From Thiotrichales bacterium (lineage in GTDB: Bacteria; Pseudomonadota; Gammaproteobacteria; Thiomicrospirales; Thiomicrospiraceae): DNA of 58,670 nucleotides. Location: the NCBI GenBank assembly GCA_022759035.1, contig JAEMQD010000013.1, positions 1 through 58,670 of the forward strand, given 5' to 3'. This document shows, one piece after another, positions 1 to 58,670 of this stretch (position 1 is its first letter; each line of letters opens with the position of its first letter). The position numbers and the translations under genes are program-made. The notes below the pieces were generated by a model. It had not been told where the DNA came from. It saw only the letters and a list, made by a program, of their open reading frames with translations, and made no database searches.

Positions 1-23
1 ATCGATAACAAGTGCAGCACCAA

Positions 24-1541
24 TTAGTGTTCTTCGTGACGCATTTGTGGGAACAACAACACATCGCGAATAGAAGGCGCATCGGTGAGTAACATCACCA
101 AGCGGTCGATACCAATACCCTCTCCTGCTGTTGGTGGCAAACCGTACTCCAAGGCACGAATATAGTCGGCATCGTAATGCATTGCTTCATCATCACCTGC
201 TTCTTTCGCTTTTGCTTGCTCTAAGAAACGCGCTGCTTGGTCTTCCGAATCATTCAATTCCGAGAAACCATTGGCAATTTCACGACCACCAATAAACAAT
301 TCAAAACGGTCTGTCACTTCTGGATTAATATCATTACGACGTGCCAACGGAGAAACTTCCGCTGGGTATTCGGTAATAAAGGTCGGTTGAATCAGTTGAT
401 GCTCAACGGTTTCTTCAAACAGAATGGTTTGTACTTTACCCAAACCAGAGCCAGGTAAAACTTTAAAGCCTTTGCTTTCAACAAGCTTCGTAAGTTTTGC
501 CAAGTCTTCTAAATCGGCTGCTGTAATTTCTGGATTATATTTTAGAATCGACTGTTTAATGCTTAGGCGTTCAAAAGGACCTGCAAAACTAATGGCTGTG
601 CCTTGGTAGTTTAATTCGGTACTACCTGTAACGCTCACCGCCAACTGCGATAACAAAGCTTCGGTCATATCCATTAAATCGTTGTAATCGGCATAAGCCC
701 AGTAAAACTCCATCATGGTAAATTCTGGATTATGGCGTGCCGATAAACCTTCGTTACGGAAGTTACGGTTAATTTCGAACACTTGTTCAAAACCACCCAC
801 CACCAGACGCTTCAAATACAGCTCTGGCGCGATACGCAAATACAAGGGCATATCAAGCGCATTATGATGCGTAACGAATGGTTTTGCCGCCGCACCACCA
901 GGAATCGGGTGCATCATTGGGGTTTCTACTTCCAAAAAGCCGCGTTCGATCATGAACTGACGAATGCCTGCAATAATTAACGAGCGACGACGGAAGGTTT
1001 CACGGCTTTGTTGATTAACAATTAAATCGACATAACGCTGACGGTAACGCACTTCGGTATCATGCAGCCCATGAAACTTATCTGGCAAGGGGCGCAAGCT
1101 TTTGGTTAACAGTTGCGCCGCAGTGGCATGCAAACTTAACTCGCCCGTGTTGGTACGAAATAAATAGCCTGTTACGCCAACAATGTCCCCTAAGTCCCAG
1201 TGCTTAGCTTCTTCATACACAGCTTCACTAATATCTTGACCGCGAAGATAAACCTGCATTTGTCCACTTACGTCTTGTAAGGTTAAAAAGCTGGCTTTAC
1301 CCATAACGCGTTTTAGCATAATGCGTCCAGCAATGGTTGCGGTAACGGGGGTTGCTAGCTCGGCAATGGCCGCTTTGTCTAAATGACCATAACGCTCGTG
1401 TAGCGTTTGTGCCAAGGTGTCACGCTTAAAAGTATTAGGAAAGGCATTTCGTTGTTCACGAATATGCGCTAACTTAGCACGACGTTCGGTAATTACGTGA
1501 TTTTCATCGTGATGTTCTTGGTTTGTTTTCTGTTCACTCAT
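24..1541 (-). CDS. lysS: Lysyl-tRNA synthetase, class II
   Basis: Cytosolic enzyme that charges tRNA-Lys with lysine using ATP. The 505-residue protein is collinear with E. coli LysS over its whole length. An N-terminal OB-fold anticodon-binding domain (about residues 60-180) is followed by the class II catalytic core. Motif 2 is seen as FRNEG...[12 protein letters not shown] and motif 3 as the C-terminal [10 protein letters not shown]. The pre-catalytic GGAAAKPF and [11 protein letters not shown]-like segments are intact. The start [14 protein letters not shown] matches the family N-terminus. It lies 11 bases downstream of prfB on the same strand, the usual prfB-lysS pairing, so the two are probably cotranscribed. 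Nothing unusual was seen. Confidence 0.97.
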
Positions 1542-1552
1542 TACGCTATTCC

Positions 1553-2648
1553 TTATAAACCAGCTTTTAAGCTAGCTTCAATAAACTGATCCAAATCACC
1601 GTCTAAAACGCCTTGCGTATTGCCCACTTCTACATTGGTACGCAAATCTTTAATGCGACCAGAGTCCAATACGTAAGAGCGAATCTGGCTACCCCAACTC
1701 ACTTCAGACTTGGTCTCTTCTAAGGCTTGTTTTTCGGCATTACGTTTTAACATTTCCAGTTCGTACAATTTAGCACGTAACTGTTTCATGGCTTGATCTT
1801 TATTTTGATGCTGTGACCGCCCCGCCTGACATTGCGTTACCGTATTCGTTGGAATGTGGGTAATACGCACCGCTGACTCAGTTCTATTAACGTGCTGACC
1901 ACCTGCCCCGCTGGCGCGGTAAACGTCGATACGTAAATCGGCTGGGTTAATATCGATGTCGACATTATCATCAATTTCTGGGGTAACAAACACCGAAGCA
2001 AAAGACGTATGGCGTTTATTATTCGAGTCAAACGGTGATTTTCTTACCAAACGATGTACACCTGTTTCTGTACGTAACCAGCCGTAAGCATAGTCACCCC
2101 GAACCGAAATGGTTGCACTTTTAATACCTGCAACTTCACCATCAGAAACTTCCATCAGCTCAACGTCAAAACCTTTGCGTTCTGCCCAGCGCAAATACAT
2201 GCGCAACAGCATATTCGCCCAGTCTTGTGCTTCTGTTCCCCCCGAACCTGCTTGAATATCGATGTAGGCATTATTCGGATCCATTTCACCGCTAAACATA
2301 CGCGCAAATTCGAGCTTTTCAATCTCTGACTGCGTGTTGTTAATATCTTCAATCACGGCGTTTGCCGTTTCTTCATCATTTTCTGCTTCGGCCATTTCAA
2401 GTAGTTCTTGTTGACCTGCCAACGCTTCTTGAATACGATCCAAATTGTTGACAACACGCTCTAAGCTAACACGCTCTTTTCCTAGTGTTTGCGCTTTTTC
2501 AGGCGTATTCCAAATATCTGCACTTTCTAGCTCTCGCGTAACCTCTTGCAATCGCTCCGACTTACCTTCGTAGTCAAAGATACCCCCTAAGCAATTCGCA
2601 GCGTTCATTTAAGTCGCGAATTCGCGCATAGACACTGGCTAATTCCAC
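1553..2648 (-). CDS. prfB: Peptide chain release factor 2, programmed +1 frameshift
   Basis: Class I release factor that terminates translation at UGA and UAA. The product is made from two frames. A short first frame starts at a GTG at 2648, preceded by AGGA eight bases upstream. It encodes 24 residues ending in LLRGYL and then meets TGA at 2576-2574. A +1 slip on CTT continues at GAC (2575) for 340 more residues. The total of about 364 residues equals the E. coli length. The stop-recognition tripeptide SPF (in RKSPFDSN) and the catalytic GGQ (in [12 protein letters not shown]) are present. Conceptual translation without the shift would wrongly start at an internal ATG at 2608 and lose the true N-terminus. 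Confidence 0.96.
2573..2588 (-). promoter_or_regulatory. RF2 autoregulatory +1 frameshift site
   Basis: On the minus strand the site reads AGGGGGTATCTTTGAC. It holds an internal Shine-Dalgarno-like AGGGGG, three bases of spacing, the slippery CTT, the in-frame TGA stop and the following C. This matches the canonical bacterial prfB recoding element. Low RF2 slows termination at this UGA and lets the ribosome slip forward, which is a known autoregulatory loop. Confidence 0.95.
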
Positions 2649-2718
2649 CGCAACGGTCCTTTTCTAATAAAGGAAACCTCTAAAAACTTTGCTTCGCTCG
2701 TTTTTAGATTTTCCAAGT

Positions 2719-2748
2719 TTGTTTTTTAACTGAAGGAAGGGATATAAT
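2719..2748 (+). promoter_or_regulatory. Possible sigma-70 promoter before the two-hairpin element
   Basis: A perfect -10 TATAAT (2743-2748) lies 18 bases downstream of a partial -35 TTGTTT (2719-2724). It points toward trxB and would start transcription near 2755, exactly at the first hairpin. It could serve trxB through a leader of about 210 bases, a separate small RNA, or both. Confidence 0.45.
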
Positions 2749-2753
2749 CAAGA

Positions 2754-2816
2754 GGTTACATGTTACTTCTCGTAACCCCTTCCTCCAGACCTCCTACCCG
2801 TTGGGTTTTTGGAGGT
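2754..2816 (+). ncRNA. Candidate structured RNA or leader element (two hairpins)
   Basis: Two consecutive stem-loops lie just after the promoter-like element. The first pairs GGTTAC (2754-2759) with GTAACC (2772-2777). The second pairs ACCTCC (2789-2794) with GGAGGT (2811-2816) and has an inner ACCC/GGGT pairing at 2796-2806. No T-run follows, so this is not a clean intrinsic terminator. It does not resemble tRNA, 6S, 4.5S or tmRNA sequences known to me. It may be a trxB leader structure, an sRNA or chance pairing. Confidence 0.25.
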
Positions 2817-2865
2817 GCCCTAAACTATAAATCGAGTATTTTAACCGATTAATAGCTATTGATGA

Positions 2866-3909
<1,044 letters not shown>

Positions 3910-3927
3910 GCTTTAAATCCTCAGATT

Positions 3928-4650
3928 ATGGCGAATTGGGTAACACTTAATAACGGCGCGCAAGTGCGTTATGTGTTACCCAATGAAGCACCAACTTTTC
4001 CTAGCTACAATGCCTGTCTGGATGATCCTGCTGGGTTGATCCAAATTGGTGGCAGTCTCACCCCAGAATGGTTATTGGCGGGTTATCAACGCGGCATTTT
4101 TCCGTGGTTTAGTCAGGGAGACCCCATTCTTTGGTGGTGCCCCGATCCACGAACCATTCTTATCCCGAGTGAATTTAAGTTATCTCGAAGTTTAAGTAAA
4201 ACACTTCGTAATGGAGGTTTTACCCTTACTTTCGATCAAGATTTTGCTTCGGTTATTCATGGCTGCGCTTACAGCCGCGATGAAACGTGGATTATGCCCA
4301 ATATTATTGAAGGCTATAGTGCTTTACACACTTTAGGCTATGCGCACTCGGTAGAAGTTTGGAAAGACAATGCCCTAGTTGGTGGTCTGTATGGTGTTAG
4401 TTTGGGCGGGGTGTTTTTTGGTGAGTCGATGTTCAGTTTAACCAGTAATGCTTCCAAGGTTGCTTTAGCAACCTTGTGTCAGCAACTTGAGGCATGGCAG
4501 TTTTCATTGATCGATTGTCAGTTTAGCACCAAACATTTACTGTCTTTAGGTGCTAAGGCCATATCGCGCGATACCTTTTTACAAACACTAACCTTGGCAT
4601 TAACTAAGCCAAATAAAGTCGGTTCTTGGCAAACACTTAAAAGCGTTTAA
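3928..4650 (+). CDS. aat: Leucyl/phenylalanyl-tRNA-protein transferase
   Basis: Transfers Leu or Phe from aminoacyl-tRNA to proteins with N-terminal Arg or Lys, marking them for ClpS/ClpAP in the bacterial N-degron pathway. The 240-residue length and the motifs LLAGYQRGIFPWF, WWCPDPRT, GGLYGVSLGGVFFGESMFS and LIDCQF are characteristic of the family. The 3' end overlaps the end of the convergent tatD by 14 bases, so no terminator fits between them. The ribosome binding site is weak, suggesting coupling to trxB translation. Neither clpA nor clpS is in the window. Confidence 0.95.
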   Translation: MANWVTLNNGAQVRYVLPNEAPTFPSYNACLDDPAGLIQIGGSLTPEWLLAGYQRGIFPWFSQGDPILWWCPDPRTILIPSEFKLSRSLSKTLRNGGFTLTFDQDFASVIHGCAYSRDETWIMPNIIEGYSALHTLGYAHSVEVWKDNALVGGLYGVSLGGVFFGESMFSLTSNASKVALATLCQQLEAWQFSLIDCQFSTKHLLSLGAKAISRDTFLQTLTLALTKPNKVGSWQTLKSV

Positions 4651-5413
4651 ATAACTGCTGCGCATTGCGCGTTAGTTGTTTAGAAAGCGCTTCTAGGCTA
4701 ACGCCTTTTAATTGTGCGACGGTTTCAGCCACATTAGCAACATATGCTGGCTCGTTCAACTTGCCTCTATGCGGCACGGGAGCCAGATAAGGCGAGTCGG
4801 TTTCAATTAATATACGATCTAGCGGTGCCCACTGAATAACTTGGTGAATTTGTGCCGCATTTTTAAAGGTAGCAATACCAGAAAAAGACAAATAAAAACC
4901 GATGTCTAATGCCTGTTGTGCTACGGTTTTATCCTCTACAAAACAATGCATAATGCCCGTCACCTGCCCTGCTCCCACCGATTGCAATACATGCAAGGTC
5001 TGTGCACTGGATTGACGTGTATGAATAATGAGCGGCTTATTGTATTGTTGCGCAAGCAAGATTTGACGCTCAAAGCGCGGATATTGATGTCCACACTCGG
5101 CTTCTGGTGCATGAAAAAAATCGAGGCCACATTCACCAACTGCAATGACTTTGTCATCATTAAGTAATTGCGCTAACTGTTGCCAATCGTCTTCTGTTTC
5201 TTGCATTTCACTCGTTGGATGAATGCCAATAGCCGCATAAATATCAGCAAACTGATGTGCATTTTTGAGCACACAGTCCCAGTTATCACGCCCCGTCGCG
5301 ACATCTAACAGGTGCTGCACACCTGCTGTATGCGCTCGGGCAACAACTTGAGCCGTTTCTCCTTGTTCAGGTTTTAGTAAACATAAATGACAATGCGTAT
5401 CCATCCACTGCAT
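4637..5413 (-). CDS. tatD: TatD-family metal-dependent deoxyribonuclease
   Basis: Metal-dependent hydrolase of the TatD family (258 residues), implicated in 3'-5' DNA/RNA exonuclease activity and quality control. Metal-site motifs are visible: DTHCHL at the N-terminus, GECGLDFFH, HTR, MHCF and the C-terminal ETDSPYLAPVPHRG. The start codon overlaps the holB stop as TAATG (5413), so translation is coupled. It closes the long yceD-to-tatD run and corresponds to the YcfH-type gene that follows holB in many Gammaproteobacteria. TatD and YcfH paralogues cannot be separated with certainty here; the position favours the YcfH type. Confidence 0.92.
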   Translation of the reverse strand: MQWMDTHCHLCLLKPEQGETAQVVARAHTAGVQHLLDVATGRDNWDCVLKNAHQFADIYAAIGIHPTSEMQETEDDWQQLAQLLNDDKVIAVGECGLDFFHAPEAECGHQYPRFERQILLAQQYNKPLIIHTRQSSAQTLHVLQSVGAGQVTGIMHCFVEDKTVAQQALDIGFYLSFSGIATFKNAAQIHQVIQWAPLDRILIETDSPYLAPVPHRGKLNEPAYVANVAETVAQLKGVSLEALSKQLTRNAQQLFKRF

Positions 5414-6309
5414 TATGCTAATGCTCCTCGTTTTTCTACTAGCTTCATGTTTGGCATTTCTCCAACAAGAAAGCGATTCACGGCTAGCAATAAATTATCG
5501 ACCAATAAGTCTTTACTAATGTTTTGCGTCAGTGCTTTTTCCACTTGCCATACCAAACGCAGCATTTGCCAGGGTAATACAGTATCAAAAGCTTGTCCTG
5601 TCAAATAACTTTGCGCAGCCAACAGCCGACACAAACGGGTAACGTCGCTACGCGCCCATTGCGCTAACGCCTGCGATACCTCTTGCTTGTGCAAACAGTC
5701 TTGCCATAATTGTTGCCACTCGCGCCATTCGCTTAGTCCTGAACTTAATAACCATGTTTGCGCCGCAATAGGAGCACCTGCATGCAATTGTAGCGCTAGC
5801 TTGGCTTCTTGCTCACTAACGTCGTTGACCGATTGTCTTAACCACACCACGCCCTCGTCCAAGCTAGGGGGCGACAAAACAACGCGCTGACAGCGACTTA
5901 AAATGGTCGGCAATAATTTACCTGCCCGCTGTGCTGTCATTAAAAACCTGACCCCTTCTGGCGGTTCTTCCAAGGTTTTCAGCAAACTGTTAGCGGCAGC
6001 AGTCGTCATGCGCTCTATTTGATGCACGATCACAACTCGGCCACGCTTACCATGTGCTGTTTGCTGAGCCCAAGCAGTTAGTGCGCGAATTTGCTCAACC
6101 CCAATATCGCGTTTACCTTCTAGGGCCTCAATAATGCAAATATCGGGATCATCATTCATTGCATGACCTAGCCAATCTTGCGCAATCGCTTTCGCCAAGG
6201 CTTCTTGCCCTAGCCCAGCGATGCCTAACAATAAAAAAGCGTGACCTCTTAGCGACGTTTGTTGCGCTAAAGAGGCTCGTGTCGATTGCAACCAAAAAGG
6301 CAATTGCAT
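5413..6309 (-). CDS. holB: DNA polymerase III delta-prime subunit
   Basis: Stator subunit of the clamp loader, which opens and loads the beta clamp. The 298-residue protein shows a degenerate nucleotide-binding loop (GIAGLGQEAL), the conserved ANSLLKTLEEPPEG helix and the SRC motif (ILSRCQRV). The start at 6309 is chosen because its ATG overlaps the tmk stop as TAATG. An in-frame start at 6321 would overlap tmk by 13 bases. The four-cysteine zinc module present in the E. coli protein is missing: the segment between the P-loop-like region and DPDICIIEALEGK is about 20 residues shorter and has no cysteine cluster. Function is nevertheless clear from the remaining motifs and the tmk-holB order. 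Confidence 0.93.
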   Translation of the reverse strand: MQLPFWLQSTRASLAQQTSLRGHAFLLLGIAGLGQEALAKAIAQDWLGHAMNDDPDICIIEALEGKRDIGVEQIRALTAWAQQTAHGKRGRVVIVHQIERMTTAAANSLLKTLEEPPEGVRFLMTAQRAGKLLPTILSRCQRVVLSPPSLDEGVVWLRQSVNDVSEQEAKLALQLHAGAPIAAQTWLLSSGLSEWREWQQLWQDCLHKQEVSQALAQWARSDVTRLCRLLAAQSYLTGQAFDTVLPWQMLRLVWQVEKALTQNISKDLLVDNLLLAVNRFLVGEMPNMKLVEKRGALA

Positions 6310-6950
6310 TACGCAGACCAACGCTGAGATAAAGCAGCAATAACGTCTGCCTGAACCCTTGCTTGATCTGCACGTGCGTCAATCACCACAATGCGTTGTG
6401 GCTCTTGATTGGCGCGTGCTAAATAGGCACTACGTACACGCTCAAAAAAGGCTGTTTTTTCTTCTTCGAAGCGTGTTTTTTCTTCACCACGGTGGGCAAC
6501 ACGCGCTTGACCAATGGCGACTGGGACATCTAAGAGTATGGTCAAATCGGGTAAAAAATGATCAATCGCCCAAGTATGAAGCGCGTCGATACGCGCTGTG
6601 GACATACCTCTGCCACCACCTTGATAAGCATAGCTCGCATCTAAAAAGCGATCTGACAGTACCCATGTGCCTTGCATCAAGGCTGGCTTAATTTTGGTAT
6701 GCACGTGCTGTACACGGGCAGCCATCATCATGAGCAATTCGGCATCATCAGCCAGTTTTTCTTCTCGACTGGTAAGGAGCAAATCTCTTATTTGTTCGGC
6801 TAAAGGTGTACCCCCAGGTTCTCGTGTCGTAATAACACGATGTCCTTGCGCTGTTATCCAATTTTCAATTGTCGCCAACACGCTGGTTTTACCTGCCCCA
6901 TCAGTCCCTTCAACGGTAATAAAATAACCTTTTTTATTCGCTACTGTCAT
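6309..6950 (-). CDS. tmk: Thymidylate kinase
   Basis: Phosphorylates dTMP to dTDP for DNA synthesis. The 213-residue protein has the P-loop GTDGAGKTS near the N-terminus, the DR motif (LSDRFLDASYAYQGGGRG) and a LID region rich in Arg and Glu (around RVAHRGEEKTRFEEEK). The start overlaps the mltG stop by four bases (ATGA at 6947-6950) and the stop overlaps holB, so it sits in a tightly coupled mltG-tmk-holB-tatD chain. This order is conserved across Gammaproteobacteria. Confidence 0.96.
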   Translation of the reverse strand: MTVANKKGYFITVEGTDGAGKTSVLATIENWITAQGHRVITTREPGGTPLAEQIRDLLLTSREEKLADDAELLMMMAARVQHVHTKIKPALMQGTWVLSDRFLDASYAYQGGGRGMSTARIDALHTWAIDHFLPDLTILLDVPVAIGQARVAHRGEEKTRFEEEKTAFFERVRSAYLARANQEPQRIVVIDARADQARVQADVIAALSQRWSA

Positions 6951-7945
6951 GGTTTTATTCCTAATTGATACTGACGCACAGCCGCATTATGCGCTTCCAA
7001 AGTCGATGAAAAGTAATGGCTACCATCACCCTTGGCAACAAAATAAAGCACATCACTATTTTCTGGGTGTAACACCGCGTAAATGGACTCTGCACTAGCT
7101 AAAGCAATTGGTGTTGGTGGCAACCCTTTATTCGTATAGGTATTGTACGGCGTAGGGGTTTGCAAATCTTTTTTATGAATATTACCATCAAAGCGATCTC
7201 CCAAACCATAAATAACCGTTGGATCCATTTGCAACGGCATGCCCTTTTTTAATCGATTGATTAATACCGCGGCAATGAGCGGACGCTCCGCTGGCACGCC
7301 TGTTTCTTTTTCGACAATAGAGGCTGCAATAACGGCTTGATAGGCGTTTTCAAAAGGCAATCCTGGCTGGCGTTTTGCCCATTCGCGTTCTAACATTTCC
7401 GTTAGCGCTTGATAGGCTCGAAGATAGAAACTACTTTCTTTTGTGCCCGCCGTAATAAAATAGGTATTGGGCAAAAACATTCCTTCAGCAGAAGTGGTTA
7501 ACTGCAACAAATGCATGACATCATCGGCCGTTTGATTAGACAAATCTGCCTTAATTGCACTATTAGCACGCACTACAGCAATCACCTCTTTTAGGGTTGT
7601 GCCTTCAATTAATGTAATGGGGTATTGTACTTCTGGATCTTCAATCAAATGCGTTAACAACGCTTGATAAGTCCAACTGGTATTAATTTTAAAATCGCCA
7701 GCACGTAATTTGTGCTCTTTTTTTTCCATGCGAACCATGATATTAAACACTGTAGGATGCGTTAACACACCTTGATCTGCTAACATCCGTGCAATACTGC
7801 CCACACTCGAACCAGGGGCAATGTGTATGATACGTTCTTGCGATTGTTCGCTAATCGGCGATTGCGTTGTGGCATAAAACCATTGATACAGGCCAATCAC
7901 AATCATACCCGCCATCGCAACCCACAAACTTGCTTTACGTATCAT
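6947..7945 (-). CDS. mltG: Endolytic murein transglycosylase
   Basis: Inner-membrane lytic transglycosylase (YceG family) that cleaves nascent glycan strands and limits their length. A single N-terminal membrane segment (about residues 5-25) is followed by a periplasmic domain. The catalytic Glu lies in ASIVEKETG, followed by the family signature AVLINRLKKGMPLQMDPTVIYG. The ATG at 7945, with AGAGG nine bases upstream, is preferred over an in-frame GTG at 7951. It overlaps the end of pabC by 11 bases. Length (332 residues) is normal. Confidence 0.94.
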   Translation of the reverse strand: MIRKASLWVAMAGMIVIGLYQWFYATTQSPISEQSQERIIHIAPGSSVGSIARMLADQGVLTHPTVFNIMVRMEKKEHKLRAGDFKINTSWTYQALLTHLIEDPEVQYPITLIEGTTLKEVIAVVRANSAIKADLSNQTADDVMHLLQLTTSAEGMFLPNTYFITAGTKESSFYLRAYQALTEMLEREWAKRQPGLPFENAYQAVIAASIVEKETGVPAERPLIAAVLINRLKKGMPLQMDPTVIYGLGDRFDGNIHKKDLQTPTPYNTYTNKGLPPTPIALASAESIYAVLHPENSDVLYFVAKGDGSHYFSSTLEAHNAAVRQYQLGIKP

Positions 7946-8768
7946 TATCACATACCTCTTTTAACGATGTCTGCCATTGCACCCACAAGGGTGCGAGTAT
8001 CTGTGTTAGTGTAGATTCAGCAACGACCACATCGCCCACCATTTTTGCACACGCAATCCCTTGCACGACATTCATCAACAATACTTCATCCGCCATTAAC
8101 ACATCGGCCATACGAATAGACTGTACAATAGGGGTAAACCCCAACGCAGGCAATTGACTAATTACCCATTGTCTAGCGATCGAGTCTATTCCCGTTTGGC
8201 TAATATCGGGCACAAATACAGTCTGCCCCACACGCACCAACAAACCAGACATTGTCCCAGAAATGATATTGCCCTGTGTATCACAAACAATGCCCTCTGC
8301 AATATCCGCATCAGTCCACTCACTACGTGCCAGGATTTGTTCTAAGCGATTAAGATGCTTTATGCCCGCCAACAATGGCTGCTGCGCCCAACGCGTCTTA
8401 CAACAATATACCTTTAGCGCTGTCGAATGCCATCCCCATCCAGTTAAAGGGGTACGCAATACCTCAATTACAGTTTCTGCGCTTGGCGCAATGCGATACC
8501 CTCGTTGACCTGTGCGCGTAATACTCAGTCGAATAATCGCTGCATCCTCGCCTGCCTGAATGGCAGGCTCAATCGCGGCCATTACCTCATCTTCAGTCAC
8601 GAATGGAAACTGCAAGCGATGCAGCCCGGTTTGCAGTCTTTGCCAATGATAAGACCAAAACTGCAAGCGTCCGTTTCGAAAAACAAGCGTTTCAAATAAA
8701 CCATCACCATATAAACACGAACGCCGTGTCTCTTGTGACTGTTGACAACCGTTTATCCAATAACCCAT
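7935..8768 (-). CDS. pabC: Aminodeoxychorismate lyase (PLP enzyme)
   Basis: Converts 4-amino-4-deoxychorismate to p-aminobenzoate and pyruvate for folate. The 277-residue fold type IV PLP protein has the N-terminal CLYGDGLFETL segment, the putative Schiff-base lysine in GIKHLNRLEQ, and the C-terminal ADEVLLMNVVQGI corresponding to the phosphate-binding region. The ATG at 8768 overlaps the pabB stop as TGATG, and pabB supplies its substrate. The pabC-mltG-tmk-holB order is the standard arrangement. A branched-chain or D-amino-acid aminotransferase is the main alternative, but the pabB linkage argues strongly for PabC. Confidence 0.92.
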   Translation of the reverse strand: MGYWINGCQQSQETRRSCLYGDGLFETLVFRNGRLQFWSYHWQRLQTGLHRLQFPFVTEDEVMAAIEPAIQAGEDAAIIRLSITRTGQRGYRIAPSAETVIEVLRTPLTGWGWHSTALKVYCCKTRWAQQPLLAGIKHLNRLEQILARSEWTDADIAEGIVCDTQGNIISGTMSGLLVRVGQTVFVPDISQTGIDSIARQWVISQLPALGFTPIVQSIRMADVLMADEVLLMNVVQGIACAKMVGDVVVAESTLTQILAPLWVQWQTSLKEVCDNDT

Positions 8769-10075
8769 CACGCGCCAGTATCCATTAAGGCACGAACTAA
8801 GCCTTTTGCTTTGTGTCTGGTTTCCGACAATTCTGCTTCTGGTTGCGAGTCATAAACAATGCCAGCACCTGCACGAAAACTCAGCTGCCCTGGTTGCCAA
8901 TAAAAACTACGAATCAGAATATTACTATCCATTTGCCCATCTAAGCTGACATAACCCAAACTACCCGTATAAACACCACGAGGGGTTTGCTCCAACGCCG
9001 CGATAATTTCCATGCAGCGAACTTTAGGACAACCAGTAATCGTACCACCAGGGAAAACAGCATCTATCACCTGTTTAGCACTCGTACCCGGTCGCACTTG
9101 ACCAACCACATTAGAGACAATGTGATGCACATGCGTGTAGCTTTCTATTGTCATTAGTTCATCAACATGAATTGATCCTGGTATACACACGCGCCCTAAA
9201 TCATTCCGCTCTAAATCAATTAACATCACATGTTCTGCTTGTTCTTTAGGGTGAAGACGCAATTCTGACTTCAACGCTGCATCGGCTGCATCATTAGCGT
9301 CTCGACGACGGGTTCCCGCTATCGGCCTCGTTGCCAAGCGGCCATTGCGCACAGACACCAAACGCTCTGGCGAAGAACTGATGATAGCTTGTTCATCCCA
9401 CACCAACAAAGCCGAAAAAGGTGCTGGATTCGCTTCTCTTAATTGTGTAAACACATCAACTGGACGAATGGCTTTATCCAAAGCAGCCTGCCAAGAACGA
9501 GATAAATTTACCTGAAACACATCGCCAGCAAGAATATAATCTTTACACGCCTGCACGCCTGAAAGAAACGGCTCTGGTGCACTTTCTGTCACCTTAGCGG
9601 ACAGCGCAATTGGTCGATCATTGCTGGAAGTTACATCAGCAAGCGCATCGACATCTTGCCAGAAAACTGCCATTTGATCGGCCTGTGCTTGCTGAGCAAC
9701 CAAAGATAAGGTGTTAGTCTGACGATCCCAAATGAACGCCGCACCTACCTGCCAAACTTGTGGCTGCCATTGATCTGCATCTGGCAATACTAGGCTAGGT
9801 TCAATTTGTTGTGCATACTCATAGGGGAAAAAGAAAAAGTAGCCGCCGATAAAAGGCAAATCATGCGCTGTCGACTGTGCCATATCAACATGCGACAACG
9901 CGTCTAAACTAGCGGGTTGCAAATCGGCAAATAAAATATCATATCTGTGTCCATTTTCTTGTCCAGAAGCTGAACAAAGCAATGCAGGGTAACGTTCAGG
10001 ATTTGCCCTATGTAACGCTAAACAATCGAACGCCGTCGCAATATGACGAGATTGCACAACGGACGACAGCATCAT
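8768..10075 (-). CDS. pabB: Aminodeoxychorismate synthase component I
   Basis: Aminates chorismate to aminodeoxychorismate together with a PabA glutaminase, which is not in the window. The 435-residue protein has an N-terminal substrate-pocket region and the C-terminal chorismate-binding domain with [22 protein letters not shown], the catalytic-site GGTITGCPK and the final [20 protein letters not shown]-type rather than the typical anthranilate-synthase context, together with adjacent pabC, separates it from TrpE. The start overlaps the fabF stop (ATGA), so folate-precursor genes are welded into the fatty-acid operon. The N-terminal part is less conserved, as usual. Confidence 0.93.
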
Positions 10076-11325
10076 GTTTCTTCCGATAACCGCGTGAAAA
10101 TTAACGTTGCATTGGTGCCACCGAACCCAAACGAATTATTCATCACCGCCGATAAAGATGCCATTTGCGCACGGTTTGGTACATAATTTAAATCACATCC
10201 TGCCTCTGGATGATGCAGATTGATTGTTGGTGGTACCTGCTGATCACGCAAAGCCAATATACAAAATACCGATTCAATCGCCCCAGCAGCACCTAGGGCA
10301 TGGCCCGTCATCGATTTGGTAGAGCTGACAAGCAAACGATAAGCATGATCACCAAAAGCGCGTTTTATTGCCTGTGTTTCGGCTAGATCGCCTAACGGAG
10401 TCGAAGTGCCGTGCGCATTAATGTAACCAATTGCCTCTGGCGACAAGCCAGCATCTCTTAACGCATTGCGCATGCAGGTTGCAGCACCTGAACCATCTTC
10501 TCGTGGCATTGTCATATGATGTGCATCGCTGCTCATACCAAAGCCAGATAACTCGGCATAAATATGCGCACCCCTTGCTTTAGCATGTTCATATTCTTCT
10601 AATACTAAACAAGCGGCACCGTCTGATAAAACAAAACCGTCACGATCTTTATCCCAAGGCCGAGAGGCGGCTTCTGGGTCATCATTGCGTTGCGATAACG
10701 CGCGCGCCGCACTAAAACCAGCCAAGCCCAATTGTGTTGTCGCATGTTCGGCACCCCCTGCAAGCATCACATCGGCATCACCATATTGGATCATCCGCAT
10801 CGCATCACCAATGGCATGTGTTCCTGTCGCACAAGCCGTTACTACCGACATATTAGGCCCTCGTAGTCCTAATAAAATAGACAAGTGCCCAGAAATCATA
10901 TTAATAATACTAGAGGGGACAAAAAACGGAGAAACACGACGAGGCCCCGATGCCAATAAAACGTCGTGCTGCTGCTCAATGGTACCGATACCGCCAATAC
11001 CCGATCCCATTGAAACACCCATACGATCAGCCGTTTCTTCGGTAACCACAAGCTTAGCATCTTGCCAAGCTTGCAAAGCGGCAACAATACCGTAATGAAT
11101 AAATGGATCCATCTTCTTGAGTTCTTTTGCTGGAAGCCAAGAAGATGGGTCAAAGTTTTTAATAGTGCCACCAAATCGCGTGTTATAAAGTTGTGCATCA
11201 AAATGCTCAATTGGCACAATACCACTACGTCCTGCCAAAGCAGCATCCCAACTTGTGGCAACATCATTGCCTATTGGAGAGACCATTCCCATACCAGTAA
11301 TGACAACACGACGTTTTCTTTGCAT
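10072..11325 (-). CDS. fabF: Beta-ketoacyl-ACP synthase II
   Basis: Condenses malonyl-ACP with acyl-ACP in fatty-acid elongation. The 417-residue thiolase-fold enzyme has the nucleophile Cys at about residue 165 ([10 protein letters not shown]), first catalytic His in [12 protein letters not shown], Lys/His in [16 protein letters not shown] and the glycine-rich C-terminal [13 protein letters not shown]. The start at 11325 ([13 protein letters not shown]) matches the family and has AAAGGA upstream; a longer in-frame start at 11370 would add a non-conserved 15-residue leader. It lies directly after acpP, the usual order. Confidence 0.96.
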
Positions 11326-11411
11326 AGTCACCAATCCTTTCGTATACGCTGATAAAAAATATCCGAGCAAAGCTCGGACATTTTAAAATAAACCAAATGA
11401 CAAATTGGTTA

Positions 11412-11648
11412 TTATTTGCTGTTCGCGTTGATGTAATCAATCGCCATACGCATTGTTGTGATTTTTTCAGCTTCTTCGTCTGGAATTTCGCAGTCGAACT
11501 CTTCTTCCAAAGCCATTACCAACTCAACCGTATCTAAAGAATCTGCACCCAAATCATCAATAAATGACGCATCAGCAGTAACTTCTTCTTCCTTAACGCC
11601 TAATTGATCAACAACGATCTTTTTAACGCGTTCTTCAATAGTGCTCAT
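11412..11648 (-). CDS. acpP: Acyl carrier protein
   Basis: Small acidic carrier (78 residues) for growing acyl chains. The phosphopantetheine attachment Ser is in the signature [11 protein letters not shown]. The start at 11648 (MSTIEERV) is chosen over 11660 because the family begins there and GGAG lies seven bases before it. High Glu/Asp content and four-helix length are normal. It sits between fabG and fabF. Confidence 0.98.
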
Positions 11649-11698
11649 AAACTTCTCCACGAATAAAAAATGATACTAAAACAAACTATTACACATGA

Positions 11699-12451
11699 TC
11701 AAATCATGTACATGCCACCATTAACATGTAGAATTTGACCACTAATATACCCAGCCGCTGGCGATGCTAAAAACAGCACTGTTGCTGCAATATCTTCTGC
11801 ATCTCCCATGCGCCCTAACGGAATTTCTTTTACTAATTGCGCACGCTGCTCTTCCGACAATGCTCGAGTCATGTCTGTATCAATAAAGCCTGGCGCCACG
11901 GTGTTAACCGTAATATTACGCGAACCTACTTCTCTTGCTAAAGAACGGCTAAAGCCCATAATGCCCGCTTTCGCTGCTGCATAATTAGTCTGACCTGCAT
12001 TACCCATTGAACCAACAACAGACGCAATGTTAATGATACGACCAGAACGCGCCTTCATCATACCACGCAAACAGGCTTTGCTAACACGGTAAACAGATGA
12101 CAAATTCGTGTTGATAATATCATCCCACTCATCATCTTTCATGCGCATCAACAGATTATCACGTGTAATGCCCGCGTTATTAACCAACACACCAATCGTA
12201 CCATGCGTAGCCGCAACAGCATCTACCAAAGCAGCGACAGCATCGGCATTGCGAACATCTAACATTTTACCTTCGCCTTGAATGCCTGCTTCGCGCATAT
12301 AAGCGGTAATTTGCGCAGCGCCCGATTCAGAGGTCGCAGTACCTACGACATACCCCCCTGCTTTACCCAAAGCGAGTGCAATCGCCTTACCGATACCTCG
12401 ACTTGCACCTGTTACTAATACAACCTGACCGGCTAATTGCTGTTCTGACAT
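11699..12451 (-). CDS. fabG: 3-oxoacyl-ACP reductase
   Basis: NADPH-dependent short-chain dehydrogenase that reduces 3-ketoacyl-ACP in elongation. The 250-residue protein has the cofactor loop TGASRGIG, NNAG (VLVNNAGITRD), the catalytic Ser (IASVVGSMGNAGQ), Tyr-xxx-Lys (YAAAKAG) and the PG motif (TVAPGFIDTDM). The start at 12451 is preferred since GAGGA precedes it and 12466 would add only MIEDS. Flanked by fabD and acpP, so this is the fatty-acid enzyme rather than another SDR. Confidence 0.96.
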   Translation of the reverse strand: MSEQQLAGQVVLVTGASRGIGKAIALALGKAGGYVVGTATSESGAAQITAYMREAGIQGEGKMLDVRNADAVAALVDAVAATHGTIGVLVNNAGITRDNLLMRMKDDEWDDIINTNLSSVYRVSKACLRGMMKARSGRIINIASVVGSMGNAGQTNYAAAKAGIMGFSRSLAREVGSRNITVNTVAPGFIDTDMTRALSEEQRAQLVKEIPLGRMGDAEDIAATVLFLASPAAGYISGQILHVNGGMYMI

Positions 12452-12467
12452 GCTGTCCTCAATCAAC

Positions 12468-13397
12468 TTATTTAGCTAAATAATCGCTTAATGTGCGCAA
12501 ATCTGCAACCACAAAATTTTCAATCTCACTATCAATTCGTTTAATGAGCCCAGATAATACTTTACCCGGCCCCACTTCCACCATTCGTGTTACGCCCTGA
12601 TTTTTGAGATATTGTACCGTTTCCACCCAACGAACGGGAGAATATAATTGCGCCACTAATGCAGATTGAATGGCCGCTGGCGTTTGTTCCACTGCAACAC
12701 TCACATTATGGACAACTGGCACACTAGGTAGTTTCATTGTAATGTTAGCCAAATCTATTGCCAACTTCTCTGCAGCAGGCTGCATAAGTGCGCAGTGACT
12801 CGGCACACTAACTGGCAAAGGTAGCGCACGTTTTGCACCAGCTTGTTGACATAAAACCATCGCACGTTCAACTGCCGCTTTATTACCCGCAATCACTACC
12901 TGACCTGTTGAATTGAAATTAACCGCAGCAACAATTTCATTTTCCGCTGCTTGCGCACAACAACTACGTACTTGATCATCCGTTAATCCCAAAATAGCCG
13001 CCATAGCGCCAACGCCTTCTGGAACTGCTTCTTGCATATAACGACCGCGAGCTTGCACCAACTTTACTGCATCAGCAAGTGAGAAAGTGCCTGCCGCAGT
13101 TAACGCTGTATATTCACCCAACGAGTGCCCTGCCATATAGGCCAGTGGCTGCGCTTTACCTGCCGCATCTAAAATACGATACAACGCCAACCCTGCAACC
13201 AACATAGCAGGCTGCGTTACTGCGGTTTGGTTTAGCTGCTCTACTGGACCATTGGCAACAACAGACCATAAATCGTAACCCAAGGCTTCAGAAGCTTCCT
13301 CAAACGTTTGTTTAACGATTGAAAACTCCGTAGCGACATCAACCAGCATGCCGACACTTTGTGAGCCTTGACCTGGAAATACAAATGCAGTTGTCAT
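12468..13397 (-). CDS. fabD: Malonyl-CoA:ACP transacylase
   Basis: Transfers malonyl from CoA to ACP to supply fatty-acid extender units. The 309-residue protein begins with FVFPGQGSQSVGM, carries the nucleophile Ser in GHSLGEYTAL, an Arg in QARGRYMQEA and the catalytic His in VSVPSHCALM. Length and motif order are typical. It is separated by about 10 bases from fabH and by 16 from fabG. Confidence 0.97.
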   Translation of the reverse strand: MTTAFVFPGQGSQSVGMLVDVATEFSIVKQTFEEASEALGYDLWSVVANGPVEQLNQTAVTQPAMLVAGLALYRILDAAGKAQPLAYMAGHSLGEYTALTAAGTFSLADAVKLVQARGRYMQEAVPEGVGAMAAILGLTDDQVRSCCAQAAENEIVAAVNFNSTGQVVIAGNKAAVERAMVLCQQAGAKRALPLPVSVPSHCALMQPAAEKLAIDLANITMKLPSVPVVHNVSVAVEQTPAAIQSALVAQLYSPVRWVETVQYLKNQGVTRMVEVGPGKVLSGLIKRIDSEIENFVVADLRTLSDYLAK

Positions 13398-13407
13398 TTT
13401 TAAATTC

Positions 13408-14367
13408 TCAATAACGTACTAAAGCCGAGCCCCATGTGAAACCACCACCAAAGGCTTCCATGAGCAATAATTCACCGCGCTGAATACGACCATCTCGAAT
13501 ACCCGTATCAAGCGCTAACGGAATAGAAGCTGCGGAGGTGTTTCCCTGCTCTCCTACCGTCAAAATAACACGATCCGATGGCATATCCAATTTTTTTGCT
13601 GTCGCATCAATAATACGTTTATTTGCCTGATGCGGAACAAGCCAGTCGATATCTGACTTAGTTAAGCCATTAGCAACAAGTGTTTCATCAACAATTGCAT
13701 CTAACGTATTGACTGCCATTTTAAAGACAGAATTACCTTGCATGCGCATATAAGGCGTTTGCCCTAAACCGCAAGTACCACCACCTTCAACATACAACAT
13801 ATCTTCATAACGACCATCGGCATGCAGATGCGTTGAAATAATACCGGGTTCTGTTTGCGTCACCCCTAGAACAACAGCACCAGCACCGTCGCCCCATAAC
13901 ATGCAATTACCACGATCGCTATAATCCGTAATACGTGTTAACGTTTCCGCACCAATGACCAAAGCGGTCTTAACTTGCCCAGAACGAATAAACGCATTTG
14001 CCGTCGACAAAGCGTAAATAAAACCACTACAAACCGCTTGCACATCCATCGCGGGACAACCGTTTGTGATACTTAGCTTTGACTGAACTAAGCACGCTGT
14101 ACTAGGAAAAACACGATCTGGCGTCGTTGTTGCAACAATAATTAGCTCAATATCCTGAGCTGCCACACCTGCTGCCTCAATCGCCCGTTGTCCAGCAACA
14201 ACAGCAAGGTCACTTGTAAACTGCTCGGCACTAGCAACATGTCGCTGACGAATACCTGTTCGCTCAACAATCCAAGCATCAGTCGTTTCAATACGTTTTT
14301 CTAAATCTGCATTGGTAAGCAACTGCTCAGGTAAATAGCTACCCGTTCCTAAAATCTTAGCGTTCAA
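13408..14367 (-). CDS. fabH: Beta-ketoacyl-ACP synthase III (TTG start)
   Basis: Starts fatty-acid synthesis by condensing acetyl-CoA with malonyl-ACP. The 319-residue protein aligns end to end with E. coli FabH. Catalytic Cys113 lies in AVCSGFIYAL, His in DWLVPHQANKRI and Asn in GNTSAASIPLAL. The start codon is TTG at 14367: an in-frame TAG lies two codons upstream and no in-frame ATG exists before conserved sequence. The TTG may reduce translation compared with neighbours, or depend on coupling with plsX, whose stop is 10 bases before it. Confidence 0.95.
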   Translation of the reverse strand: MNAKILGTGSYLPEQLLTNADLEKRIETTDAWIVERTGIRQRHVASAEQFTSDLAVVAGQRAIEAAGVAAQDIELIIVATTTPDRVFPSTACLVQSKLSITNGCPAMDVQAVCSGFIYALSTANAFIRSGQVKTALVIGAETLTRITDYSDRGNCMLWGDGAGAVVLGVTQTEPGIISTHLHADGRYEDMLYVEGGGTCGLGQTPYMRMQGNSVFKMAVNTLDAIVDETLVANGLTKSDIDWLVPHQANKRIIDATAKKLDMPSDRVILTVGEQGNTSAASIPLALDTGIRDGRIQRGELLLMEAFGGGFTWGSALVRY

Positions 14368-14377
14368 CGTCTAATAC

Positions 14378-15391
14378 TCACTCAACACTTTGTTGCATTA
14401 ACTGTTCTAAACTATTGGCAATACGCGTTGGCACTTGCTTTTCAACTTCTAATATTGCTTGACGGATTGCATATTCAAATGCAACAGCATCGGCACCACC
14501 ATGACTTTTCACAACGATGCCACGCAATCCTAACAATGAAGCACCATTATAACGGCGAGGGTCAATGCTTGCGGCAAAGGCTTTTAATACTGGCGCTGCC
14601 ATTAGGCCCAACAATTTTGTCCACCATGTACGCATAAAGGCTGCTTTCATGTAGTGACGAATCATTTTTGCCACCCCTTCAGAAGCCTTCAAAGCAATAT
14701 TGCCGTCAAAACCGTCGCATACAACAACATCACAGTCGCCAGTACAAATTTCGCTACCTTCTACATAGCCAATATAATTCATGGGCCATTGGCGCAACAA
14801 TGCATCTGCTTCCCAAATGCGCGCATGACCTTTCATTTCTTCCTGACCAATATTAAGCAACCCAATGCGAGGATTGTCTAACCCATCAACCGCTTGCGCT
14901 AACACATGCCCCATCAAAGCAAACTGCAATAGGTTTTCGCCCGAAGCACCAACATTGGCACCCAAATCAAGCATTAGTGTGTGACCACCAATACGCGGCA
15001 ATAAACCGCAAATTGCTGGACGTTCAATACCTGGAAGGGTTTTAAGTACGAACTTAGCCATTGCCATCAACGCACCAGTATTGCCTGCTGAAACTGCGGC
15101 ACCAGCACGACCATCATGCACGGCATCAATAGCCATACGCATAGATGATTGACGTTTACCACGCAACGCTTTAGAGGGTGCTTCATCCATATCAACCACT
15201 TGTGGTGCATGAACAATGCTAACACGCGAAGCATCATACTTCTCAGAAGCGAGCTTTTGTGCAATAGACACTTCATCACCAATTAATAGTAAATGAAGTT
15301 TTGGGAATTCTTGAAGGGCTTTAAGTGACGCAGGGATCGTGGTAGTTAAACCATGATCCCCGCCCATCGCGTCAATAGCGAGCGTAGTCAC
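14378..15391 (-). CDS. plsX: Phosphate acyltransferase PlsX (GTG start)
   Basis: Makes acyl-phosphate from acyl-ACP, the first acyl donor for the PlsY route to phospholipids. The 337-residue protein has the family motifs LAIDAMGGDHG at the N-terminus, SAGNTGALMA, the GLLNIGQEEMKG segment and DGFDGNIALKASEG. The start is GTG at 15391. A nearby ATG that overlaps the rpmF stop is in another frame. The yceD-rpmF-plsX-fabH order is strongly conserved. Confidence 0.96.
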   Translation of the reverse strand: MTTLAIDAMGGDHGLTTTIPASLKALQEFPKLHLLLIGDEVSIAQKLASEKYDASRVSIVHAPQVVDMDEAPSKALRGKRQSSMRMAIDAVHDGRAGAAVSAGNTGALMAMAKFVLKTLPGIERPAICGLLPRIGGHTLMLDLGANVGASGENLLQFALMGHVLAQAVDGLDNPRIGLLNIGQEEMKGHARIWEADALLRQWPMNYIGYVEGSEICTGDCDVVVCDGFDGNIALKASEGVAKMIRHYMKAAFMRTWWTKLLGLMAAPVLKAFAASIDPRRYNGASLLGLRGIVVKSHGGADAVAFEYAIRQAILEVEKQVPTRIANSLEQLMQQSVE

Positions 15392-15397
15392 CCGACA

Positions 15398-15571
15398 TTA
15401 AGCCTTATCGATAACCTTTTTACCACGATAGAAGCCATCTGGGCTTACGTGGTGACGACGATGAACTTCACCTGTTGTTGGTTCAATCGACAGTGCTTTG
15501 CCAGTAATCGCGTCGTGCGCACGACGCATATCACGACGAGAGGTAGATTTTTTATTTTGCTGAACGGCCAT
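15398..15571 (-). CDS. rpmF: 50S ribosomal protein L32
   Basis: A 57-residue large-subunit protein. It begins [20 protein letters not shown] and ends with VIDKA. The four-cysteine zinc ribbon found in some L32 proteins is absent, as in the zinc-free type common in Gammaproteobacteria. The gene lies three bases after the yceD stop and six bases before plsX. It links ribosome synthesis to membrane-lipid synthesis in one transcript. Confidence 0.96.
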
Positions 15572-15574
15572 GGT

Positions 15575-16078
15575 TTACTCCTTTTGCATAATTGCTTTGA
15601 GATGCGCAAATGGATTGGGCTTAACTTCCTCAACCACCGCAACTTCTCCTACTTGATACTCAATCGGCTGGGATCCGGGCTGTACTGGCACCAACGGCAA
15701 GGCCAGTAACAGACTGTCCTCAATCCACACCCTGGGATCTTCATCCATTTCTTCTGGTGGTAGCACTTCATGCGCTTCCAACCAGTCTGTTGCATCTTCA
15801 TCAGCAAAAACGAGAAGCGTGGTTACCTGCAAACTTTGCTGGTACGCTTCTAGGCTACGCTGACAAATAAGCGAAACTTCAGTAAATACCTGCACTTCAA
15901 CCTGCGGGTATCTACCTTCAAAAAGTGAAAAACGCAAAACACCTTCAACAACACTAGGTTCGTTCAATGTGGCTTGCGTTAGACGCACAAACTCGCTACC
16001 TTTTAACCTAAAGGCAATCTCTTTCGCACTACGCGCCAAAGAGGCGACATCGAATTGGCGTGGTAACTTTTCAAGCAT
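15575..16078 (-). CDS. yceD: YceD/DUF177 protein, L32-associated
   Basis: A 167-residue member of the DUF177 family found next to rpmF, proposed to act in 23S rRNA synthesis or stability. The C-terminal acidic segment (VWIEDSLLLALPLVP) and final NPFAHLKAIMQ match family hallmarks. The CxRC pair seen in E. coli is reduced to CQRS, so a zinc site is unlikely. The first gene of the fab operon, its ATG lies only eight bases after a good -10 box. There is no Shine-Dalgarno sequence, suggesting a leaderless mRNA. Confidence 0.9.
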   Translation of the reverse strand: MLEKLPRQFDVASLARSAKEIAFRLKGSEFVRLTQATLNEPSVVEGVLRFSLFEGRYPQVEVQVFTEVSLICQRSLEAYQQSLQVTTLLVFADEDATDWLEAHEVLPPEEMDEDPRVWIEDSLLLALPLVPVQPGSQPIEYQVGEVAVVEEVKPNPFAHLKAIMQKE

Positions 16079-16086
16079 AACGATAA

Positions 16087-16115
16087 ATGATACGCTAAAT
16101 AAGGCTTTTGGTCAA
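16087..16115 (-). promoter_or_regulatory. Promoter of the yceD-rpmF-fab operon
   Basis: On the minus strand, -35 TTGACC (16115-16110), a 17-base spacer and -10 TATCAT (16092-16087) form one of the best sigma-70 matches in the window. The yceD ATG begins at 16078. Predicted initiation six to eight bases past the -10 box would place the RNA 5' end about one to three bases from the start codon. Confidence 0.75.
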
Positions 16116-16168
16116 AGGAAAAGCGCATTTTTTGCAAGAATAACACCTAGTAAAACACGAGATAAAGT

Positions 16169-16768
16169 ATGCAAGTTCAGCAAACACCCCTAATTCTAGC
16201 ATCTCAGTCCATTTATCGCCGAGAACTACTCTCTCGTTTACAACTTAACTTTCAATGTATCTCACCCAACATCAATGAAAGCATTAAGCACAACGAAAGC
16301 ACGCGCGAGATGGTACTTCGCCTCGGTAAAGAGAAAGCACTTAAAATAGCAGAAAACCACCAAAACGCCTTCATTATCGCTTCAGACCAAAGCGCTTATT
16401 GCGAAGGCGTCCATTTAGGCAAACCAGGTAGCTTTGAACCCGCACTAGCACAACTAAGGCATATGCAAGGCAAAACAGTAACCTTTTACACCAGTCTTGT
16501 CTTAAAAACACCAACAACTTTACTAGAACATATCGACGAAACACGTGTGGTCTTTCGAACACTTAGCGAGCAACAACTCGAACGTTATTTAAAACAAGAA
16601 CAACCTTACCAATGCGCAGGCGCTTTCAAATCTGAAGGACTTGGTATTTGCTTGTTCGAACAAATAAATAACCAAGATCCAAGTGCAATCATTGGACTAC
16701 CAATGATCAAACTAAGCAACTGGCTAACCGATCTAGGACTATTACTCGGCGAGCAGCCACTGCCTTAA
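16169..16768 (+). CDS. yceF: Maf-family nucleotide pyrophosphatase, YceF type
   Basis: House-cleaning hydrolase of the Maf/HAM1 fold; the YceF branch acts on 7-methyl-GTP. The 199-residue protein has the N-terminal LASQSIYRRELL, the catalytic Asp segment ASDQSAYCEG, GKPGSFEPALAQL and the C-terminal CAGAFKSEGLGICLFE, matching YceF rather than YhdE. It is read divergently from yceD, from which it is usually separated only by a shared promoter region. Its 3' end overlaps the convergent HAD gene by 27 bases. Confidence 0.92.
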   Translation: MQVQQTPLILASQSIYRRELLSRLQLNFQCISPNINESIKHNESTREMVLRLGKEKALKIAENHQNAFIIASDQSAYCEGVHLGKPGSFEPALAQLRHMQGKTVTFYTSLVLKTPTTLLEHIDETRVVFRTLSEQQLERYLKQEQPYQCAGAFKSEGLGICLFEQINNQDPSAIIGLPMIKLSNWLTDLGLLLGEQPLP

Positions 16769-17395
16769 TTGGGGCAAGCTGTCACAAAAGCGAACAGGAT
16801 TAAATACTGACAACGCTTCAACACCATGTACGCCATGCGTCATCGCAACAGCGGGCATTCCTATCGCTTGCGCCATTTCTAAATCAAATACAGAATCCCC
16901 TACCATTAGCGCTTGATTCACAGCAATCCCAAACGCATCAATAATTTGCTGCAACATAAGCGGATTTGGTTTACACGCCGTTTCTTCACCACTTTTGGTA
17001 ATATCAAAATAATCCGTCGTTCCTGTTTCAGCGAGAACCAACTCCAAACCGTGCCGACTTTTACCTGTAGCAATCGCCAACAAATAACCCGCTGAACGCA
17101 AATCTTTTAGCAAATCGTGCATCCCTTCAAATGGTTGCATTAACGTGGTATTTGCTTCCATAAACTGCCATCGGTACACCGCATCAAGTACCTTATGTTG
17201 CCATTCTGTTGCTTGAGGATAGAGTGTCGCTAGCGCTACTGGCAAACTCAAACCGATAATGTCTCGATAAGCTTGATCAGCCAATAAAGGTAAATCTGCA
17301 CGAACTGCTGCCGCCTTCAAGCAATCCACAATTCGCCTGTCAGAATCCATAAGGGTGCCATCCCAATCAAAAATAATTGCGCGATAAGGTTTCAT
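16742..17395 (-). CDS. HAD-superfamily phosphatase (Gph-like)
   Basis: A 217-residue HAD subfamily IA hydrolase. The nucleophile motif is FDWDGTLMDS, the second motif Thr/Ser lies near IATGKSRHG, and the acidic motif is MVGDSVFDLEMAQAIG. It resembles phosphoglycolate phosphatases, but the substrate cannot be inferred. The ATG at 17395 overlaps the rluC stop (ATGA), so the two are cotranscribed. An in-frame start six bases upstream at 17401 is less likely. A HAD gene next to rluC is a common arrangement, perhaps reflecting metabolite repair alongside rRNA modification. Confidence 0.88.
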   Translation of the reverse strand: MKPYRAIIFDWDGTLMDSDRRIVDCLKAAAVRADLPLLADQAYRDIIGLSLPVALATLYPQATEWQHKVLDAVYRWQFMEANTTLMQPFEGMHDLLKDLRSAGYLLAIATGKSRHGLELVLAETGTTDYFDITKSGEETACKPNPLMLQQIIDAFGIAVNQALMVGDSVFDLEMAQAIGMPAVAMTHGVHGVEALSVFNPVRFCDSLPQLRQWLLAE

Positions 17396-18369
17396 GTACA
17401 CACAACTCCCTGTTTATCCAAATGCGCGACTACCTGTTGCATATCATCCGCTACAGAAGATTCAATCTTAATGATTTCACCAGACACAGGGTGACGAAAT
17501 TGCAACTGCTGCGCATGTAACATCAAACGCTTAATAGCGTAACGCTTAGTACAAGCCTCAGAAGCAGCATCAGCATATTTGTCGTCCCCCAACAAAGGAT
17601 GTTTTTTCCATTGCGCATGCACCCTAATTTGATGTGTGCGACCTGTATGCAACTTCACACGAACCTGACTAACATCTCCCCACGACTTGATGACAGAAAA
17701 CTCACTCAAGGATGCTTTACCATCAGCAGAAACACGCACCATACGCTCGCCAGACTGCAACACATTTTTTTGTAACGGTGCATCGACCCACTTATCTTTG
17801 GTTGACCATTGTCCAGCAACTAACGCAACATATACTTTTTGAAAGTTTTCCCAATCTGCTTGCAGCGCCTTCAAAATAGACGGCTTTTTAGCAACAATCA
17901 GGCACCCAGAAGTATCTCGATCCAACCGATGTACCAATTCCCACCGTGTCGCATGCGGGCGCCACTGACGAACCGCTTCAATTAACCCCAAATGAATCCC
18001 GCTACCACCATGCACTGCCCAACCCGCAGGTTTATTAAAAACGATCAATGCATCATCTTCATATAAAACACAAGCGTCTAGGGTCTGCCCCGTACGCTCA
18101 GAAACCAAGGGTTGCGGCGTTTTTTCTGGCAAACGCATGGGTGGCACTCGAATGATGTCGCCCGCCTGCAAGCGCTGATCCGCAGAAGGGCGTTTTTTAT
18201 TAACACGAACTTCCGCTTTGCGCACCAATTTATAAATATGGGTACGCGGCACACCTTTTAAGCGTGCCAGAAGATAATTATCTAATCGCTGCCCCACATC
18301 ATCTTCCGATACTTCAAGATATTGAACCGCTGTTGGTAGCGTCGAGGTATTGCTGTTATGTGCATTCAT
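17392..18369 (-). CDS. rluC: 23S rRNA pseudouridine synthase C
   Basis: Isomerises uridines 955, 2504 and 2580 (E. coli numbering) in 23S rRNA. The 325-residue protein has an N-terminal S4 RNA-binding domain (VGQRLDNYLLARLKGVPRTH onward) and the catalytic Asp in HRLDRDTSG. GRTHQIRVH follows toward the C-terminus. The start at 18369 (MNAHNSN) leaves a family-length protein; an in-frame start at 18441 would add 24 non-conserved residues. It is divergent from rne, the same arrangement as in E. coli. Confidence 0.94.
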   Translation of the reverse strand: MNAHNSNTSTLPTAVQYLEVSEDDVGQRLDNYLLARLKGVPRTHIYKLVRKAEVRVNKKRPSADQRLQAGDIIRVPPMRLPEKTPQPLVSERTGQTLDACVLYEDDALIVFNKPAGWAVHGGSGIHLGLIEAVRQWRPHATRWELVHRLDRDTSGCLIVAKKPSILKALQADWENFQKVYVALVAGQWSTKDKWVDAPLQKNVLQSGERMVRVSADGKASLSEFSVIKSWGDVSQVRVKLHTGRTHQIRVHAQWKKHPLLGDDKYADAASEACTKRYAIKRLMLHAQQLQFRHPVSGEIIKIESSVADDMQQVVAHLDKQGVVCT

Positions 18370-18705
18370 TGGTATAGTGGTAGCCGTTTGTACTCGTTTA
18401 ATCGGCAAAGCATACCGATAAACCGAATATAGCGCAAACAACGAACCAAATTTTTATCCCCGCGTGACAAGTTGGGAATTGTTTAACCAGACGCCAGCCA
18501 AACCCTGGTGCTGCACAAACAAGAAGCAAGGAACTATAACAAACCATGGTAAGCGTACCTTTTTTGGTAACACAGCATTATGCACTACCAGCCATTCGTC
18601 ATTTTGCGAATGGCACGCCTGCCCTTGTATGGTCTTTACTCACTTGGCTATCTTCTCTCGGCTTGCAACGCATCATACTAACGAATGAAGTGAGCAAATA
18701 CGCTA
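18370..18705. other. rluC-rne divergent region and rne leader
   Basis: A 336-base gap between two divergent genes. It has a perfect 8-bp stem-loop (18591-18614, listed separately) and a small GGTA/TACC hairpin followed by six Ts near 18548-18564. An open frame of modest quality starts at 18546 and runs into rne in another frame. No strong -35/-10 pair was identified on either strand. The long AU-rich leader with hairpins recalls the autoregulatory rne 5' UTR of E. coli. Confidence 0.5.
18591..18614 (+). promoter_or_regulatory. Perfect stem-loop in the rne 5' leader
   Basis: GCCATTCG (18591-18598) pairs perfectly with CGAATGGC (18607-18614) around an eight-base loop, about 91 bases upstream of the rne ATG. 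In E. coli, leader hairpins let RNase E cleave its own mRNA. This element is a candidate for the same role, with no sequence match claimed. Confidence 0.45.
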
Positions 18706-21369
18706 ATGAAACGCATTCTTATCAACGCAACCCAATCGGAAGAGCTGCGAGTCGCGCTTGTCGATGGTCAAAAACTTTACGATCTAGATATCGAAACGAC
18801 ACACCAACAAAAGAAAAAAGCCAATATTTACAAAGGGATTGTTACCCGCATCGAGCCTAGCCTCGAAGCAGCCTTTGTCGACTACGGAGCAGAACGCCAC
18901 GGTTTCTTACCTTTCAAAGAACTTTCAGAAGAGTTTTTTGCACATTTTACCTCTGCAAATGGTGAACGCCCAACCATCTCTGATGTACTAAAAGAAAAAC
19001 AAGAAATTGTTGTTCAAGTACAAAAAGAAGAGCGCGGCAATAAAGGCGCTGCATTAACCACGCAAATCGCCTTGGCTGGCCCTTATATTGTCATGATGCC
19101 AAACACCTCAAATTCTGGTGGCATTTCTCGTCGTGTAGAGGGCGATGATCGCAGTGACATTCGTCAAGTGATGCACGAGCTTAACATTCCAGATGGCATG
19201 AGCACCATTATTCGTACCGCTGGTGTTGGCAAAAGTGCTGAAGAATTACAATGGGGTGTAGATTACCTCGCCATGGTTTGGCAAGCTATTTGTCAGGCCG
19301 TTGCTGCACGACCAGCACCCTTTTTGGTTTACCAAGAAAGCGATATTGTGATTCGTGCATTACGTGACCACTTACGTAATGATGTAGGTGAAATCCTTAT
19401 CGACCACCAGCCGACTTGGCAAAAAGCGCGCGATTTCGTGCAACAGGTCATGCCTGCACAGGTAGATAAGGTTTTGCAATACAATGATCGCATTCCTTTA
19501 TTCACCCGCTTCCAAATTGAAAACCAAATTGAATCTGCTTACCAACGTGAAGTTGTTTTGCCCTCAGGTGGCGTCATCGTCATTGATAATACCGAAGCCC
19601 TGACAGCAATCGACATTAACTCTGGACGCGCTACCAAAGGCGGCGATATTGAGGAAACTGCTTTTAACACCAATATGGAAGCAGCAGAAGAAATTGCCCG
19701 TCAGTTAAGATTACGTGATTTGGGTGGTTTAATTGTTATCGACTTTATCGATATGATGGCCTCAAAGCATCAGCGAGAAGTAGAAAACTGCTTAAAAGAG
19801 GCGGTCAAATCTGACCGTGCACGCATTCAAATTGGACGTATTTCTCGCTTTGGGCTTTTAGAACTATCACGTCAGCGTTTACGCCCTTCTTTAGAAGAGT
19901 CAACACAACTTGTCTGCCCTCGTTGTCGTGGTTTAGGCGTGATTCGTGGCGTTGAATCTATTGCCTTGTCCATTCTACGTCAAATAGAAGAAGCGGCGAT
20001 TAAAGACAATACACATCGCATTATGGCGCAAATGCCTGTTGATGTTGCCACCTTCTTATTAAACGAAAAGCGTGACGAAATTTTACGCATTGAAAACCGT
20101 CATCGTATCCATGTCATGCTTATTCCAAACGAGCACATGGAAACACCGCACTATACCATTGAACGATTCAAATCTTCTGAAACGCATCCTTACCGCGTCA
20201 GCTATGAAGCTAAAGCACAAGTAGAAGTAATGCCAGAATTTTTAGAGCGCGAACAAAATTATCGTCCAGAAGCGCCAGCAGTAGACCATTTACCTGCAAA
20301 TAATGCGCCGGCACCAACAAGCAAAGCACCTCAAAAAACAAGCCATGTTCAAGGCAAGGCCGATGCAGAGACAACGGAATCAGGTGGCTGGCTAAAACGT
20401 ATGTGGACGAGTCTATTTGGCGCTAAAGCTGTCGAAGCAGAAGTTGTGAGTGCGGCACCAGAAAAACGTCGCCCTCGCGACGATGGCCGACGTGATCGCA
20501 ATCGCCGTGGACGTAATGGTCGAAACAATACAGCGCAAGATAATACCGCAACTGAAGTTGCTCCAAATAAAGTCGCAGCAACGACCTCGCCTGCTGTTGA
20601 AACAGAAAGTGGACAAACTGCTGAGTCAGGGCGTAACAGTCGTCGCCGTGAACGTCCACCACGTCGCGAACGCAATAATCGTGCTGAACAAAATGGTGAT
20701 GCCGCCAGTATTGAACAAATTGCTGACAAAACACAGGCAGAAGTGCAGTCTTTTAGCCGTGCGGCCATGGATCGCATCAATGCCAAAATTGATTCTGAGA
20801 TTCAACCACCTGTACTAACTGAAGAGCGCAATGACACAGAACAGCAAGTACGTCGCAGTGCTCGTGCTGAACGTATGGCGCGACCAGACCGCTGGGAACG
20901 TCAAATTGCAATTGATCCAAATACAGATCCAGCGTTGTTGGCAGCACAAGACGCAGCCGCCGACAGTTTAATGGGTAACCGTGCACAACGCATTGCTTCT
21001 CAACAAACTGTCAAAGCAGAAAAACTAGAAATAGCACAAACAACCCCTGATAACGAGAAGGTTGTTGTTACTGCAACAGTAGTACAAACGCTTGTTGAAG
21101 AAACCAAGGTTTCTGCTGAGTCAAAAGAGTTACTGAATGAGCCAATGACACAAGAAGAGATGGACGAAGAAGATGCGCGTGCTTTGCGCATTGCGTCAGG
21201 GCAAGAAGAAGGCGAAGGCAAGCGCGAATATGATGATAAACGCGGTCGCCGTAGCCCATACCGTCGCCGCGGACCACGTCGCCCTTCTAACGTTCGTCGT
21301 GAACACAATAACGAACATGCCGCAGATTTCGTCGCTGCGCCAACGGCATCAGATTCGACAACACATTAA
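18706..21369 (+). CDS. rne: Ribonuclease E
   Basis: Essential endoribonuclease for mRNA decay and rRNA/tRNA maturation and the degradosome scaffold. The 887-residue protein has an S1 domain near residues 35-125. Catalytic Asp303 (ALTAIDINSG) and Asp346 (GGLIVIDF) sit at exactly the E. coli numbering, and the tetramer zinc-link cysteines are Cys404 and Cys407 (CPRC). After about residue 510 the chain is low-complexity. It includes an amphipathic membrane-targeting-like helix (WLKRMWTSLFG, about 562-572) and several Arg-rich RNA-binding patches (about 585-610, 645-660 and 845-870). The start at 18706 matches the family (MKRILINATQSEE). Confidence 0.97.
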   Translation: MKRILINATQSEELRVALVDGQKLYDLDIETTHQQKKKANIYKGIVTRIEPSLEAAFVDYGAERHGFLPFKELSEEFFAHFTSANGERPTISDVLKEKQEIVVQVQKEERGNKGAALTTQIALAGPYIVMMPNTSNSGGISRRVEGDDRSDIRQVMHELNIPDGMSTIIRTAGVGKSAEELQWGVDYLAMVWQAICQAVAARPAPFLVYQESDIVIRALRDHLRNDVGEILIDHQPTWQKARDFVQQVMPAQVDKVLQYNDRIPLFTRFQIENQIESAYQREVVLPSGGVIVIDNTEALTAIDINSGRATKGGDIEETAFNTNMEAAEEIARQLRLRDLGGLIVIDFIDMMASKHQREVENCLKEAVKSDRARIQIGRISRFGLLELSRQRLRPSLEESTQLVCPRCRGLGVIRGVESIALSILRQIEEAAIKDNTHRIMAQMPVDVATFLLNEKRDEILRIENRHRIHVMLIPNEHMETPHYTIERFKSSETHPYRVSYEAKAQVEVMPEFLEREQNYRPEAPAVDHLPANNAPAPTSKAPQKTSHVQGKADAETTESGGWLKRMWTSLFGAKAVEAEVVSAAPEKRRPRDDGRRDRNRRGRNGRNNTAQDNTATEVAPNKVAATTSPAVETESGQTAESGRNSRRRERPPRRERNNRAEQNGDAASIEQIADKTQAEVQSFSRAAMDRINAKIDSEIQPPVLTEERNDTEQQVRRSARAERMARPDRWERQIAIDPNTDPALLAAQDAAADSLMGNRAQRIASQQTVKAEKLEIAQTTPDNEKVVVTATVVQTLVEETKVSAESKELLNEPMTQEEMDEEDARALRIASGQEEGEGKREYDDKRGRRSPYRRRGPRRPSNVRREHNNEHAADFVAAPTASDSTTH

Positions 21370-21391
21370 TTTTTGCATGGAGTAAAACGAA

Positions 21392-22054
21392 ATGACGCAA
21401 GATGAAATGAAGTTACAAGTCGCACAAGCTGCGATTAGCTACGTCGTTCCTGGCACAATTATTGGTGTGGGTACAGGTTCTACAGCCAATTTTTTTATTG
21501 ACGAACTAGCCAAAATTAAAAGCAAAATAGAAGGCGCTGTTGCCAGCTCTGAAGCAACAGCAAAGCGTCTTACTGCGCATGGCATTCCAGTGCTCGATCT
21601 AAATAGTGTTGACGAAATTTCAGTTTATGTTGATGGCGCTGATGAAGCTGATGCCGGATTGCATTTAGTAAAAGGTGGCGGTGGCGCATTAACGCGAGAA
21701 AAAATTGTCTTAGCTGTTGCCAAGCAATTTATTTGCATTGCCGATCAAAGTAAAAAAGTCGGCGTTTTAGGTAAATTCCCTTTACCTATTGAAGTCATTC
21801 CAATGGCACGTTCTTACGTTGCGCGTGAAATTCTTAAACGCTTTGGTGGCGAACCTGTTTACCGCGAAGGTTTTGTAACAGACAATGGCAACATTATTCT
21901 CGATATTCACGGGTTAAGTATTGTTGACCCTGTTAAGTTAGAAACAGAGCTAAACAACATTGTCGGCGTGGTAACCAATGGCTTATTCGCCGCTCGCAAG
22001 GCGGATGTGTTACTGCTTGGCACGCCAAACGGTGTTGAAAGTATTAAGGCATAA
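21392..22054 (+). CDS. rpiA: Ribose-5-phosphate isomerase A
   Basis: Interconverts ribose-5-phosphate and ribulose-5-phosphate in the pentose phosphate pathway. The 220-residue protein has the [13 protein letters not shown] substrate loop, [24 protein letters not shown] with the catalytic acids and lysine, and [13 protein letters not shown] lies nine bases before the ATG. It follows rne by 22 bases and precedes the thioredoxin-like gene by five, so it is probably read as part of the rne downstream operon. Confidence 0.96.
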
Positions 22055-22059
22055 GCACC

Positions 22060-22551
22060 ATGCGCTGGTCATTACGTTGGTTACTTGCTTGCTTGCTTGT
22101 TAGCACCCTTTCACTATCTGGTTGCGATAGTGGTAAGGCACCAAACATTGCAGTGCATAATCTCATCAATGCAGAACAAACTATTAATCTCGCTCAACCA
22201 AACAAACCAACCTTGGTCGTTTTTTGGGCGACCAGTTGCCCAAGCTGTATACAAGAAATACCCAGCCTGATTCAACTTCAAAAAGACTATGGCGAACAAA
22301 TCAACATTATTGGCGTTGCAATGTCTTATGATGAGCCTAGCACATTGCACAATTTTGTTTTACAACGTCACCTACCCTATTTTGTTACCCATGACAGCGA
22401 CCAGCGTATCGCGCAAGGCTTTGGTAATATTTTTGTTACGCCAACCAATATCTTATTGTCTGCTACAGGCGAAATCACTTGGAAAAATGTCGGCACGCCC
22501 GATATTGGTGTATTAAAAGAGCGGATTAACACCCTTTTACCAACAAACTAA
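22060..22551 (+). CDS. TlpA-like thioredoxin-fold lipoprotein
   Basis: A 163-residue exported protein. The N-terminal signal ends in a lipobox (LSGC, Cys22), so it should be a lipoprotein facing the periplasm. The thioredoxin fold carries WATSCPSC (Cys60, Cys63) and a cis-Pro region (FVTPTNILL). This fits the TlpA/ResA/DsbE class that reduces periplasmic disulfides, often for cytochrome c maturation. No ccm genes are nearby, so its partner is unknown. It lies five bases after rpiA. Confidence 0.85.
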   Translation: MRWSLRWLLACLLVSTLSLSGCDSGKAPNIAVHNLINAEQTINLAQPNKPTLVVFWATSCPSCIQEIPSLIQLQKDYGEQINIIGVAMSYDEPSTLHNFVLQRHLPYFVTHDSDQRIAQGFGNIFVTPTNILLSATGEITWKNVGTPDIGVLKERINTLLPTN

Positions 22552-22602
22552 CGCAAGGCGTTTTCTTTTTCATTGCACGTATTTGTAAGGACGATCTAGA
22601 CC

Positions 22603-23886
22603 ATGTTTAGCCGCTCACAAGCCCTTTTCGATCAAGCACAAACGCATATTCCTGGTGGCGTTAACTCGCCCGTTCGTGCATTCCGTCAAGTTGGCGGAAC
22701 CCCAGTTTTTTTTAAAAAAGCTAAAGGCGCTTATGCGTGGGATGAAGACAATAATCGTTATATCGATTATGTCGGCTCATGGGGACCGATGATTCTCGGG
22801 CACGCGCATGACGACATTATTAAAGCAGTATGTGATACAGCACAATTTGGCCTGAGCTTTGGCGCCCCAACTGAAGCTGAAATCACGATGGCAGAAAAAC
22901 TTTGTCAACTGATTCCATCAATGGACATGGTACGCATGACGTCAAGTGGAACAGAGGCCACAATGAGTGCTATTCGCTTAGCGCGTGGCTACACAGGGCG
23001 CGATAAAATTGTCAAATTTGAAGGTTGCTATCATGGTCACGGTGACTCGTTATTGGTAAAAGCAGGCTCAGGCATGTTAACTATGGGTGTGCCAAGTTCA
23101 CCAGGCGTGCCTGCGGGACTAGCGAATGAAACCATTACCTTGTCTTACAATGACAGCGAGCAACTTAAGGAATGCTTTTCTCAAATTGGCGAGCATATTG
23201 CCTGCGTCATTATTGAACCTGTCGCTGGTAATATGAACTGCATTCCACCTGAACCAGGATTTTTAGAAATGCTACGTGCCATGTGTGATCAGTACGGCGC
23301 CGTACTCATTTTCGACGAAGTTATGACAGGTTTTCGCGTTGCACTTGGTGGTGCGCAAGCACACTACGGCATTACACCAGACTTAACTACCTTTGGTAAG
23401 GTTATCGGTGGTGGCATGCCAGTCGGTGCATTTGGTGGTAAAAAAGCAATTATGCAAAGAATTGCACCAATTGGTCCTGTATACCAAGCAGGAACACTTT
23501 CAGGTAATCCTGTTGCGATGGCTGCTGGTTTAGCGACATTGAACCTGCTCACTGAACCTGGATTTTATGATCGTTTAACAGCGAAAACAAATAAAATTAC
23601 CGAAGGAATGCAAGCGATTGCCGATCGCTTAAGTATACCTTTCACAACAAATAGCGTTGGCGGCATGTTTGGTTTCTTCTTTACTGATCAAATGCAAGTA
23701 ACGCGTTATGAGCAAGTTTTGAATGGTGACATTGAACGCTTCAAGAAGTTTTTTCATGGCATGCTACGCCAAGGTATTTATTTAGCACCATCAGCATTCG
23801 AAGCAAGCTTTGTTTCAATTGCCCATAGCGACGAAGACATTGCCGCAACACTAGAAGCAGCAGAGTCGGTAATGAAAACGTTATAA
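22603..23886 (+). CDS. hemL: Glutamate-1-semialdehyde 2,1-aminomutase
   Basis: PLP/PMP enzyme producing 5-aminolevulinate in the C5 haem pathway. The 427-residue protein begins [23 protein letters not shown]. It contains the gatekeeping [23 protein letters not shown], the cofactor Asp in [12 protein letters not shown] and the Schiff-base Lys in [18 protein letters not shown]. Length is normal. A ribosome binding site AAGGA is 14 bases before the ATG. Haem is needed for the bc1 cytochromes encoded in this window. Confidence 0.97.
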
Positions 23887-23900
23887 CGGAGTAAGACAGC

Positions 23901-24758
23901 ATGTGTGCACAAATACTTAATGGCAATCAAATTCGTGATGAAATTATTAATGGTCTTGCGCAACAAGTCGCTGATGCTACCGCGCAAGGTAAACGCGCGC
24001 CTGGTCTTGCAGTCGTTCTTGTTGGCGCTGACCCTGCGTCTCAAGTTTATGTACGTAACAAAGAAAACGGCTGCGCTAAAGCTGGCATTGTTTCTTTTAG
24101 CCACAAACTGCCCGCAGAAACGAGCGAACAAACACTGCTCGCACTCATTGATCAATTGAACCAAGACCCACTTGTTGACGGCATTCTAGTACAACTTCCC
24201 CTACCAAAACACTTAAATAGCGACATGCTGTTAGAGCGAATTGATCCTGCAAAAGATGTTGATGGCTTTCACCCTTTTAACTTTGGTCGCTTAGCACAGC
24301 GTCGTCCTTTGCTTCGTCCTTGCACACCTGCAGGCGTTATGACGATGCTAGCAAAAACTAAAATCCCCTTGCGCGGTTTGCATGCCTGTGTCGTTGGTGC
24401 AAGTAATATTGTTGGCGTACCCATGATGTTAGAGTTGCTCAATGAGCGCGCCACAGTAACCATTTGTCACAGCGCTACAAAAAATCTGCAAGAAGAAGTC
24501 GGTCGCGCCGATTTAGTCGTTGTCGGTGTCGGCATCCCTAACTTTATTCCTGGTAGCTGGATTAAAACTGGGGCAATCGTTATCGATGTCGGCATTAATC
24601 GACTAGATGATGGCTCGCTTTGTGGCGATGTCGAATATGCACCTGCGGCTGATCGCGCAAGTTGGATCACACCAGTTCCTGGTGGTGTCGGCCCCATGAC
24701 CATCGCCACCTTACTTGAAAACACCGTACAATCCTGGAAAACGCGTCTGGATTTTTAA
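23901..24758 (+). CDS. folD: Bifunctional methylene-THF dehydrogenase/cyclohydrolase
   Basis: Interconverts 5,10-methylene-THF, methenyl-THF and 10-formyl-THF using NADP. The 285-residue protein has the substrate-site [14 protein letters not shown] (catalytic Lys), [14 protein letters not shown] and the dinucleotide site [31 protein letters not shown] closes the C-terminus. GGAG precedes the ATG by nine bases. Its stop codon abuts the earP start, forming hemL-folD-earP. Confidence 0.97.
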
Positions 24759-25868
24759 ATGCCTAGTATGCAGCGCTATGCTATTTTTTGTACCGTTATC
24801 GACAACTACGGCGATATCGGTACAACATGGCGATTAGCACAACAATTATTACGGCACAATAAACAAGTAGAATTGTGGGTAGACAACCTACAAGCCCTAC
24901 AAAAACTCGTCCCCCAAACAAACCCTAAGCATATAAAACAACAACTCTCAGGCATTCTCGTTCAACACTGGCGAAATATACCTGAGTTTACTCAAGTCGC
25001 AGACGTTGTTATCGAAGCCTTCGCTTGCACTTTGCCAGAAAATTATCGTCAAGCAATGCTGGCTCATGGCAGCATTTGCATTAATTTAGAGTATTTTAGC
25101 TGCGAAGCTTGGGTTCAAGGATGTCATGGATTACGTTCTTTTCAACAAGATGGTTTAAAAAAATATTTTTTCTTTCCCGGCATTCAAAACAACACGGGCG
25201 GATTACTCTATGAAAAAAATTTGTTATCCGAACAACGACTTTTTCAATCAGTCCACACACAACAAGTTTGGTGTCAGCAATGGCAGATTCCCATCCCACG
25301 AACGAACGCCATAAAAATTAGTTTATTTGGTTACGAAAATATTGCCCTAGCCGATCTATTACAAAAACTTTCTCAGCACCCTCAACCGATCGACGCCTAT
25401 TTACCCATCAGCAAGTTGTGTCATTATTTAAACACCCTATTTCCAGAGGCACAAATTCAAGCTGGTGAAACCTTGATACTTGGTCAACTGCAACTACATT
25501 TAATTGACTTTTTACCGCAGAAAGAATTCGATTATTTATTATGGTTATGCGACCTTAATTTTGTTCGTGGTGAAGACTCGCTTGGACGCGCGCTCCTTGC
25601 TGCCAAGCCTGTCGTTTGGCACATATACCCTACCGAAGATAACGCCCACTGGGAAAAATTAACGGCATTTATAGAAGCTTACGAAATGCCAAAAAGTTTA
25701 CACGAACTAAACATTTCGTGGAATCAACAAACTTCATGTCACGCCTTGGCAACCGTTTTATCAGAATGTTCCGACTTGAAGCAACACGCAACACTTGTTC
25801 AGAAAAAAATACTTAGCCTGGGTGAATTAAGCACAAACCTAGTCAGCTTTATTGAAAGCAAGGTATAA
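24759..25868 (+). CDS. earP: EF-P arginine rhamnosyltransferase EarP
   Basis: Transfers rhamnose from dTDP-rhamnose to Arg32 of elongation factor P, which is required for EF-P to relieve polyproline stalling. The 369-residue protein has the GT-B N-terminal IFCTVIDNYGDIGTTWRLAQQL and a conserved C-terminal nucleotide-sugar segment, FVRGEDSLGRALLAAKPVVWHIYP, as in DUF2331/EarP proteins. The next gene is efp with Arg at position 32, which fixes the assignment. The start at 24759 directly follows the folD stop; an in-frame ATG at 24768 is possible. The rhamnose-synthesis genes (rmlABCD) are not in the window. Confidence 0.94.
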   Translation: MPSMQRYAIFCTVIDNYGDIGTTWRLAQQLLRHNKQVELWVDNLQALQKLVPQTNPKHIKQQLSGILVQHWRNIPEFTQVADVVIEAFACTLPENYRQAMLAHGSICINLEYFSCEAWVQGCHGLRSFQQDGLKKYFFFPGIQNNTGGLLYEKNLLSEQRLFQSVHTQQVWCQQWQIPIPRTNAIKISLFGYENIALADLLQKLSQHPQPIDAYLPISKLCHYLNTLFPEAQIQAGETLILGQLQLHLIDFLPQKEFDYLLWLCDLNFVRGEDSLGRALLAAKPVVWHIYPTEDNAHWEKLTAFIEAYEMPKSLHELNISWNQQTSCHALATVLSECSDLKQHATLVQKKILSLGELSTNLVSFIESKV

Positions 25869-25869
25869 T
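25840..25869 (+). promoter_or_regulatory. Probable efp promoter
   Basis: A perfect TATAAT (25864-25869) has a partial -35 TAGTCA (25840-25845) 18 bases upstream, inside the end of earP. Transcription would start about 30 bases before the efp ATG, giving efp its own expression in addition to readthrough from earP. Confidence 0.6.
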
Positions 25870-25907
25870 AGACAAGATTAAGTTAATTTTATTGTTTGGA
25901 ACCCCCC

Positions 25908-26468
25908 ATGAAAACTGCACAAGAATTTCGCTCTGGCAACGTAATGATGTTTGAAGGTCAACCGATGATCGTGTTGAAGGCAGAGTTTAGTAAATCTGGA
26001 CGCAACGCTGCTGTTGTTAAACTAAAACTTAAAAACTTACTTTCTGGCGCAGGCACAGAAACGGTTGTAAAAGCAGACGACAAATTTGACCAAGTCATTC
26101 TTGAGAAAAAAACCTGTACTTATAGCTACTTTGCTGATCCTTTATATGTCTTTATGGATGAAGAATACAACCCATACGAAGTCGAAAAAGACAACTTAGG
26201 CGATGCTCTAAACTATATTGAAGAAGGCATGACTGATGAAGTAGAAGTAACTTTCTATGAGGGCAAGCCAATCACCGTTGAGTTCCCAACAATTATTAAC
26301 CGTAAAGTGGTTTATACTGAAATGGCGGTTCGTGGTGATACTTCTGGTAAAGTGATGAAGCCTGCTCGCTTAGCAAGCGGTTTTGAGCTGCAAGTTGCGG
26401 CCTTTATCGAAACAGGTGAAATGATTGAAATTGATACGCGTACTGGCGAATTCCGCAAACGCGCGTAA
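25908..26468 (+). CDS. efp: Elongation factor P, Arg32 type
   Basis: Binds between the P and E sites to promote peptide bonds at polyproline. The 186-residue protein has three beta-barrel domains. The tip loop reads [11 protein letters not shown] with Arg at position 32 counted from the ATG at 25908. This is the rhamnosylated type, not the lysyl-lysine type (EpmA/EpmB) of E. coli. An in-frame TTG at 25896 would add four residues that shift the numbering and are non-conserved. An intrinsic terminator follows. Confidence 0.97.
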
Positions 26469-26487
26469 TCACCCAAAGCGATCCAAT

Positions 26488-26513
26488 AAAAGCACCCTAC
26501 GGGGTGCTTTTTT
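26488..26513 (+). terminator. Intrinsic terminator after efp
   Basis: A stem AGCACCC (26491-26497) / GGGTGCT (26502-26508) with loop TACG, flanked by A-tract and T-tract, is followed by TTTTT. It ends the hemL-folD-earP-efp group. Its T-run overlaps the -35 of the next promoter. Confidence 0.9.
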
Positions 26514-26540
26514 GTTGTGATGCAACGCACATGTTACAAT
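26512..26540 (+). promoter_or_regulatory. Promoter of the mevalonate operon
   Basis: TTGTTG (26512-26517), a 17-base spacer and TACAAT (26535-26540) point toward mvaA. Initiation near 26547 gives a short leader of about 20 bases before the ATG at 26568. AGGAC is the ribosome binding site, eight bases upstream. Confidence 0.65.
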
Positions 26541-26567
26541 AAGCAATCCGCTATATCAGGACATACC

Positions 26568-27605
26568 ATGACGCACAGTTTTGCCGCGATTCCGATGCAA
26601 ACAATTGGTCCAATGAAACTCATCGGTGACATCAACGATGAAGTAGTTGTGCCACTCGCTACCTATGAAACGCCACTTTGGCCTTCGGTTAATCGCGGGG
26701 CGCGCACCTGTTCCGCCGCTGGTGGCATTCGTGTTACCTTGTTAGACGAACATATGAGCCGCTCGTTTGCAGTACAAGCTGCCAACGCACAAGCAGCCAG
26801 AGCAATCGCGCAGGCATTAGCGCAACGATTAGAAGAAGCATCGCTCGTTGTTGCCTCGACAAGTCGATTCGCGCGACTTAAGGCATTAAATACGCGTATT
26901 GTTGGTAGAATACTTTATATTCGCTTAGACATTCATAGTGGCGATGCCTCTGGGCATAACATGGTGACACAATCAGCCGAGCACCTACAAAACTGGGTAT
27001 TATCGCAATGGCCAGAATTAAACTACGTTAGCATTTCAGCAAACTATTGCACGGATAAAAAAGTGTCTGCCGTTAACAGTATTGAAGGACGAGGTAAGTC
27101 TGTCATTGCTGAATGCACACTACCAGAAAAGCTGGTAGCGCGTTATCTTAAAACAACACCACAACGACTTGTGGATTTACACATCCGTAAAAACTTAATT
27201 GGCAGCATTTTAGCCGGTAGCCTAATGTCCGCTAATGCACACGCTGCTAACATGCTACTCGCCTTTTTCTTAGCAACAGGTCAAGATGCAGCCAATATTG
27301 TTGAGGGCTCTCAAGCAATTGACCATGCTGAAGTATTAGAGGATGGCAGTCTTTATTTCTCGGTGAGTTTACCCAACTTAATTGTTGGCACCATCGGCAA
27401 CGGGAAAGGACTGGAATTTGTCACCGATAACCTAGCATTAATGGGTTGTTCGCCATCAGCAGATGCTGGCAGTAGTGCGCGCCGACTAGCTATGATTTGT
27501 GCAGCTACAGTACTTTGTGGCGAGCTTTCTTTACTTGCTGCACAAACCAATCCAGGCGAATTAATGCAATCGCATCGTAAACTAGAAAGGCATCAGCCAG
27601 CATGA
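26568..27605 (+). CDS. mvaA: HMG-CoA reductase, class I-like
   Basis: Reduces HMG-CoA to mevalonate, the committed step of the pathway. The 345-residue soluble protein keeps the four catalytic residues. They are Glu (TYETPLWPSVNRGA), Lys (NYCTDKKVSAVN), Asp (ATGQDAANIVEG) and a C-terminal His (MQSHRKLER). GDASGHNM and IEGRGKSVIAE are hallmarks of class I (NADPH-type, eukaryote/archaeal-like) rather than class II (Pseudomonas mevalonii type). No membrane anchor is present. The start at 26568 is supported by AGGAC upstream; a longer in-frame start at 26517 would overlap the promoter. The stop overlaps fni by four bases. Confidence 0.93.
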   Translation: MTHSFAAIPMQTIGPMKLIGDINDEVVVPLATYETPLWPSVNRGARTCSAAGGIRVTLLDEHMSRSFAVQAANAQAARAIAQALAQRLEEASLVVASTSRFARLKALNTRIVGRILYIRLDIHSGDASGHNMVTQSAEHLQNWVLSQWPELNYVSISANYCTDKKVSAVNSIEGRGKSVIAECTLPEKLVARYLKTTPQRLVDLHIRKNLIGSILAGSLMSANAHAANMLLAFFLATGQDAANIVEGSQAIDHAEVLEDGSLYFSVSLPNLIVGTIGNGKGLEFVTDNLALMGCSPSADAGSSARRLAMICAATVLCGELSLLAAQTNPGELMQSHRKLERHQPA

Positions 27606-28636
27606 GCATTGGCCAACGGAAACTTGATCATTTACACCATGTGCTTAACGATGCACAGGTTGATCGCAACGGACGTTATTTCGATGCATTTCGACTACTG
27701 CACAATGCATTACCAGAAATTAATTTATCTGATGTTGATATTCGCTGTACCTTTCTCAATAAAACATTAGATGCACCATTGCTAATCTCTTCTATGACTG
27801 GAGGAGATCATCCTGAATTAGCACGTATTAATCAACGCTTAGCCGAAGCAGCCGAAGCATGTGGTGTTGCCCTTGCAGTGGGATCTCAACGCATTCAATT
27901 TGAGCGCCCAGCATCGGTTGATAGCTTTAACTTGCGTCAATTTGCACCTAGCATTCCCTTGATTGCTAATCTGGGCGCAGTGCAATTAAACTATCAACTC
28001 AATGCACATCATGCCCAAGAAGCTGTCAATCAGCTCGATGCAGATGGCTTATACTTGCACCTAAATCCATTACAAGAAGCCATTCAGCCAGAGGGAGATA
28101 CTAATTTTTCTCATTTATGGTCAGCGATTACTGAACTAGCCACAACAATGGATAAGCCTTTATTGCTAAAAGAGGTGGGGTGCGGGCTTTCTCCACAATT
28201 GATTCGCCAAGGGCTAGCCCAAGGCATTCATTATTTTGACGTTGCTGGTAGTGGTGGCACATCATGGAGTCGTATTGAGCAATTACGTAGTGCAAACAAC
28301 CCTATTGGCCTAACTTTTCAGGACTGGGGGCTACCCACACCTTGGATTTTAAAGCAATGCAGACCAATTGCAACACAAGCACAACTCATTGCTAGTGGTG
28401 GATTACGCAATGGCGTAGATGTGGTAAAATCTATTGTCTTAGGTGCGCGCATCGCTGGAATGGCCGCTCCTTTTTTACAACCTGCTATGGAGTCGACACA
28501 AGCGGTGATTGATGTGATTGAACAAATCAAACAAGAGATTCGCATTAGTTTGTTTTTATTAGGAAAAAAAAATATCGACGCTATTTGGCTTAATAACAAT
28601 TTAATCGTTGATGTTGCAGAAGGTAATCCTTTATGA
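27602..28636 (+). CDS. fni: Isopentenyl-diphosphate isomerase, type 2
   Basis: FMN- and NADPH-dependent enzyme that interconverts IPP and DMAPP. The 344-residue TIM-barrel protein begins RKLDHLHHVL and shows PLLISSMTGG, VGSQRIQF, LHLNPLQEAIQPEGD and KEVGCGLSPQ. The FMN-phosphate segment VAGSGGTSWSRIE and the late IASGGLRNGVD are also present. The type 2 enzyme has no relation to type 1 Idi of E. coli. Start and stop overlap the neighbours as ATGA, so translation is coupled. An isomerase is needed here because the mevalonate route yields IPP only. Confidence 0.95.
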   Translation: MSIGQRKLDHLHHVLNDAQVDRNGRYFDAFRLLHNALPEINLSDVDIRCTFLNKTLDAPLLISSMTGGDHPELARINQRLAEAAEACGVALAVGSQRIQFERPASVDSFNLRQFAPSIPLIANLGAVQLNYQLNAHHAQEAVNQLDADGLYLHLNPLQEAIQPEGDTNFSHLWSAITELATTMDKPLLLKEVGCGLSPQLIRQGLAQGIHYFDVAGSGGTSWSRIEQLRSANNPIGLTFQDWGLPTPWILKQCRPIATQAQLIASGGLRNGVDVVKSIVLGARIAGMAAPFLQPAMESTQAVIDVIEQIKQEIRISLFLLGKKNIDAIWLNNNLIVDVAEGNPL

Positions 28637-29808
28637 GCGTTGGCATTCAACGAATCAGCTTTTATACTGCGCCATTCTACTTAGACATGAGCGAGTTTGC
28701 ACAAGCGCGAGGTGAAGAGCGCGATAAATTTCATATCGGAATTGGTCAAGACCAAATGAGCGTTATTTCACCCGATGAAGATATCGTAACGCTTGCTGCC
28801 AATGCAGCTTTGCCTATTATGCAAGAATTTGATCCAAAAACCATTACCGCGGTACTGTTTGCGACAGAAAGCGGCATTGACCAATCTAAGTCCGCAGGCG
28901 CCTTTGTGCATGGTTTATTGGGCTTATCGTCACGATGCCGTGTAGTAGAGCTGAAACATGCCTGTTATGGCGGCACAGCAGCATTACAAATGGCTGTCAA
29001 TATGGTTCGCGTCAATACGAGCGAGCGTGTACTTGTCATCGCTGCCGATGTAGCACGCTATGAACTTGGCTCACCAGGAGAAGCAACGCAAGGCTGTGGT
29101 GCAGTTGCCATGTTAATTAGCAACCAAGCTGACATCCTAGCGATTGAAGCTGGCTCTGGCTACTATACAGAAGATGTTATGGACTTTTGGCGCCCTAACT
29201 ATCGTGATACGGCATTAGTGGATGGTAAATACTCTACCATGGTCTACTTAACTGCATTGAAATATGCATGGCAATATTTTCAAGAAGAAAGACATCTCGC
29301 TTACAACGACTTCGCGCGTTTTTGCTATCACTTGCCTTTTACCAAAATGGCAATCAAAGCACATAGCCGACTAATGAAACTCACCGAACAAGAAGCAAAT
29401 GAAGCGACCATTGAACAAGCAATGGGATCTTCATTACGTTACAACCGCACTGTTGGTAACAGTTACAGTGCTTCGCTTTACTTCGGTTTAATTTCATTAT
29501 TGGAAAACGATGCAGAAAACCTTGCTGGCCAACGTATCGGCTTATTTAGCTATGGCTCTGGCTGCGTAGGCGAGTTTTTTAGCGGCATTGTTGCTGATCG
29601 TTATCGCGATTATTTATATACAACAAAACACCAAACTTTACTCGCGGCACGCCAGCAACTTACTTTTTCGACATATTTGGCCTTTTATAAGCAGTTTGGT
29701 GAGGTCGAGCGCAACGACAATATTGAAATAGCGCATTATACTAATGGTCACTTCAGACTCAGCGCTATTCGTGCGCACAAACGTCAGTATGTTCAGCAGT
29801 CAAGCTAG
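28633..29808 (+). CDS. mvaS: HMG-CoA synthase
   Basis: Condenses acetoacetyl-CoA with acetyl-CoA to HMG-CoA. The 391-residue thiolase-fold enzyme has the catalytic triad at the numbering of the S. aureus enzyme: Glu79 (ATESGID), Cys111 (KHACYGGTAAL) and His233 (CYHLPFTKMA). The C-terminal SYGSGCVGEFFSG is conserved. The start overlaps fni by four bases. The stop lies 20 bases inside mvaK1. No acetoacetyl-CoA thiolase is in the operon, so that step must be supplied elsewhere. Confidence 0.96.
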   Translation: MSVGIQRISFYTAPFYLDMSEFAQARGEERDKFHIGIGQDQMSVISPDEDIVTLAANAALPIMQEFDPKTITAVLFATESGIDQSKSAGAFVHGLLGLSSRCRVVELKHACYGGTAALQMAVNMVRVNTSERVLVIAADVARYELGSPGEATQGCGAVAMLISNQADILAIEAGSGYYTEDVMDFWRPNYRDTALVDGKYSTMVYLTALKYAWQYFQEERHLAYNDFARFCYHLPFTKMAIKAHSRLMKLTEQEANEATIEQAMGSSLRYNRTVGNSYSASLYFGLISLLENDAENLAGQRIGLFSYGSGCVGEFFSGIVADRYRDYLYTTKHQTLLAARQQLTFSTYLAFYKQFGEVERNDNIEIAHYTNGHFRLSAIRAHKRQYVQQSS

Positions 29809-30766
29809 CAGTAAACTTATTTTAGCGGGTGAACATGGTGTTGTTTATGGTGGTTCAGCGCTAACAACGCGTTTAATTTGGGAAACGCGTTGCCAACTCA
29901 GTACCGCCACGCAAGCCCACCTTAAATTAAGCGACGGTAGCGAACAAGATTGGCGGCCAGATACGCTCCATCAACATTGGCAAACCTTACAAGCACGCCA
30001 CCAAGATTGGCAAGCAACCAACAACCCCATTATTCAAAATCTGTTCGACCTGCCGCTTGCTGTACTCGCTTGGTGGCAAACGCACTATACCCTGCCTAGC
30101 TTAGCAATCCACTTGCAAAGCGATATTCCCATCGGACAAGGATTAGGCTCTTCAGCGAGTTTAATTATCGCAATGCTAAAAGGGTTAATGCAAGCTAGTG
30201 GTATTTCATTTACACTGCAACAACTGCAAACAGCAGCAACTGAACTTGAGCAACTAGCTCATGGAAAGTCTTCTGGATTAGATGTTGCCGCCATTTTACT
30301 TGCTGATCGGTTATTTTGGCAGCCTACACAAATTACCCTATTGCCTAACTACCCGCTTACTGGCTATTTAGTAGATACTGGTAAAGCCAATAGTAGCACC
30401 GCAGACTGTGTTGGATGGGTAAAACAACATGCAAAAAACAAACCATTATGGGCAACAATGGAAAGCGCAACACGCACATTAAAACAAGCTTTGTCAGATA
30501 ATGCGCTAAATGCGCAACAGCAAGCTATTCAAACGTTACACCAACTACTATGCTCGCTTGGCGTTGTTCCTAAAAAGGTAGCGCAATTCGCTTCAGCAGC
30601 ACAACAACAAGGCTGGTCGGGTAAACTTTGTGGCGCGGGGAGCATTCGAGGTGATGGCGGCGGTTTTTTCTGGCTCTTAGCCGACGCTGAACCAGACACA
30701 TTATGCCATGAGTATGGCTACCAGTATTGGCGATTATCCGAACTTTCACAAATTGCAATGCCATGA
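29789..30766 (+). CDS. mvaK1: Mevalonate kinase (GHMP family)
   Basis: Phosphorylates mevalonate to mevalonate-5-phosphate. The 325-residue protein has motif 1 KLILAGEHGVVYGG, ATP-binding motif 2 IPIGQGLGSSASL and AHGKSSGLDVAA with the catalytic Asp, the mevalonate-kinase hallmark. Motif 3 reads KLCGAG followed by SIRGDGGG, an enlarged version of the usual GAGxGG loop. The start at 29789 (MFSSQASSKL) lies inside the end of mvaS; a longer frame starting at 29744 is less likely. No separate ribosome binding site is evident, suggesting coupling. Confidence 0.88.
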   Translation: MFSSQASSKLILAGEHGVVYGGSALTTRLIWETRCQLSTATQAHLKLSDGSEQDWRPDTLHQHWQTLQARHQDWQATNNPIIQNLFDLPLAVLAWWQTHYTLPSLAIHLQSDIPIGQGLGSSASLIIAMLKGLMQASGISFTLQQLQTAATELEQLAHGKSSGLDVAAILLADRLFWQPTQITLLPNYPLTGYLVDTGKANSSTADCVGWVKQHAKNKPLWATMESATRTLKQALSDNALNAQQQAIQTLHQLLCSLGVVPKKVAQFASAAQQQGWSGKLCGAGSIRGDGGGFFWLLADAEPDTLCHEYGYQYWRLSELSQIAMP

Positions 30767-31731
30767 TGAAAACGAATTTATTACCCACATCTTGGGTCAG
30801 CCATGCACCAGGGAGTTTAATGCTATTTGGTGAGCATGCCGTATTACATGGTTATCCCGCTATTGCCTGTGCAATAGACAACTGGTTACATATTCATTGG
30901 CAACGGCGTGATGATCAACAACTGATTATCCATAGCAGCTTTGCGCAATACCAAACCACATGGAGTCAACTCGAAGCGCACCCTAAATTAAGCTTTGTTG
31001 TCACTTTATTAAAGCACTTTCAAGCAGCTTATCCAGAGGCTTGCATCTGTGGTTTAAGCATAGAGATTAAAAGCGACATTAATAGCACGCAAGGCCTTGG
31101 CAGCTCCAGCGCAGTTGTTGCAGCAATGGTTACTGGCTTAGGTAAGCTTACCAATAAACTAAACGATATTGCTCCTCGATTTCAGCTCGGCTTAGATACC
31201 ATTAGAACTGTACAAGGTACTGGCTCAGGTACTGATTTAGCGGCCGCATTATCTGGCGGCATTATGCACTTCACACCAGCAACACAAAAAATTCAACGCC
31301 TTGCCGACAACTTAGCAATTGTGAGCATTTACTGCGGTTATAAAACACCTACAGCACAAGTCATACAACATGTTGAACAAAAGTGGCCAAACCAACATCC
31401 GCTCTTCAGGCGTTGGTTAAATTGGATCACAGACTTAACGAATATGGCAGCACAAGCCATTACAGAAAACGATAACGACATGCTCGGGCGTTGCATGGAT
31501 ATGGCGCATGGCTTGATGCACGGACTGGGTGTTAGCGATAATCAACTCGATCAACTTACACATCAACTTCGAGAAACACCTGGTATTTATGGTGCCAAAA
31601 TCTCTGGTTCTGGTTTGGGCGATTGTGTCATTGGCTTGGGCAAACCAGAAACCCAGCTAAAACATGCACTCAATATTCATACAACTGCTCTAGGGGCATA
31701 TTGCTCGCAGGAGGTATTTCATCATGATTAG
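30763..31731 (+). CDS. mvaK2: Phosphomevalonate kinase (GHMP family)
   Basis: Probably phosphorylates mevalonate-5-phosphate to the diphosphate. The 322-residue protein starts with APGSLMLFGEHAVLHG and carries STQGLGSSSAVVAA and GTGSGTDLAAALSGG. The late SGSGLGDCVIG parallels the GGGDC segment of S. aureus MvaK2. The N-terminus alone looks like a mevalonate kinase, so the assignment rests on the later motifs and on mvaK1 being better matched by its neighbour. The ATG overlaps the mvaK1 stop (ATGA). Moderate confidence on the exact substrate, high on GHMP kinase. Confidence 0.8.
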   Translation: MMKTNLLPTSWVSHAPGSLMLFGEHAVLHGYPAIACAIDNWLHIHWQRRDDQQLIIHSSFAQYQTTWSQLEAHPKLSFVVTLLKHFQAAYPEACICGLSIEIKSDINSTQGLGSSSAVVAAMVTGLGKLTNKLNDIAPRFQLGLDTIRTVQGTGSGTDLAAALSGGIMHFTPATQKIQRLADNLAIVSIYCGYKTPTAQVIQHVEQKWPNQHPLFRRWLNWITDLTNMAAQAITENDNDMLGRCMDMAHGLMHGLGVSDNQLDQLTHQLRETPGIYGAKISGSGLGDCVIGLGKPETQLKHALNIHTTALGAYCSQEVFHHD

Positions 31732-32722
31732 TGCGCAAACCATCGTCAATCAATTGATTCATCAGAACGCACCATACAGTCCAAAAACCGAAGGCACAGC
31801 ATTTGCACCAGTCAACATTGCGCTTATTAAATACTGGGGAAAACGCAATAACGCATTAAATCTGCCCGTCACAGACAGTTTATCTATCGGACTACGCACA
31901 CTAGGCACAACAACCAGCATTCGCTTACACCAAGGGCAAGATATTATCTACCTCAACAACGAGCGCTTGCCATTTGATCACCCTTTTGCACAACGAACTA
32001 GTCGCTATTTAGACTTATTTCGCCGGCAGCCCAATGATGGCTTTATGGTCATGACAAAAAATGACGTACCAACAGGTGCCGGCCTCGCCTCCTCTGCCTC
32101 TGGCTATGCGGCGCTTGTGTTGGCTTTAAATGATCTTTTTCAATGGCAGTTGGATAAAACTCAACTTTCCATTTTAGCACGCATAGGTTCAGGCAGTGCC
32201 TGCCGTTCGTTATGGGATGGACTGGTACACTGGCACGCAGGACAACAGGACGATGGCTTAGATAGTTACGCAACACCTTTAGTCTATCAGCTACCCACTT
32301 TGCGGATCGGATTATTAACGCTATCTAATAAAACCAAACCTGTTAGCTCACGAATTGGCATGCAACAAACGGTACACGGCCTAAGTCTTTACCCTGCATG
32401 GAAAACGATGGTTGATACCCATCTAACACAAATAACACAAGCCTTCGAAAAGCAAGACATTAACGGCATTGGTAAAATTAGCGAACATAATGCGCTCGCC
32501 ATGCATGCGACAATGTTATCGGCATCACCCGCGCTTTGCTACTTCTTACCAGAAACACTCGCGACGCTACAAACTTTATGGTCTGCACGTGAAGCTGGCT
32601 TAAACTGCTGGGCAACATTAGATGCTGGCCCTAATGTTAAGCTCTTATTTGAAGCAGAAACAGCGCACGATGTTAAGAAACTCTTTCCTGATATCAATAT
32701 TATTCAGCCTTTCGTCTCATAG
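31724..32722 (+). CDS. mvaD: Diphosphomevalonate decarboxylase
   Basis: ATP-dependent decarboxylation of mevalonate diphosphate to IPP, the last step of the pathway. The 332-residue protein has the signature APVNIALIKYWGKRN near the N-terminus, GAGLASSASGYAAL as the phosphate loop, GSGSACRSLWDG and TLDAGPNVKLL with the catalytic Asp. A strong AGGAGG precedes the ATG by 11 bases, and the start overlaps mvaK2 by eight bases. It ends the operon, followed by a bidirectional terminator. Confidence 0.95.
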   Translation: MISAQTIVNQLIHQNAPYSPKTEGTAFAPVNIALIKYWGKRNNALNLPVTDSLSIGLRTLGTTTSIRLHQGQDIIYLNNERLPFDHPFAQRTSRYLDLFRRQPNDGFMVMTKNDVPTGAGLASSASGYAALVLALNDLFQWQLDKTQLSILARIGSGSACRSLWDGLVHWHAGQQDDGLDSYATPLVYQLPTLRIGLLTLSNKTKPVSSRIGMQQTVHGLSLYPAWKTMVDTHLTQITQAFEKQDINGIGKISEHNALAMHATMLSASPALCYFLPETLATLQTLWSAREAGLNCWATLDAGPNVKLLFEAETAHDVKKLFPDINIIQPFVS

Positions 32723-32730
32723 TACTAAAT

Positions 32731-32757
32731 AAAAAGCCACCTAAACGGTGGCTTTTT
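32731..32757. terminator. Bidirectional terminator between mvaD and sspB
   Basis: An 11-bp perfect stem, AAAAAGCCACC (32731-32741) with GGTGGCTTTTT (32747-32757), has a five-base loop. The A and T tracts allow termination of mvaD on plus and sspB on minus. Confidence 0.93.
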
Positions 32758-32780
32758 ATATATTAGGCAAAACAATTCGA

Positions 32781-33200
32781 TTACTTTACGATACTTAAGT
32801 GACTTCGATCTCGCTTAGGTTTTGTTGCTTGCGGAGCAGCTTCAACCTCACGTGGATTCGTTTCTACCGCTGACAAAGCGGCTTCACTCATATCAGGTGG
32901 CGGGAACCCCATACCCTGTGCATTCTCTTTCGCAAAAATAGCTAATACCGCCGCAATCGGCACATACACGCCCATTGCTTTACCGCGAAAGCGCGCCTCA
33001 AAACCAATAAAATCATTCGTTAGCTGTAATCGATTGGTTGCTTGCGCAGCAATATTGAGCACGAGCACACCGTTGTCATCAAAACCCTCTGGTGCAACAA
33101 CACCAGGATAGTTTACCTGAACTTGCAGGTATGGCGTACAACCACTATCTACTATCCAATCATACAATGCTCGAATTAAGTAAGGCTTTTGATCACGCAT
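32781..33200 (-). CDS. sspB: ClpXP adaptor SspB
   Basis: Delivers ssrA-tagged proteins to ClpXP. The 139-residue protein has a substrate-binding domain (PYLIRALYDWIVDSGCTPYL through GVYVPIAAVLAIFA) and a flexible acidic linker. It ends in the ClpX-docking tail RDRSHLSIVK, equivalent to the RPALRVVK of E. coli. The start at 33200 (MRDQKPY) follows the sspA stop by four bases, and GGGAG lies within the end of sspA. A longer in-frame start at 33230 would overlap sspA. Cotranscribed with sspA. Confidence 0.94.
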   Translation of the reverse strand: MRDQKPYLIRALYDWIVDSGCTPYLQVQVNYPGVVAPEGFDDNGVLVLNIAAQATNRLQLTNDFIGFEARFRGKAMGVYVPIAAVLAIFAKENAQGMGFPPPDMSEAALSAVETNPREVEAAPQATKPKRDRSHLSIVK

Positions 33201-33204
33201 CACG

Positions 33205-33810
33205 TTAAATGTCTCCCATTTCCAACTCAAGATCCGTCAAACTATCTCGAAACGCCTCGCGATTAAACATGCGTTTAGCATATTCATGAAAAGTTTTATG
33301 TGTTTTAGGAATATCAATACCTAACGCATTCAAGCGCCAAAAAATGACCGACAAAGTTACATCAACGACAGTATATTCATCACTCATAAAGTATGGCTTA
33401 TGCTGGAAAGCAGGCGTTAACTTAATGAACTCTTCCTTCAACAATTTGCGTGCCTTTTCTACACCCTTTTTATCTTCCCCAGATGAAATAAGCTGAATAC
33501 TTGGCTCCCACTCACGGCGAATGTAATTAAGCGTTTGACGCGCTGTCGCACGTACCTGCGGATCAACAGGCATCATTGGTGGAAAAGGATAACGCTCATC
33601 CAAAAACTCAATCATAACTAATGGATCATAGAGCTTTAAATCGCGCTCAACCAACGCTGGCAATGTGCCATAAGGACTTGCTAGTAGAACATCTTCTGGC
33701 AATGCATGAGGATCGACTTCTTTAATGTCCATCATAATATCTTTTTCTTTAACCACTACGCGAACACGATGTGAATTAAAGTCAGAAGGATCAGAAAATA
33801 GCGTCATCAT
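33205..33810 (-). CDS. sspA: Stringent starvation protein A
   Basis: RNA polymerase-associated regulator of the glutathione S-transferase fold, active in starvation and acid stress. The 201-residue protein has a thioredoxin-like N-terminal half (LFSDPSDFNSHRVRVVVKEK, YGTLPALVERDLKLYDP) and an all-helical C-terminal half. GGAG precedes the ATG by eight bases. ATGATG leaves the exact start at 33810 or 33807. The sspA-sspB-petABC neighbourhood is common in proteobacteria. Upstream lies the pet terminator. Confidence 0.95.
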   Translation of the reverse strand: MMTLFSDPSDFNSHRVRVVVKEKDIMMDIKEVDPHALPEDVLLASPYGTLPALVERDLKLYDPLVMIEFLDERYPFPPMMPVDPQVRATARQTLNYIRREWEPSIQLISSGEDKKGVEKARKLLKEEFIKLTPAFQHKPYFMSDEYTVVDVTLSVIFWRLNALGIDIPKTHKTFHEYAKRMFNREAFRDSLTDLELEMGDI

Positions 33811-33824
33811 AGCAAATACTCCAC

Positions 33825-33860
33825 AAGCAAAAAAACAACAGGGGTGATCATATCACCCCT
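33825..33860 (-). terminator. Terminator of the petABC operon
   Basis: On the minus strand AGGGGTGAT (33860-33852) pairs with ATCACCCCT (33848-33840) around a three-base loop, and is followed by a T-rich run to about 33828. It ends petABC 39 bases after the petC stop, leaving about 20 bases before the sspA ribosome binding site. Confidence 0.88.
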
Positions 33861-33898
33861 TGACAAAAAAAATTAGCCTGATCTAAAAAAACACGGCA

Positions 33899-34579
33899 TC
33901 ACGCCTGTGTTTTGACATCTCGCCAAAACTCTTGTTTTAGCAAATAAGTCAGCACAACTAAAATCATTAGAAAACCTAACACCCACCAACCCAACATTAA
34001 TCGTTTTGGCTTAGCTGGCTCTGCGGCATAATCTAAAAAATTGACAAGGTCAGCAACCTTCGCATCAAATTCCCTTGCTGGCAGACTCGTTTGCAGTCCT
34101 TCTAAAACATAAGGCATAGCCACACCGCTAAATAAATGATTGATCACTTTACCATCAGCAGTGCGTTCATAACTACGCAAAAAGGTATAAAGCCAATCAG
34201 TTCCACGTAAGCGCGCTTCTAAAGATAAGTCTGGTGGTACCGTGCCAAAAGCAGTCTTAGCTGTTACTGGGTTCAGCGTTGTTTCAATCATATCCGTTGG
34301 CTTACCTTTACCACCACGCAAATATTGAAAATGACCGACGCCCTCTTCTGCTGTCCAACCTAAATCTTTCGCTGCACGATTAACACGCACATATTTTAAC
34401 GAGTGACAACCCATGCAATATTGCGCATACATATCGGCACCGCGTTGCAAAGAAGCTTGGTCTAGCACACTAATCTTAGCTTTATCTAATGCCACTGCAT
34501 GTTCATTACTTGCATGTGCAATAGACATACTGCTGATGGCAAGCCCTGCCCACAACAAACCTTGTATCAATGCGCTCAT
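33899..34579 (-). CDS. petC: Cytochrome c1 of the bc1 complex
   Basis: Haem c subunit that takes electrons from the Rieske protein and passes them to a soluble cytochrome c. The 226-residue protein has a signal peptide ending near Ala-His-Ala, haem-binding CMGCH (Cys55, Cys58, His59) and a likely axial Met in VAMPYVLEG. A C-terminal transmembrane anchor (WWVLGFLMILVVLTYLL) follows. The start at 34579 overlaps the petB stop (ATGA); an in-frame start at 34633 would overlap petB by 58 bases and lacks a signal peptide. Third gene of petABC. Confidence 0.94.
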   Translation of the reverse strand: MSALIQGLLWAGLAISSMSIAHASNEHAVALDKAKISVLDQASLQRGADMYAQYCMGCHSLKYVRVNRAAKDLGWTAEEGVGHFQYLRGGKGKPTDMIETTLNPVTAKTAFGTVPPDLSLEARLRGTDWLYTFLRSYERTADGKVINHLFSGVAMPYVLEGLQTSLPAREFDAKVADLVNFLDYAAEPAKPKRLMLGWWVLGFLMILVVLTYLLKQEFWRDVKTQA

Positions 34580-35823
34580 GCAGTAACCCTCTCTGGCAGC
34601 GGTTTTGTTCTTTCCATTGGCGACGTTAACCACATCACAACAAAATAGCTAAAGTAAGTGAACGTAAATACTTGTGCTAACAAAGTTAATACTGGTGTTG
34701 GCGGCTGCGTTCCTAAATAACCAAGCACAAAAAAGCTCACCACGAACATCGTCAAATTTGCTTTGAACTGCCAGCCACGATAACGAATAGAGCGTACACG
34801 ACAACGATCTAACCACGGCAAAACAAACAAGAACATAATCGACATACCCATTGCCATCACACCGAGCAATTTATCAGGAACCGCACGCAAAATGGCATAG
34901 AATGGCGTGAAATACCATACTGGCGCAATGTGCTCTGGTGTTTTCATCGGGTTTGCTGGTTCAAAGTTCGGCGCCTCTAAAAAGAAGCCACCACCCTCTG
35001 GCCAATAAAAAATTACCAAAGCAAATAAAAACATAAAGACAGACGCACCCATCATGTCTTTAATTGAATAGTAAGGGTGGAAAGGGATACCATCTTTCGG
35101 CAAACCCAACGCATTTTTATGCTGTTTAATATCAATGCCATCTGGATTATTAGAACCAACTTTATGCAAAGCAACAATGTGCAAATACACCAAAACAACT
35201 AAAACCAATGGTAATGCAATAACATGCAATGCAAAAAAGCGATTTAAGGTGACGTCAGAAATCACAAAATCACCTCGAATCCACGTCGCCATAGCATCGC
35301 CAACGATAGGAACGGCGCCAAACAAGGAAATAATTACCTGCGCGCCCCAGTAAGACATTTGCCCCCACGGAAGCAGATATCCCATAAAGGCTTCAGCCAT
35401 TAATACCAAGAAAATTAGCATGCCGATCAACCAAACCAGTTCACGTGGTTTTTGATACGAACCATACATTAATCCACGAAACATATGCACATAAATCACA
35501 ATAAAAAATGCCGATGCGCCAGTAGAGTGCATGTAACGAATGAGCCAACCCCAATCAACATCGCGCATAATATATTCGATTGAATTAAACGCCTCGGCAG
35601 CACTTGGTTTATAACTCATCGTTAGCCAAATACCTGTTACCAGCTGGTTCACTAAAACCAGTAAGGCAAGCGCACCAAAAAAGTAGAAAAAGTTAAAGTT
35701 TTTTGGCGCATAGTACTGTGCAACATGCTCGTTCCAAACTTGCGTTAGCGGAAAGCGCTCATCAATCCATCCGAGAATATCTAGTTTCTTATTAGGCGCC
35801 ATATTAGATTTGTTATCTGACAT
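34576..35823 (-). CDS. petB: Cytochrome b of the bc1 complex
   Basis: Eight-helix membrane subunit with two b haems, site of quinol oxidation. The 415-residue protein carries the haem-ligand His pairs in RYMHSTGASAFF and FFALHVIALPLVL. The Qo-site PDW-like PEW is not obvious, but EHIAPVWYFTPFYAILR is present in its place. The ATG overlaps the petA stop as TAATG (35823). Length and hydrophobic periodicity fit the standard subunit. Confidence 0.96.
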   Translation of the reverse strand: MSDNKSNMAPNKKLDILGWIDERFPLTQVWNEHVAQYYAPKNFNFFYFFGALALLVLVNQLVTGIWLTMSYKPSAAEAFNSIEYIMRDVDWGWLIRYMHSTGASAFFIVIYVHMFRGLMYGSYQKPRELVWLIGMLIFLVLMAEAFMGYLLPWGQMSYWGAQVIISLFGAVPIVGDAMATWIRGDFVISDVTLNRFFALHVIALPLVLVVLVYLHIVALHKVGSNNPDGIDIKQHKNALGLPKDGIPFHPYYSIKDMMGASVFMFLFALVIFYWPEGGGFFLEAPNFEPANPMKTPEHIAPVWYFTPFYAILRAVPDKLLGVMAMGMSIMFLFVLPWLDRCRVRSIRYRGWQFKANLTMFVVSFFVLGYLGTQPPTPVLTLLAQVFTFTYFSYFVVMWLTSPMERTKPLPERVTA

Positions 35824-36410
35824 TAAGCAGCTCCTTGCTCATTTTCACCGATACGAATTTGTGTATCACTTAAAAAGCGGTATGGCGGCACTTCTAAATT
35901 AGTTGGCGCTGGTACCGATTTAAACACACGACCTGCCATATCAAAACGAGAACCATGACATGGGCAAAAGAAACCGCCAACCCAGTCAGCACTAATTGCC
36001 CCTGCATTTGGTTTATATAAAGGCGCACAGCCCAAATGCGTACACACACCAATCATCACCAAATATTCTGGCTTTAATGAACGATACTCATTGCGCGCAA
36101 AATCAGGCTGAACAGACGCTTGAGAATCTGGATCTCTTAAGCCATCTCGCACAGTCGGTAAAGCTTCTAAAGCAGACTGTGGACGTCGCACTACCCATAC
36201 CGGTTTACCGCGCCACTCAACTGTCAGCATTTGCCCCTCAGCCAATGCCGAAATATCGACATCAATCGGCGCGCCAGCGGCTTGTGCTTTTTCACTTGGT
36301 TGCCAAGAGGAAACAAAGGGCACGGCTACAAAGGTAGCGCCCACCGCGCCTACAACACCAGTAGCAGCGACTAAAAAATTACGACGTTTCTCATTGACTG
36401 GCTCAGTCAT
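35823..36410 (-). CDS. petA: Rieske iron-sulfur protein of the bc1 complex
   Basis: The 2Fe-2S subunit transferring electrons from quinol to cytochrome c1. The 195-residue protein starts with a Tat-like signal (EKRRNFLVAATG) that also serves as membrane anchor. Cluster ligands are Cys123 and His125 (CTHLGC) and Cys149 and His152 (CPCHGS). Cys128 and Cys151 are positioned for the stabilising disulfide. It heads petABC; the roughly 104-base upstream gap to the NIF3 gene probably holds the promoter. Confidence 0.96.
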   Translation of the reverse strand: MTEPVNEKRRNFLVAATGVVGAVGATFVAVPFVSSWQPSEKAQAAGAPIDVDISALAEGQMLTVEWRGKPVWVVRRPQSALEALPTVRDGLRDPDSQASVQPDFARNEYRSLKPEYLVMIGVCTHLGCAPLYKPNAGAISADWVGGFFCPCHGSRFDMAGRVFKSVPAPTNLEVPPYRFLSDTQIRIGENEQGAA

Positions 36411-36514
36411 ACAGGCGCTCCGTTACGAATGCTTAAATTATTCAACTGGCTATTATGCCTTGAAATGCCACGCAGTGGGATAACATATTTCTATCAACCC
36501 ATAAAACATGTTTA

Positions 36515-37261
36515 TTAAATAGGATTAGGTAATTCTATATAGTGATAATCCAAATCATACTGCGTTGCTAATAATCGACCTAAGGCCTGAACACCAAATC
36601 GCTCCGTAGCATGGTGTCCTGCCGCGATAAAATGCACGCCAGCCTCATGCGCCAAATGGTAACACGACTCAGACACCTCACCAGTAATAAAGGCATCGAT
36701 GCCCGCCGCTATCGCTTGAGAAAAATAGCTCTGCGCCGCCCCAGAACACCAGGCCACACGACGAATCTCTGTCGGTCCACCAGTAATGACGAATGGCTCT
36801 CGTCTTAAGTTGCGACGAACGCGCTCAACGAAGCCTTCTAAACTCAAAGGAAAATCTAGGCTACCTGAACGCCAAATGCGTTTCGGTTCAGAACCATCAT
36901 CTTCAATATTTAACAACTGCGCTAACTGCGCATTATTACCCAGCGTGGCGTGCGCATCTAGGGGAAGATGGTAAGCGAACAAATTCATATCTGACTTCAT
37001 TAAGCTACGAATACGCGCCCCTTTAGTCCCCACTAAAGAAGCGGGTTCATTGCGCCAAAAATAACCATGATGCACTAAAAGTGCGTCAGCACCCCATGCT
37101 ATCGCACCATCAATTGCCGCTTGAGACGCGGTTACTGCCGTTGCCAGCTTGCGAATTTCTGCTTTACCTTCAACCTGTAAACCATTTGGACAATAGTCTT
37201 GAAAAGTATCAACTGCTAACAAAGTGGCCAACTCAGCCTCTAGTGCTTTTCGCGTAATCAC
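36515..37261 (-). CDS. NIF3/YbgI-family dinuclear metal protein
   Basis: A 248-residue member of the NIF3 family, often annotated GTP cyclohydrolase I type 2 on weak grounds. DYCPNGLQVEG near the N-terminus, DALLVHHGYFWRN and the later GHHATERFGVQALG carry the histidine metal ligands of the family. Biochemical role is unsettled. It lies 26 bases after hisC on the same strand and upstream of petA, an arrangement seen in several Gammaproteobacteria. Confidence 0.88.
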   Translation of the reverse strand: MITRKALEAELATLLAVDTFQDYCPNGLQVEGKAEIRKLATAVTASQAAIDGAIAWGADALLVHHGYFWRNEPASLVGTKGARIRSLMKSDMNLFAYHLPLDAHATLGNNAQLAQLLNIEDDGSEPKRIWRSGSLDFPLSLEGFVERVRRNLRREPFVITGGPTEIRRVAWCSGAAQSYFSQAIAAGIDAFITGEVSESCYHLAHEAGVHFIAAGHHATERFGVQALGRLLATQYDLDYHYIELPNPI

Positions 37262-37287
37262 TTCCCTTTTCTCCTTTACTCGCCCAC

Positions 37288-38343
37288 TTAAAGCACGGCA
37301 GTTAGTGCCATTATTAGTGCGCGATTCTGTTGCTCATCACCAATACTAATGCGCAGATATTGCTCAATTCTAGGCAAATTAAAATGGCGCACCAGAACCT
37401 TGCGTTCACGCAAAGCCGCAGCGATAAAAGCTGCATCGTGACGTAAATGACGCACAAACACAAAGTTTGCATGAGAAGGAACAACTTCAAAACCAAGCTG
37501 TTCCATTTCTTTAATCAGCCAATTACGATTGGCAACAACCTGGGCGCACTTTTCTACAAAATATGCATCATCTTCAAATGAAGCCACGGCGCCAGCAATG
37601 GCTAAACGATCTAACGGGTAAGAGTTAAAACTATTTTTAACGCGCTCTAGCCCCTCAATCAGTTGAGTATTACCAATGGCAAACCCAACACGTAATCCCG
37701 CTAAGGCTCTAGACTTTGAAAGGGTTTGCACAACCAACAAGTTCTCATAACGATCGACCAAGGCAATGGCCGACTCACCACCAAAGTCGATATAAGCCTC
37801 ATCAACAACAATGATCGAATTAGGATGTGTCACTAATAACTGCTCAATTGCCGTTAAAGGCAACAATAAACCCGTTGGTGCATTAGGGTTAGGGAAAATA
37901 ATTGCACTATTGGGACGCTGATAATCCGTTATTGCAATCGTAAAATCATCTCTTAGCGGAATTTGCTGATAGGCAATTTGATACAAACCACAATAAACAG
38001 GATAAAAGCTATACGTGATATCTGGAAACAAAAGCGGTTGTTCGTGCTTTAATAGCGCCTGAAATACATGCGCCAACACCTCGTCCGAACTGTTACCAAC
38101 AAAAACCTGATTCGGTTGCACATGATGATAACGTGCAATCGTTTCCTTCAATACGTGTGCATTGGGATCAGGATACAAACGCAACCCATCATCAACAACA
38201 GCATGTAAAGCCTCAATCACCTTAGGTGAAGGTGGATAAGGGTTTTCATTGGTATTTAGCTTGATTAAGCCCGCTACTTTAGGCTGCTCGCCTGGTGTAT
38301 AAGGCACTAAATCGTGAACAACATTACTCCAAAAACGACTCAT
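37288..38343 (-). CDS. hisC: Histidinol-phosphate aminotransferase
   Basis: PLP enzyme transaminating imidazole-acetol phosphate to histidinol phosphate. The 351-residue protein has [12 protein letters not shown], the [10 protein letters not shown] loop, NPNAPTG with the conserved Asn, [11 protein letters not shown], and the Schiff-base Lys in [16 protein letters not shown]. The start lies two bases after the hisD stop. With hisG and hisD it forms a partial his operon; hisBHAFI and hisE are elsewhere. Confidence 0.95.
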
Positions 38344-38345
38344 GA

Positions 38346-39644
38346 TTATTTACCAATAATACGATAACGCGCCGAAGCAGCATGTGCACTTAGCCCTTCT
38401 GCATCTGCCAAAGTGCCAGCAATTTCGCCGAGCTGCGAAGCGCCTTCTTGCGAACAATAAATCAGGCTTGAGCGTTTTTGGAAATCGTAAACCCCTAAAG
38501 GTGAAGAAAAACGCGCTGTACGTGCCGTTGGCAATACATGGTTGGGGCCTGCACAATAGTCACCAACGGCTTCTGCCGTATAGCGACCCATAAAAATAGC
38601 ACCAGCATGACGAATCATTGGCAACCAAGTTTGTGGCTCAGCGACAGATAATTCTAAGTGCTCAGGTGCAACATAGTTAACAACCTTAGCAGCTTCTTCA
38701 GCATCACGCACGATAATAATGCCACCACGATTTGTGAGTGCTGTTCTAATAATCTCTTGCCTTGGTTGCAATGGCAGTAAACGTTCAATCGATGCTTGTA
38801 CTTCTGCCGCATGAGCTGCATCCCAAGTAACCAAAATAGATTGTGCGTCTTCATCATGCTCTGCTTGAGAAAACAAATCCATTGCCAACCAATCAGGGTT
38901 TGTTAACCCGTCAGAAACAACCAATATTTCCGACGGACCAGCAATCATATCAATACCGACCACCCCATAAACAATGCGCTTTGCGGTCGCTACATAAATA
39001 TTACCAGGGCCGACAATTTTATCCACCGTCGGAATGGTTTCAGTGCCATAAGCTAAAGCTGCAACAGCTTGTGCTCCACCCACCGTAAAGACACGATCAA
39101 CGCCACCCAAATAGGCAGCGGCTAACACCCACTCATTCATAACATCATCTGGCGTTGGCACAACCATAATCAACTCTTTAACGCCAGCAACCTTAGCTGG
39201 AATCGCGTTCATTAACACCGATGAAGGATAAGCCGCCTTCCCCCCCGGCACATAAAGACCAACACGATCTAACGGGGTTACTTGCTGGCCGAGCATGGTA
39301 CCATCAGCCTCAACATAACTCCACGAGCCTTGTGTTTGACGTTCATGATAACTACGAATACGTGCAGCAGCAGTTGATAAAGCGCGTTGACCATCTGCTG
39401 GTAAACCATCAAAAGCACTTTGCAAACGGTGGTGTGGCACCTCCAACTCAATCGCACTACTTACTTCGCGACGGTCAAACTGATTAGTGAATGCAATTAA
39501 TGCACTATCCCCCTCTCGACGAATATCAGCGATAATTTTTTTAACCGTCGTTTCAATACGATCTTCCGATGAAGCTTCCCATGCCAATAATGCATCCAAT
39601 GATGACCAAAAATTACTTGCACTGCTATTCAATAACTGCATCAT
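38346..39644 (-). CDS. hisD: Histidinol dehydrogenase
   Basis: Zinc- and NAD-dependent oxidation of histidinol to histidine. The 432-residue protein shows [44 protein letters not shown] and the catalytic Glu-His ([10 protein letters not shown]), plus [14 protein letters not shown] for its start is formed by the last codons of hisG. The ATGATG start could be 39644 or 39641. Length is normal. Confidence 0.96.
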
Positions 39645-39646
39645 AA

Positions 39647-40282
39647 TTACTCCTTATCCATCTGTGCCACGCATTGTGCCAAATCATCAACCAAGCCTTG
39701 TAATTGATTATACTGACGCTTGTAAGCCATACCATTAACCACTAAACGCGAACTAATTTCCGCAATATGCTCAGTTGCTTCCAATCCATTAGCGCGTAAG
39801 GTGTTGCCGGTATCCACTAAGTCAACAATACAATCAGCCATACCAACCAAAGGTGCCAACTCCATAGAACCATAAAGCTTAATTAAATCAACTTGCTCAC
39901 CTTTGCTAGCAAAATAATCTTGAGCAATGTTCACGTACTTAGTCGCAACGCGTAAACGATGTGATTTACGCTGATGATTGACCGGTGCCGCAACCATTAA
40001 TTTGCAACGAGCGATCTTGAGATCGAGCAATTCAAACTGATTATCACCACCTTGTTCCATTAACACATCTTTACCCACTACTCCCATATCCGCGCCACCA
40101 TGTGCAACATACACTGGCACATCCGTTGCACGAACAACAAGCAGCTGCACATCTTCTCGTGTCGTTGGGATAATAAGCTTTCTTGTTTTATCTAAATCTT
40201 CAGTCGGGTGAATGCCTAATTTTGCCAACAACGGCAAGGTGTCTTTTAAAATTCTACCCTTCGATAATGCTAATGTAATCAT
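39647..40282 (-). CDS. hisG: ATP phosphoribosyltransferase, short form
   Basis: First step of histidine synthesis, joining PRPP and ATP. At 211 residues it is the short HisG, lacking the C-terminal ACT regulatory domain of the roughly 300-residue enteric enzyme. Conserved parts include [16 protein letters not shown] at the N-terminus, [13 protein letters not shown], and [15 protein letters not shown] for PRPP binding. The short form works with the histidine-sensing partner HisZ, which is not in the window. The ribosome binding site AAAGGA is nine bases upstream. Confidence 0.95.
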
Positions 40283-40295
40283 TTATATTATTCCT

Positions 40296-41806
<1,511 letters not shown>

Positions 41807-41844
41807 AACTCATTCCAACTTTTTTAAATCATTCAATCACGATA

Positions 41845-42609
41845 TTAGCGACGTATTTTCCAGCCGCGAGTCAATAACGTAATCGTCACGATAGACAACA
41901 ACAACATAAAACCTAATGTAATGGCAAAACTTAGCCAAGGGGAAACATCAGAAACACCTAAAATGCCAAAGCGAAAACCATCCACCATATAAAAAAACGG
42001 ATTAAACCACGTTGCTTGCTGCCAAACAGGCGGCAGCACAGAGACAGAATAAAAAACACCACTTAAAAAAGTTAATGGCAAAATAACAAAGTTCTGAAAA
42101 GCAGCCAATTGATCATACTTTGCTGCCCAAAGACCAGCCAAAAACCCTAAAGCACCCATAACCATCGTCGTTAAAAGGGTAAAGACCATTAGCCATACCA
42201 CATGCATTACTGGCATAGCGACCCACAAGCTACCCACAATACCAATAGCAAAGCCAACCATAATTCCTCGCACCACAGCGCCAACGACAAAAGCAGAAAA
42301 AATCGCAGCAGGAGACAAAGGACTGAGTAAAAGCAAATCCAAATTTCCGTACATTTTGGACTGAATTAAGCTAGACGAGCTATTAGAAAAAGCATTTTGC
42401 AACATCGCCATCATCATTAAACCCGGCAAGAGAAATTGATGATAGGCCAAACCATCAAAGCCAGAATCTCCCGTTTGCATTACCTGTCCAAAAATGAGCA
42501 AATACAACAAGGTTGAAACCAAAGGGGCAAAAACAGTCTGAATCGAAACACTCATAAAGCGCTTAATTTCTTTATGACATAATGTCATAAACCCTAAATA
42601 ACGTCTCAT
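41845..42609 (-). CDS. ABC-2 type exporter permease, YadH-like
   Basis: A 254-residue integral membrane protein with about six hydrophobic segments, of the ABC-2 (YadH/NodJ-like) family. Conserved parts include YLGFMTLCHKEIKRF at the N-terminus, FLLPGLMMMAML, and LTFLSGVFYSVSVLPPVWQQ before the last segments. Its start overlaps the ATPase stop by four bases, so they form one transporter. The substrate is unknown. YadGH-type pairs sit next to ibaG-murA in several Gammaproteobacteria. Confidence 0.88.
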   Translation of the reverse strand: MRRYLGFMTLCHKEIKRFMSVSIQTVFAPLVSTLLYLLIFGQVMQTGDSGFDGLAYHQFLLPGLMMMAMLQNAFSNSSSSLIQSKMYGNLDLLLLSPLSPAAIFSAFVVGAVVRGIMVGFAIGIVGSLWVAMPVMHVVWLMVFTLLTTMVMGALGFLAGLWAAKYDQLAAFQNFVILPLTFLSGVFYSVSVLPPVWQQATWFNPFFYMVDGFRFGILGVSDVSPWLSFAITLGFMLLLSIVTITLLTRGWKIRR

Positions 42610-43529
42610 AACTCTGATCCAGAACGTGTTAATACTCTAAAAACATCCTCTAAGCTAGCTTCGACTTGACGCATCTCGGTCAATAATAATCCAGCTTCTT
42701 GGATAGCAGAAGCAATTTCGGCACGTTGTTGCCCTCTTGGCAAACGCAACACCAACTTATTACCTTGTCTACGATGTAACGCTTGTTGCAACATGTCTGG
42801 CAAAGTCGCGGCAGCGACCGCCAATGTTACTTCAACATATTCCCAAGGATGCGACGCAAGTAATGCCTGCGTTGAAGACAGAGCCAATATTTTTCCTTCA
42901 CGCAAAATCGCAACCTGCTCGCACAATTGCTCGGCTTCTTCTAAATAATGCGTTGTGAGAATAATTGTCATGCCTTCAGCATGTAGTTCGCGAATAAACG
43001 CCCATAGTCCCAAACGCAATTCAATATCAACACCTGCTGTTGGCTCATCTAAAACCAATACCGAAGGTTTGTGTACTAATGCCAAAGCAATTAATACACG
43101 GCGCTTCATACCACCAGAAAGTGCTGGCATACCAGCATCTTTTTTATCCCATAACCCAAGTTTTTGTAATAAGGTATCAATCCAAGGCCATTGCGCTTTT
43201 CCCAAACCAAAATATCCAGCCTGAATACGTAACAAATCGAGAATACTAAAAAAAGGTTCATCAATTAATTCTTGTGGTACCAACCCAATCAGTCTTCTTG
43301 CCGCAGCATAATCAGTCACTACATCATGACCAAGAATTTTAACGCTGCCAGCGTCCGCGTTAATAAGGCCAGACAAAACGCCAATTAATGTCGATTTTCC
43401 TGCGCCATTTGGTCCAAGCAGCGCAAAAAAACTCCCTTTAGGAATCTGCAGTGAAACTTGATCAAGCGCCTTCATGTCACCATAAGACTTGCTTAACGTT
43501 TGTATTTCAATAGCAATATTATGACTCAC
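42606..43529 (-). CDS. ABC exporter ATPase, YadG-like
   Basis: A 307-residue ATP-binding subunit that pairs with the adjacent permease. It has Walker A GPNGAGKST, the signature ALSGGMKRR, Walker B VLVLDEPTAG and the switch His in TTHYLEEAE, followed by a C-terminal domain of about 80 residues typical of YadG/CcmA-like exporters. The start is uncertain. GTG at 43529 (MSHNIAIEI) fits the family N-terminus best; a TTG at 43541 is in frame. Either overlaps the end of mlaB. Confidence 0.87.
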   Translation of the reverse strand: MSHNIAIEIQTLSKSYGDMKALDQVSLQIPKGSFFALLGPNGAGKSTLIGVLSGLINADAGSVKILGHDVVTDYAAARRLIGLVPQELIDEPFFSILDLLRIQAGYFGLGKAQWPWIDTLLQKLGLWDKKDAGMPALSGGMKRRVLIALALVHKPSVLVLDEPTAGVDIELRLGLWAFIRELHAEGMTIILTTHYLEEAEQLCEQVAILREGKILALSSTQALLASHPWEYVEVTLAVAAATLPDMLQQALHRRQGNKLVLRLPRGQQRAEIASAIQEAGLLLTEMRQVEASLEDVFRVLTRSGSEL

Positions 43530-43809
43530 AACGATTCTCAATTTGAAAAAATGAATCTATACCGTACAACTTCATCAAGGCCATCATCTCTATTGAAACA
43601 CCAATTAAAGACAAGGTCTGATTATTTGCCAATAAACGCAGTAACAATGTCATAAACGAACTATCTAAACCAGAAACACCCTGCACATTTATGCAAGTCA
43701 AACCTTGTATATCCACTTTTGACGCTACTGAAGCAACGGCATCATGCATCCAATGACCAGACAATGACAGCACATGGTCATCTCGTTGCCAAGCAACATC
43801 AAATGGCAT
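43519..43809 (-). CDS. mlaB: STAS-domain protein MlaB
   Basis: A 96-residue STAS protein, a cytosolic regulator of the MlaFEDB phospholipid transporter. It has the STAS layout with the GVSGLDSSFMTLLLRLL helix after the conserved strand (TCINVQGVSG). It overlaps mlaC by 11 bases and the ABC ATPase gene by 11. Sequence conservation is low but the operon position is decisive. Confidence 0.85.
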   Translation of the reverse strand: MPFDVAWQRDDHVLSLSGHWMHDAVASVASKVDIQGLTCINVQGVSGLDSSFMTLLLRLLANNQTLSLIGVSIEMMALMKLYGIDSFFQIENRCES

Positions 43810-44404
43810 TTGCTTGTACCTTCATTTGTTCTAAAACTGCTGGCAAACCTTTCTGATCAATTTCGGTTGCATAGACACTACGATAGTTCAACAATAGACT
43901 GATTCCCTGCACTTCAAGATCATAAATTTTCCAGCTGTCTCCCGAAGGCAATAGCCGAAAAATAACAGGAACACTCGTACCCGTTTTTTCAAAAACTGTG
44001 GCAGGAATCTCTACGTCTTTACCGCTTGCACCTGCCCTACTTGCACCAAAGTCAATGCGATCTATTTGCAACTTCAAAAAACTTTTTGCATAACTATTCA
44101 GTAAAATGCGCTTAAACAAATCAGTAAAGGTTTGCTGTTGCTCTGGCGTTGCCGAGCGCCAGTTTGCCCCCATCGCAAAACGAGCCATTTTTGTAATATC
44201 AACATAAGGAAAAACCAGCTCATTTGCTAGGGCGTTAATACGGTCATTACTTGCCTCTAGCTGTGTTCTTTCTGCATCCAATCGACCAATCAACTGTTCA
44301 GCCACTTTTTTTGCTTGAACAACTGGGTCTTTTTCAGCAATCATGGCTGCTGCCGACTGCAAGACTGCCAAACCTAAAAAAGCCCCAACGAACCATTTAA
44401 ACAT
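43799..44404 (-). CDS. mlaC: Periplasmic phospholipid-binding protein MlaC
   Basis: Shuttles phospholipid between the outer-membrane MlaA and the inner-membrane MlaFEDB complex. The 201-residue protein has an N-terminal signal (FLGLAVLQSAAA) and the VFPYVDITKMARFAMG, QTFTDLFKRILLNSYAKSF and GDSWKIYDLEVQGISL segments of the MlaC/Ttg2D family. It lies 22 bases after mlaD. MlaA is not in the window. Confidence 0.93.
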   Translation of the reverse strand: MFKWFVGAFLGLAVLQSAAAMIAEKDPVVQAKKVAEQLIGRLDAERTQLEASNDRINALANELVFPYVDITKMARFAMGANWRSATPEQQQTFTDLFKRILLNSYAKSFLKLQIDRIDFGASRAGASGKDVEIPATVFEKTGTSVPVIFRLLPSGDSWKIYDLEVQGISLLLNYRSVYATEIDQKGLPAVLEQMKVQANAI

Positions 44405-44426
44405 GACTTATTTCCTTCTGATTGTG

Positions 44427-44897
44427 TTATTTTTCTGATAATTTCACTAAAAATTGACCAATAAGTTTTTCTAAAACCATAGCAGGTTGTGTATGTTCAA
44501 TACGATTACCAGCAGATAAAACACTATCATCACTACCTGGTTCAATACCAATATATTGATCACCCAGCAACCCTGCCGTCAAAATACTCGCCGAAGAATC
44601 GCTCGGTATTTGATTAAACCGACTATCCATATCAATCGTAACAACCGCTTTAAAAGTGGTTGTGTCTAATTGGATACGATTAACCCTACCCACAACAACA
44701 CCGCCCATTGTCACTTTGGCACGTGGCTTTAAACCACCAATATCTGAAAAAACAGCCGTAATAGGATAACTTGCACTGTCCTGCATACCAGCAAGTCGTC
44801 CAAAATTACTCACTTTAACAGCCATAAACAAGCCAGCTAATAATGCCATTAACACCATTAATCCGACAAAAAATTCCATTTTTTTACTTGCTTGCAT
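44427..44897 (-). CDS. mlaD: MCE-domain lipid transport protein MlaD
   Basis: Inner-membrane anchored MCE protein that forms a hexameric lipid channel. The 156-residue protein has an N-terminal transmembrane segment (FFVGLMVLMALLAGLFMAV) and one MCE domain. The domain has ITAVFSDIGGLKPRAKVTMGG near its start and GLLGDQYIGIEPGS near its end. AGGG precedes the ATG. Single-MCE length is typical of MlaD. Confidence 0.95.
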   Translation of the reverse strand: MQASKKMEFFVGLMVLMALLAGLFMAVKVSNFGRLAGMQDSASYPITAVFSDIGGLKPRAKVTMGGVVVGRVNRIQLDTTTFKAVVTIDMDSRFNQIPSDSSASILTAGLLGDQYIGIEPGSDDSVLSAGNRIEHTQPAMVLEKLIGQFLVKLSEK

Positions 44898-44909
44898 GTC
44901 TTTTCCCTG

Positions 44910-45698
44910 TTAATCAAACATCAATGCGGTTAATACAAAATCAAGCCCTAGCACTGCTAACGAGCTATGTACCACTGTACGTGTGGTTGCTAAACTCACC
45001 CCTTCGGCTGTTGGTACAGCATGCGCCCCCTGAAACAAGGCGATAAAACCAATAACAACAGCAAAAACCAATGCCTTGATCATGCTGTTAACAACATCTT
45101 TATCCCAATTGACTGATGCCTGAATTTGCCCCCAAAAAGCACCATCATCAATACCCAGCGCCTCAACGCCAACAAGATAACCGCCGATAATCCCCATCAT
45201 ATTAAACAACATGGTTAACATTGGCAGAGAAAAAACGACAGCAATAAAGCGTGGTGCAAAAACTCGAATAACAGGATCTAGCCCCATCATTTCTAACGCA
45301 GAGAGTTGCTCAGTAGATTTCATTAGCCCTATTTCAGCGGTCAGCGCCGAACCCGCGCGCCCAGCAAACAATAAAGCAGCAACGACTGGACCTAACTCAC
45401 GCAACAAACTTAACGCCACCATTTCACCAACAGTTTCTGAGGCATTAAAAGTCACAAGAATGTTATACGCCTGTAAGGCCAATACCATGCCAACAAAGAA
45501 GCCCGCAACCATAATAATGAGCAGCGAAAAAACACCAGAAAAATACAGTTGCCGTACCCAAGCACTTATGCGAAATAATGCAGAAGGCAAAGCAACCATT
45601 AAACCGACAACAAAGAACCAACCTAAACCAAACGCGCGCGCAATCGCCATAAAGCGCTCGCCAAGTTCAATAATCCAACGCATAACAACTTCTGGCAT
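44910..45698 (-). CDS. mlaE: Phospholipid ABC permease MlaE
   Basis: Membrane permease of the Mla system, 262 residues with about five to six hydrophobic segments. The long conserved run LLRELGPVVAALLFAGRAGS followed by ALTAEIGLMKSTEQLSALEM is the MlaE signature. The C-terminal TTRTVVHSSLAVLGLDFVL matches E. coli almost exactly. Its start overlaps the mlaF stop as TAATG. Confidence 0.96.
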   Translation of the reverse strand: MPEVVMRWIIELGERFMAIARAFGLGWFFVVGLMVALPSALFRISAWVRQLYFSGVFSLLIIMVAGFFVGMVLALQAYNILVTFNASETVGEMVALSLLRELGPVVAALLFAGRAGSALTAEIGLMKSTEQLSALEMMGLDPVIRVFAPRFIAVVFSLPMLTMLFNMMGIIGGYLVGVEALGIDDGAFWGQIQASVNWDKDVVNSMIKALVFAVVIGFIALFQGAHAVPTAEGVSLATTRTVVHSSLAVLGLDFVLTALMFD

Positions 45699-46489
45699 TA
45701 TTGAGAAACTCCTAATAATTGCGCTTGGTAATCGCCCGCTGGATAATGAAATGGTACAGGACCATCAGCCTCACCACGAATAAACTGCTGCACCCAAGGA
45801 TCCGACGACTGACGCAGTGCTTCAGCAGAACCTGCACTAACAACGCGACCTTCTGAAAGTACAACAGCATAATCAGCAATTGACAGCACTTCATCAACAT
45901 CATGTGTTACGACCACACTGGTCAATCCCATAGCATCATTTAACGTACGAATTAAGCGCACCAGCACACCCATTGTGATCGGATCTTGGCCTGCAAAAGG
46001 CTCATCATAAAAAATCATTTGCGGATCTAAGGCTACTGCACGAGCCAAGGCCACACGTCGCCCCATACCACCTGACAACTCCGAAGGCATCAAATCAATT
46101 GCGCCACGCAACCCTACAGCCTCTAACTTCATCAACACCAACTGACGAATCGCCGTTTCAGATAATTGCGTGTGTTCTCGCAAGGGTAAAGCGATATTGT
46201 CAAATACCGACAAGTCTGTCAGTAACGCACCACTTTGAAACAACATTCCCATACGCTTACGCATCGCAAATAATGACTTGCGTGGTAACAAATGCATATC
46301 TTGTCCGTCAACGAATACACGCCCTTGCGTTGGCGACAACTGTGCACTAATCAATTTCAATAATGTCGTTTTTCCCGTACCAGAAGGCCCCATAATCGCA
46401 GTCACTTTACCGCGGGGTATGTCAATATTAACGCCATCAAAAATGATACGATCACCGCGCCTAAAACTAAGCGACTCTATTTTGATCAT
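45698..46489 (-). CDS. mlaF: Phospholipid ABC ATPase MlaF
   Basis: ATPase of the MlaFEDB transporter. The 263-residue protein has Walker A GPSGTGKTT, signature LSGGMGRR and Walker B MIFYDEPFAG, with the switch His in VTHDVDEV. The start at 46489 (MIKIESLSF) is preferred; the in-frame start at 46513 would overlap the upstream gene. First of the mlaFEDCB block. Confidence 0.95.
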   Translation of the reverse strand: MIKIESLSFRRGDRIIFDGVNIDIPRGKVTAIMGPSGTGKTTLLKLISAQLSPTQGRVFVDGQDMHLLPRKSLFAMRKRMGMLFQSGALLTDLSVFDNIALPLREHTQLSETAIRQLVLMKLEAVGLRGAIDLMPSELSGGMGRRVALARAVALDPQMIFYDEPFAGQDPITMGVLVRLIRTLNDAMGLTSVVVTHDVDEVLSIADYAVVLSEGRVVSAGSAEALRQSSDPWVQQFIRGEADGPVPFHYPAGDYQAQLLGVSQ

Positions 46490-46493
46490 GCTA

Positions 46494-47048
46494 TTACTTA
46501 TCACTATTTTCACCTATTAGCGTCAACATCATTTGCACTTCTTTAATCTGATAGGCGACAGCGTCATCTAACAAAATAAGACCGTGCTGCGCAACGTCAC
46601 CTTGTTCTAGCCAGGCAATAATTTGCTTCCTTCCCTCTCGAAGATTTTCTGCACGATATAACAAAACTTCCCTACCTAGATAAAGCACGTCAACGGGAAT
46701 ATTGGCTGCGAAATCAACGAGAGAAAGTGGCAAAACCAAACCACCACACTTTCCTCTAAACAAGTAAATCAAATCAGCGGCTTGCGCCACTTGTTCTGCT
46801 GTCTCGCACAACAAATAAAACCAAAAATTTTCTTGAATTTGATCCAACCAGTCTGCCACAATCACGGGAGTCGCTGGTTGCCAACGTGCTGGAGGTAGTA
46901 CCACCGCCATTGCCAAATTAGCATACCAAGTTAGATACCATTCGGACGGCACTTCTTCCGTATAAAAATCGGTTAGCAGCGAAGATGCCGTCCAATCACA
47001 GGCAGCAACCCCAATCCAACGGTGATTTATTTCTTGTTGTTTTGTCAT
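46494..47048 (-). CDS. Unrecognised protein at head of the mla operon
   Basis: A 184-residue protein I cannot assign. It is rich in aromatic residues and Ala/Leu, has no signal peptide or clear membrane segment, and appears cytosolic. The N-terminal segment WIGVAACDWTASSLLTDFY followed by PSEWYLTWYANLA faintly recalls the start of DUF72/YecE proteins, but the rest does not extend this clearly and it is shorter than that family (about 250). Its stop is four bases before the mlaF ATG, so it is the first gene of the mla transcript. No ribosome binding site is obvious before the ATG. Confidence 0.7.
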   Translation of the reverse strand: MTKQQEINHRWIGVAACDWTASSLLTDFYTEEVPSEWYLTWYANLAMAVVLPPARWQPATPVIVADWLDQIQENFWFYLLCETAEQVAQAADLIYLFRGKCGGLVLPLSLVDFAANIPVDVLYLGREVLLYRAENLREGRKQIIAWLEQGDVAQHGLILLDDAVAYQIKEVQMMLTLIGENSDK

Positions 47049-47218
47049 TTAACTAGTACGAAATCTTAATTTTATTAGACATTGCATCACATAGCCGCTA
47101 ATTTTATCTCATATTGCCTCGACATAGTAAAAAGCGATGTGTTTCTTTTAATTTCAGTTCTCAAACTGGCTATTTTCTTCTATCATTAGCGCGTTTAATT
47201 ACTATTTTAGAGAATTTC

Positions 47219-47755
47219 ATGGTTATTACCGATTCAGCATTATTAGCGCGTTTCCAAGAAATTCGCTTAGTTATATTTGATGTCGATGGTGTACTAACCG
47301 ATGGCAGACTTTATTATGACAATCATGGCAATGAATTTAAGGCATTTCACGCCCATGATGGACACGGAATGAAGCAACTGCAACAAGCAGGCATCCCCAT
47401 CGCAATCATCACTGCGCGCAAATCAGAACTCGTGGCTAAACGCATGCATGATTTAGGTATTGTGTACTTATTTCAAGGCGCACGAGACAAGCTCGTAGCA
47501 TTTAATACACTACTAACAGAGCTAGGCATTTCTGCTAACCATGTTTGTTATGTTGGCGATGATAGCTTAGATATTGCTGTGATGCGCCGTTGTGGTGTTG
47601 CTATCGCCGTCGCTAATGCGCAACCCATCGCAAAAAATCACGCGCACTGCATTACCGAGCAAAGAGGGGGCGAAGGCGCTGCCAGAGAAGTTTGCGATAC
47701 CATCTTGCACATACAAGGTAAGCTAGAAACCATCATGAACGATTATGCTCGTTAG
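47219..47755 (+). CDS. kdsC: KDO-8-phosphate phosphatase
   Basis: Removes phosphate from KDO-8-phosphate in LPS inner-core synthesis. The 178-residue HAD protein lacks a cap domain. It has IFDVDGVLTDG with the nucleophile Asp, ITARKSELV, and the acidic YVGDDSLDIAVMRRCG. The start at 47219 is chosen because the conserved N-terminus begins there; an in-frame start at 47114 adds 35 non-conserved residues. The upstream kdsD usually paired with kdsC is absent; instead the divergent mla-linked gene lies about 170 bases away. Confidence 0.93.
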   Translation: MVITDSALLARFQEIRLVIFDVDGVLTDGRLYYDNHGNEFKAFHAHDGHGMKQLQQAGIPIAIITARKSELVAKRMHDLGIVYLFQGARDKLVAFNTLLTELGISANHVCYVGDDSLDIAVMRRCGVAIAVANAQPIAKNHAHCITEQRGGEGAAREVCDTILHIQGKLETIMNDYAR

Positions 47756-47769
47756 CACTTCTGACAGTT

Positions 47770-48303
47770 ATGATTAAATCCATATTCATTCTGTTATTAA
47801 GCTTAGCGGTTGTGGCAATTGTCTACTTACCTTATCGACAACAAGGTGCTACGTTTGTTGCACAAAAAACCAGTTTGAGTATCGATATGACCCGAACAAC
47901 TGGCGTTATGATTGATAGAAATACACCAGAAAAGAAATTTAGACTAGGTTCCGACGCGCTGCACTATGATGAAGCAACCGATAGCACACAATTTACGCCA
48001 TTTCACTTAGTGGGCAACACGGGTAATCAGTCCGTTATGGGGGATAGCCTGACAGCCATACTACAGGGCGATCAATTTATCTTAAATAAGCAAGTCACGT
48101 TGCAGCAAGCAGCGCTTGACAAACCAACTCGCGTATTCACAACAGAACAATTGATTATGGATATTAAACAACACAAGTTGAATAGTCCTAGCGAGATTTT
48201 AATGACCGATCAACAACAACAAATACAAGCAGATAGCCTCATTGGCAATTATGAAGAAGGATGGTATGAATTTACCCAGCACGTACAATCCCATTGGCAA
48301 TAA
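47770..48303 (+). CDS. lptC: LPS export protein LptC
   Basis: Bitopic inner-membrane protein that passes LPS from LptB2FG to LptA. The 177-residue protein has one N-terminal transmembrane helix (SIFILLLSLAVVAIVYL) and a periplasmic beta-jellyroll with ALHYDEATDSTQFTPFHLV and later repeats. Its 3' end overlaps lptA by 38 bases in another frame. Sequence conservation is low, as usual for LptC; position between kdsC and lptA decides. Confidence 0.87.
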   Translation: MIKSIFILLLSLAVVAIVYLPYRQQGATFVAQKTSLSIDMTRTTGVMIDRNTPEKKFRLGSDALHYDEATDSTQFTPFHLVGNTGNQSVMGDSLTAILQGDQFILNKQVTLQQAALDKPTRVFTTEQLIMDIKQHKLNSPSEILMTDQQQQIQADSLIGNYEEGWYEFTQHVQSHWQ

Positions 48304-48871
48304 ATTCGCCATTTTATTGGTGACTCTTTTGTTGTGCGTTACCAGCAACGCACAGGCCACATCAAAAACAACACAGGAAAAAACCACTGTGCAGACAAGT
48401 CGCGCACCTACAAGCGCAGAAAAAAACACGCCGCCACAAAAAAATACAGAAACAAACAAGGTGTATCCCATCAATGTTAGTGCTGATCAACTCATTAGCC
48501 AAACAAAAGGCGGACAAAGTGAATACAAAGGCAATGTTTTCTTGGAAAGAAACAAATTAACAATCCAAGGACAAACGCTCAAGCTTATTCACCCAGGTGA
48601 TAAGCTACAACAAGCGATCATGTCTGGAAATTTGGCCAAATTTAAAGACTATCTCCCTAAAAAACAACAATGGGTTAATGGCGAAGCAAAACAAATCATT
48701 TTTAACCAAGACCAAGACACCGTTACGTTGCTCGATAACGCTTTTATGATTATGGATAATGGCAATCAAATTCATGCCGATAAAATTATTATTCACAATA
48801 AAGATGAAACGTTTGAGGCGAATGGCAGCCAGCAAAGTGGTCGCGTTAAAATGACCATTCAGCCAGAATAA
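48266..48871 (+). CDS. lptA: LPS export periplasmic bridge protein LptA
   Basis: Forms the periplasmic bridge for LPS. The 201-residue protein has a signal peptide (FAILLVTLLLCVTSNAQA) and a Thr/Lys-rich linker of about 45 residues. The OstA jellyroll then has INVSADQLISQTKGGQSEYKG and VTLLDNAFMIMDNGNQIHADKI. The start at 48266 has AAGGA seven bases upstream; an in-frame TTG at 48242 is less likely. The long linker is larger than in E. coli LptA. Confidence 0.9.
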   Translation: MNLPSTYNPIGNKFAILLVTLLLCVTSNAQATSKTTQEKTTVQTSRAPTSAEKNTPPQKNTETNKVYPINVSADQLISQTKGGQSEYKGNVFLERNKLTIQGQTLKLIHPGDKLQQAIMSGNLAKFKDYLPKKQQWVNGEAKQIIFNQDQDTVTLLDNAFMIMDNGNQIHADKIIIHNKDETFEANGSQQSGRVKMTIQPE

Positions 48872-48884
48872 ATTAGGTAATTGT

Positions 48885-49634
48885 ATGACTGAGACAGCAA
48901 AGGTGCACCATTTCAGCGCTAGCAATCTTGCTAAAAGTTATCGTAAACGCGCGGTTGTAAAAAACGCCAGTTTTTCTCTATCGAGCGGTGAAGTCATTGG
49001 GTTGCTTGGACCAAATGGTGCAGGAAAAACCACTACCTTTTATATGATGACCGGACTAATTGCAGCAGACAGCGGTAAGATTTTACTCAATGATCAAGAC
49101 ATTACCCAACTTCCCATGCATAAGCGCGCCAAATTGGGCGTTGGTTATTTACCACAAGAAGCCTCTATTTTTAGACGAATGACGGTTAGTGACAATATTA
49201 TGGCCATTCTTGAAATGCAACCAGAACTTACACTACCACAACGCCAAGACCGCATGGAAACCCTATTGGAAGCCCTAGCGATTACGCATATTCGTGACAG
49301 TTTAGGACAGTCTTTATCTGGCGGGGAAAGAAGACGTGTAGAAATTGCTCGTGCTTTAGCGATCAACCCGCATTTTTTATTACTAGACGAACCCTTTGCT
49401 GGCGTTGACCCTATTGCGGTTGCCGACATCCAAAAAATTATCCTTCAATTAAAAGAGAGCGGTATCGGCATCCTGATTACCGATCATAATGTACGCGAAA
49501 CACTCGCTGTTGTTGATCGTGCATATATCCTTTCTGAAGGACACATTTTAGCGCAAGGCACACCCAATGAATTACTTGCCAATCCTGAAGTCATTCAGGC
49601 TTATCTTGGCGAGAACTATGGTACAGGACTATAA
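48885..49634 (+). CDS. lptB: LPS export ABC ATPase LptB
   Basis: ATPase of the LptB2FG extractor. The 249-residue protein has Walker A GPNGAGKTT, the LptB-specific GVGYLPQEASIFRRM, signature SLSGGERRRVEIARAL, Walker B LLLDEPFAGVDP and ITDHNVRETL with the switch His. Ends GENYGTGL. lptA lies 13 bases upstream. In E. coli rpoN follows; here only 186 bases of non-coding sequence lie before hpf. Confidence 0.96.
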   Translation: MTETAKVHHFSASNLAKSYRKRAVVKNASFSLSSGEVIGLLGPNGAGKTTTFYMMTGLIAADSGKILLNDQDITQLPMHKRAKLGVGYLPQEASIFRRMTVSDNIMAILEMQPELTLPQRQDRMETLLEALAITHIRDSLGQSLSGGERRRVEIARALAINPHFLLLDEPFAGVDPIAVADIQKIILQLKESGIGILITDHNVRETLAVVDRAYILSEGHILAQGTPNELLANPEVIQAYLGENYGTGL

Positions 49635-49820
49635 AAAATACAGAATTTATCGGCTGGCTACTGGACATAACCACCTATAGCGTGATTAAATCAAACTGTA
49701 TGGTGAGCAAAACCCATCTATGCAGGTGAATTGGTACGACAAATAGCCGGCGTTAGCGCTGCGTTAGTTAGTAAATTCTAACCACCTACGATCGAGTCAA
49801 ATAACAAGGAGAAAATGACT

Positions 49821-50108
49821 ATGCAAGTAAAAATCACAGGACACCATGTTGAAGTGACCGCCGCATTACATGACTATTGTAATGAGAAGTTGACACGCAT
49901 TAAACGTCATTTTGATCAAGCCATTAATATTAGCTTAACGCTGGAAGTAGACAACAAAGTTCAGAAAGCAAGTGCTAACCTTCACGCTTCTGGACACGAC
50001 TTTCACGCAGAAGCAGAAGATGCTGACATGTATGCAGCAATTGACGCCATGACAGATAAATTAGATCGTCAAGTGCTGAAATACAAAGAGAAATTAAAAG
50101 CACATTAA
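49821..50108 (+). CDS. hpf: Ribosome hibernation promoting factor, short form
   Basis: Binds the 30S subunit in stationary phase to form 100S dimers. The 95-residue protein has the same length and register as E. coli Hpf. It starts MQVKITGHHVEVTAALHDY and ends with DMYAAIDAMTDKLDRQVLKYKEKLKAH. GGAG lies nine bases before the ATG at 49821; an in-frame ATG two codons earlier (49815) has poor spacing. A terminator follows. ptsN, which follows hpf in E. coli, is replaced by an unknown small gene. Confidence 0.95.
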   Translation: MQVKITGHHVEVTAALHDYCNEKLTRIKRHFDQAINISLTLEVDNKVQKASANLHASGHDFHAEAEDADMYAAIDAMTDKLDRQVLKYKEKLKAH

Positions 50109-50117
50109 CTTTAAAAC

Positions 50118-50139
50118 AGCCTCGTTAAACGAGGCTTTT
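50118..50139 (+). terminator. Terminator after hpf
   Basis: A stem AGCCTCGT (50118-50125) / ACGAGGCT (50129-50136) with a three-base loop, followed by TTT. The T-run is short, so readthrough into the next small gene is possible. Confidence 0.8.
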
Positions 50140-50166
50140 CATTATTTGCGCAAGAGGTGTAAGGGT

Positions 50167-50496
50167 ATGGATTTTCCAAGTTTTCCTTTATTGTGTGGTC
50201 GTGGTGGCAGTATGTCTATTGTTTTCAAAACACACTACATTAATATTCACAATGAACTTACTGATAGCGTCGAAAACAGCATTATCCCCTATGCAAGCAT
50301 CTGCGGTGTTGATGAAGAGCATTTGACCGACGGCTCATCACAGTTGCGACGGATTCATATCAATTTACTTTGCTCTCGCACAAAAACCATCGAAACAAAT
50401 CATGCAGACAATGCTGAGCAGATTCTCTTTAACTTGCTACGCAATACCATCCGCATACGCAAAGAAGACGTGTCGGATATGACGGCTACGATTTAA
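50167..50496 (+). CDS. Small unknown protein, possible HPF-like fold
   Basis: A 109-residue protein that I do not recognise with confidence. The start at 50167 has AGAGG nine bases upstream; an alternative ATG at 50212 gives a 94-residue form, the same size as Hpf. From that point its apparent order of strands and helices is beta-alpha-beta-beta-beta-alpha, as in HPF/RaiA. The late HINLLCSRTKTIETNHADNA then LLRNTIRIRKED can be laid against the corresponding Hpf segment with weak similarity. Its 3' end overlaps the convergent DUF455 gene by 11 bases. A ribosome-associated role is a guess. Confidence 0.6.
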   Translation: MDFPSFPLLCGRGGSMSIVFKTHYINIHNELTDSVENSIIPYASICGVDEEHLTDGSSQLRRIHINLLCSRTKTIETNHADNAEQILFNLLRNTIRIRKEDVSDMTATI

Positions 50497-51283
50497 TCGC
50501 CTGTAACCACGCCAGCTCTTCTTCAGAAAAGCCAGCCTCTCGTCTGGCTTCTATATTAAAAGGTGGCTTTAAGCTCCCTTTCAGATGCAGGCCTATCAAT
50601 GATTTAAACGTATCAAAACGATCTAAACCACGCTGTTTACATAGCCACGAGAACCAATAAGTGCCAACAGCAACATGGCCAACCTCATCACGCAGTAAAA
50701 TATGCAAGACAGAAACCGCTTGCGTCTCACCAACCGCACGCAACTTTCGCATCATTTCTGGGGTAACATCCAACCCTCTTGCTTCTAAGGTTCTTGGCAC
50801 TAAAGCCATACGCGCCAATACATCAAAATCCGTTTCATGCGTTGTTTCCCACAATCCATTATGCGCAGGAAAGTCACCATAGTCATAACCATAACGCGCT
50901 AACTGCTCGCGAAGCAACTGAAAATGATAAGCCTCTTCCGCAGCAACGCGAAGCCAGTCGTCGACAAATTGCGCTGGCATTTCTTGAAAGCGATAAGCAG
51001 CATCTAGCGCAAGATTAATCGCATTAAACTCAATGTGTGCAATAGCGTGCAATAAACTAGCACGTCCATCGGCACTTCCTAAACCGCGTGCTTTAAGTGC
51101 TTTAGGATGAACCAGCACAGGTTTATCGGGTCTGCCTGGCTGAACAATGGCAACGACAGGTAAAGCTGATTGGTTTAATTTACCTTCTCGCCAATCATTT
51201 AACAACTGAAATACATCAGAGGCCTTGCGCTCAATATCTGAATGCATGAGCACATCATAACAACGTTGATAAACAGATTGCAT
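50486..51283 (-). CDS. DUF455 ferritin-like protein
   Basis: A 265-residue all-helical protein of the DUF455 family. Carboxylate and His residues typical of a ferritin-like diiron site are spaced in helices: HAIAHIEFNAINLA, VAAEEAYHFQLL, and LLRDEVGHVAVG. Function is unknown; similarity to MiaE-type monooxygenases is a fold-level suggestion. The start at 51283 overlaps the kinase stop as TAATG, so it is coupled to that gene; an in-frame start at 51301 is less likely. Confidence 0.85.
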   Translation of the reverse strand: MQSVYQRCYDVLMHSDIERKASDVFQLLNDWREGKLNQSALPVVAIVQPGRPDKPVLVHPKALKARGLGSADGRASLLHAIAHIEFNAINLALDAAYRFQEMPAQFVDDWLRVAAEEAYHFQLLREQLARYGYDYGDFPAHNGLWETTHETDFDVLARMALVPRTLEARGLDVTPEMMRKLRAVGETQAVSVLHILLRDEVGHVAVGTYWFSWLCKQRGLDRFDTFKSLIGLHLKGSLKPPFNIEARREAGFSEEELAWLQAIKS

Positions 51284-52410
51284 TACCACTTCCCTTCGCA
51301 TGATAACAACATCAGATCATTCACATTGGTGCCTGTATCGCCAGTATAAACCAATGCATCAATATCTGATAATACGTCACTTGCTGCATAGTTATTCAGC
51401 GCCTGCTCGATATCCCAACCTAAGCTTATAGCACGCTGAATGCTATTCTGATCCACAAGTGCGCCGGCATCATCTGTTGCACCATCAGAGCCATCCGAAC
51501 CAATCGCTAAAAAGGACCAGTCGAACGTCACATTGCGCAATAACCAAGCAACGTATAAAGCTAAATGTTGCATTCGTCCACCTTTACCTGCTTGTAATGG
51601 CAACAGAACAACGGGTTCACCGCCCCATGCCATGACGGTGTTAGGCTGTGCTTGCTCGACAATTTTTTGCGCTAATAGACTAACTTCATCCACAACATAC
51701 GCAATATGAACAACGAGATTAGTCACTTGCTGACTAATCTCATTTAACAAATAACGATTATTTGCAAGGCAGTAACGCTCAACGCGCTTATCTTCAGGTT
51801 GCGTAGCAATGAGTCCTGAACCAACGACATCCAAATTATCGTCTGCAACATCAGAAATAATCAGCTGTAACACGCTGGCAGATGCTGGAAAATAATCCAG
51901 CAATTTACCCCCTTTAATAAGAGACCAAGACTTTCTCTGCGCATTAATACGTTGAATATCCCAACCAGAAGCCAACCACGTTTTTGTTTGCTGTTGCCAA
52001 GTATCTTGTGTCCAATTTTCAGGCAACACCTCAACAAGCGACGAAGCGCCCCCTGATAATAAAAACAAAACACGCGCGTGATCAGGCAAGGCATGAACAA
52101 ATGACACAAGTGCATCACCTGCAATAAAGCTTGTTTCATCTGGCACAGGGTGCGCCGAATAATATACTTGAATGCGGTCATCATTAAACCAAAGCTGGCT
52201 TCCCTGTTTAGCGACGACTAAGCCAGAAACTAACGACGTTTTTCCTTGAGATAAAGCACCCGCGGTCATCGCGCCAGCCGCTTTACCAATCGCAATAACA
52301 TACCATGGCTGGGTAAACCAATCGAGCGATGATGAAAAAAACGTGGCGACCAATCGGTCGCCACGGCATTTTTCTATCGCTTGTTGTGCTGCCTGCAATA
52401 AATTAAGCAT
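51283..52410 (-). CDS. Glycerate 2-kinase, MOFRL family
   Basis: Probably phosphorylates D-glycerate to 2-phosphoglycerate. The 375-residue protein shows the N-terminal [31 protein letters not shown], and the C-terminal [14 protein letters not shown] characteristic of DUF4147/MOFRL kinases (GckA/TtuD). It is a little shorter than usual (about 420), and GGRNQ is changed to GGRMQ. The ATG at 52410 is embedded in the last codons of greA (TATGCTTAA), so its translation depends on greA. Confidence 0.82.
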
Positions 52411-52882
52411 AGCTGATGCTAAGAATCTCGTAATCAATATCACCACTCGGTGCTTTTACCACAACTTCATCGCCCTCTTCTTTGCCAATCAAAGCACGCG
52501 CAATAGGCGAATTAATGGATATCTTATTCTGATTTAAGTCGGCTTCTTCGTCACCAACAATTTGGTAAATAACCGTATCTTCATTTTCAACATTCAACAA
52601 TTCAACGGTTGCGCCAAATACAATTTTTCCATGGGCTTGAATGGTTGAAAGATCGATGACCTGAGCATGCGACAATACCGATTCAATATGACGAATACGT
52701 GCTTCAAGTAATCCTTGCTGATCACGCGCCGCATGATATTCAGCATTTTCTTTTAAATCACCATGTGCACGCGCCTCGGCAATCGCTTCCGCAATACGAG
52801 GACGTTCAACATTTTTTAATTTTGTTAATTCATTGCGCAAATGCTCTGCACCTGCTGCAGTAATGGGAGGACGTGTACTCAT
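52403..52882 (-). CDS. greA: Transcription elongation factor GreA
   Basis: Stimulates transcript cleavage by backtracked RNA polymerase. The 159-residue protein has an N-terminal coiled coil with the acidic tip ([16 protein letters not shown]) and a C-terminal FKBP-like domain. The domain includes [18 protein letters not shown]. The start at 52882 (MSTRPPIT) has AAAGGAGT upstream; an in-frame start at 52942 would run into the carB terminator. It follows carB, as in many Gammaproteobacteria. Confidence 0.96.
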
Positions 52883-52913
52883 AACAGAAACTCCTTTCAT
52901 GCATAAAACAGAA

Positions 52914-52937
52914 GCCGCATCCAAAACCAGATGCGGC
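52914..52937 (-). terminator. Hairpin between carB and greA
   Basis: GATGCGGC / GCCGCATC form a perfect 8-bp stem (52914-52921 with 52930-52937) around an eight-base loop, 24 bases after the carB stop. The following minus-strand sequence is only moderately T-rich (TTCTGTTTT), so termination is probably partial and greA may also receive carAB readthrough. Confidence 0.65.
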
Positions 52938-52960
52938 CTCAACAGATTAAATAAAACGTA

Positions 52961-55900
52961 TTAAGCTAAATCTTGAATACAGTAAACAGGTTGTGCATTC
53001 GCATAATCCATCGCCATCGCCATCGCCTCAGCCCCAGCTACCGTTGTTGTGTAGGCTACGCGGTGCATTAGCGCTTCGCGACGAATAGAGAATGAATCTG
53101 CAACACCCATTGCACCATCAGAGGTATTAACAATTAAGGCAATTTCATCGTTTTTAATCATATCAACGATGTTAGGACGACCCTCTGTGACCTTATTTAC
53201 CACACTATGCGCAATATTTGCTTCTGTTAAGGTTTTTGAGGTGCCACGCGTTGCCACAATTTCAAACCCGCGCGCGATGAGCATTTTAGCAACATCGACA
53301 GCAGCCGAACGATCGGCTTGACGAACTGAAATAAAGGCTTTGCCACCAGTTGGCAATACCGTTCCTGCTGCCAATAAGCCTTTAGCAAAAGCTTGCGCAA
53401 AATTTTCACCGATACCCATTACCTCACCAGTCGACTTCATCTCTGGGCCGAGGATAGGATCGACGCCACCAAACTTAATAAATGGGAAGACAACTTCTTT
53501 AACAGACACATGGCTTGGAATAATTTCTTTAGTAAATTTTTGTTCTGCTAATTTACGCCCTGCCATAACCCGCGCAGCAATTTTAGCTAATGGCTCACCA
53601 ATTGCCTTAGAAACGAATGGCACAGTGCGCGAAGCACGTGGGTTAACTTCAAGCACATAAATATCCTCGCCTTTAACCGCAAACTGCACGTTCATTAAGC
53701 CTCGGACTTTAAGCGCAACAGCCATGGCTACTGTCTGACGACGAATTTCGTCTTGAATATGCGCAGGAACAGTATAAGGCGGCAATGAGCACGCAGAGTC
53801 ACCTGAGTGAATGCCTGCCTGCTCAATATGTTCCATAATACCGCCAATAACAACCTGATCGCCATCACAAATAGCATCAACGTCCAACTCAATGGCATCA
53901 TCCAAAAAGCGGTCGAGCAACACTGGCGAATCGTTAGAAACTTGCACAGCTTCTCGCATATAACGCGACAAATCTTTCTCGCTATACACAATTTCCATCG
54001 CGCGACCACCTAAAACATAAGATGGGCGAACAACTAATGGATAACCAATTTCTACTGCCAGAGTCAATGCTTGTTCTGGCGTGCGCGCAGTACGATTCGC
54101 TGGCTGACGCAGCCCTAAGTCTTGCAACAATTTTTGGAAACGTTCACGATCTTCCGCCAAGTCAATAGAGTCTGGAGAGGTACCAATAATTGGCACACCT
54201 GCCGCTTCCAGCTCTCGCGACAGCTTCAATGGCGTTTGTCCACCATACTGAACAATCACCCCTTCTGGCTTTTCAACGGCAACCACTTCAAGCACATCTT
54301 CCAACGTAAGTGGCTCAAAGTACAAGCGATCTGATGTGTCGTAGTCAGTAGACACTGTCTCTGGGTTACAGTTAACCATAATGGTTTCAAAGCCATCCTC
54401 GCGCAACGCCATCGCCGCATGCACACAGCAATAATCAAACTCAATCCCTTGACCGATACGGTTTGGACCACCACCCAAAATCATGATTTTGCGTTTATTG
54501 GTTGGCGCTGCTTCGCACACTTGTTCATAAGTTGAATATAAATAAGCGGTGTTAGTAGCAAATTCAGCTGCACAAGTATCTACGCGTTTGTAAACAGGTT
54601 TCACACCTAAAGTGTGTCTAAACTTACGTAGGAAATGACTGTCAGTGTTGAGTAATTTAGCCAAACGCATATCAGAGAAGCCTTTACGTTTTAACTTCAA
54701 CATGCGATCTTTGTCTAACGCATCTAACCCACCACTACGAACACCTTCCTCTTCACGCACAAGGTCTTGAATTTGCGCTAAGAACCAAGGATCAATCGCT
54801 GAAACGTCAAACACTTCTTCCAAAGACCAGCCAAAACGGAAAGCATCGGCAACATACCACAAACGGTCAGGTCCTGGAGAGCGCAATTCATGACGCAAAA
54901 TATCGCGTACTGTTTTATCTTCCATCGTGGCCAAATCCAACATCGGATCTAAGCCAGTTTTTCCTGTTTCTAAACCGCGAATCGCTTTTTGTAGTGACTC
55001 TTGAAACGTACGCCCCATTGCCATGACTTCGCCAACCGATTTCATTTGTGTCGATAAACGAGGTTCGGCTTGTGGGAACTTCTCAAAGGTGAAACGTGGA
55101 ATTTTAGTAACCACATAATCAATAGAAGGTTCAAACGATGCTGGTGTTAAACCACCAGTAATGTCATTCGTCAACTCGTCTAAGGTATAACCTACTGCCA
55201 ACTTGGCAGCGATTTTTGCGATTGGGAATCCTGTTGCTTTAGAAGCTAAAGCAGATGAACGTGAGACACGAGGATTCATTTCAATAACAATCATTCGACC
55301 ATCGGCTGGATTAATCGCAAACTGCACATTTGAACCACCCGTTTCAACGCCAATTTCTCGCAAAATAGCAATCGAGGCATTCCGCATGATTTGATATTCT
55401 TTGTCTGTTAGGGTTTGTGCTGGCGCAATGGTAATTGAGTCCCCTGTATGCACCCCCATCGGATCCAAGTTTTCGATGGAACAGACAATAATACAGTTAT
55501 CCTTGGTGTCGCGTACGACTTCCATTTCGTACTCTTTCCAGCCCAAAATAGACTCTTCAATCAACAACTCGTTGGTTGGTGACATGTATAAGCCGTGCTT
55601 ACAAATTTGTTCAAACTCATCTTTATTGTAAGCGATGCCGCCACCTGTACCACCTAAAGTAAACGAAGGACGAATAACTGTTGGAAAACCAACGCGCTGC
55701 TGAATCGCCCATGCTTCTTCTAAGCTATGCGCCACACCAGAATCAGGGACATCAATGCCAATTTTAACCATGGCTTGACGGAATTTTTCACGGTCTTCAC
55801 CTTTATCAATCGCCTCTGGCTTGGCACCAATCAACTCGACTTTGTATTTTTCGAGCACACCGTGATGCCATAAATCTAAAGCGCAATTTAGTGCAGTCTG

Positions 55901-56176
55901 CCCCCCCATCGTTGGCAGAAGCGCATCTGGACGTTCTTTCGCGATAATACGCTCGACAGTTTGCCACGTAATCGGTTCAATATAGGTAGCATCTGCCATG
56001 TTTGGATCGGTCATAATCGTCGCAGGGTTAGAATTCACCAACACCACACGATAACCTTCTTCTCTTAGCGCTTTACACGCTTGCGCACCAGAATAGTCAA
56101 ACTCACAGGCTTGGCCAATAACAATAGGACCCGCACCAATAATTAATACGCTTTTTATATCTGTTCTTTTAGGCAT
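52961..56176 (-). CDS. carB: Carbamoyl-phosphate synthase large subunit
   Basis: Makes carbamoyl phosphate for arginine and pyrimidines with two ATP-grasp halves. The 1071-residue protein starts [20 protein letters not shown]. The first ATP-grasp has the VVRDTKDNC segment and [10 protein letters not shown], and an oligomerisation domain sits about residues 400-550. The second half has [17 protein letters not shown]. The C-terminal MGS-like regulatory domain begins near 930 and would bind UMP/ornithine in relatives. Length is standard. It follows carA by 24 bases. Confidence 0.97.
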
Positions 56177-56200
56177 TACTCTCTTCCTTATTCTTTTAGC

Positions 56201-57331
56201 TTAAGCGCGGCGCGCGGCCATGTTGGCGATAAATTCGTCAAACAGGTAAGCTAAATCGTGCGGACCTGGACTGGCTTCAGGGTGTCCCTGAAAACTAAAA
56301 AATGGCTTATTTGTGAAACGAATACCCTGATTTGACTGATCAAATAAAGAACGATGTGTCGCTTCAACACCCGATGGCAAACTGGCTTCATCTACTGCGA
56401 AACCATGATTTTGTGCTGTAATCAGTACTTTTCCGCTGCGCATGTCTTGCACAGGATGGTTGCCGCCATGATGCCCAAACTTCATTTTTAATGTTTTTGC
56501 GCCCGCAGCCAAAGCCAACAACTGATGTCCTAAACAAATACCATAAATAGGCGTTTCACCTTGAATATGTTCAGCAATCGCCTCAATCGCATAATGGCAA
56601 GCCGCAGGATCGCCAGGACCGTTTGACAGGAAAATGCCATCTGGATTCATCGCGATCACTGCTTGTGCGGGCGTATCTGCTGGCACAATGGTTAGACGGC
56701 AACCGCGTTGCGTAAGCATACGTAAAATATTGGTTTTAACACCGTAATCATAAGCAACGACATGATAAGGCAATGCATTATCCGATATAGTCTGAAAGCC
56801 ATTATTAAGCGACCACTCGCCTTCGCGGAAGGTATAGGTGTTTTTTGTTGTTACCTCAATGGCTAAATCCATACCATTTAAACCAGCAAAGGCTTTTGCT
56901 TTAGCAACTGCTGCATCAGCATCAATATTGTCAGCCGCCACAATAACACCATTTTGTGCGCCCTTCTCACGCAACACACGGGTTAATTCCCGCGTGTCTA
57001 TGTCGGCAATAGCAACAACATTTTGCTGTACAAGATAATCGGCTAACGAAGCTTTGGCACGGAAGCTTGAATGCAGTAAAGGCAAGTCACGAATAATCAA
57101 CCCGCTGGCCATAACGCCTTTACTCTCACAGTCCTCGTCATTCACGCCAACGTTACCAATATGCGGATAAGTCAGTGTTACAAGTTGACGAAAATAAGAC
57201 GGATCAGTCAAAATCTCTTGATAACCAGTCATTGAGGTATTGAATACAACCTCACCTACGGTTTCTCCTGCGGCACCAATTGACTCACCCCAGAACAAAC
57301 TGCCATCTTCTAATGCCAGTAATGCTTTCAT
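56201..57331 (-). CDS. carA: Carbamoyl-phosphate synthase small subunit
   Basis: Glutaminase supplying ammonia to CarB. The 376-residue protein has the N-terminal [16 protein letters not shown] domain and the class I amidotransferase triad. The nucleophile Cys is in [13 protein letters not shown] and the His-Glu pair in [23 protein letters not shown] precedes the ATG. The leader carries a terminator hairpin between the predicted promoter and the start, suggesting attenuation. Confidence 0.97.
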
Positions 57332-57388
57332 CTACCCACTTCCCTATCTCGTTAACCTGATTTACCTTACTTATGAAACGGCGGATAC

Positions 57389-57424
57389 AAAAAAACGGAG
57401 AAGGCAGAGCCAACTCCGTTTTTT
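57389..57424 (-). terminator. Terminator-like hairpin in the carAB leader (dapB end)
   Basis: On the minus strand CGGAG pairs with CTCCG, with an inner GGC/GCC pairing, followed by seven Ts. The A-tract on the other side makes it bidirectional in principle. It ends the dapB transcript. Because the predicted carA promoter is upstream of it, it is also a candidate attenuator for carAB. Confidence 0.85.
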
Positions 57425-57484
57425 CTTAATTCATTTTTTGACCCGTTGTTGTCAACACGCCTTAGTACTCCGCTAATTTGTGTC

Positions 57485-57514
57485 ATCATACCTTAAAAAT
57501 GATCAATTTGTCTA
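57485..57514 (-). promoter_or_regulatory. Predicted carAB promoter
   Basis: On the minus strand -35 TAGACA (57514-57509), an 18-base spacer and -10 TATGAT (57490-57485) lie directly after the dapB stop. Initiation near 57478 gives a leader of about 147 bases before carA, containing the terminator hairpin. Confidence 0.55.
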
Positions 57515-57520
57515 GGCTAT

Positions 57521-58327
<807 letters not shown>

Positions 58328-58372
58328 TTACTTATTGTATTCTTTAATTTTACAGATTCACTACACGGCTAA

Positions 58373-58670
58373 TTAGCGATACTTTAACAACACAGAAGAA
58401 CGTGCATTTTGTCGATTACTAAAGACAACCAAAATAGACGTACCGCTCGCAGGCAAAGCAACGACATGTGCGTCATTTAATCGCCCTTTATAGTAGCTAT
58501 GATGTTCTGCATCTTCAGCCGAAATGAGTTCTAATGATGCGTTTTTATGTAATGTTAATAACACACCGCCCGCACTTGGCTTATATTCTACTTTCTCCAG
58601 TAGCGATTTAGGATCTATGACCGTCCAATCTGCTGGCAATGACAACAAACCACCACCCTTTGGTAAAGGT
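58373..58670 (-). CDS. C-terminal end of an unknown protein (runs off the window)
   Basis: An open frame of at least 99 codons ends at 58373 and has no start within the window. An apparent TTG start near 58648 is internal, because the frame stays open to the edge. The visible part begins PLPKGGGLLSLPADW and ends SSVLLKYR; it looks soluble, beta-rich and without a recognised motif. An outer-membrane lipoprotein of the BamC/NlpB kind was considered but is not supported. It is 54 bases upstream of dapB on the same strand, so possibly in its operon. Confidence 0.6.
   Translation of the reverse strand, partial: PLPKGGGLLSLPADWTVIDPKSLLEKVEYKPSAGGVLLTLHKNASLELISAEDAEHHSYYKGRLNDAHVVALPASGTSILVVFSNRQNARSSVLLKYR

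Follow-up and report, generated by a model that had tools for sequence, protein, structure and literature searches.

A complete mevalonate operon, very probably the sole route to isoprenoid precursors, in a gammaproteobacterium of the order Thiomicrospirales

Introduction

The mevalonate route to isoprenoid precursors is usually associated with animals and archaea, and the MEP route is the usual one in bacteria. A run of six mevalonate pathway genes in the window (the whole stretch of DNA analysed, 58,670 nucleotides of contig JAEMQD010000013.1 from a gammaproteobacterium deposited as Thiotrichales bacterium) raises the question of whether such an operon supplements the MEP route of its host or has replaced it, and of how long it has been resident. 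The nearest named relatives of the window are Thiomicrospira, Hydrogenovibrio, Thiomicrorhabdus and Thiotrichales genomes from metagenomes. The complete operon is very probably the only route by which this bacterium and the rest of its order, Thiomicrospirales, make isoprenoid precursors; it would have been gained before the order diversified, with loss of the MEP route and vertical inheritance since.

Organisation of the operon

Open reading frame calls and family models place six intact and co-directional genes, mvaA-fni-mvaS-mvaK1-mvaK2-mvaD, at 26568-32722 on the forward strand, overlapping translationally and together encoding the span from acetoacetyl-CoA to IPP and DMAPP, so that the complete six-gene operon proposed for this gammaproteobacterium in an earlier, sequence-only reading is borne out. 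The features of the locus are as follows.

26488-26511, forward strand: intrinsic terminator of efp, a 10-pair stem followed by a T run, the upstream boundary of the operon
26532-26540, forward strand: possible extended -10 element of the operon promoter, TGTTACAAT, from sequence only and under the scan threshold
26568-27605, forward strand: mvaA, HMG-CoA reductase (class I-like soluble catalytic domain), from TIGR00533, PF00368 and catalytic residues
27602-28636, forward strand: fni, type 2 (FMN) isopentenyl-diphosphate isomerase, from TIGR02151
28633-29808, forward strand: mvaS, HMG-CoA synthase, from TIGR01835 and catalytic residues
29789-30766, forward strand: mvaK1, mevalonate kinase, from seven catalytic positions, with TIGR00549 under cut-off
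30763-31731, forward strand: mvaK2, predicted phosphomevalonate kinase of a divergent, mevalonate-kinase-like type, from position and residue pattern
31724-32722, forward strand: mvaD, diphosphomevalonate decarboxylase, from TIGR01240 and conserved Lys, Arg and Asp
32731-32757, forward strand: operon terminator hairpin, common to the convergent sspB (folding energy -18.6 kcal/mol, z -7.3 against shuffled sequences)
32781-33230, reverse strand: sspB-like gene, a convergent neighbour kept across the order, from tblastn synteny

Four-base ATGA overlaps join mvaA to fni, fni to mvaS and mvaK1 to mvaK2, and the overlaps at mvaS/mvaK1 and mvaK2/mvaD measure 20 and 8 bases, respectively, as expected for translationally coupled genes. 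The start of mvaA is likely the ATG at 26568, which has an AGGA ribosome-binding site ahead of it; a GTG at 26517 had been taken as the start and was corrected to this codon, and the corrected starts of the following genes lie at 29789 (mvaK1, ATG), 30763 (mvaK2, ATG) and 31724 (mvaD). Upstream, the gene for the EF-P arginine rhamnosyltransferase, earP, occupies 24759-26468 of the window, directly 5' of efp.

The strong efp terminator just 5' of the operon supports its separate transcription, and the overlapping junctions and flanking terminators suggest that the six genes are co-transcribed. The terminator proposed beyond mvaD is real as a structure, judging by its folding energy. The proposal that the operon has its own promoter at 26512-26540 fares less evenly: TGTTACAAT is plausible, and only that, as an extended -10, but its -35 is weak, its score falls below the threshold of the promoter scan, and the scan as a whole returned 20 sites against 22.6 expected by chance, which is no excess. 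The operon is presumably expressed.

Assignment of the enzymes

MvaA scores 300.7 bits against PF00368 and 305.9 bits against the class I HMG-CoA reductase model TIGR00533, under the cut-off of 441.8, with a match that covers the catalytic domain only, and its catalytic residues E34, K164, D240 and H336 are invariant across 69 sequences. Fni (362 bits against TIGR02151, cut-off 281) and MvaS (486 bits against TIGR01835, cut-off 360) are recognised directly, and in MvaS the catalytic E79, C111 and H233 are invariant across 83 sequences. MvaD reaches 252 bits with the diphosphomevalonate decarboxylase model TIGR01240 (cut-off 171), and its catalytic Lys, Arg and Asp are conserved across 117 sequences. 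All six functions of the pathway are thus found together, five through family models and phosphomevalonate kinase through position and residue pattern only.

From these assignments, MvaS would condense acetyl-CoA with acetoacetyl-CoA, MvaA would reduce the resulting HMG-CoA to mevalonate, MvaK1 and MvaK2 would phosphorylate mevalonate in two steps, MvaD would decarboxylate the diphosphate to IPP, and Fni would form DMAPP.

Which kinase catalyses which step is something that we infer. Against the mevalonate kinase model TIGR00549 (cut-off 163), MvaK1 scores 133.9 bits, under the cut-off, and MvaK2 169.9 bits, above it; against the phosphomevalonate kinase model TIGR01220, MvaK2 scores 57.5 bits where 165.7 is the cut-off, and no phosphomevalonate kinase family model exceeded its cut-off for this protein. 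MvaK2 thus falls outside the TIGR01220 subfamily, yet may still have phosphomevalonate kinase function. The catalytic residues sort the two proteins differently from the models. At the seven catalytic positions of mevalonate kinase (Lys13, Glu19, His20, Ser146, Glu193, Asp204 and Thr243 in rat numbering), MvaK1 is invariant across 50 homologues, whereas among 104 homologues of MvaK2 the Lys13 position is Ser or Asn in 99 and the Glu193 position is Ile, Val or Met in 102. A different lysine, Lys206 (numbered in the open reading frame from 30727), lies three residues before the equivalent of Thr243 and is kept in 102 of the 104. Thr209, in the same numbering, is also conserved. Lys206 may bind the 5-phosphate. 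Predicted structures of both kinases have the GHMP kinase fold (pLDDT 94.7 and 91.4), and fold searches separated mevalonate kinase from phosphomevalonate kinase for neither protein.

The position of the gene can be compared with a known system. Paracoccus zeaxanthinifaciens carries a cluster, mvaA-idi-hcs-mvk-pmk-mvd (Humbelin 2002, cited in PMC6742980), which has been expressed in Rhodobacter capsulatus (PMC6742980). Its six functions and their sequence along the DNA, over about 6.3 kb, are those of the operon in the window, a likeness of gene order; its host is an alphaproteobacterium, unlike the gammaproteobacterium studied here. Plasmid searches for the Paracoccus cluster returned only distant mevalonate genes.

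Because of its residue pattern, and because its position is that of pmk in the Paracoccus cluster, MvaK2 is probably the phosphomevalonate kinase. It is improbable that mvaK2 instead encodes a second mevalonate kinase, with the pathway running through another branch such as phosphomevalonate decarboxylation followed by isopentenyl phosphate kinase. NCBIfam does place MvaK2 above its mevalonate kinase cut-off and below those of all phosphomevalonate kinase models, and mevalonate kinases and Lin0012 tie as matches to its predicted fold, but MvaK2 lacks two mevalonate kinase catalytic residues where MvaK1 has all seven, the gene at the same position in P. zeaxanthinifaciens is pmk, and MvaD, which prefers the diphosphomevalonate model, scores only 102 bits against the phosphomevalonate decarboxylase model (cut-off 475). 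The assignment of MvaK2 as a phosphomevalonate kinase bears on a wider annotation problem. A 2026 survey reported that all Legionella analysed are without a phosphomevalonate kinase and called for a search for alternative enzymes (PMC13001223). Kinases of the MvaK2 type, labelled mevalonate kinase by the models, are a candidate answer and may explain phosphomevalonate kinases that appear to be missing in automatic annotation, the Legionella case among them.

Replacement of the MEP route

The genome that carries the window (2.25 Mb, 99.5% complete) and 62 others, 63 genomes from 7 genera of the order in all, were searched with family models for which control genomes (E. coli and others) behaved as expected. 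Dxr exceeded its cut-off in none of the 63, the window's own genome included, and neither did Dxs, whose weak matches are transketolase-like; the sole Dxs-model match in the own genome is a transketolase (991 bits) whose gene adjoins, by eye, apparent gap, pgk, pyk and fba genes. IspG and IspH were found in none of four genomes of the genus. MvaD, by contrast, is present in 60 of the 63, in all 50 near-complete genomes and in all 7 genera. The search covered Dxs, Dxr, IspG and IspH; a partial remnant of the MEP route, among IspD, IspE and IspF, is possible.

The absence of Dxr, Dxs, IspG and IspH indicates that the operon replaces the MEP route, and of the two roles, replacement or supplement, between which the sequence-only reading had not chosen, it is the former that the survey selects. 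That the operon merely supplements a working MEP pathway is extremely improbable: both pathways do occur together in about 2% of bacterial species (PMC13001223), and Dxr accompanies MvaD in 2 of 41 sampled genomes of the class, but the own genome, nearly complete, is without Dxr and Dxs, as are all members of the order, and the genus is without IspG and IspH.

Supply of 1-deoxyxylulose 5-phosphate

Loss of Dxs has consequences beyond isoprenoids. The product of Dxs, 1-deoxyxylulose 5-phosphate (DXP), is used for isoprenoids and also by PdxJ, for vitamin B6, and by ThiG, for the thiazole of vitamin B1. Both enzymes are retained in the order: PdxJ was found in 13 of 15 sampled genomes, including the own genome (388.8 bits, over cut-off), and ThiG in 23 of 24. 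In the own genome they lie at C23:12607-13305 (L158) and C61:6962-7699 (L169), respectively, with ThiC and ThiO adjoining ThiG, and the genes around the two are ordinary housekeeping and thiamine ones, with no candidate for a DXP synthase among them. Across the class, 38 genomes with MvaD include 4 with Dxs over cut-off and 26 with PdxJ.

Retention of PdxJ and ThiG where Dxs is absent would require trace DXP from another enzyme, an unrecognised DXP synthase or a different substrate; mutants of AceE and RibB of E. coli produce DXP, through changes at Q408, L633 and E636 of AceE and at G108 and D113 of RibB (PMC3424233). There is perhaps an even chance that DXP is made, here and in many other mevalonate-using Gammaproteobacteria, by an enzyme not yet recognised or by a known enzyme with a recruited activity, the argument being one from absence that is based on a single family model, that of Dxs. 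A literature search of partial coverage found no paper on a DXP gap in mevalonate-using bacteria. The most interesting lead to come from this locus, and a testable one, is how PdxJ and ThiG are supplied in bacteria that lack Dxs.

Distribution across the Gammaproteobacteria

Of 369 Gammaproteobacteria drawn evenly, at one to four genomes per family, 41, from about 21 families, had MvaD over its cut-off and 293 had Dxr. The two hardly coincide: Dxr is present in 291 of the 328 genomes without MvaD but in only 2 of the 41 that have it (Fisher p about 5e-29, uncorrected for relatedness). In one genome that has MvaD alongside an intact Dxr (G126), dxs lies in three frames with two stops (C1:1288994-1290830), a break that reflects either ongoing decay of the MEP route or sequencing errors. 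For bacteria at large, the 2026 survey gives 12% with mevalonate, 83% with MEP and 2.4% with both (PMC13001223).

Mevalonate use is thus confined to a minority of the class but recurs within it, and the earlier statement that mevalonate operons are known from no more than scattered lineages, Legionella and Coxiella among them, proves too narrow, given the order-wide occurrence, the Nitrincolaceae and the 41 sampled genomes. By published description, Coxiella and Legionella use mevalonate instead of MEP, as does the order of the window (PMC9803151, PMC9997736); they differ in being intracellular lineages and, for Legionella, in the reported lack of a phosphomevalonate kinase (PMC13001223). In the Nitrincolaceae (Marinobacterium, Amphritea, Neptuniibacter and Nitrincola) the operon has the gene order of the window, with MvaS 53-57% identical, but it lies in a different genomic neighbourhood. 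The operon itself belongs to an already known kind and is order-wide in Thiomicrospirales; a literature search for mevalonate use by Thiomicrospira or Hydrogenovibrio turned up no paper. The view that emerges is of mevalonate use as a trait of a whole order of free-living sulfur oxidisers, beyond a few intracellular genera, with near-complete exclusion of the MEP route.

Inheritance and history

In the MvaS tree the order forms one clade (support 99/98), and in several of its genera sspB/sspA follow mvaD, an arrangement absent beside the Nitrincolaceae operon by tblastn synteny. The single MvaS clade and the conserved sspB/sspA neighbour imply that any acquisition predates diversification of the order. 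Composition agrees, GC and GC3 of the operon being the same as those of neighbouring genes, and the earlier impressions of a neighbourhood-like GC and of an old residence are both upheld. The MvaD tree is less clear-cut: in it the window's genus is not firmly joined to the other members of the order, although a single clade is not rejected (p-AU 0.42).

A transfer into this genome in particular, an idea raised along with the operon, is not supported, given the order-wide MvaS clade and the conserved neighbour, and recent horizontal transfer into the window's genome or genus alone is very improbable. The genus does have efp/earP upstream, a long branch and an MvaD loosely placed in its tree, features that such a transfer would accommodate, but against it stand the MvaS clade, the sspB/sspA neighbour common to several genera, the neighbour-like composition and the presence of MvaD in each of the 7 genera. 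The simplest account is a single gain that preceded diversification of the order, with loss of the MEP route and then vertical descent.

Exchange over longer distances has nevertheless marked this operon family. Part of the operon is shared across phyla by loci of Kiritimatiellota (L066, L068, L071, L076, L094, L099, L101, L102, L103, L106 and L111). Kiritimatiellota have fni-mvaS-mvaK1-mvaK2, and their MvaS groups with that of Nitrincolaceae (99/98, midpoint root), a grouping which, with the gene order, indicates that long-distance transfer has happened. Nor is the operon fixed, since mvaK1-mvaK2-mvaD lie away from mvaS in several Hydrogenovibrio-type relatives: in Hydrogenovibrio halophilus, H. 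sp. SC-1, Thiomicrospira sp. WB1 and a related MAG (L047, L055, L075 and L112), mvaA-fni-mvaS occur without the other three genes within 6 kb. Inserts also separate mvaK1 from mvaK2, of about 3.3 kb in a Thiomicrospira MAG (L035:8122-11379) and of about 2.4 kb in a Kiritimatiellales MAG (L102:8133-10558).
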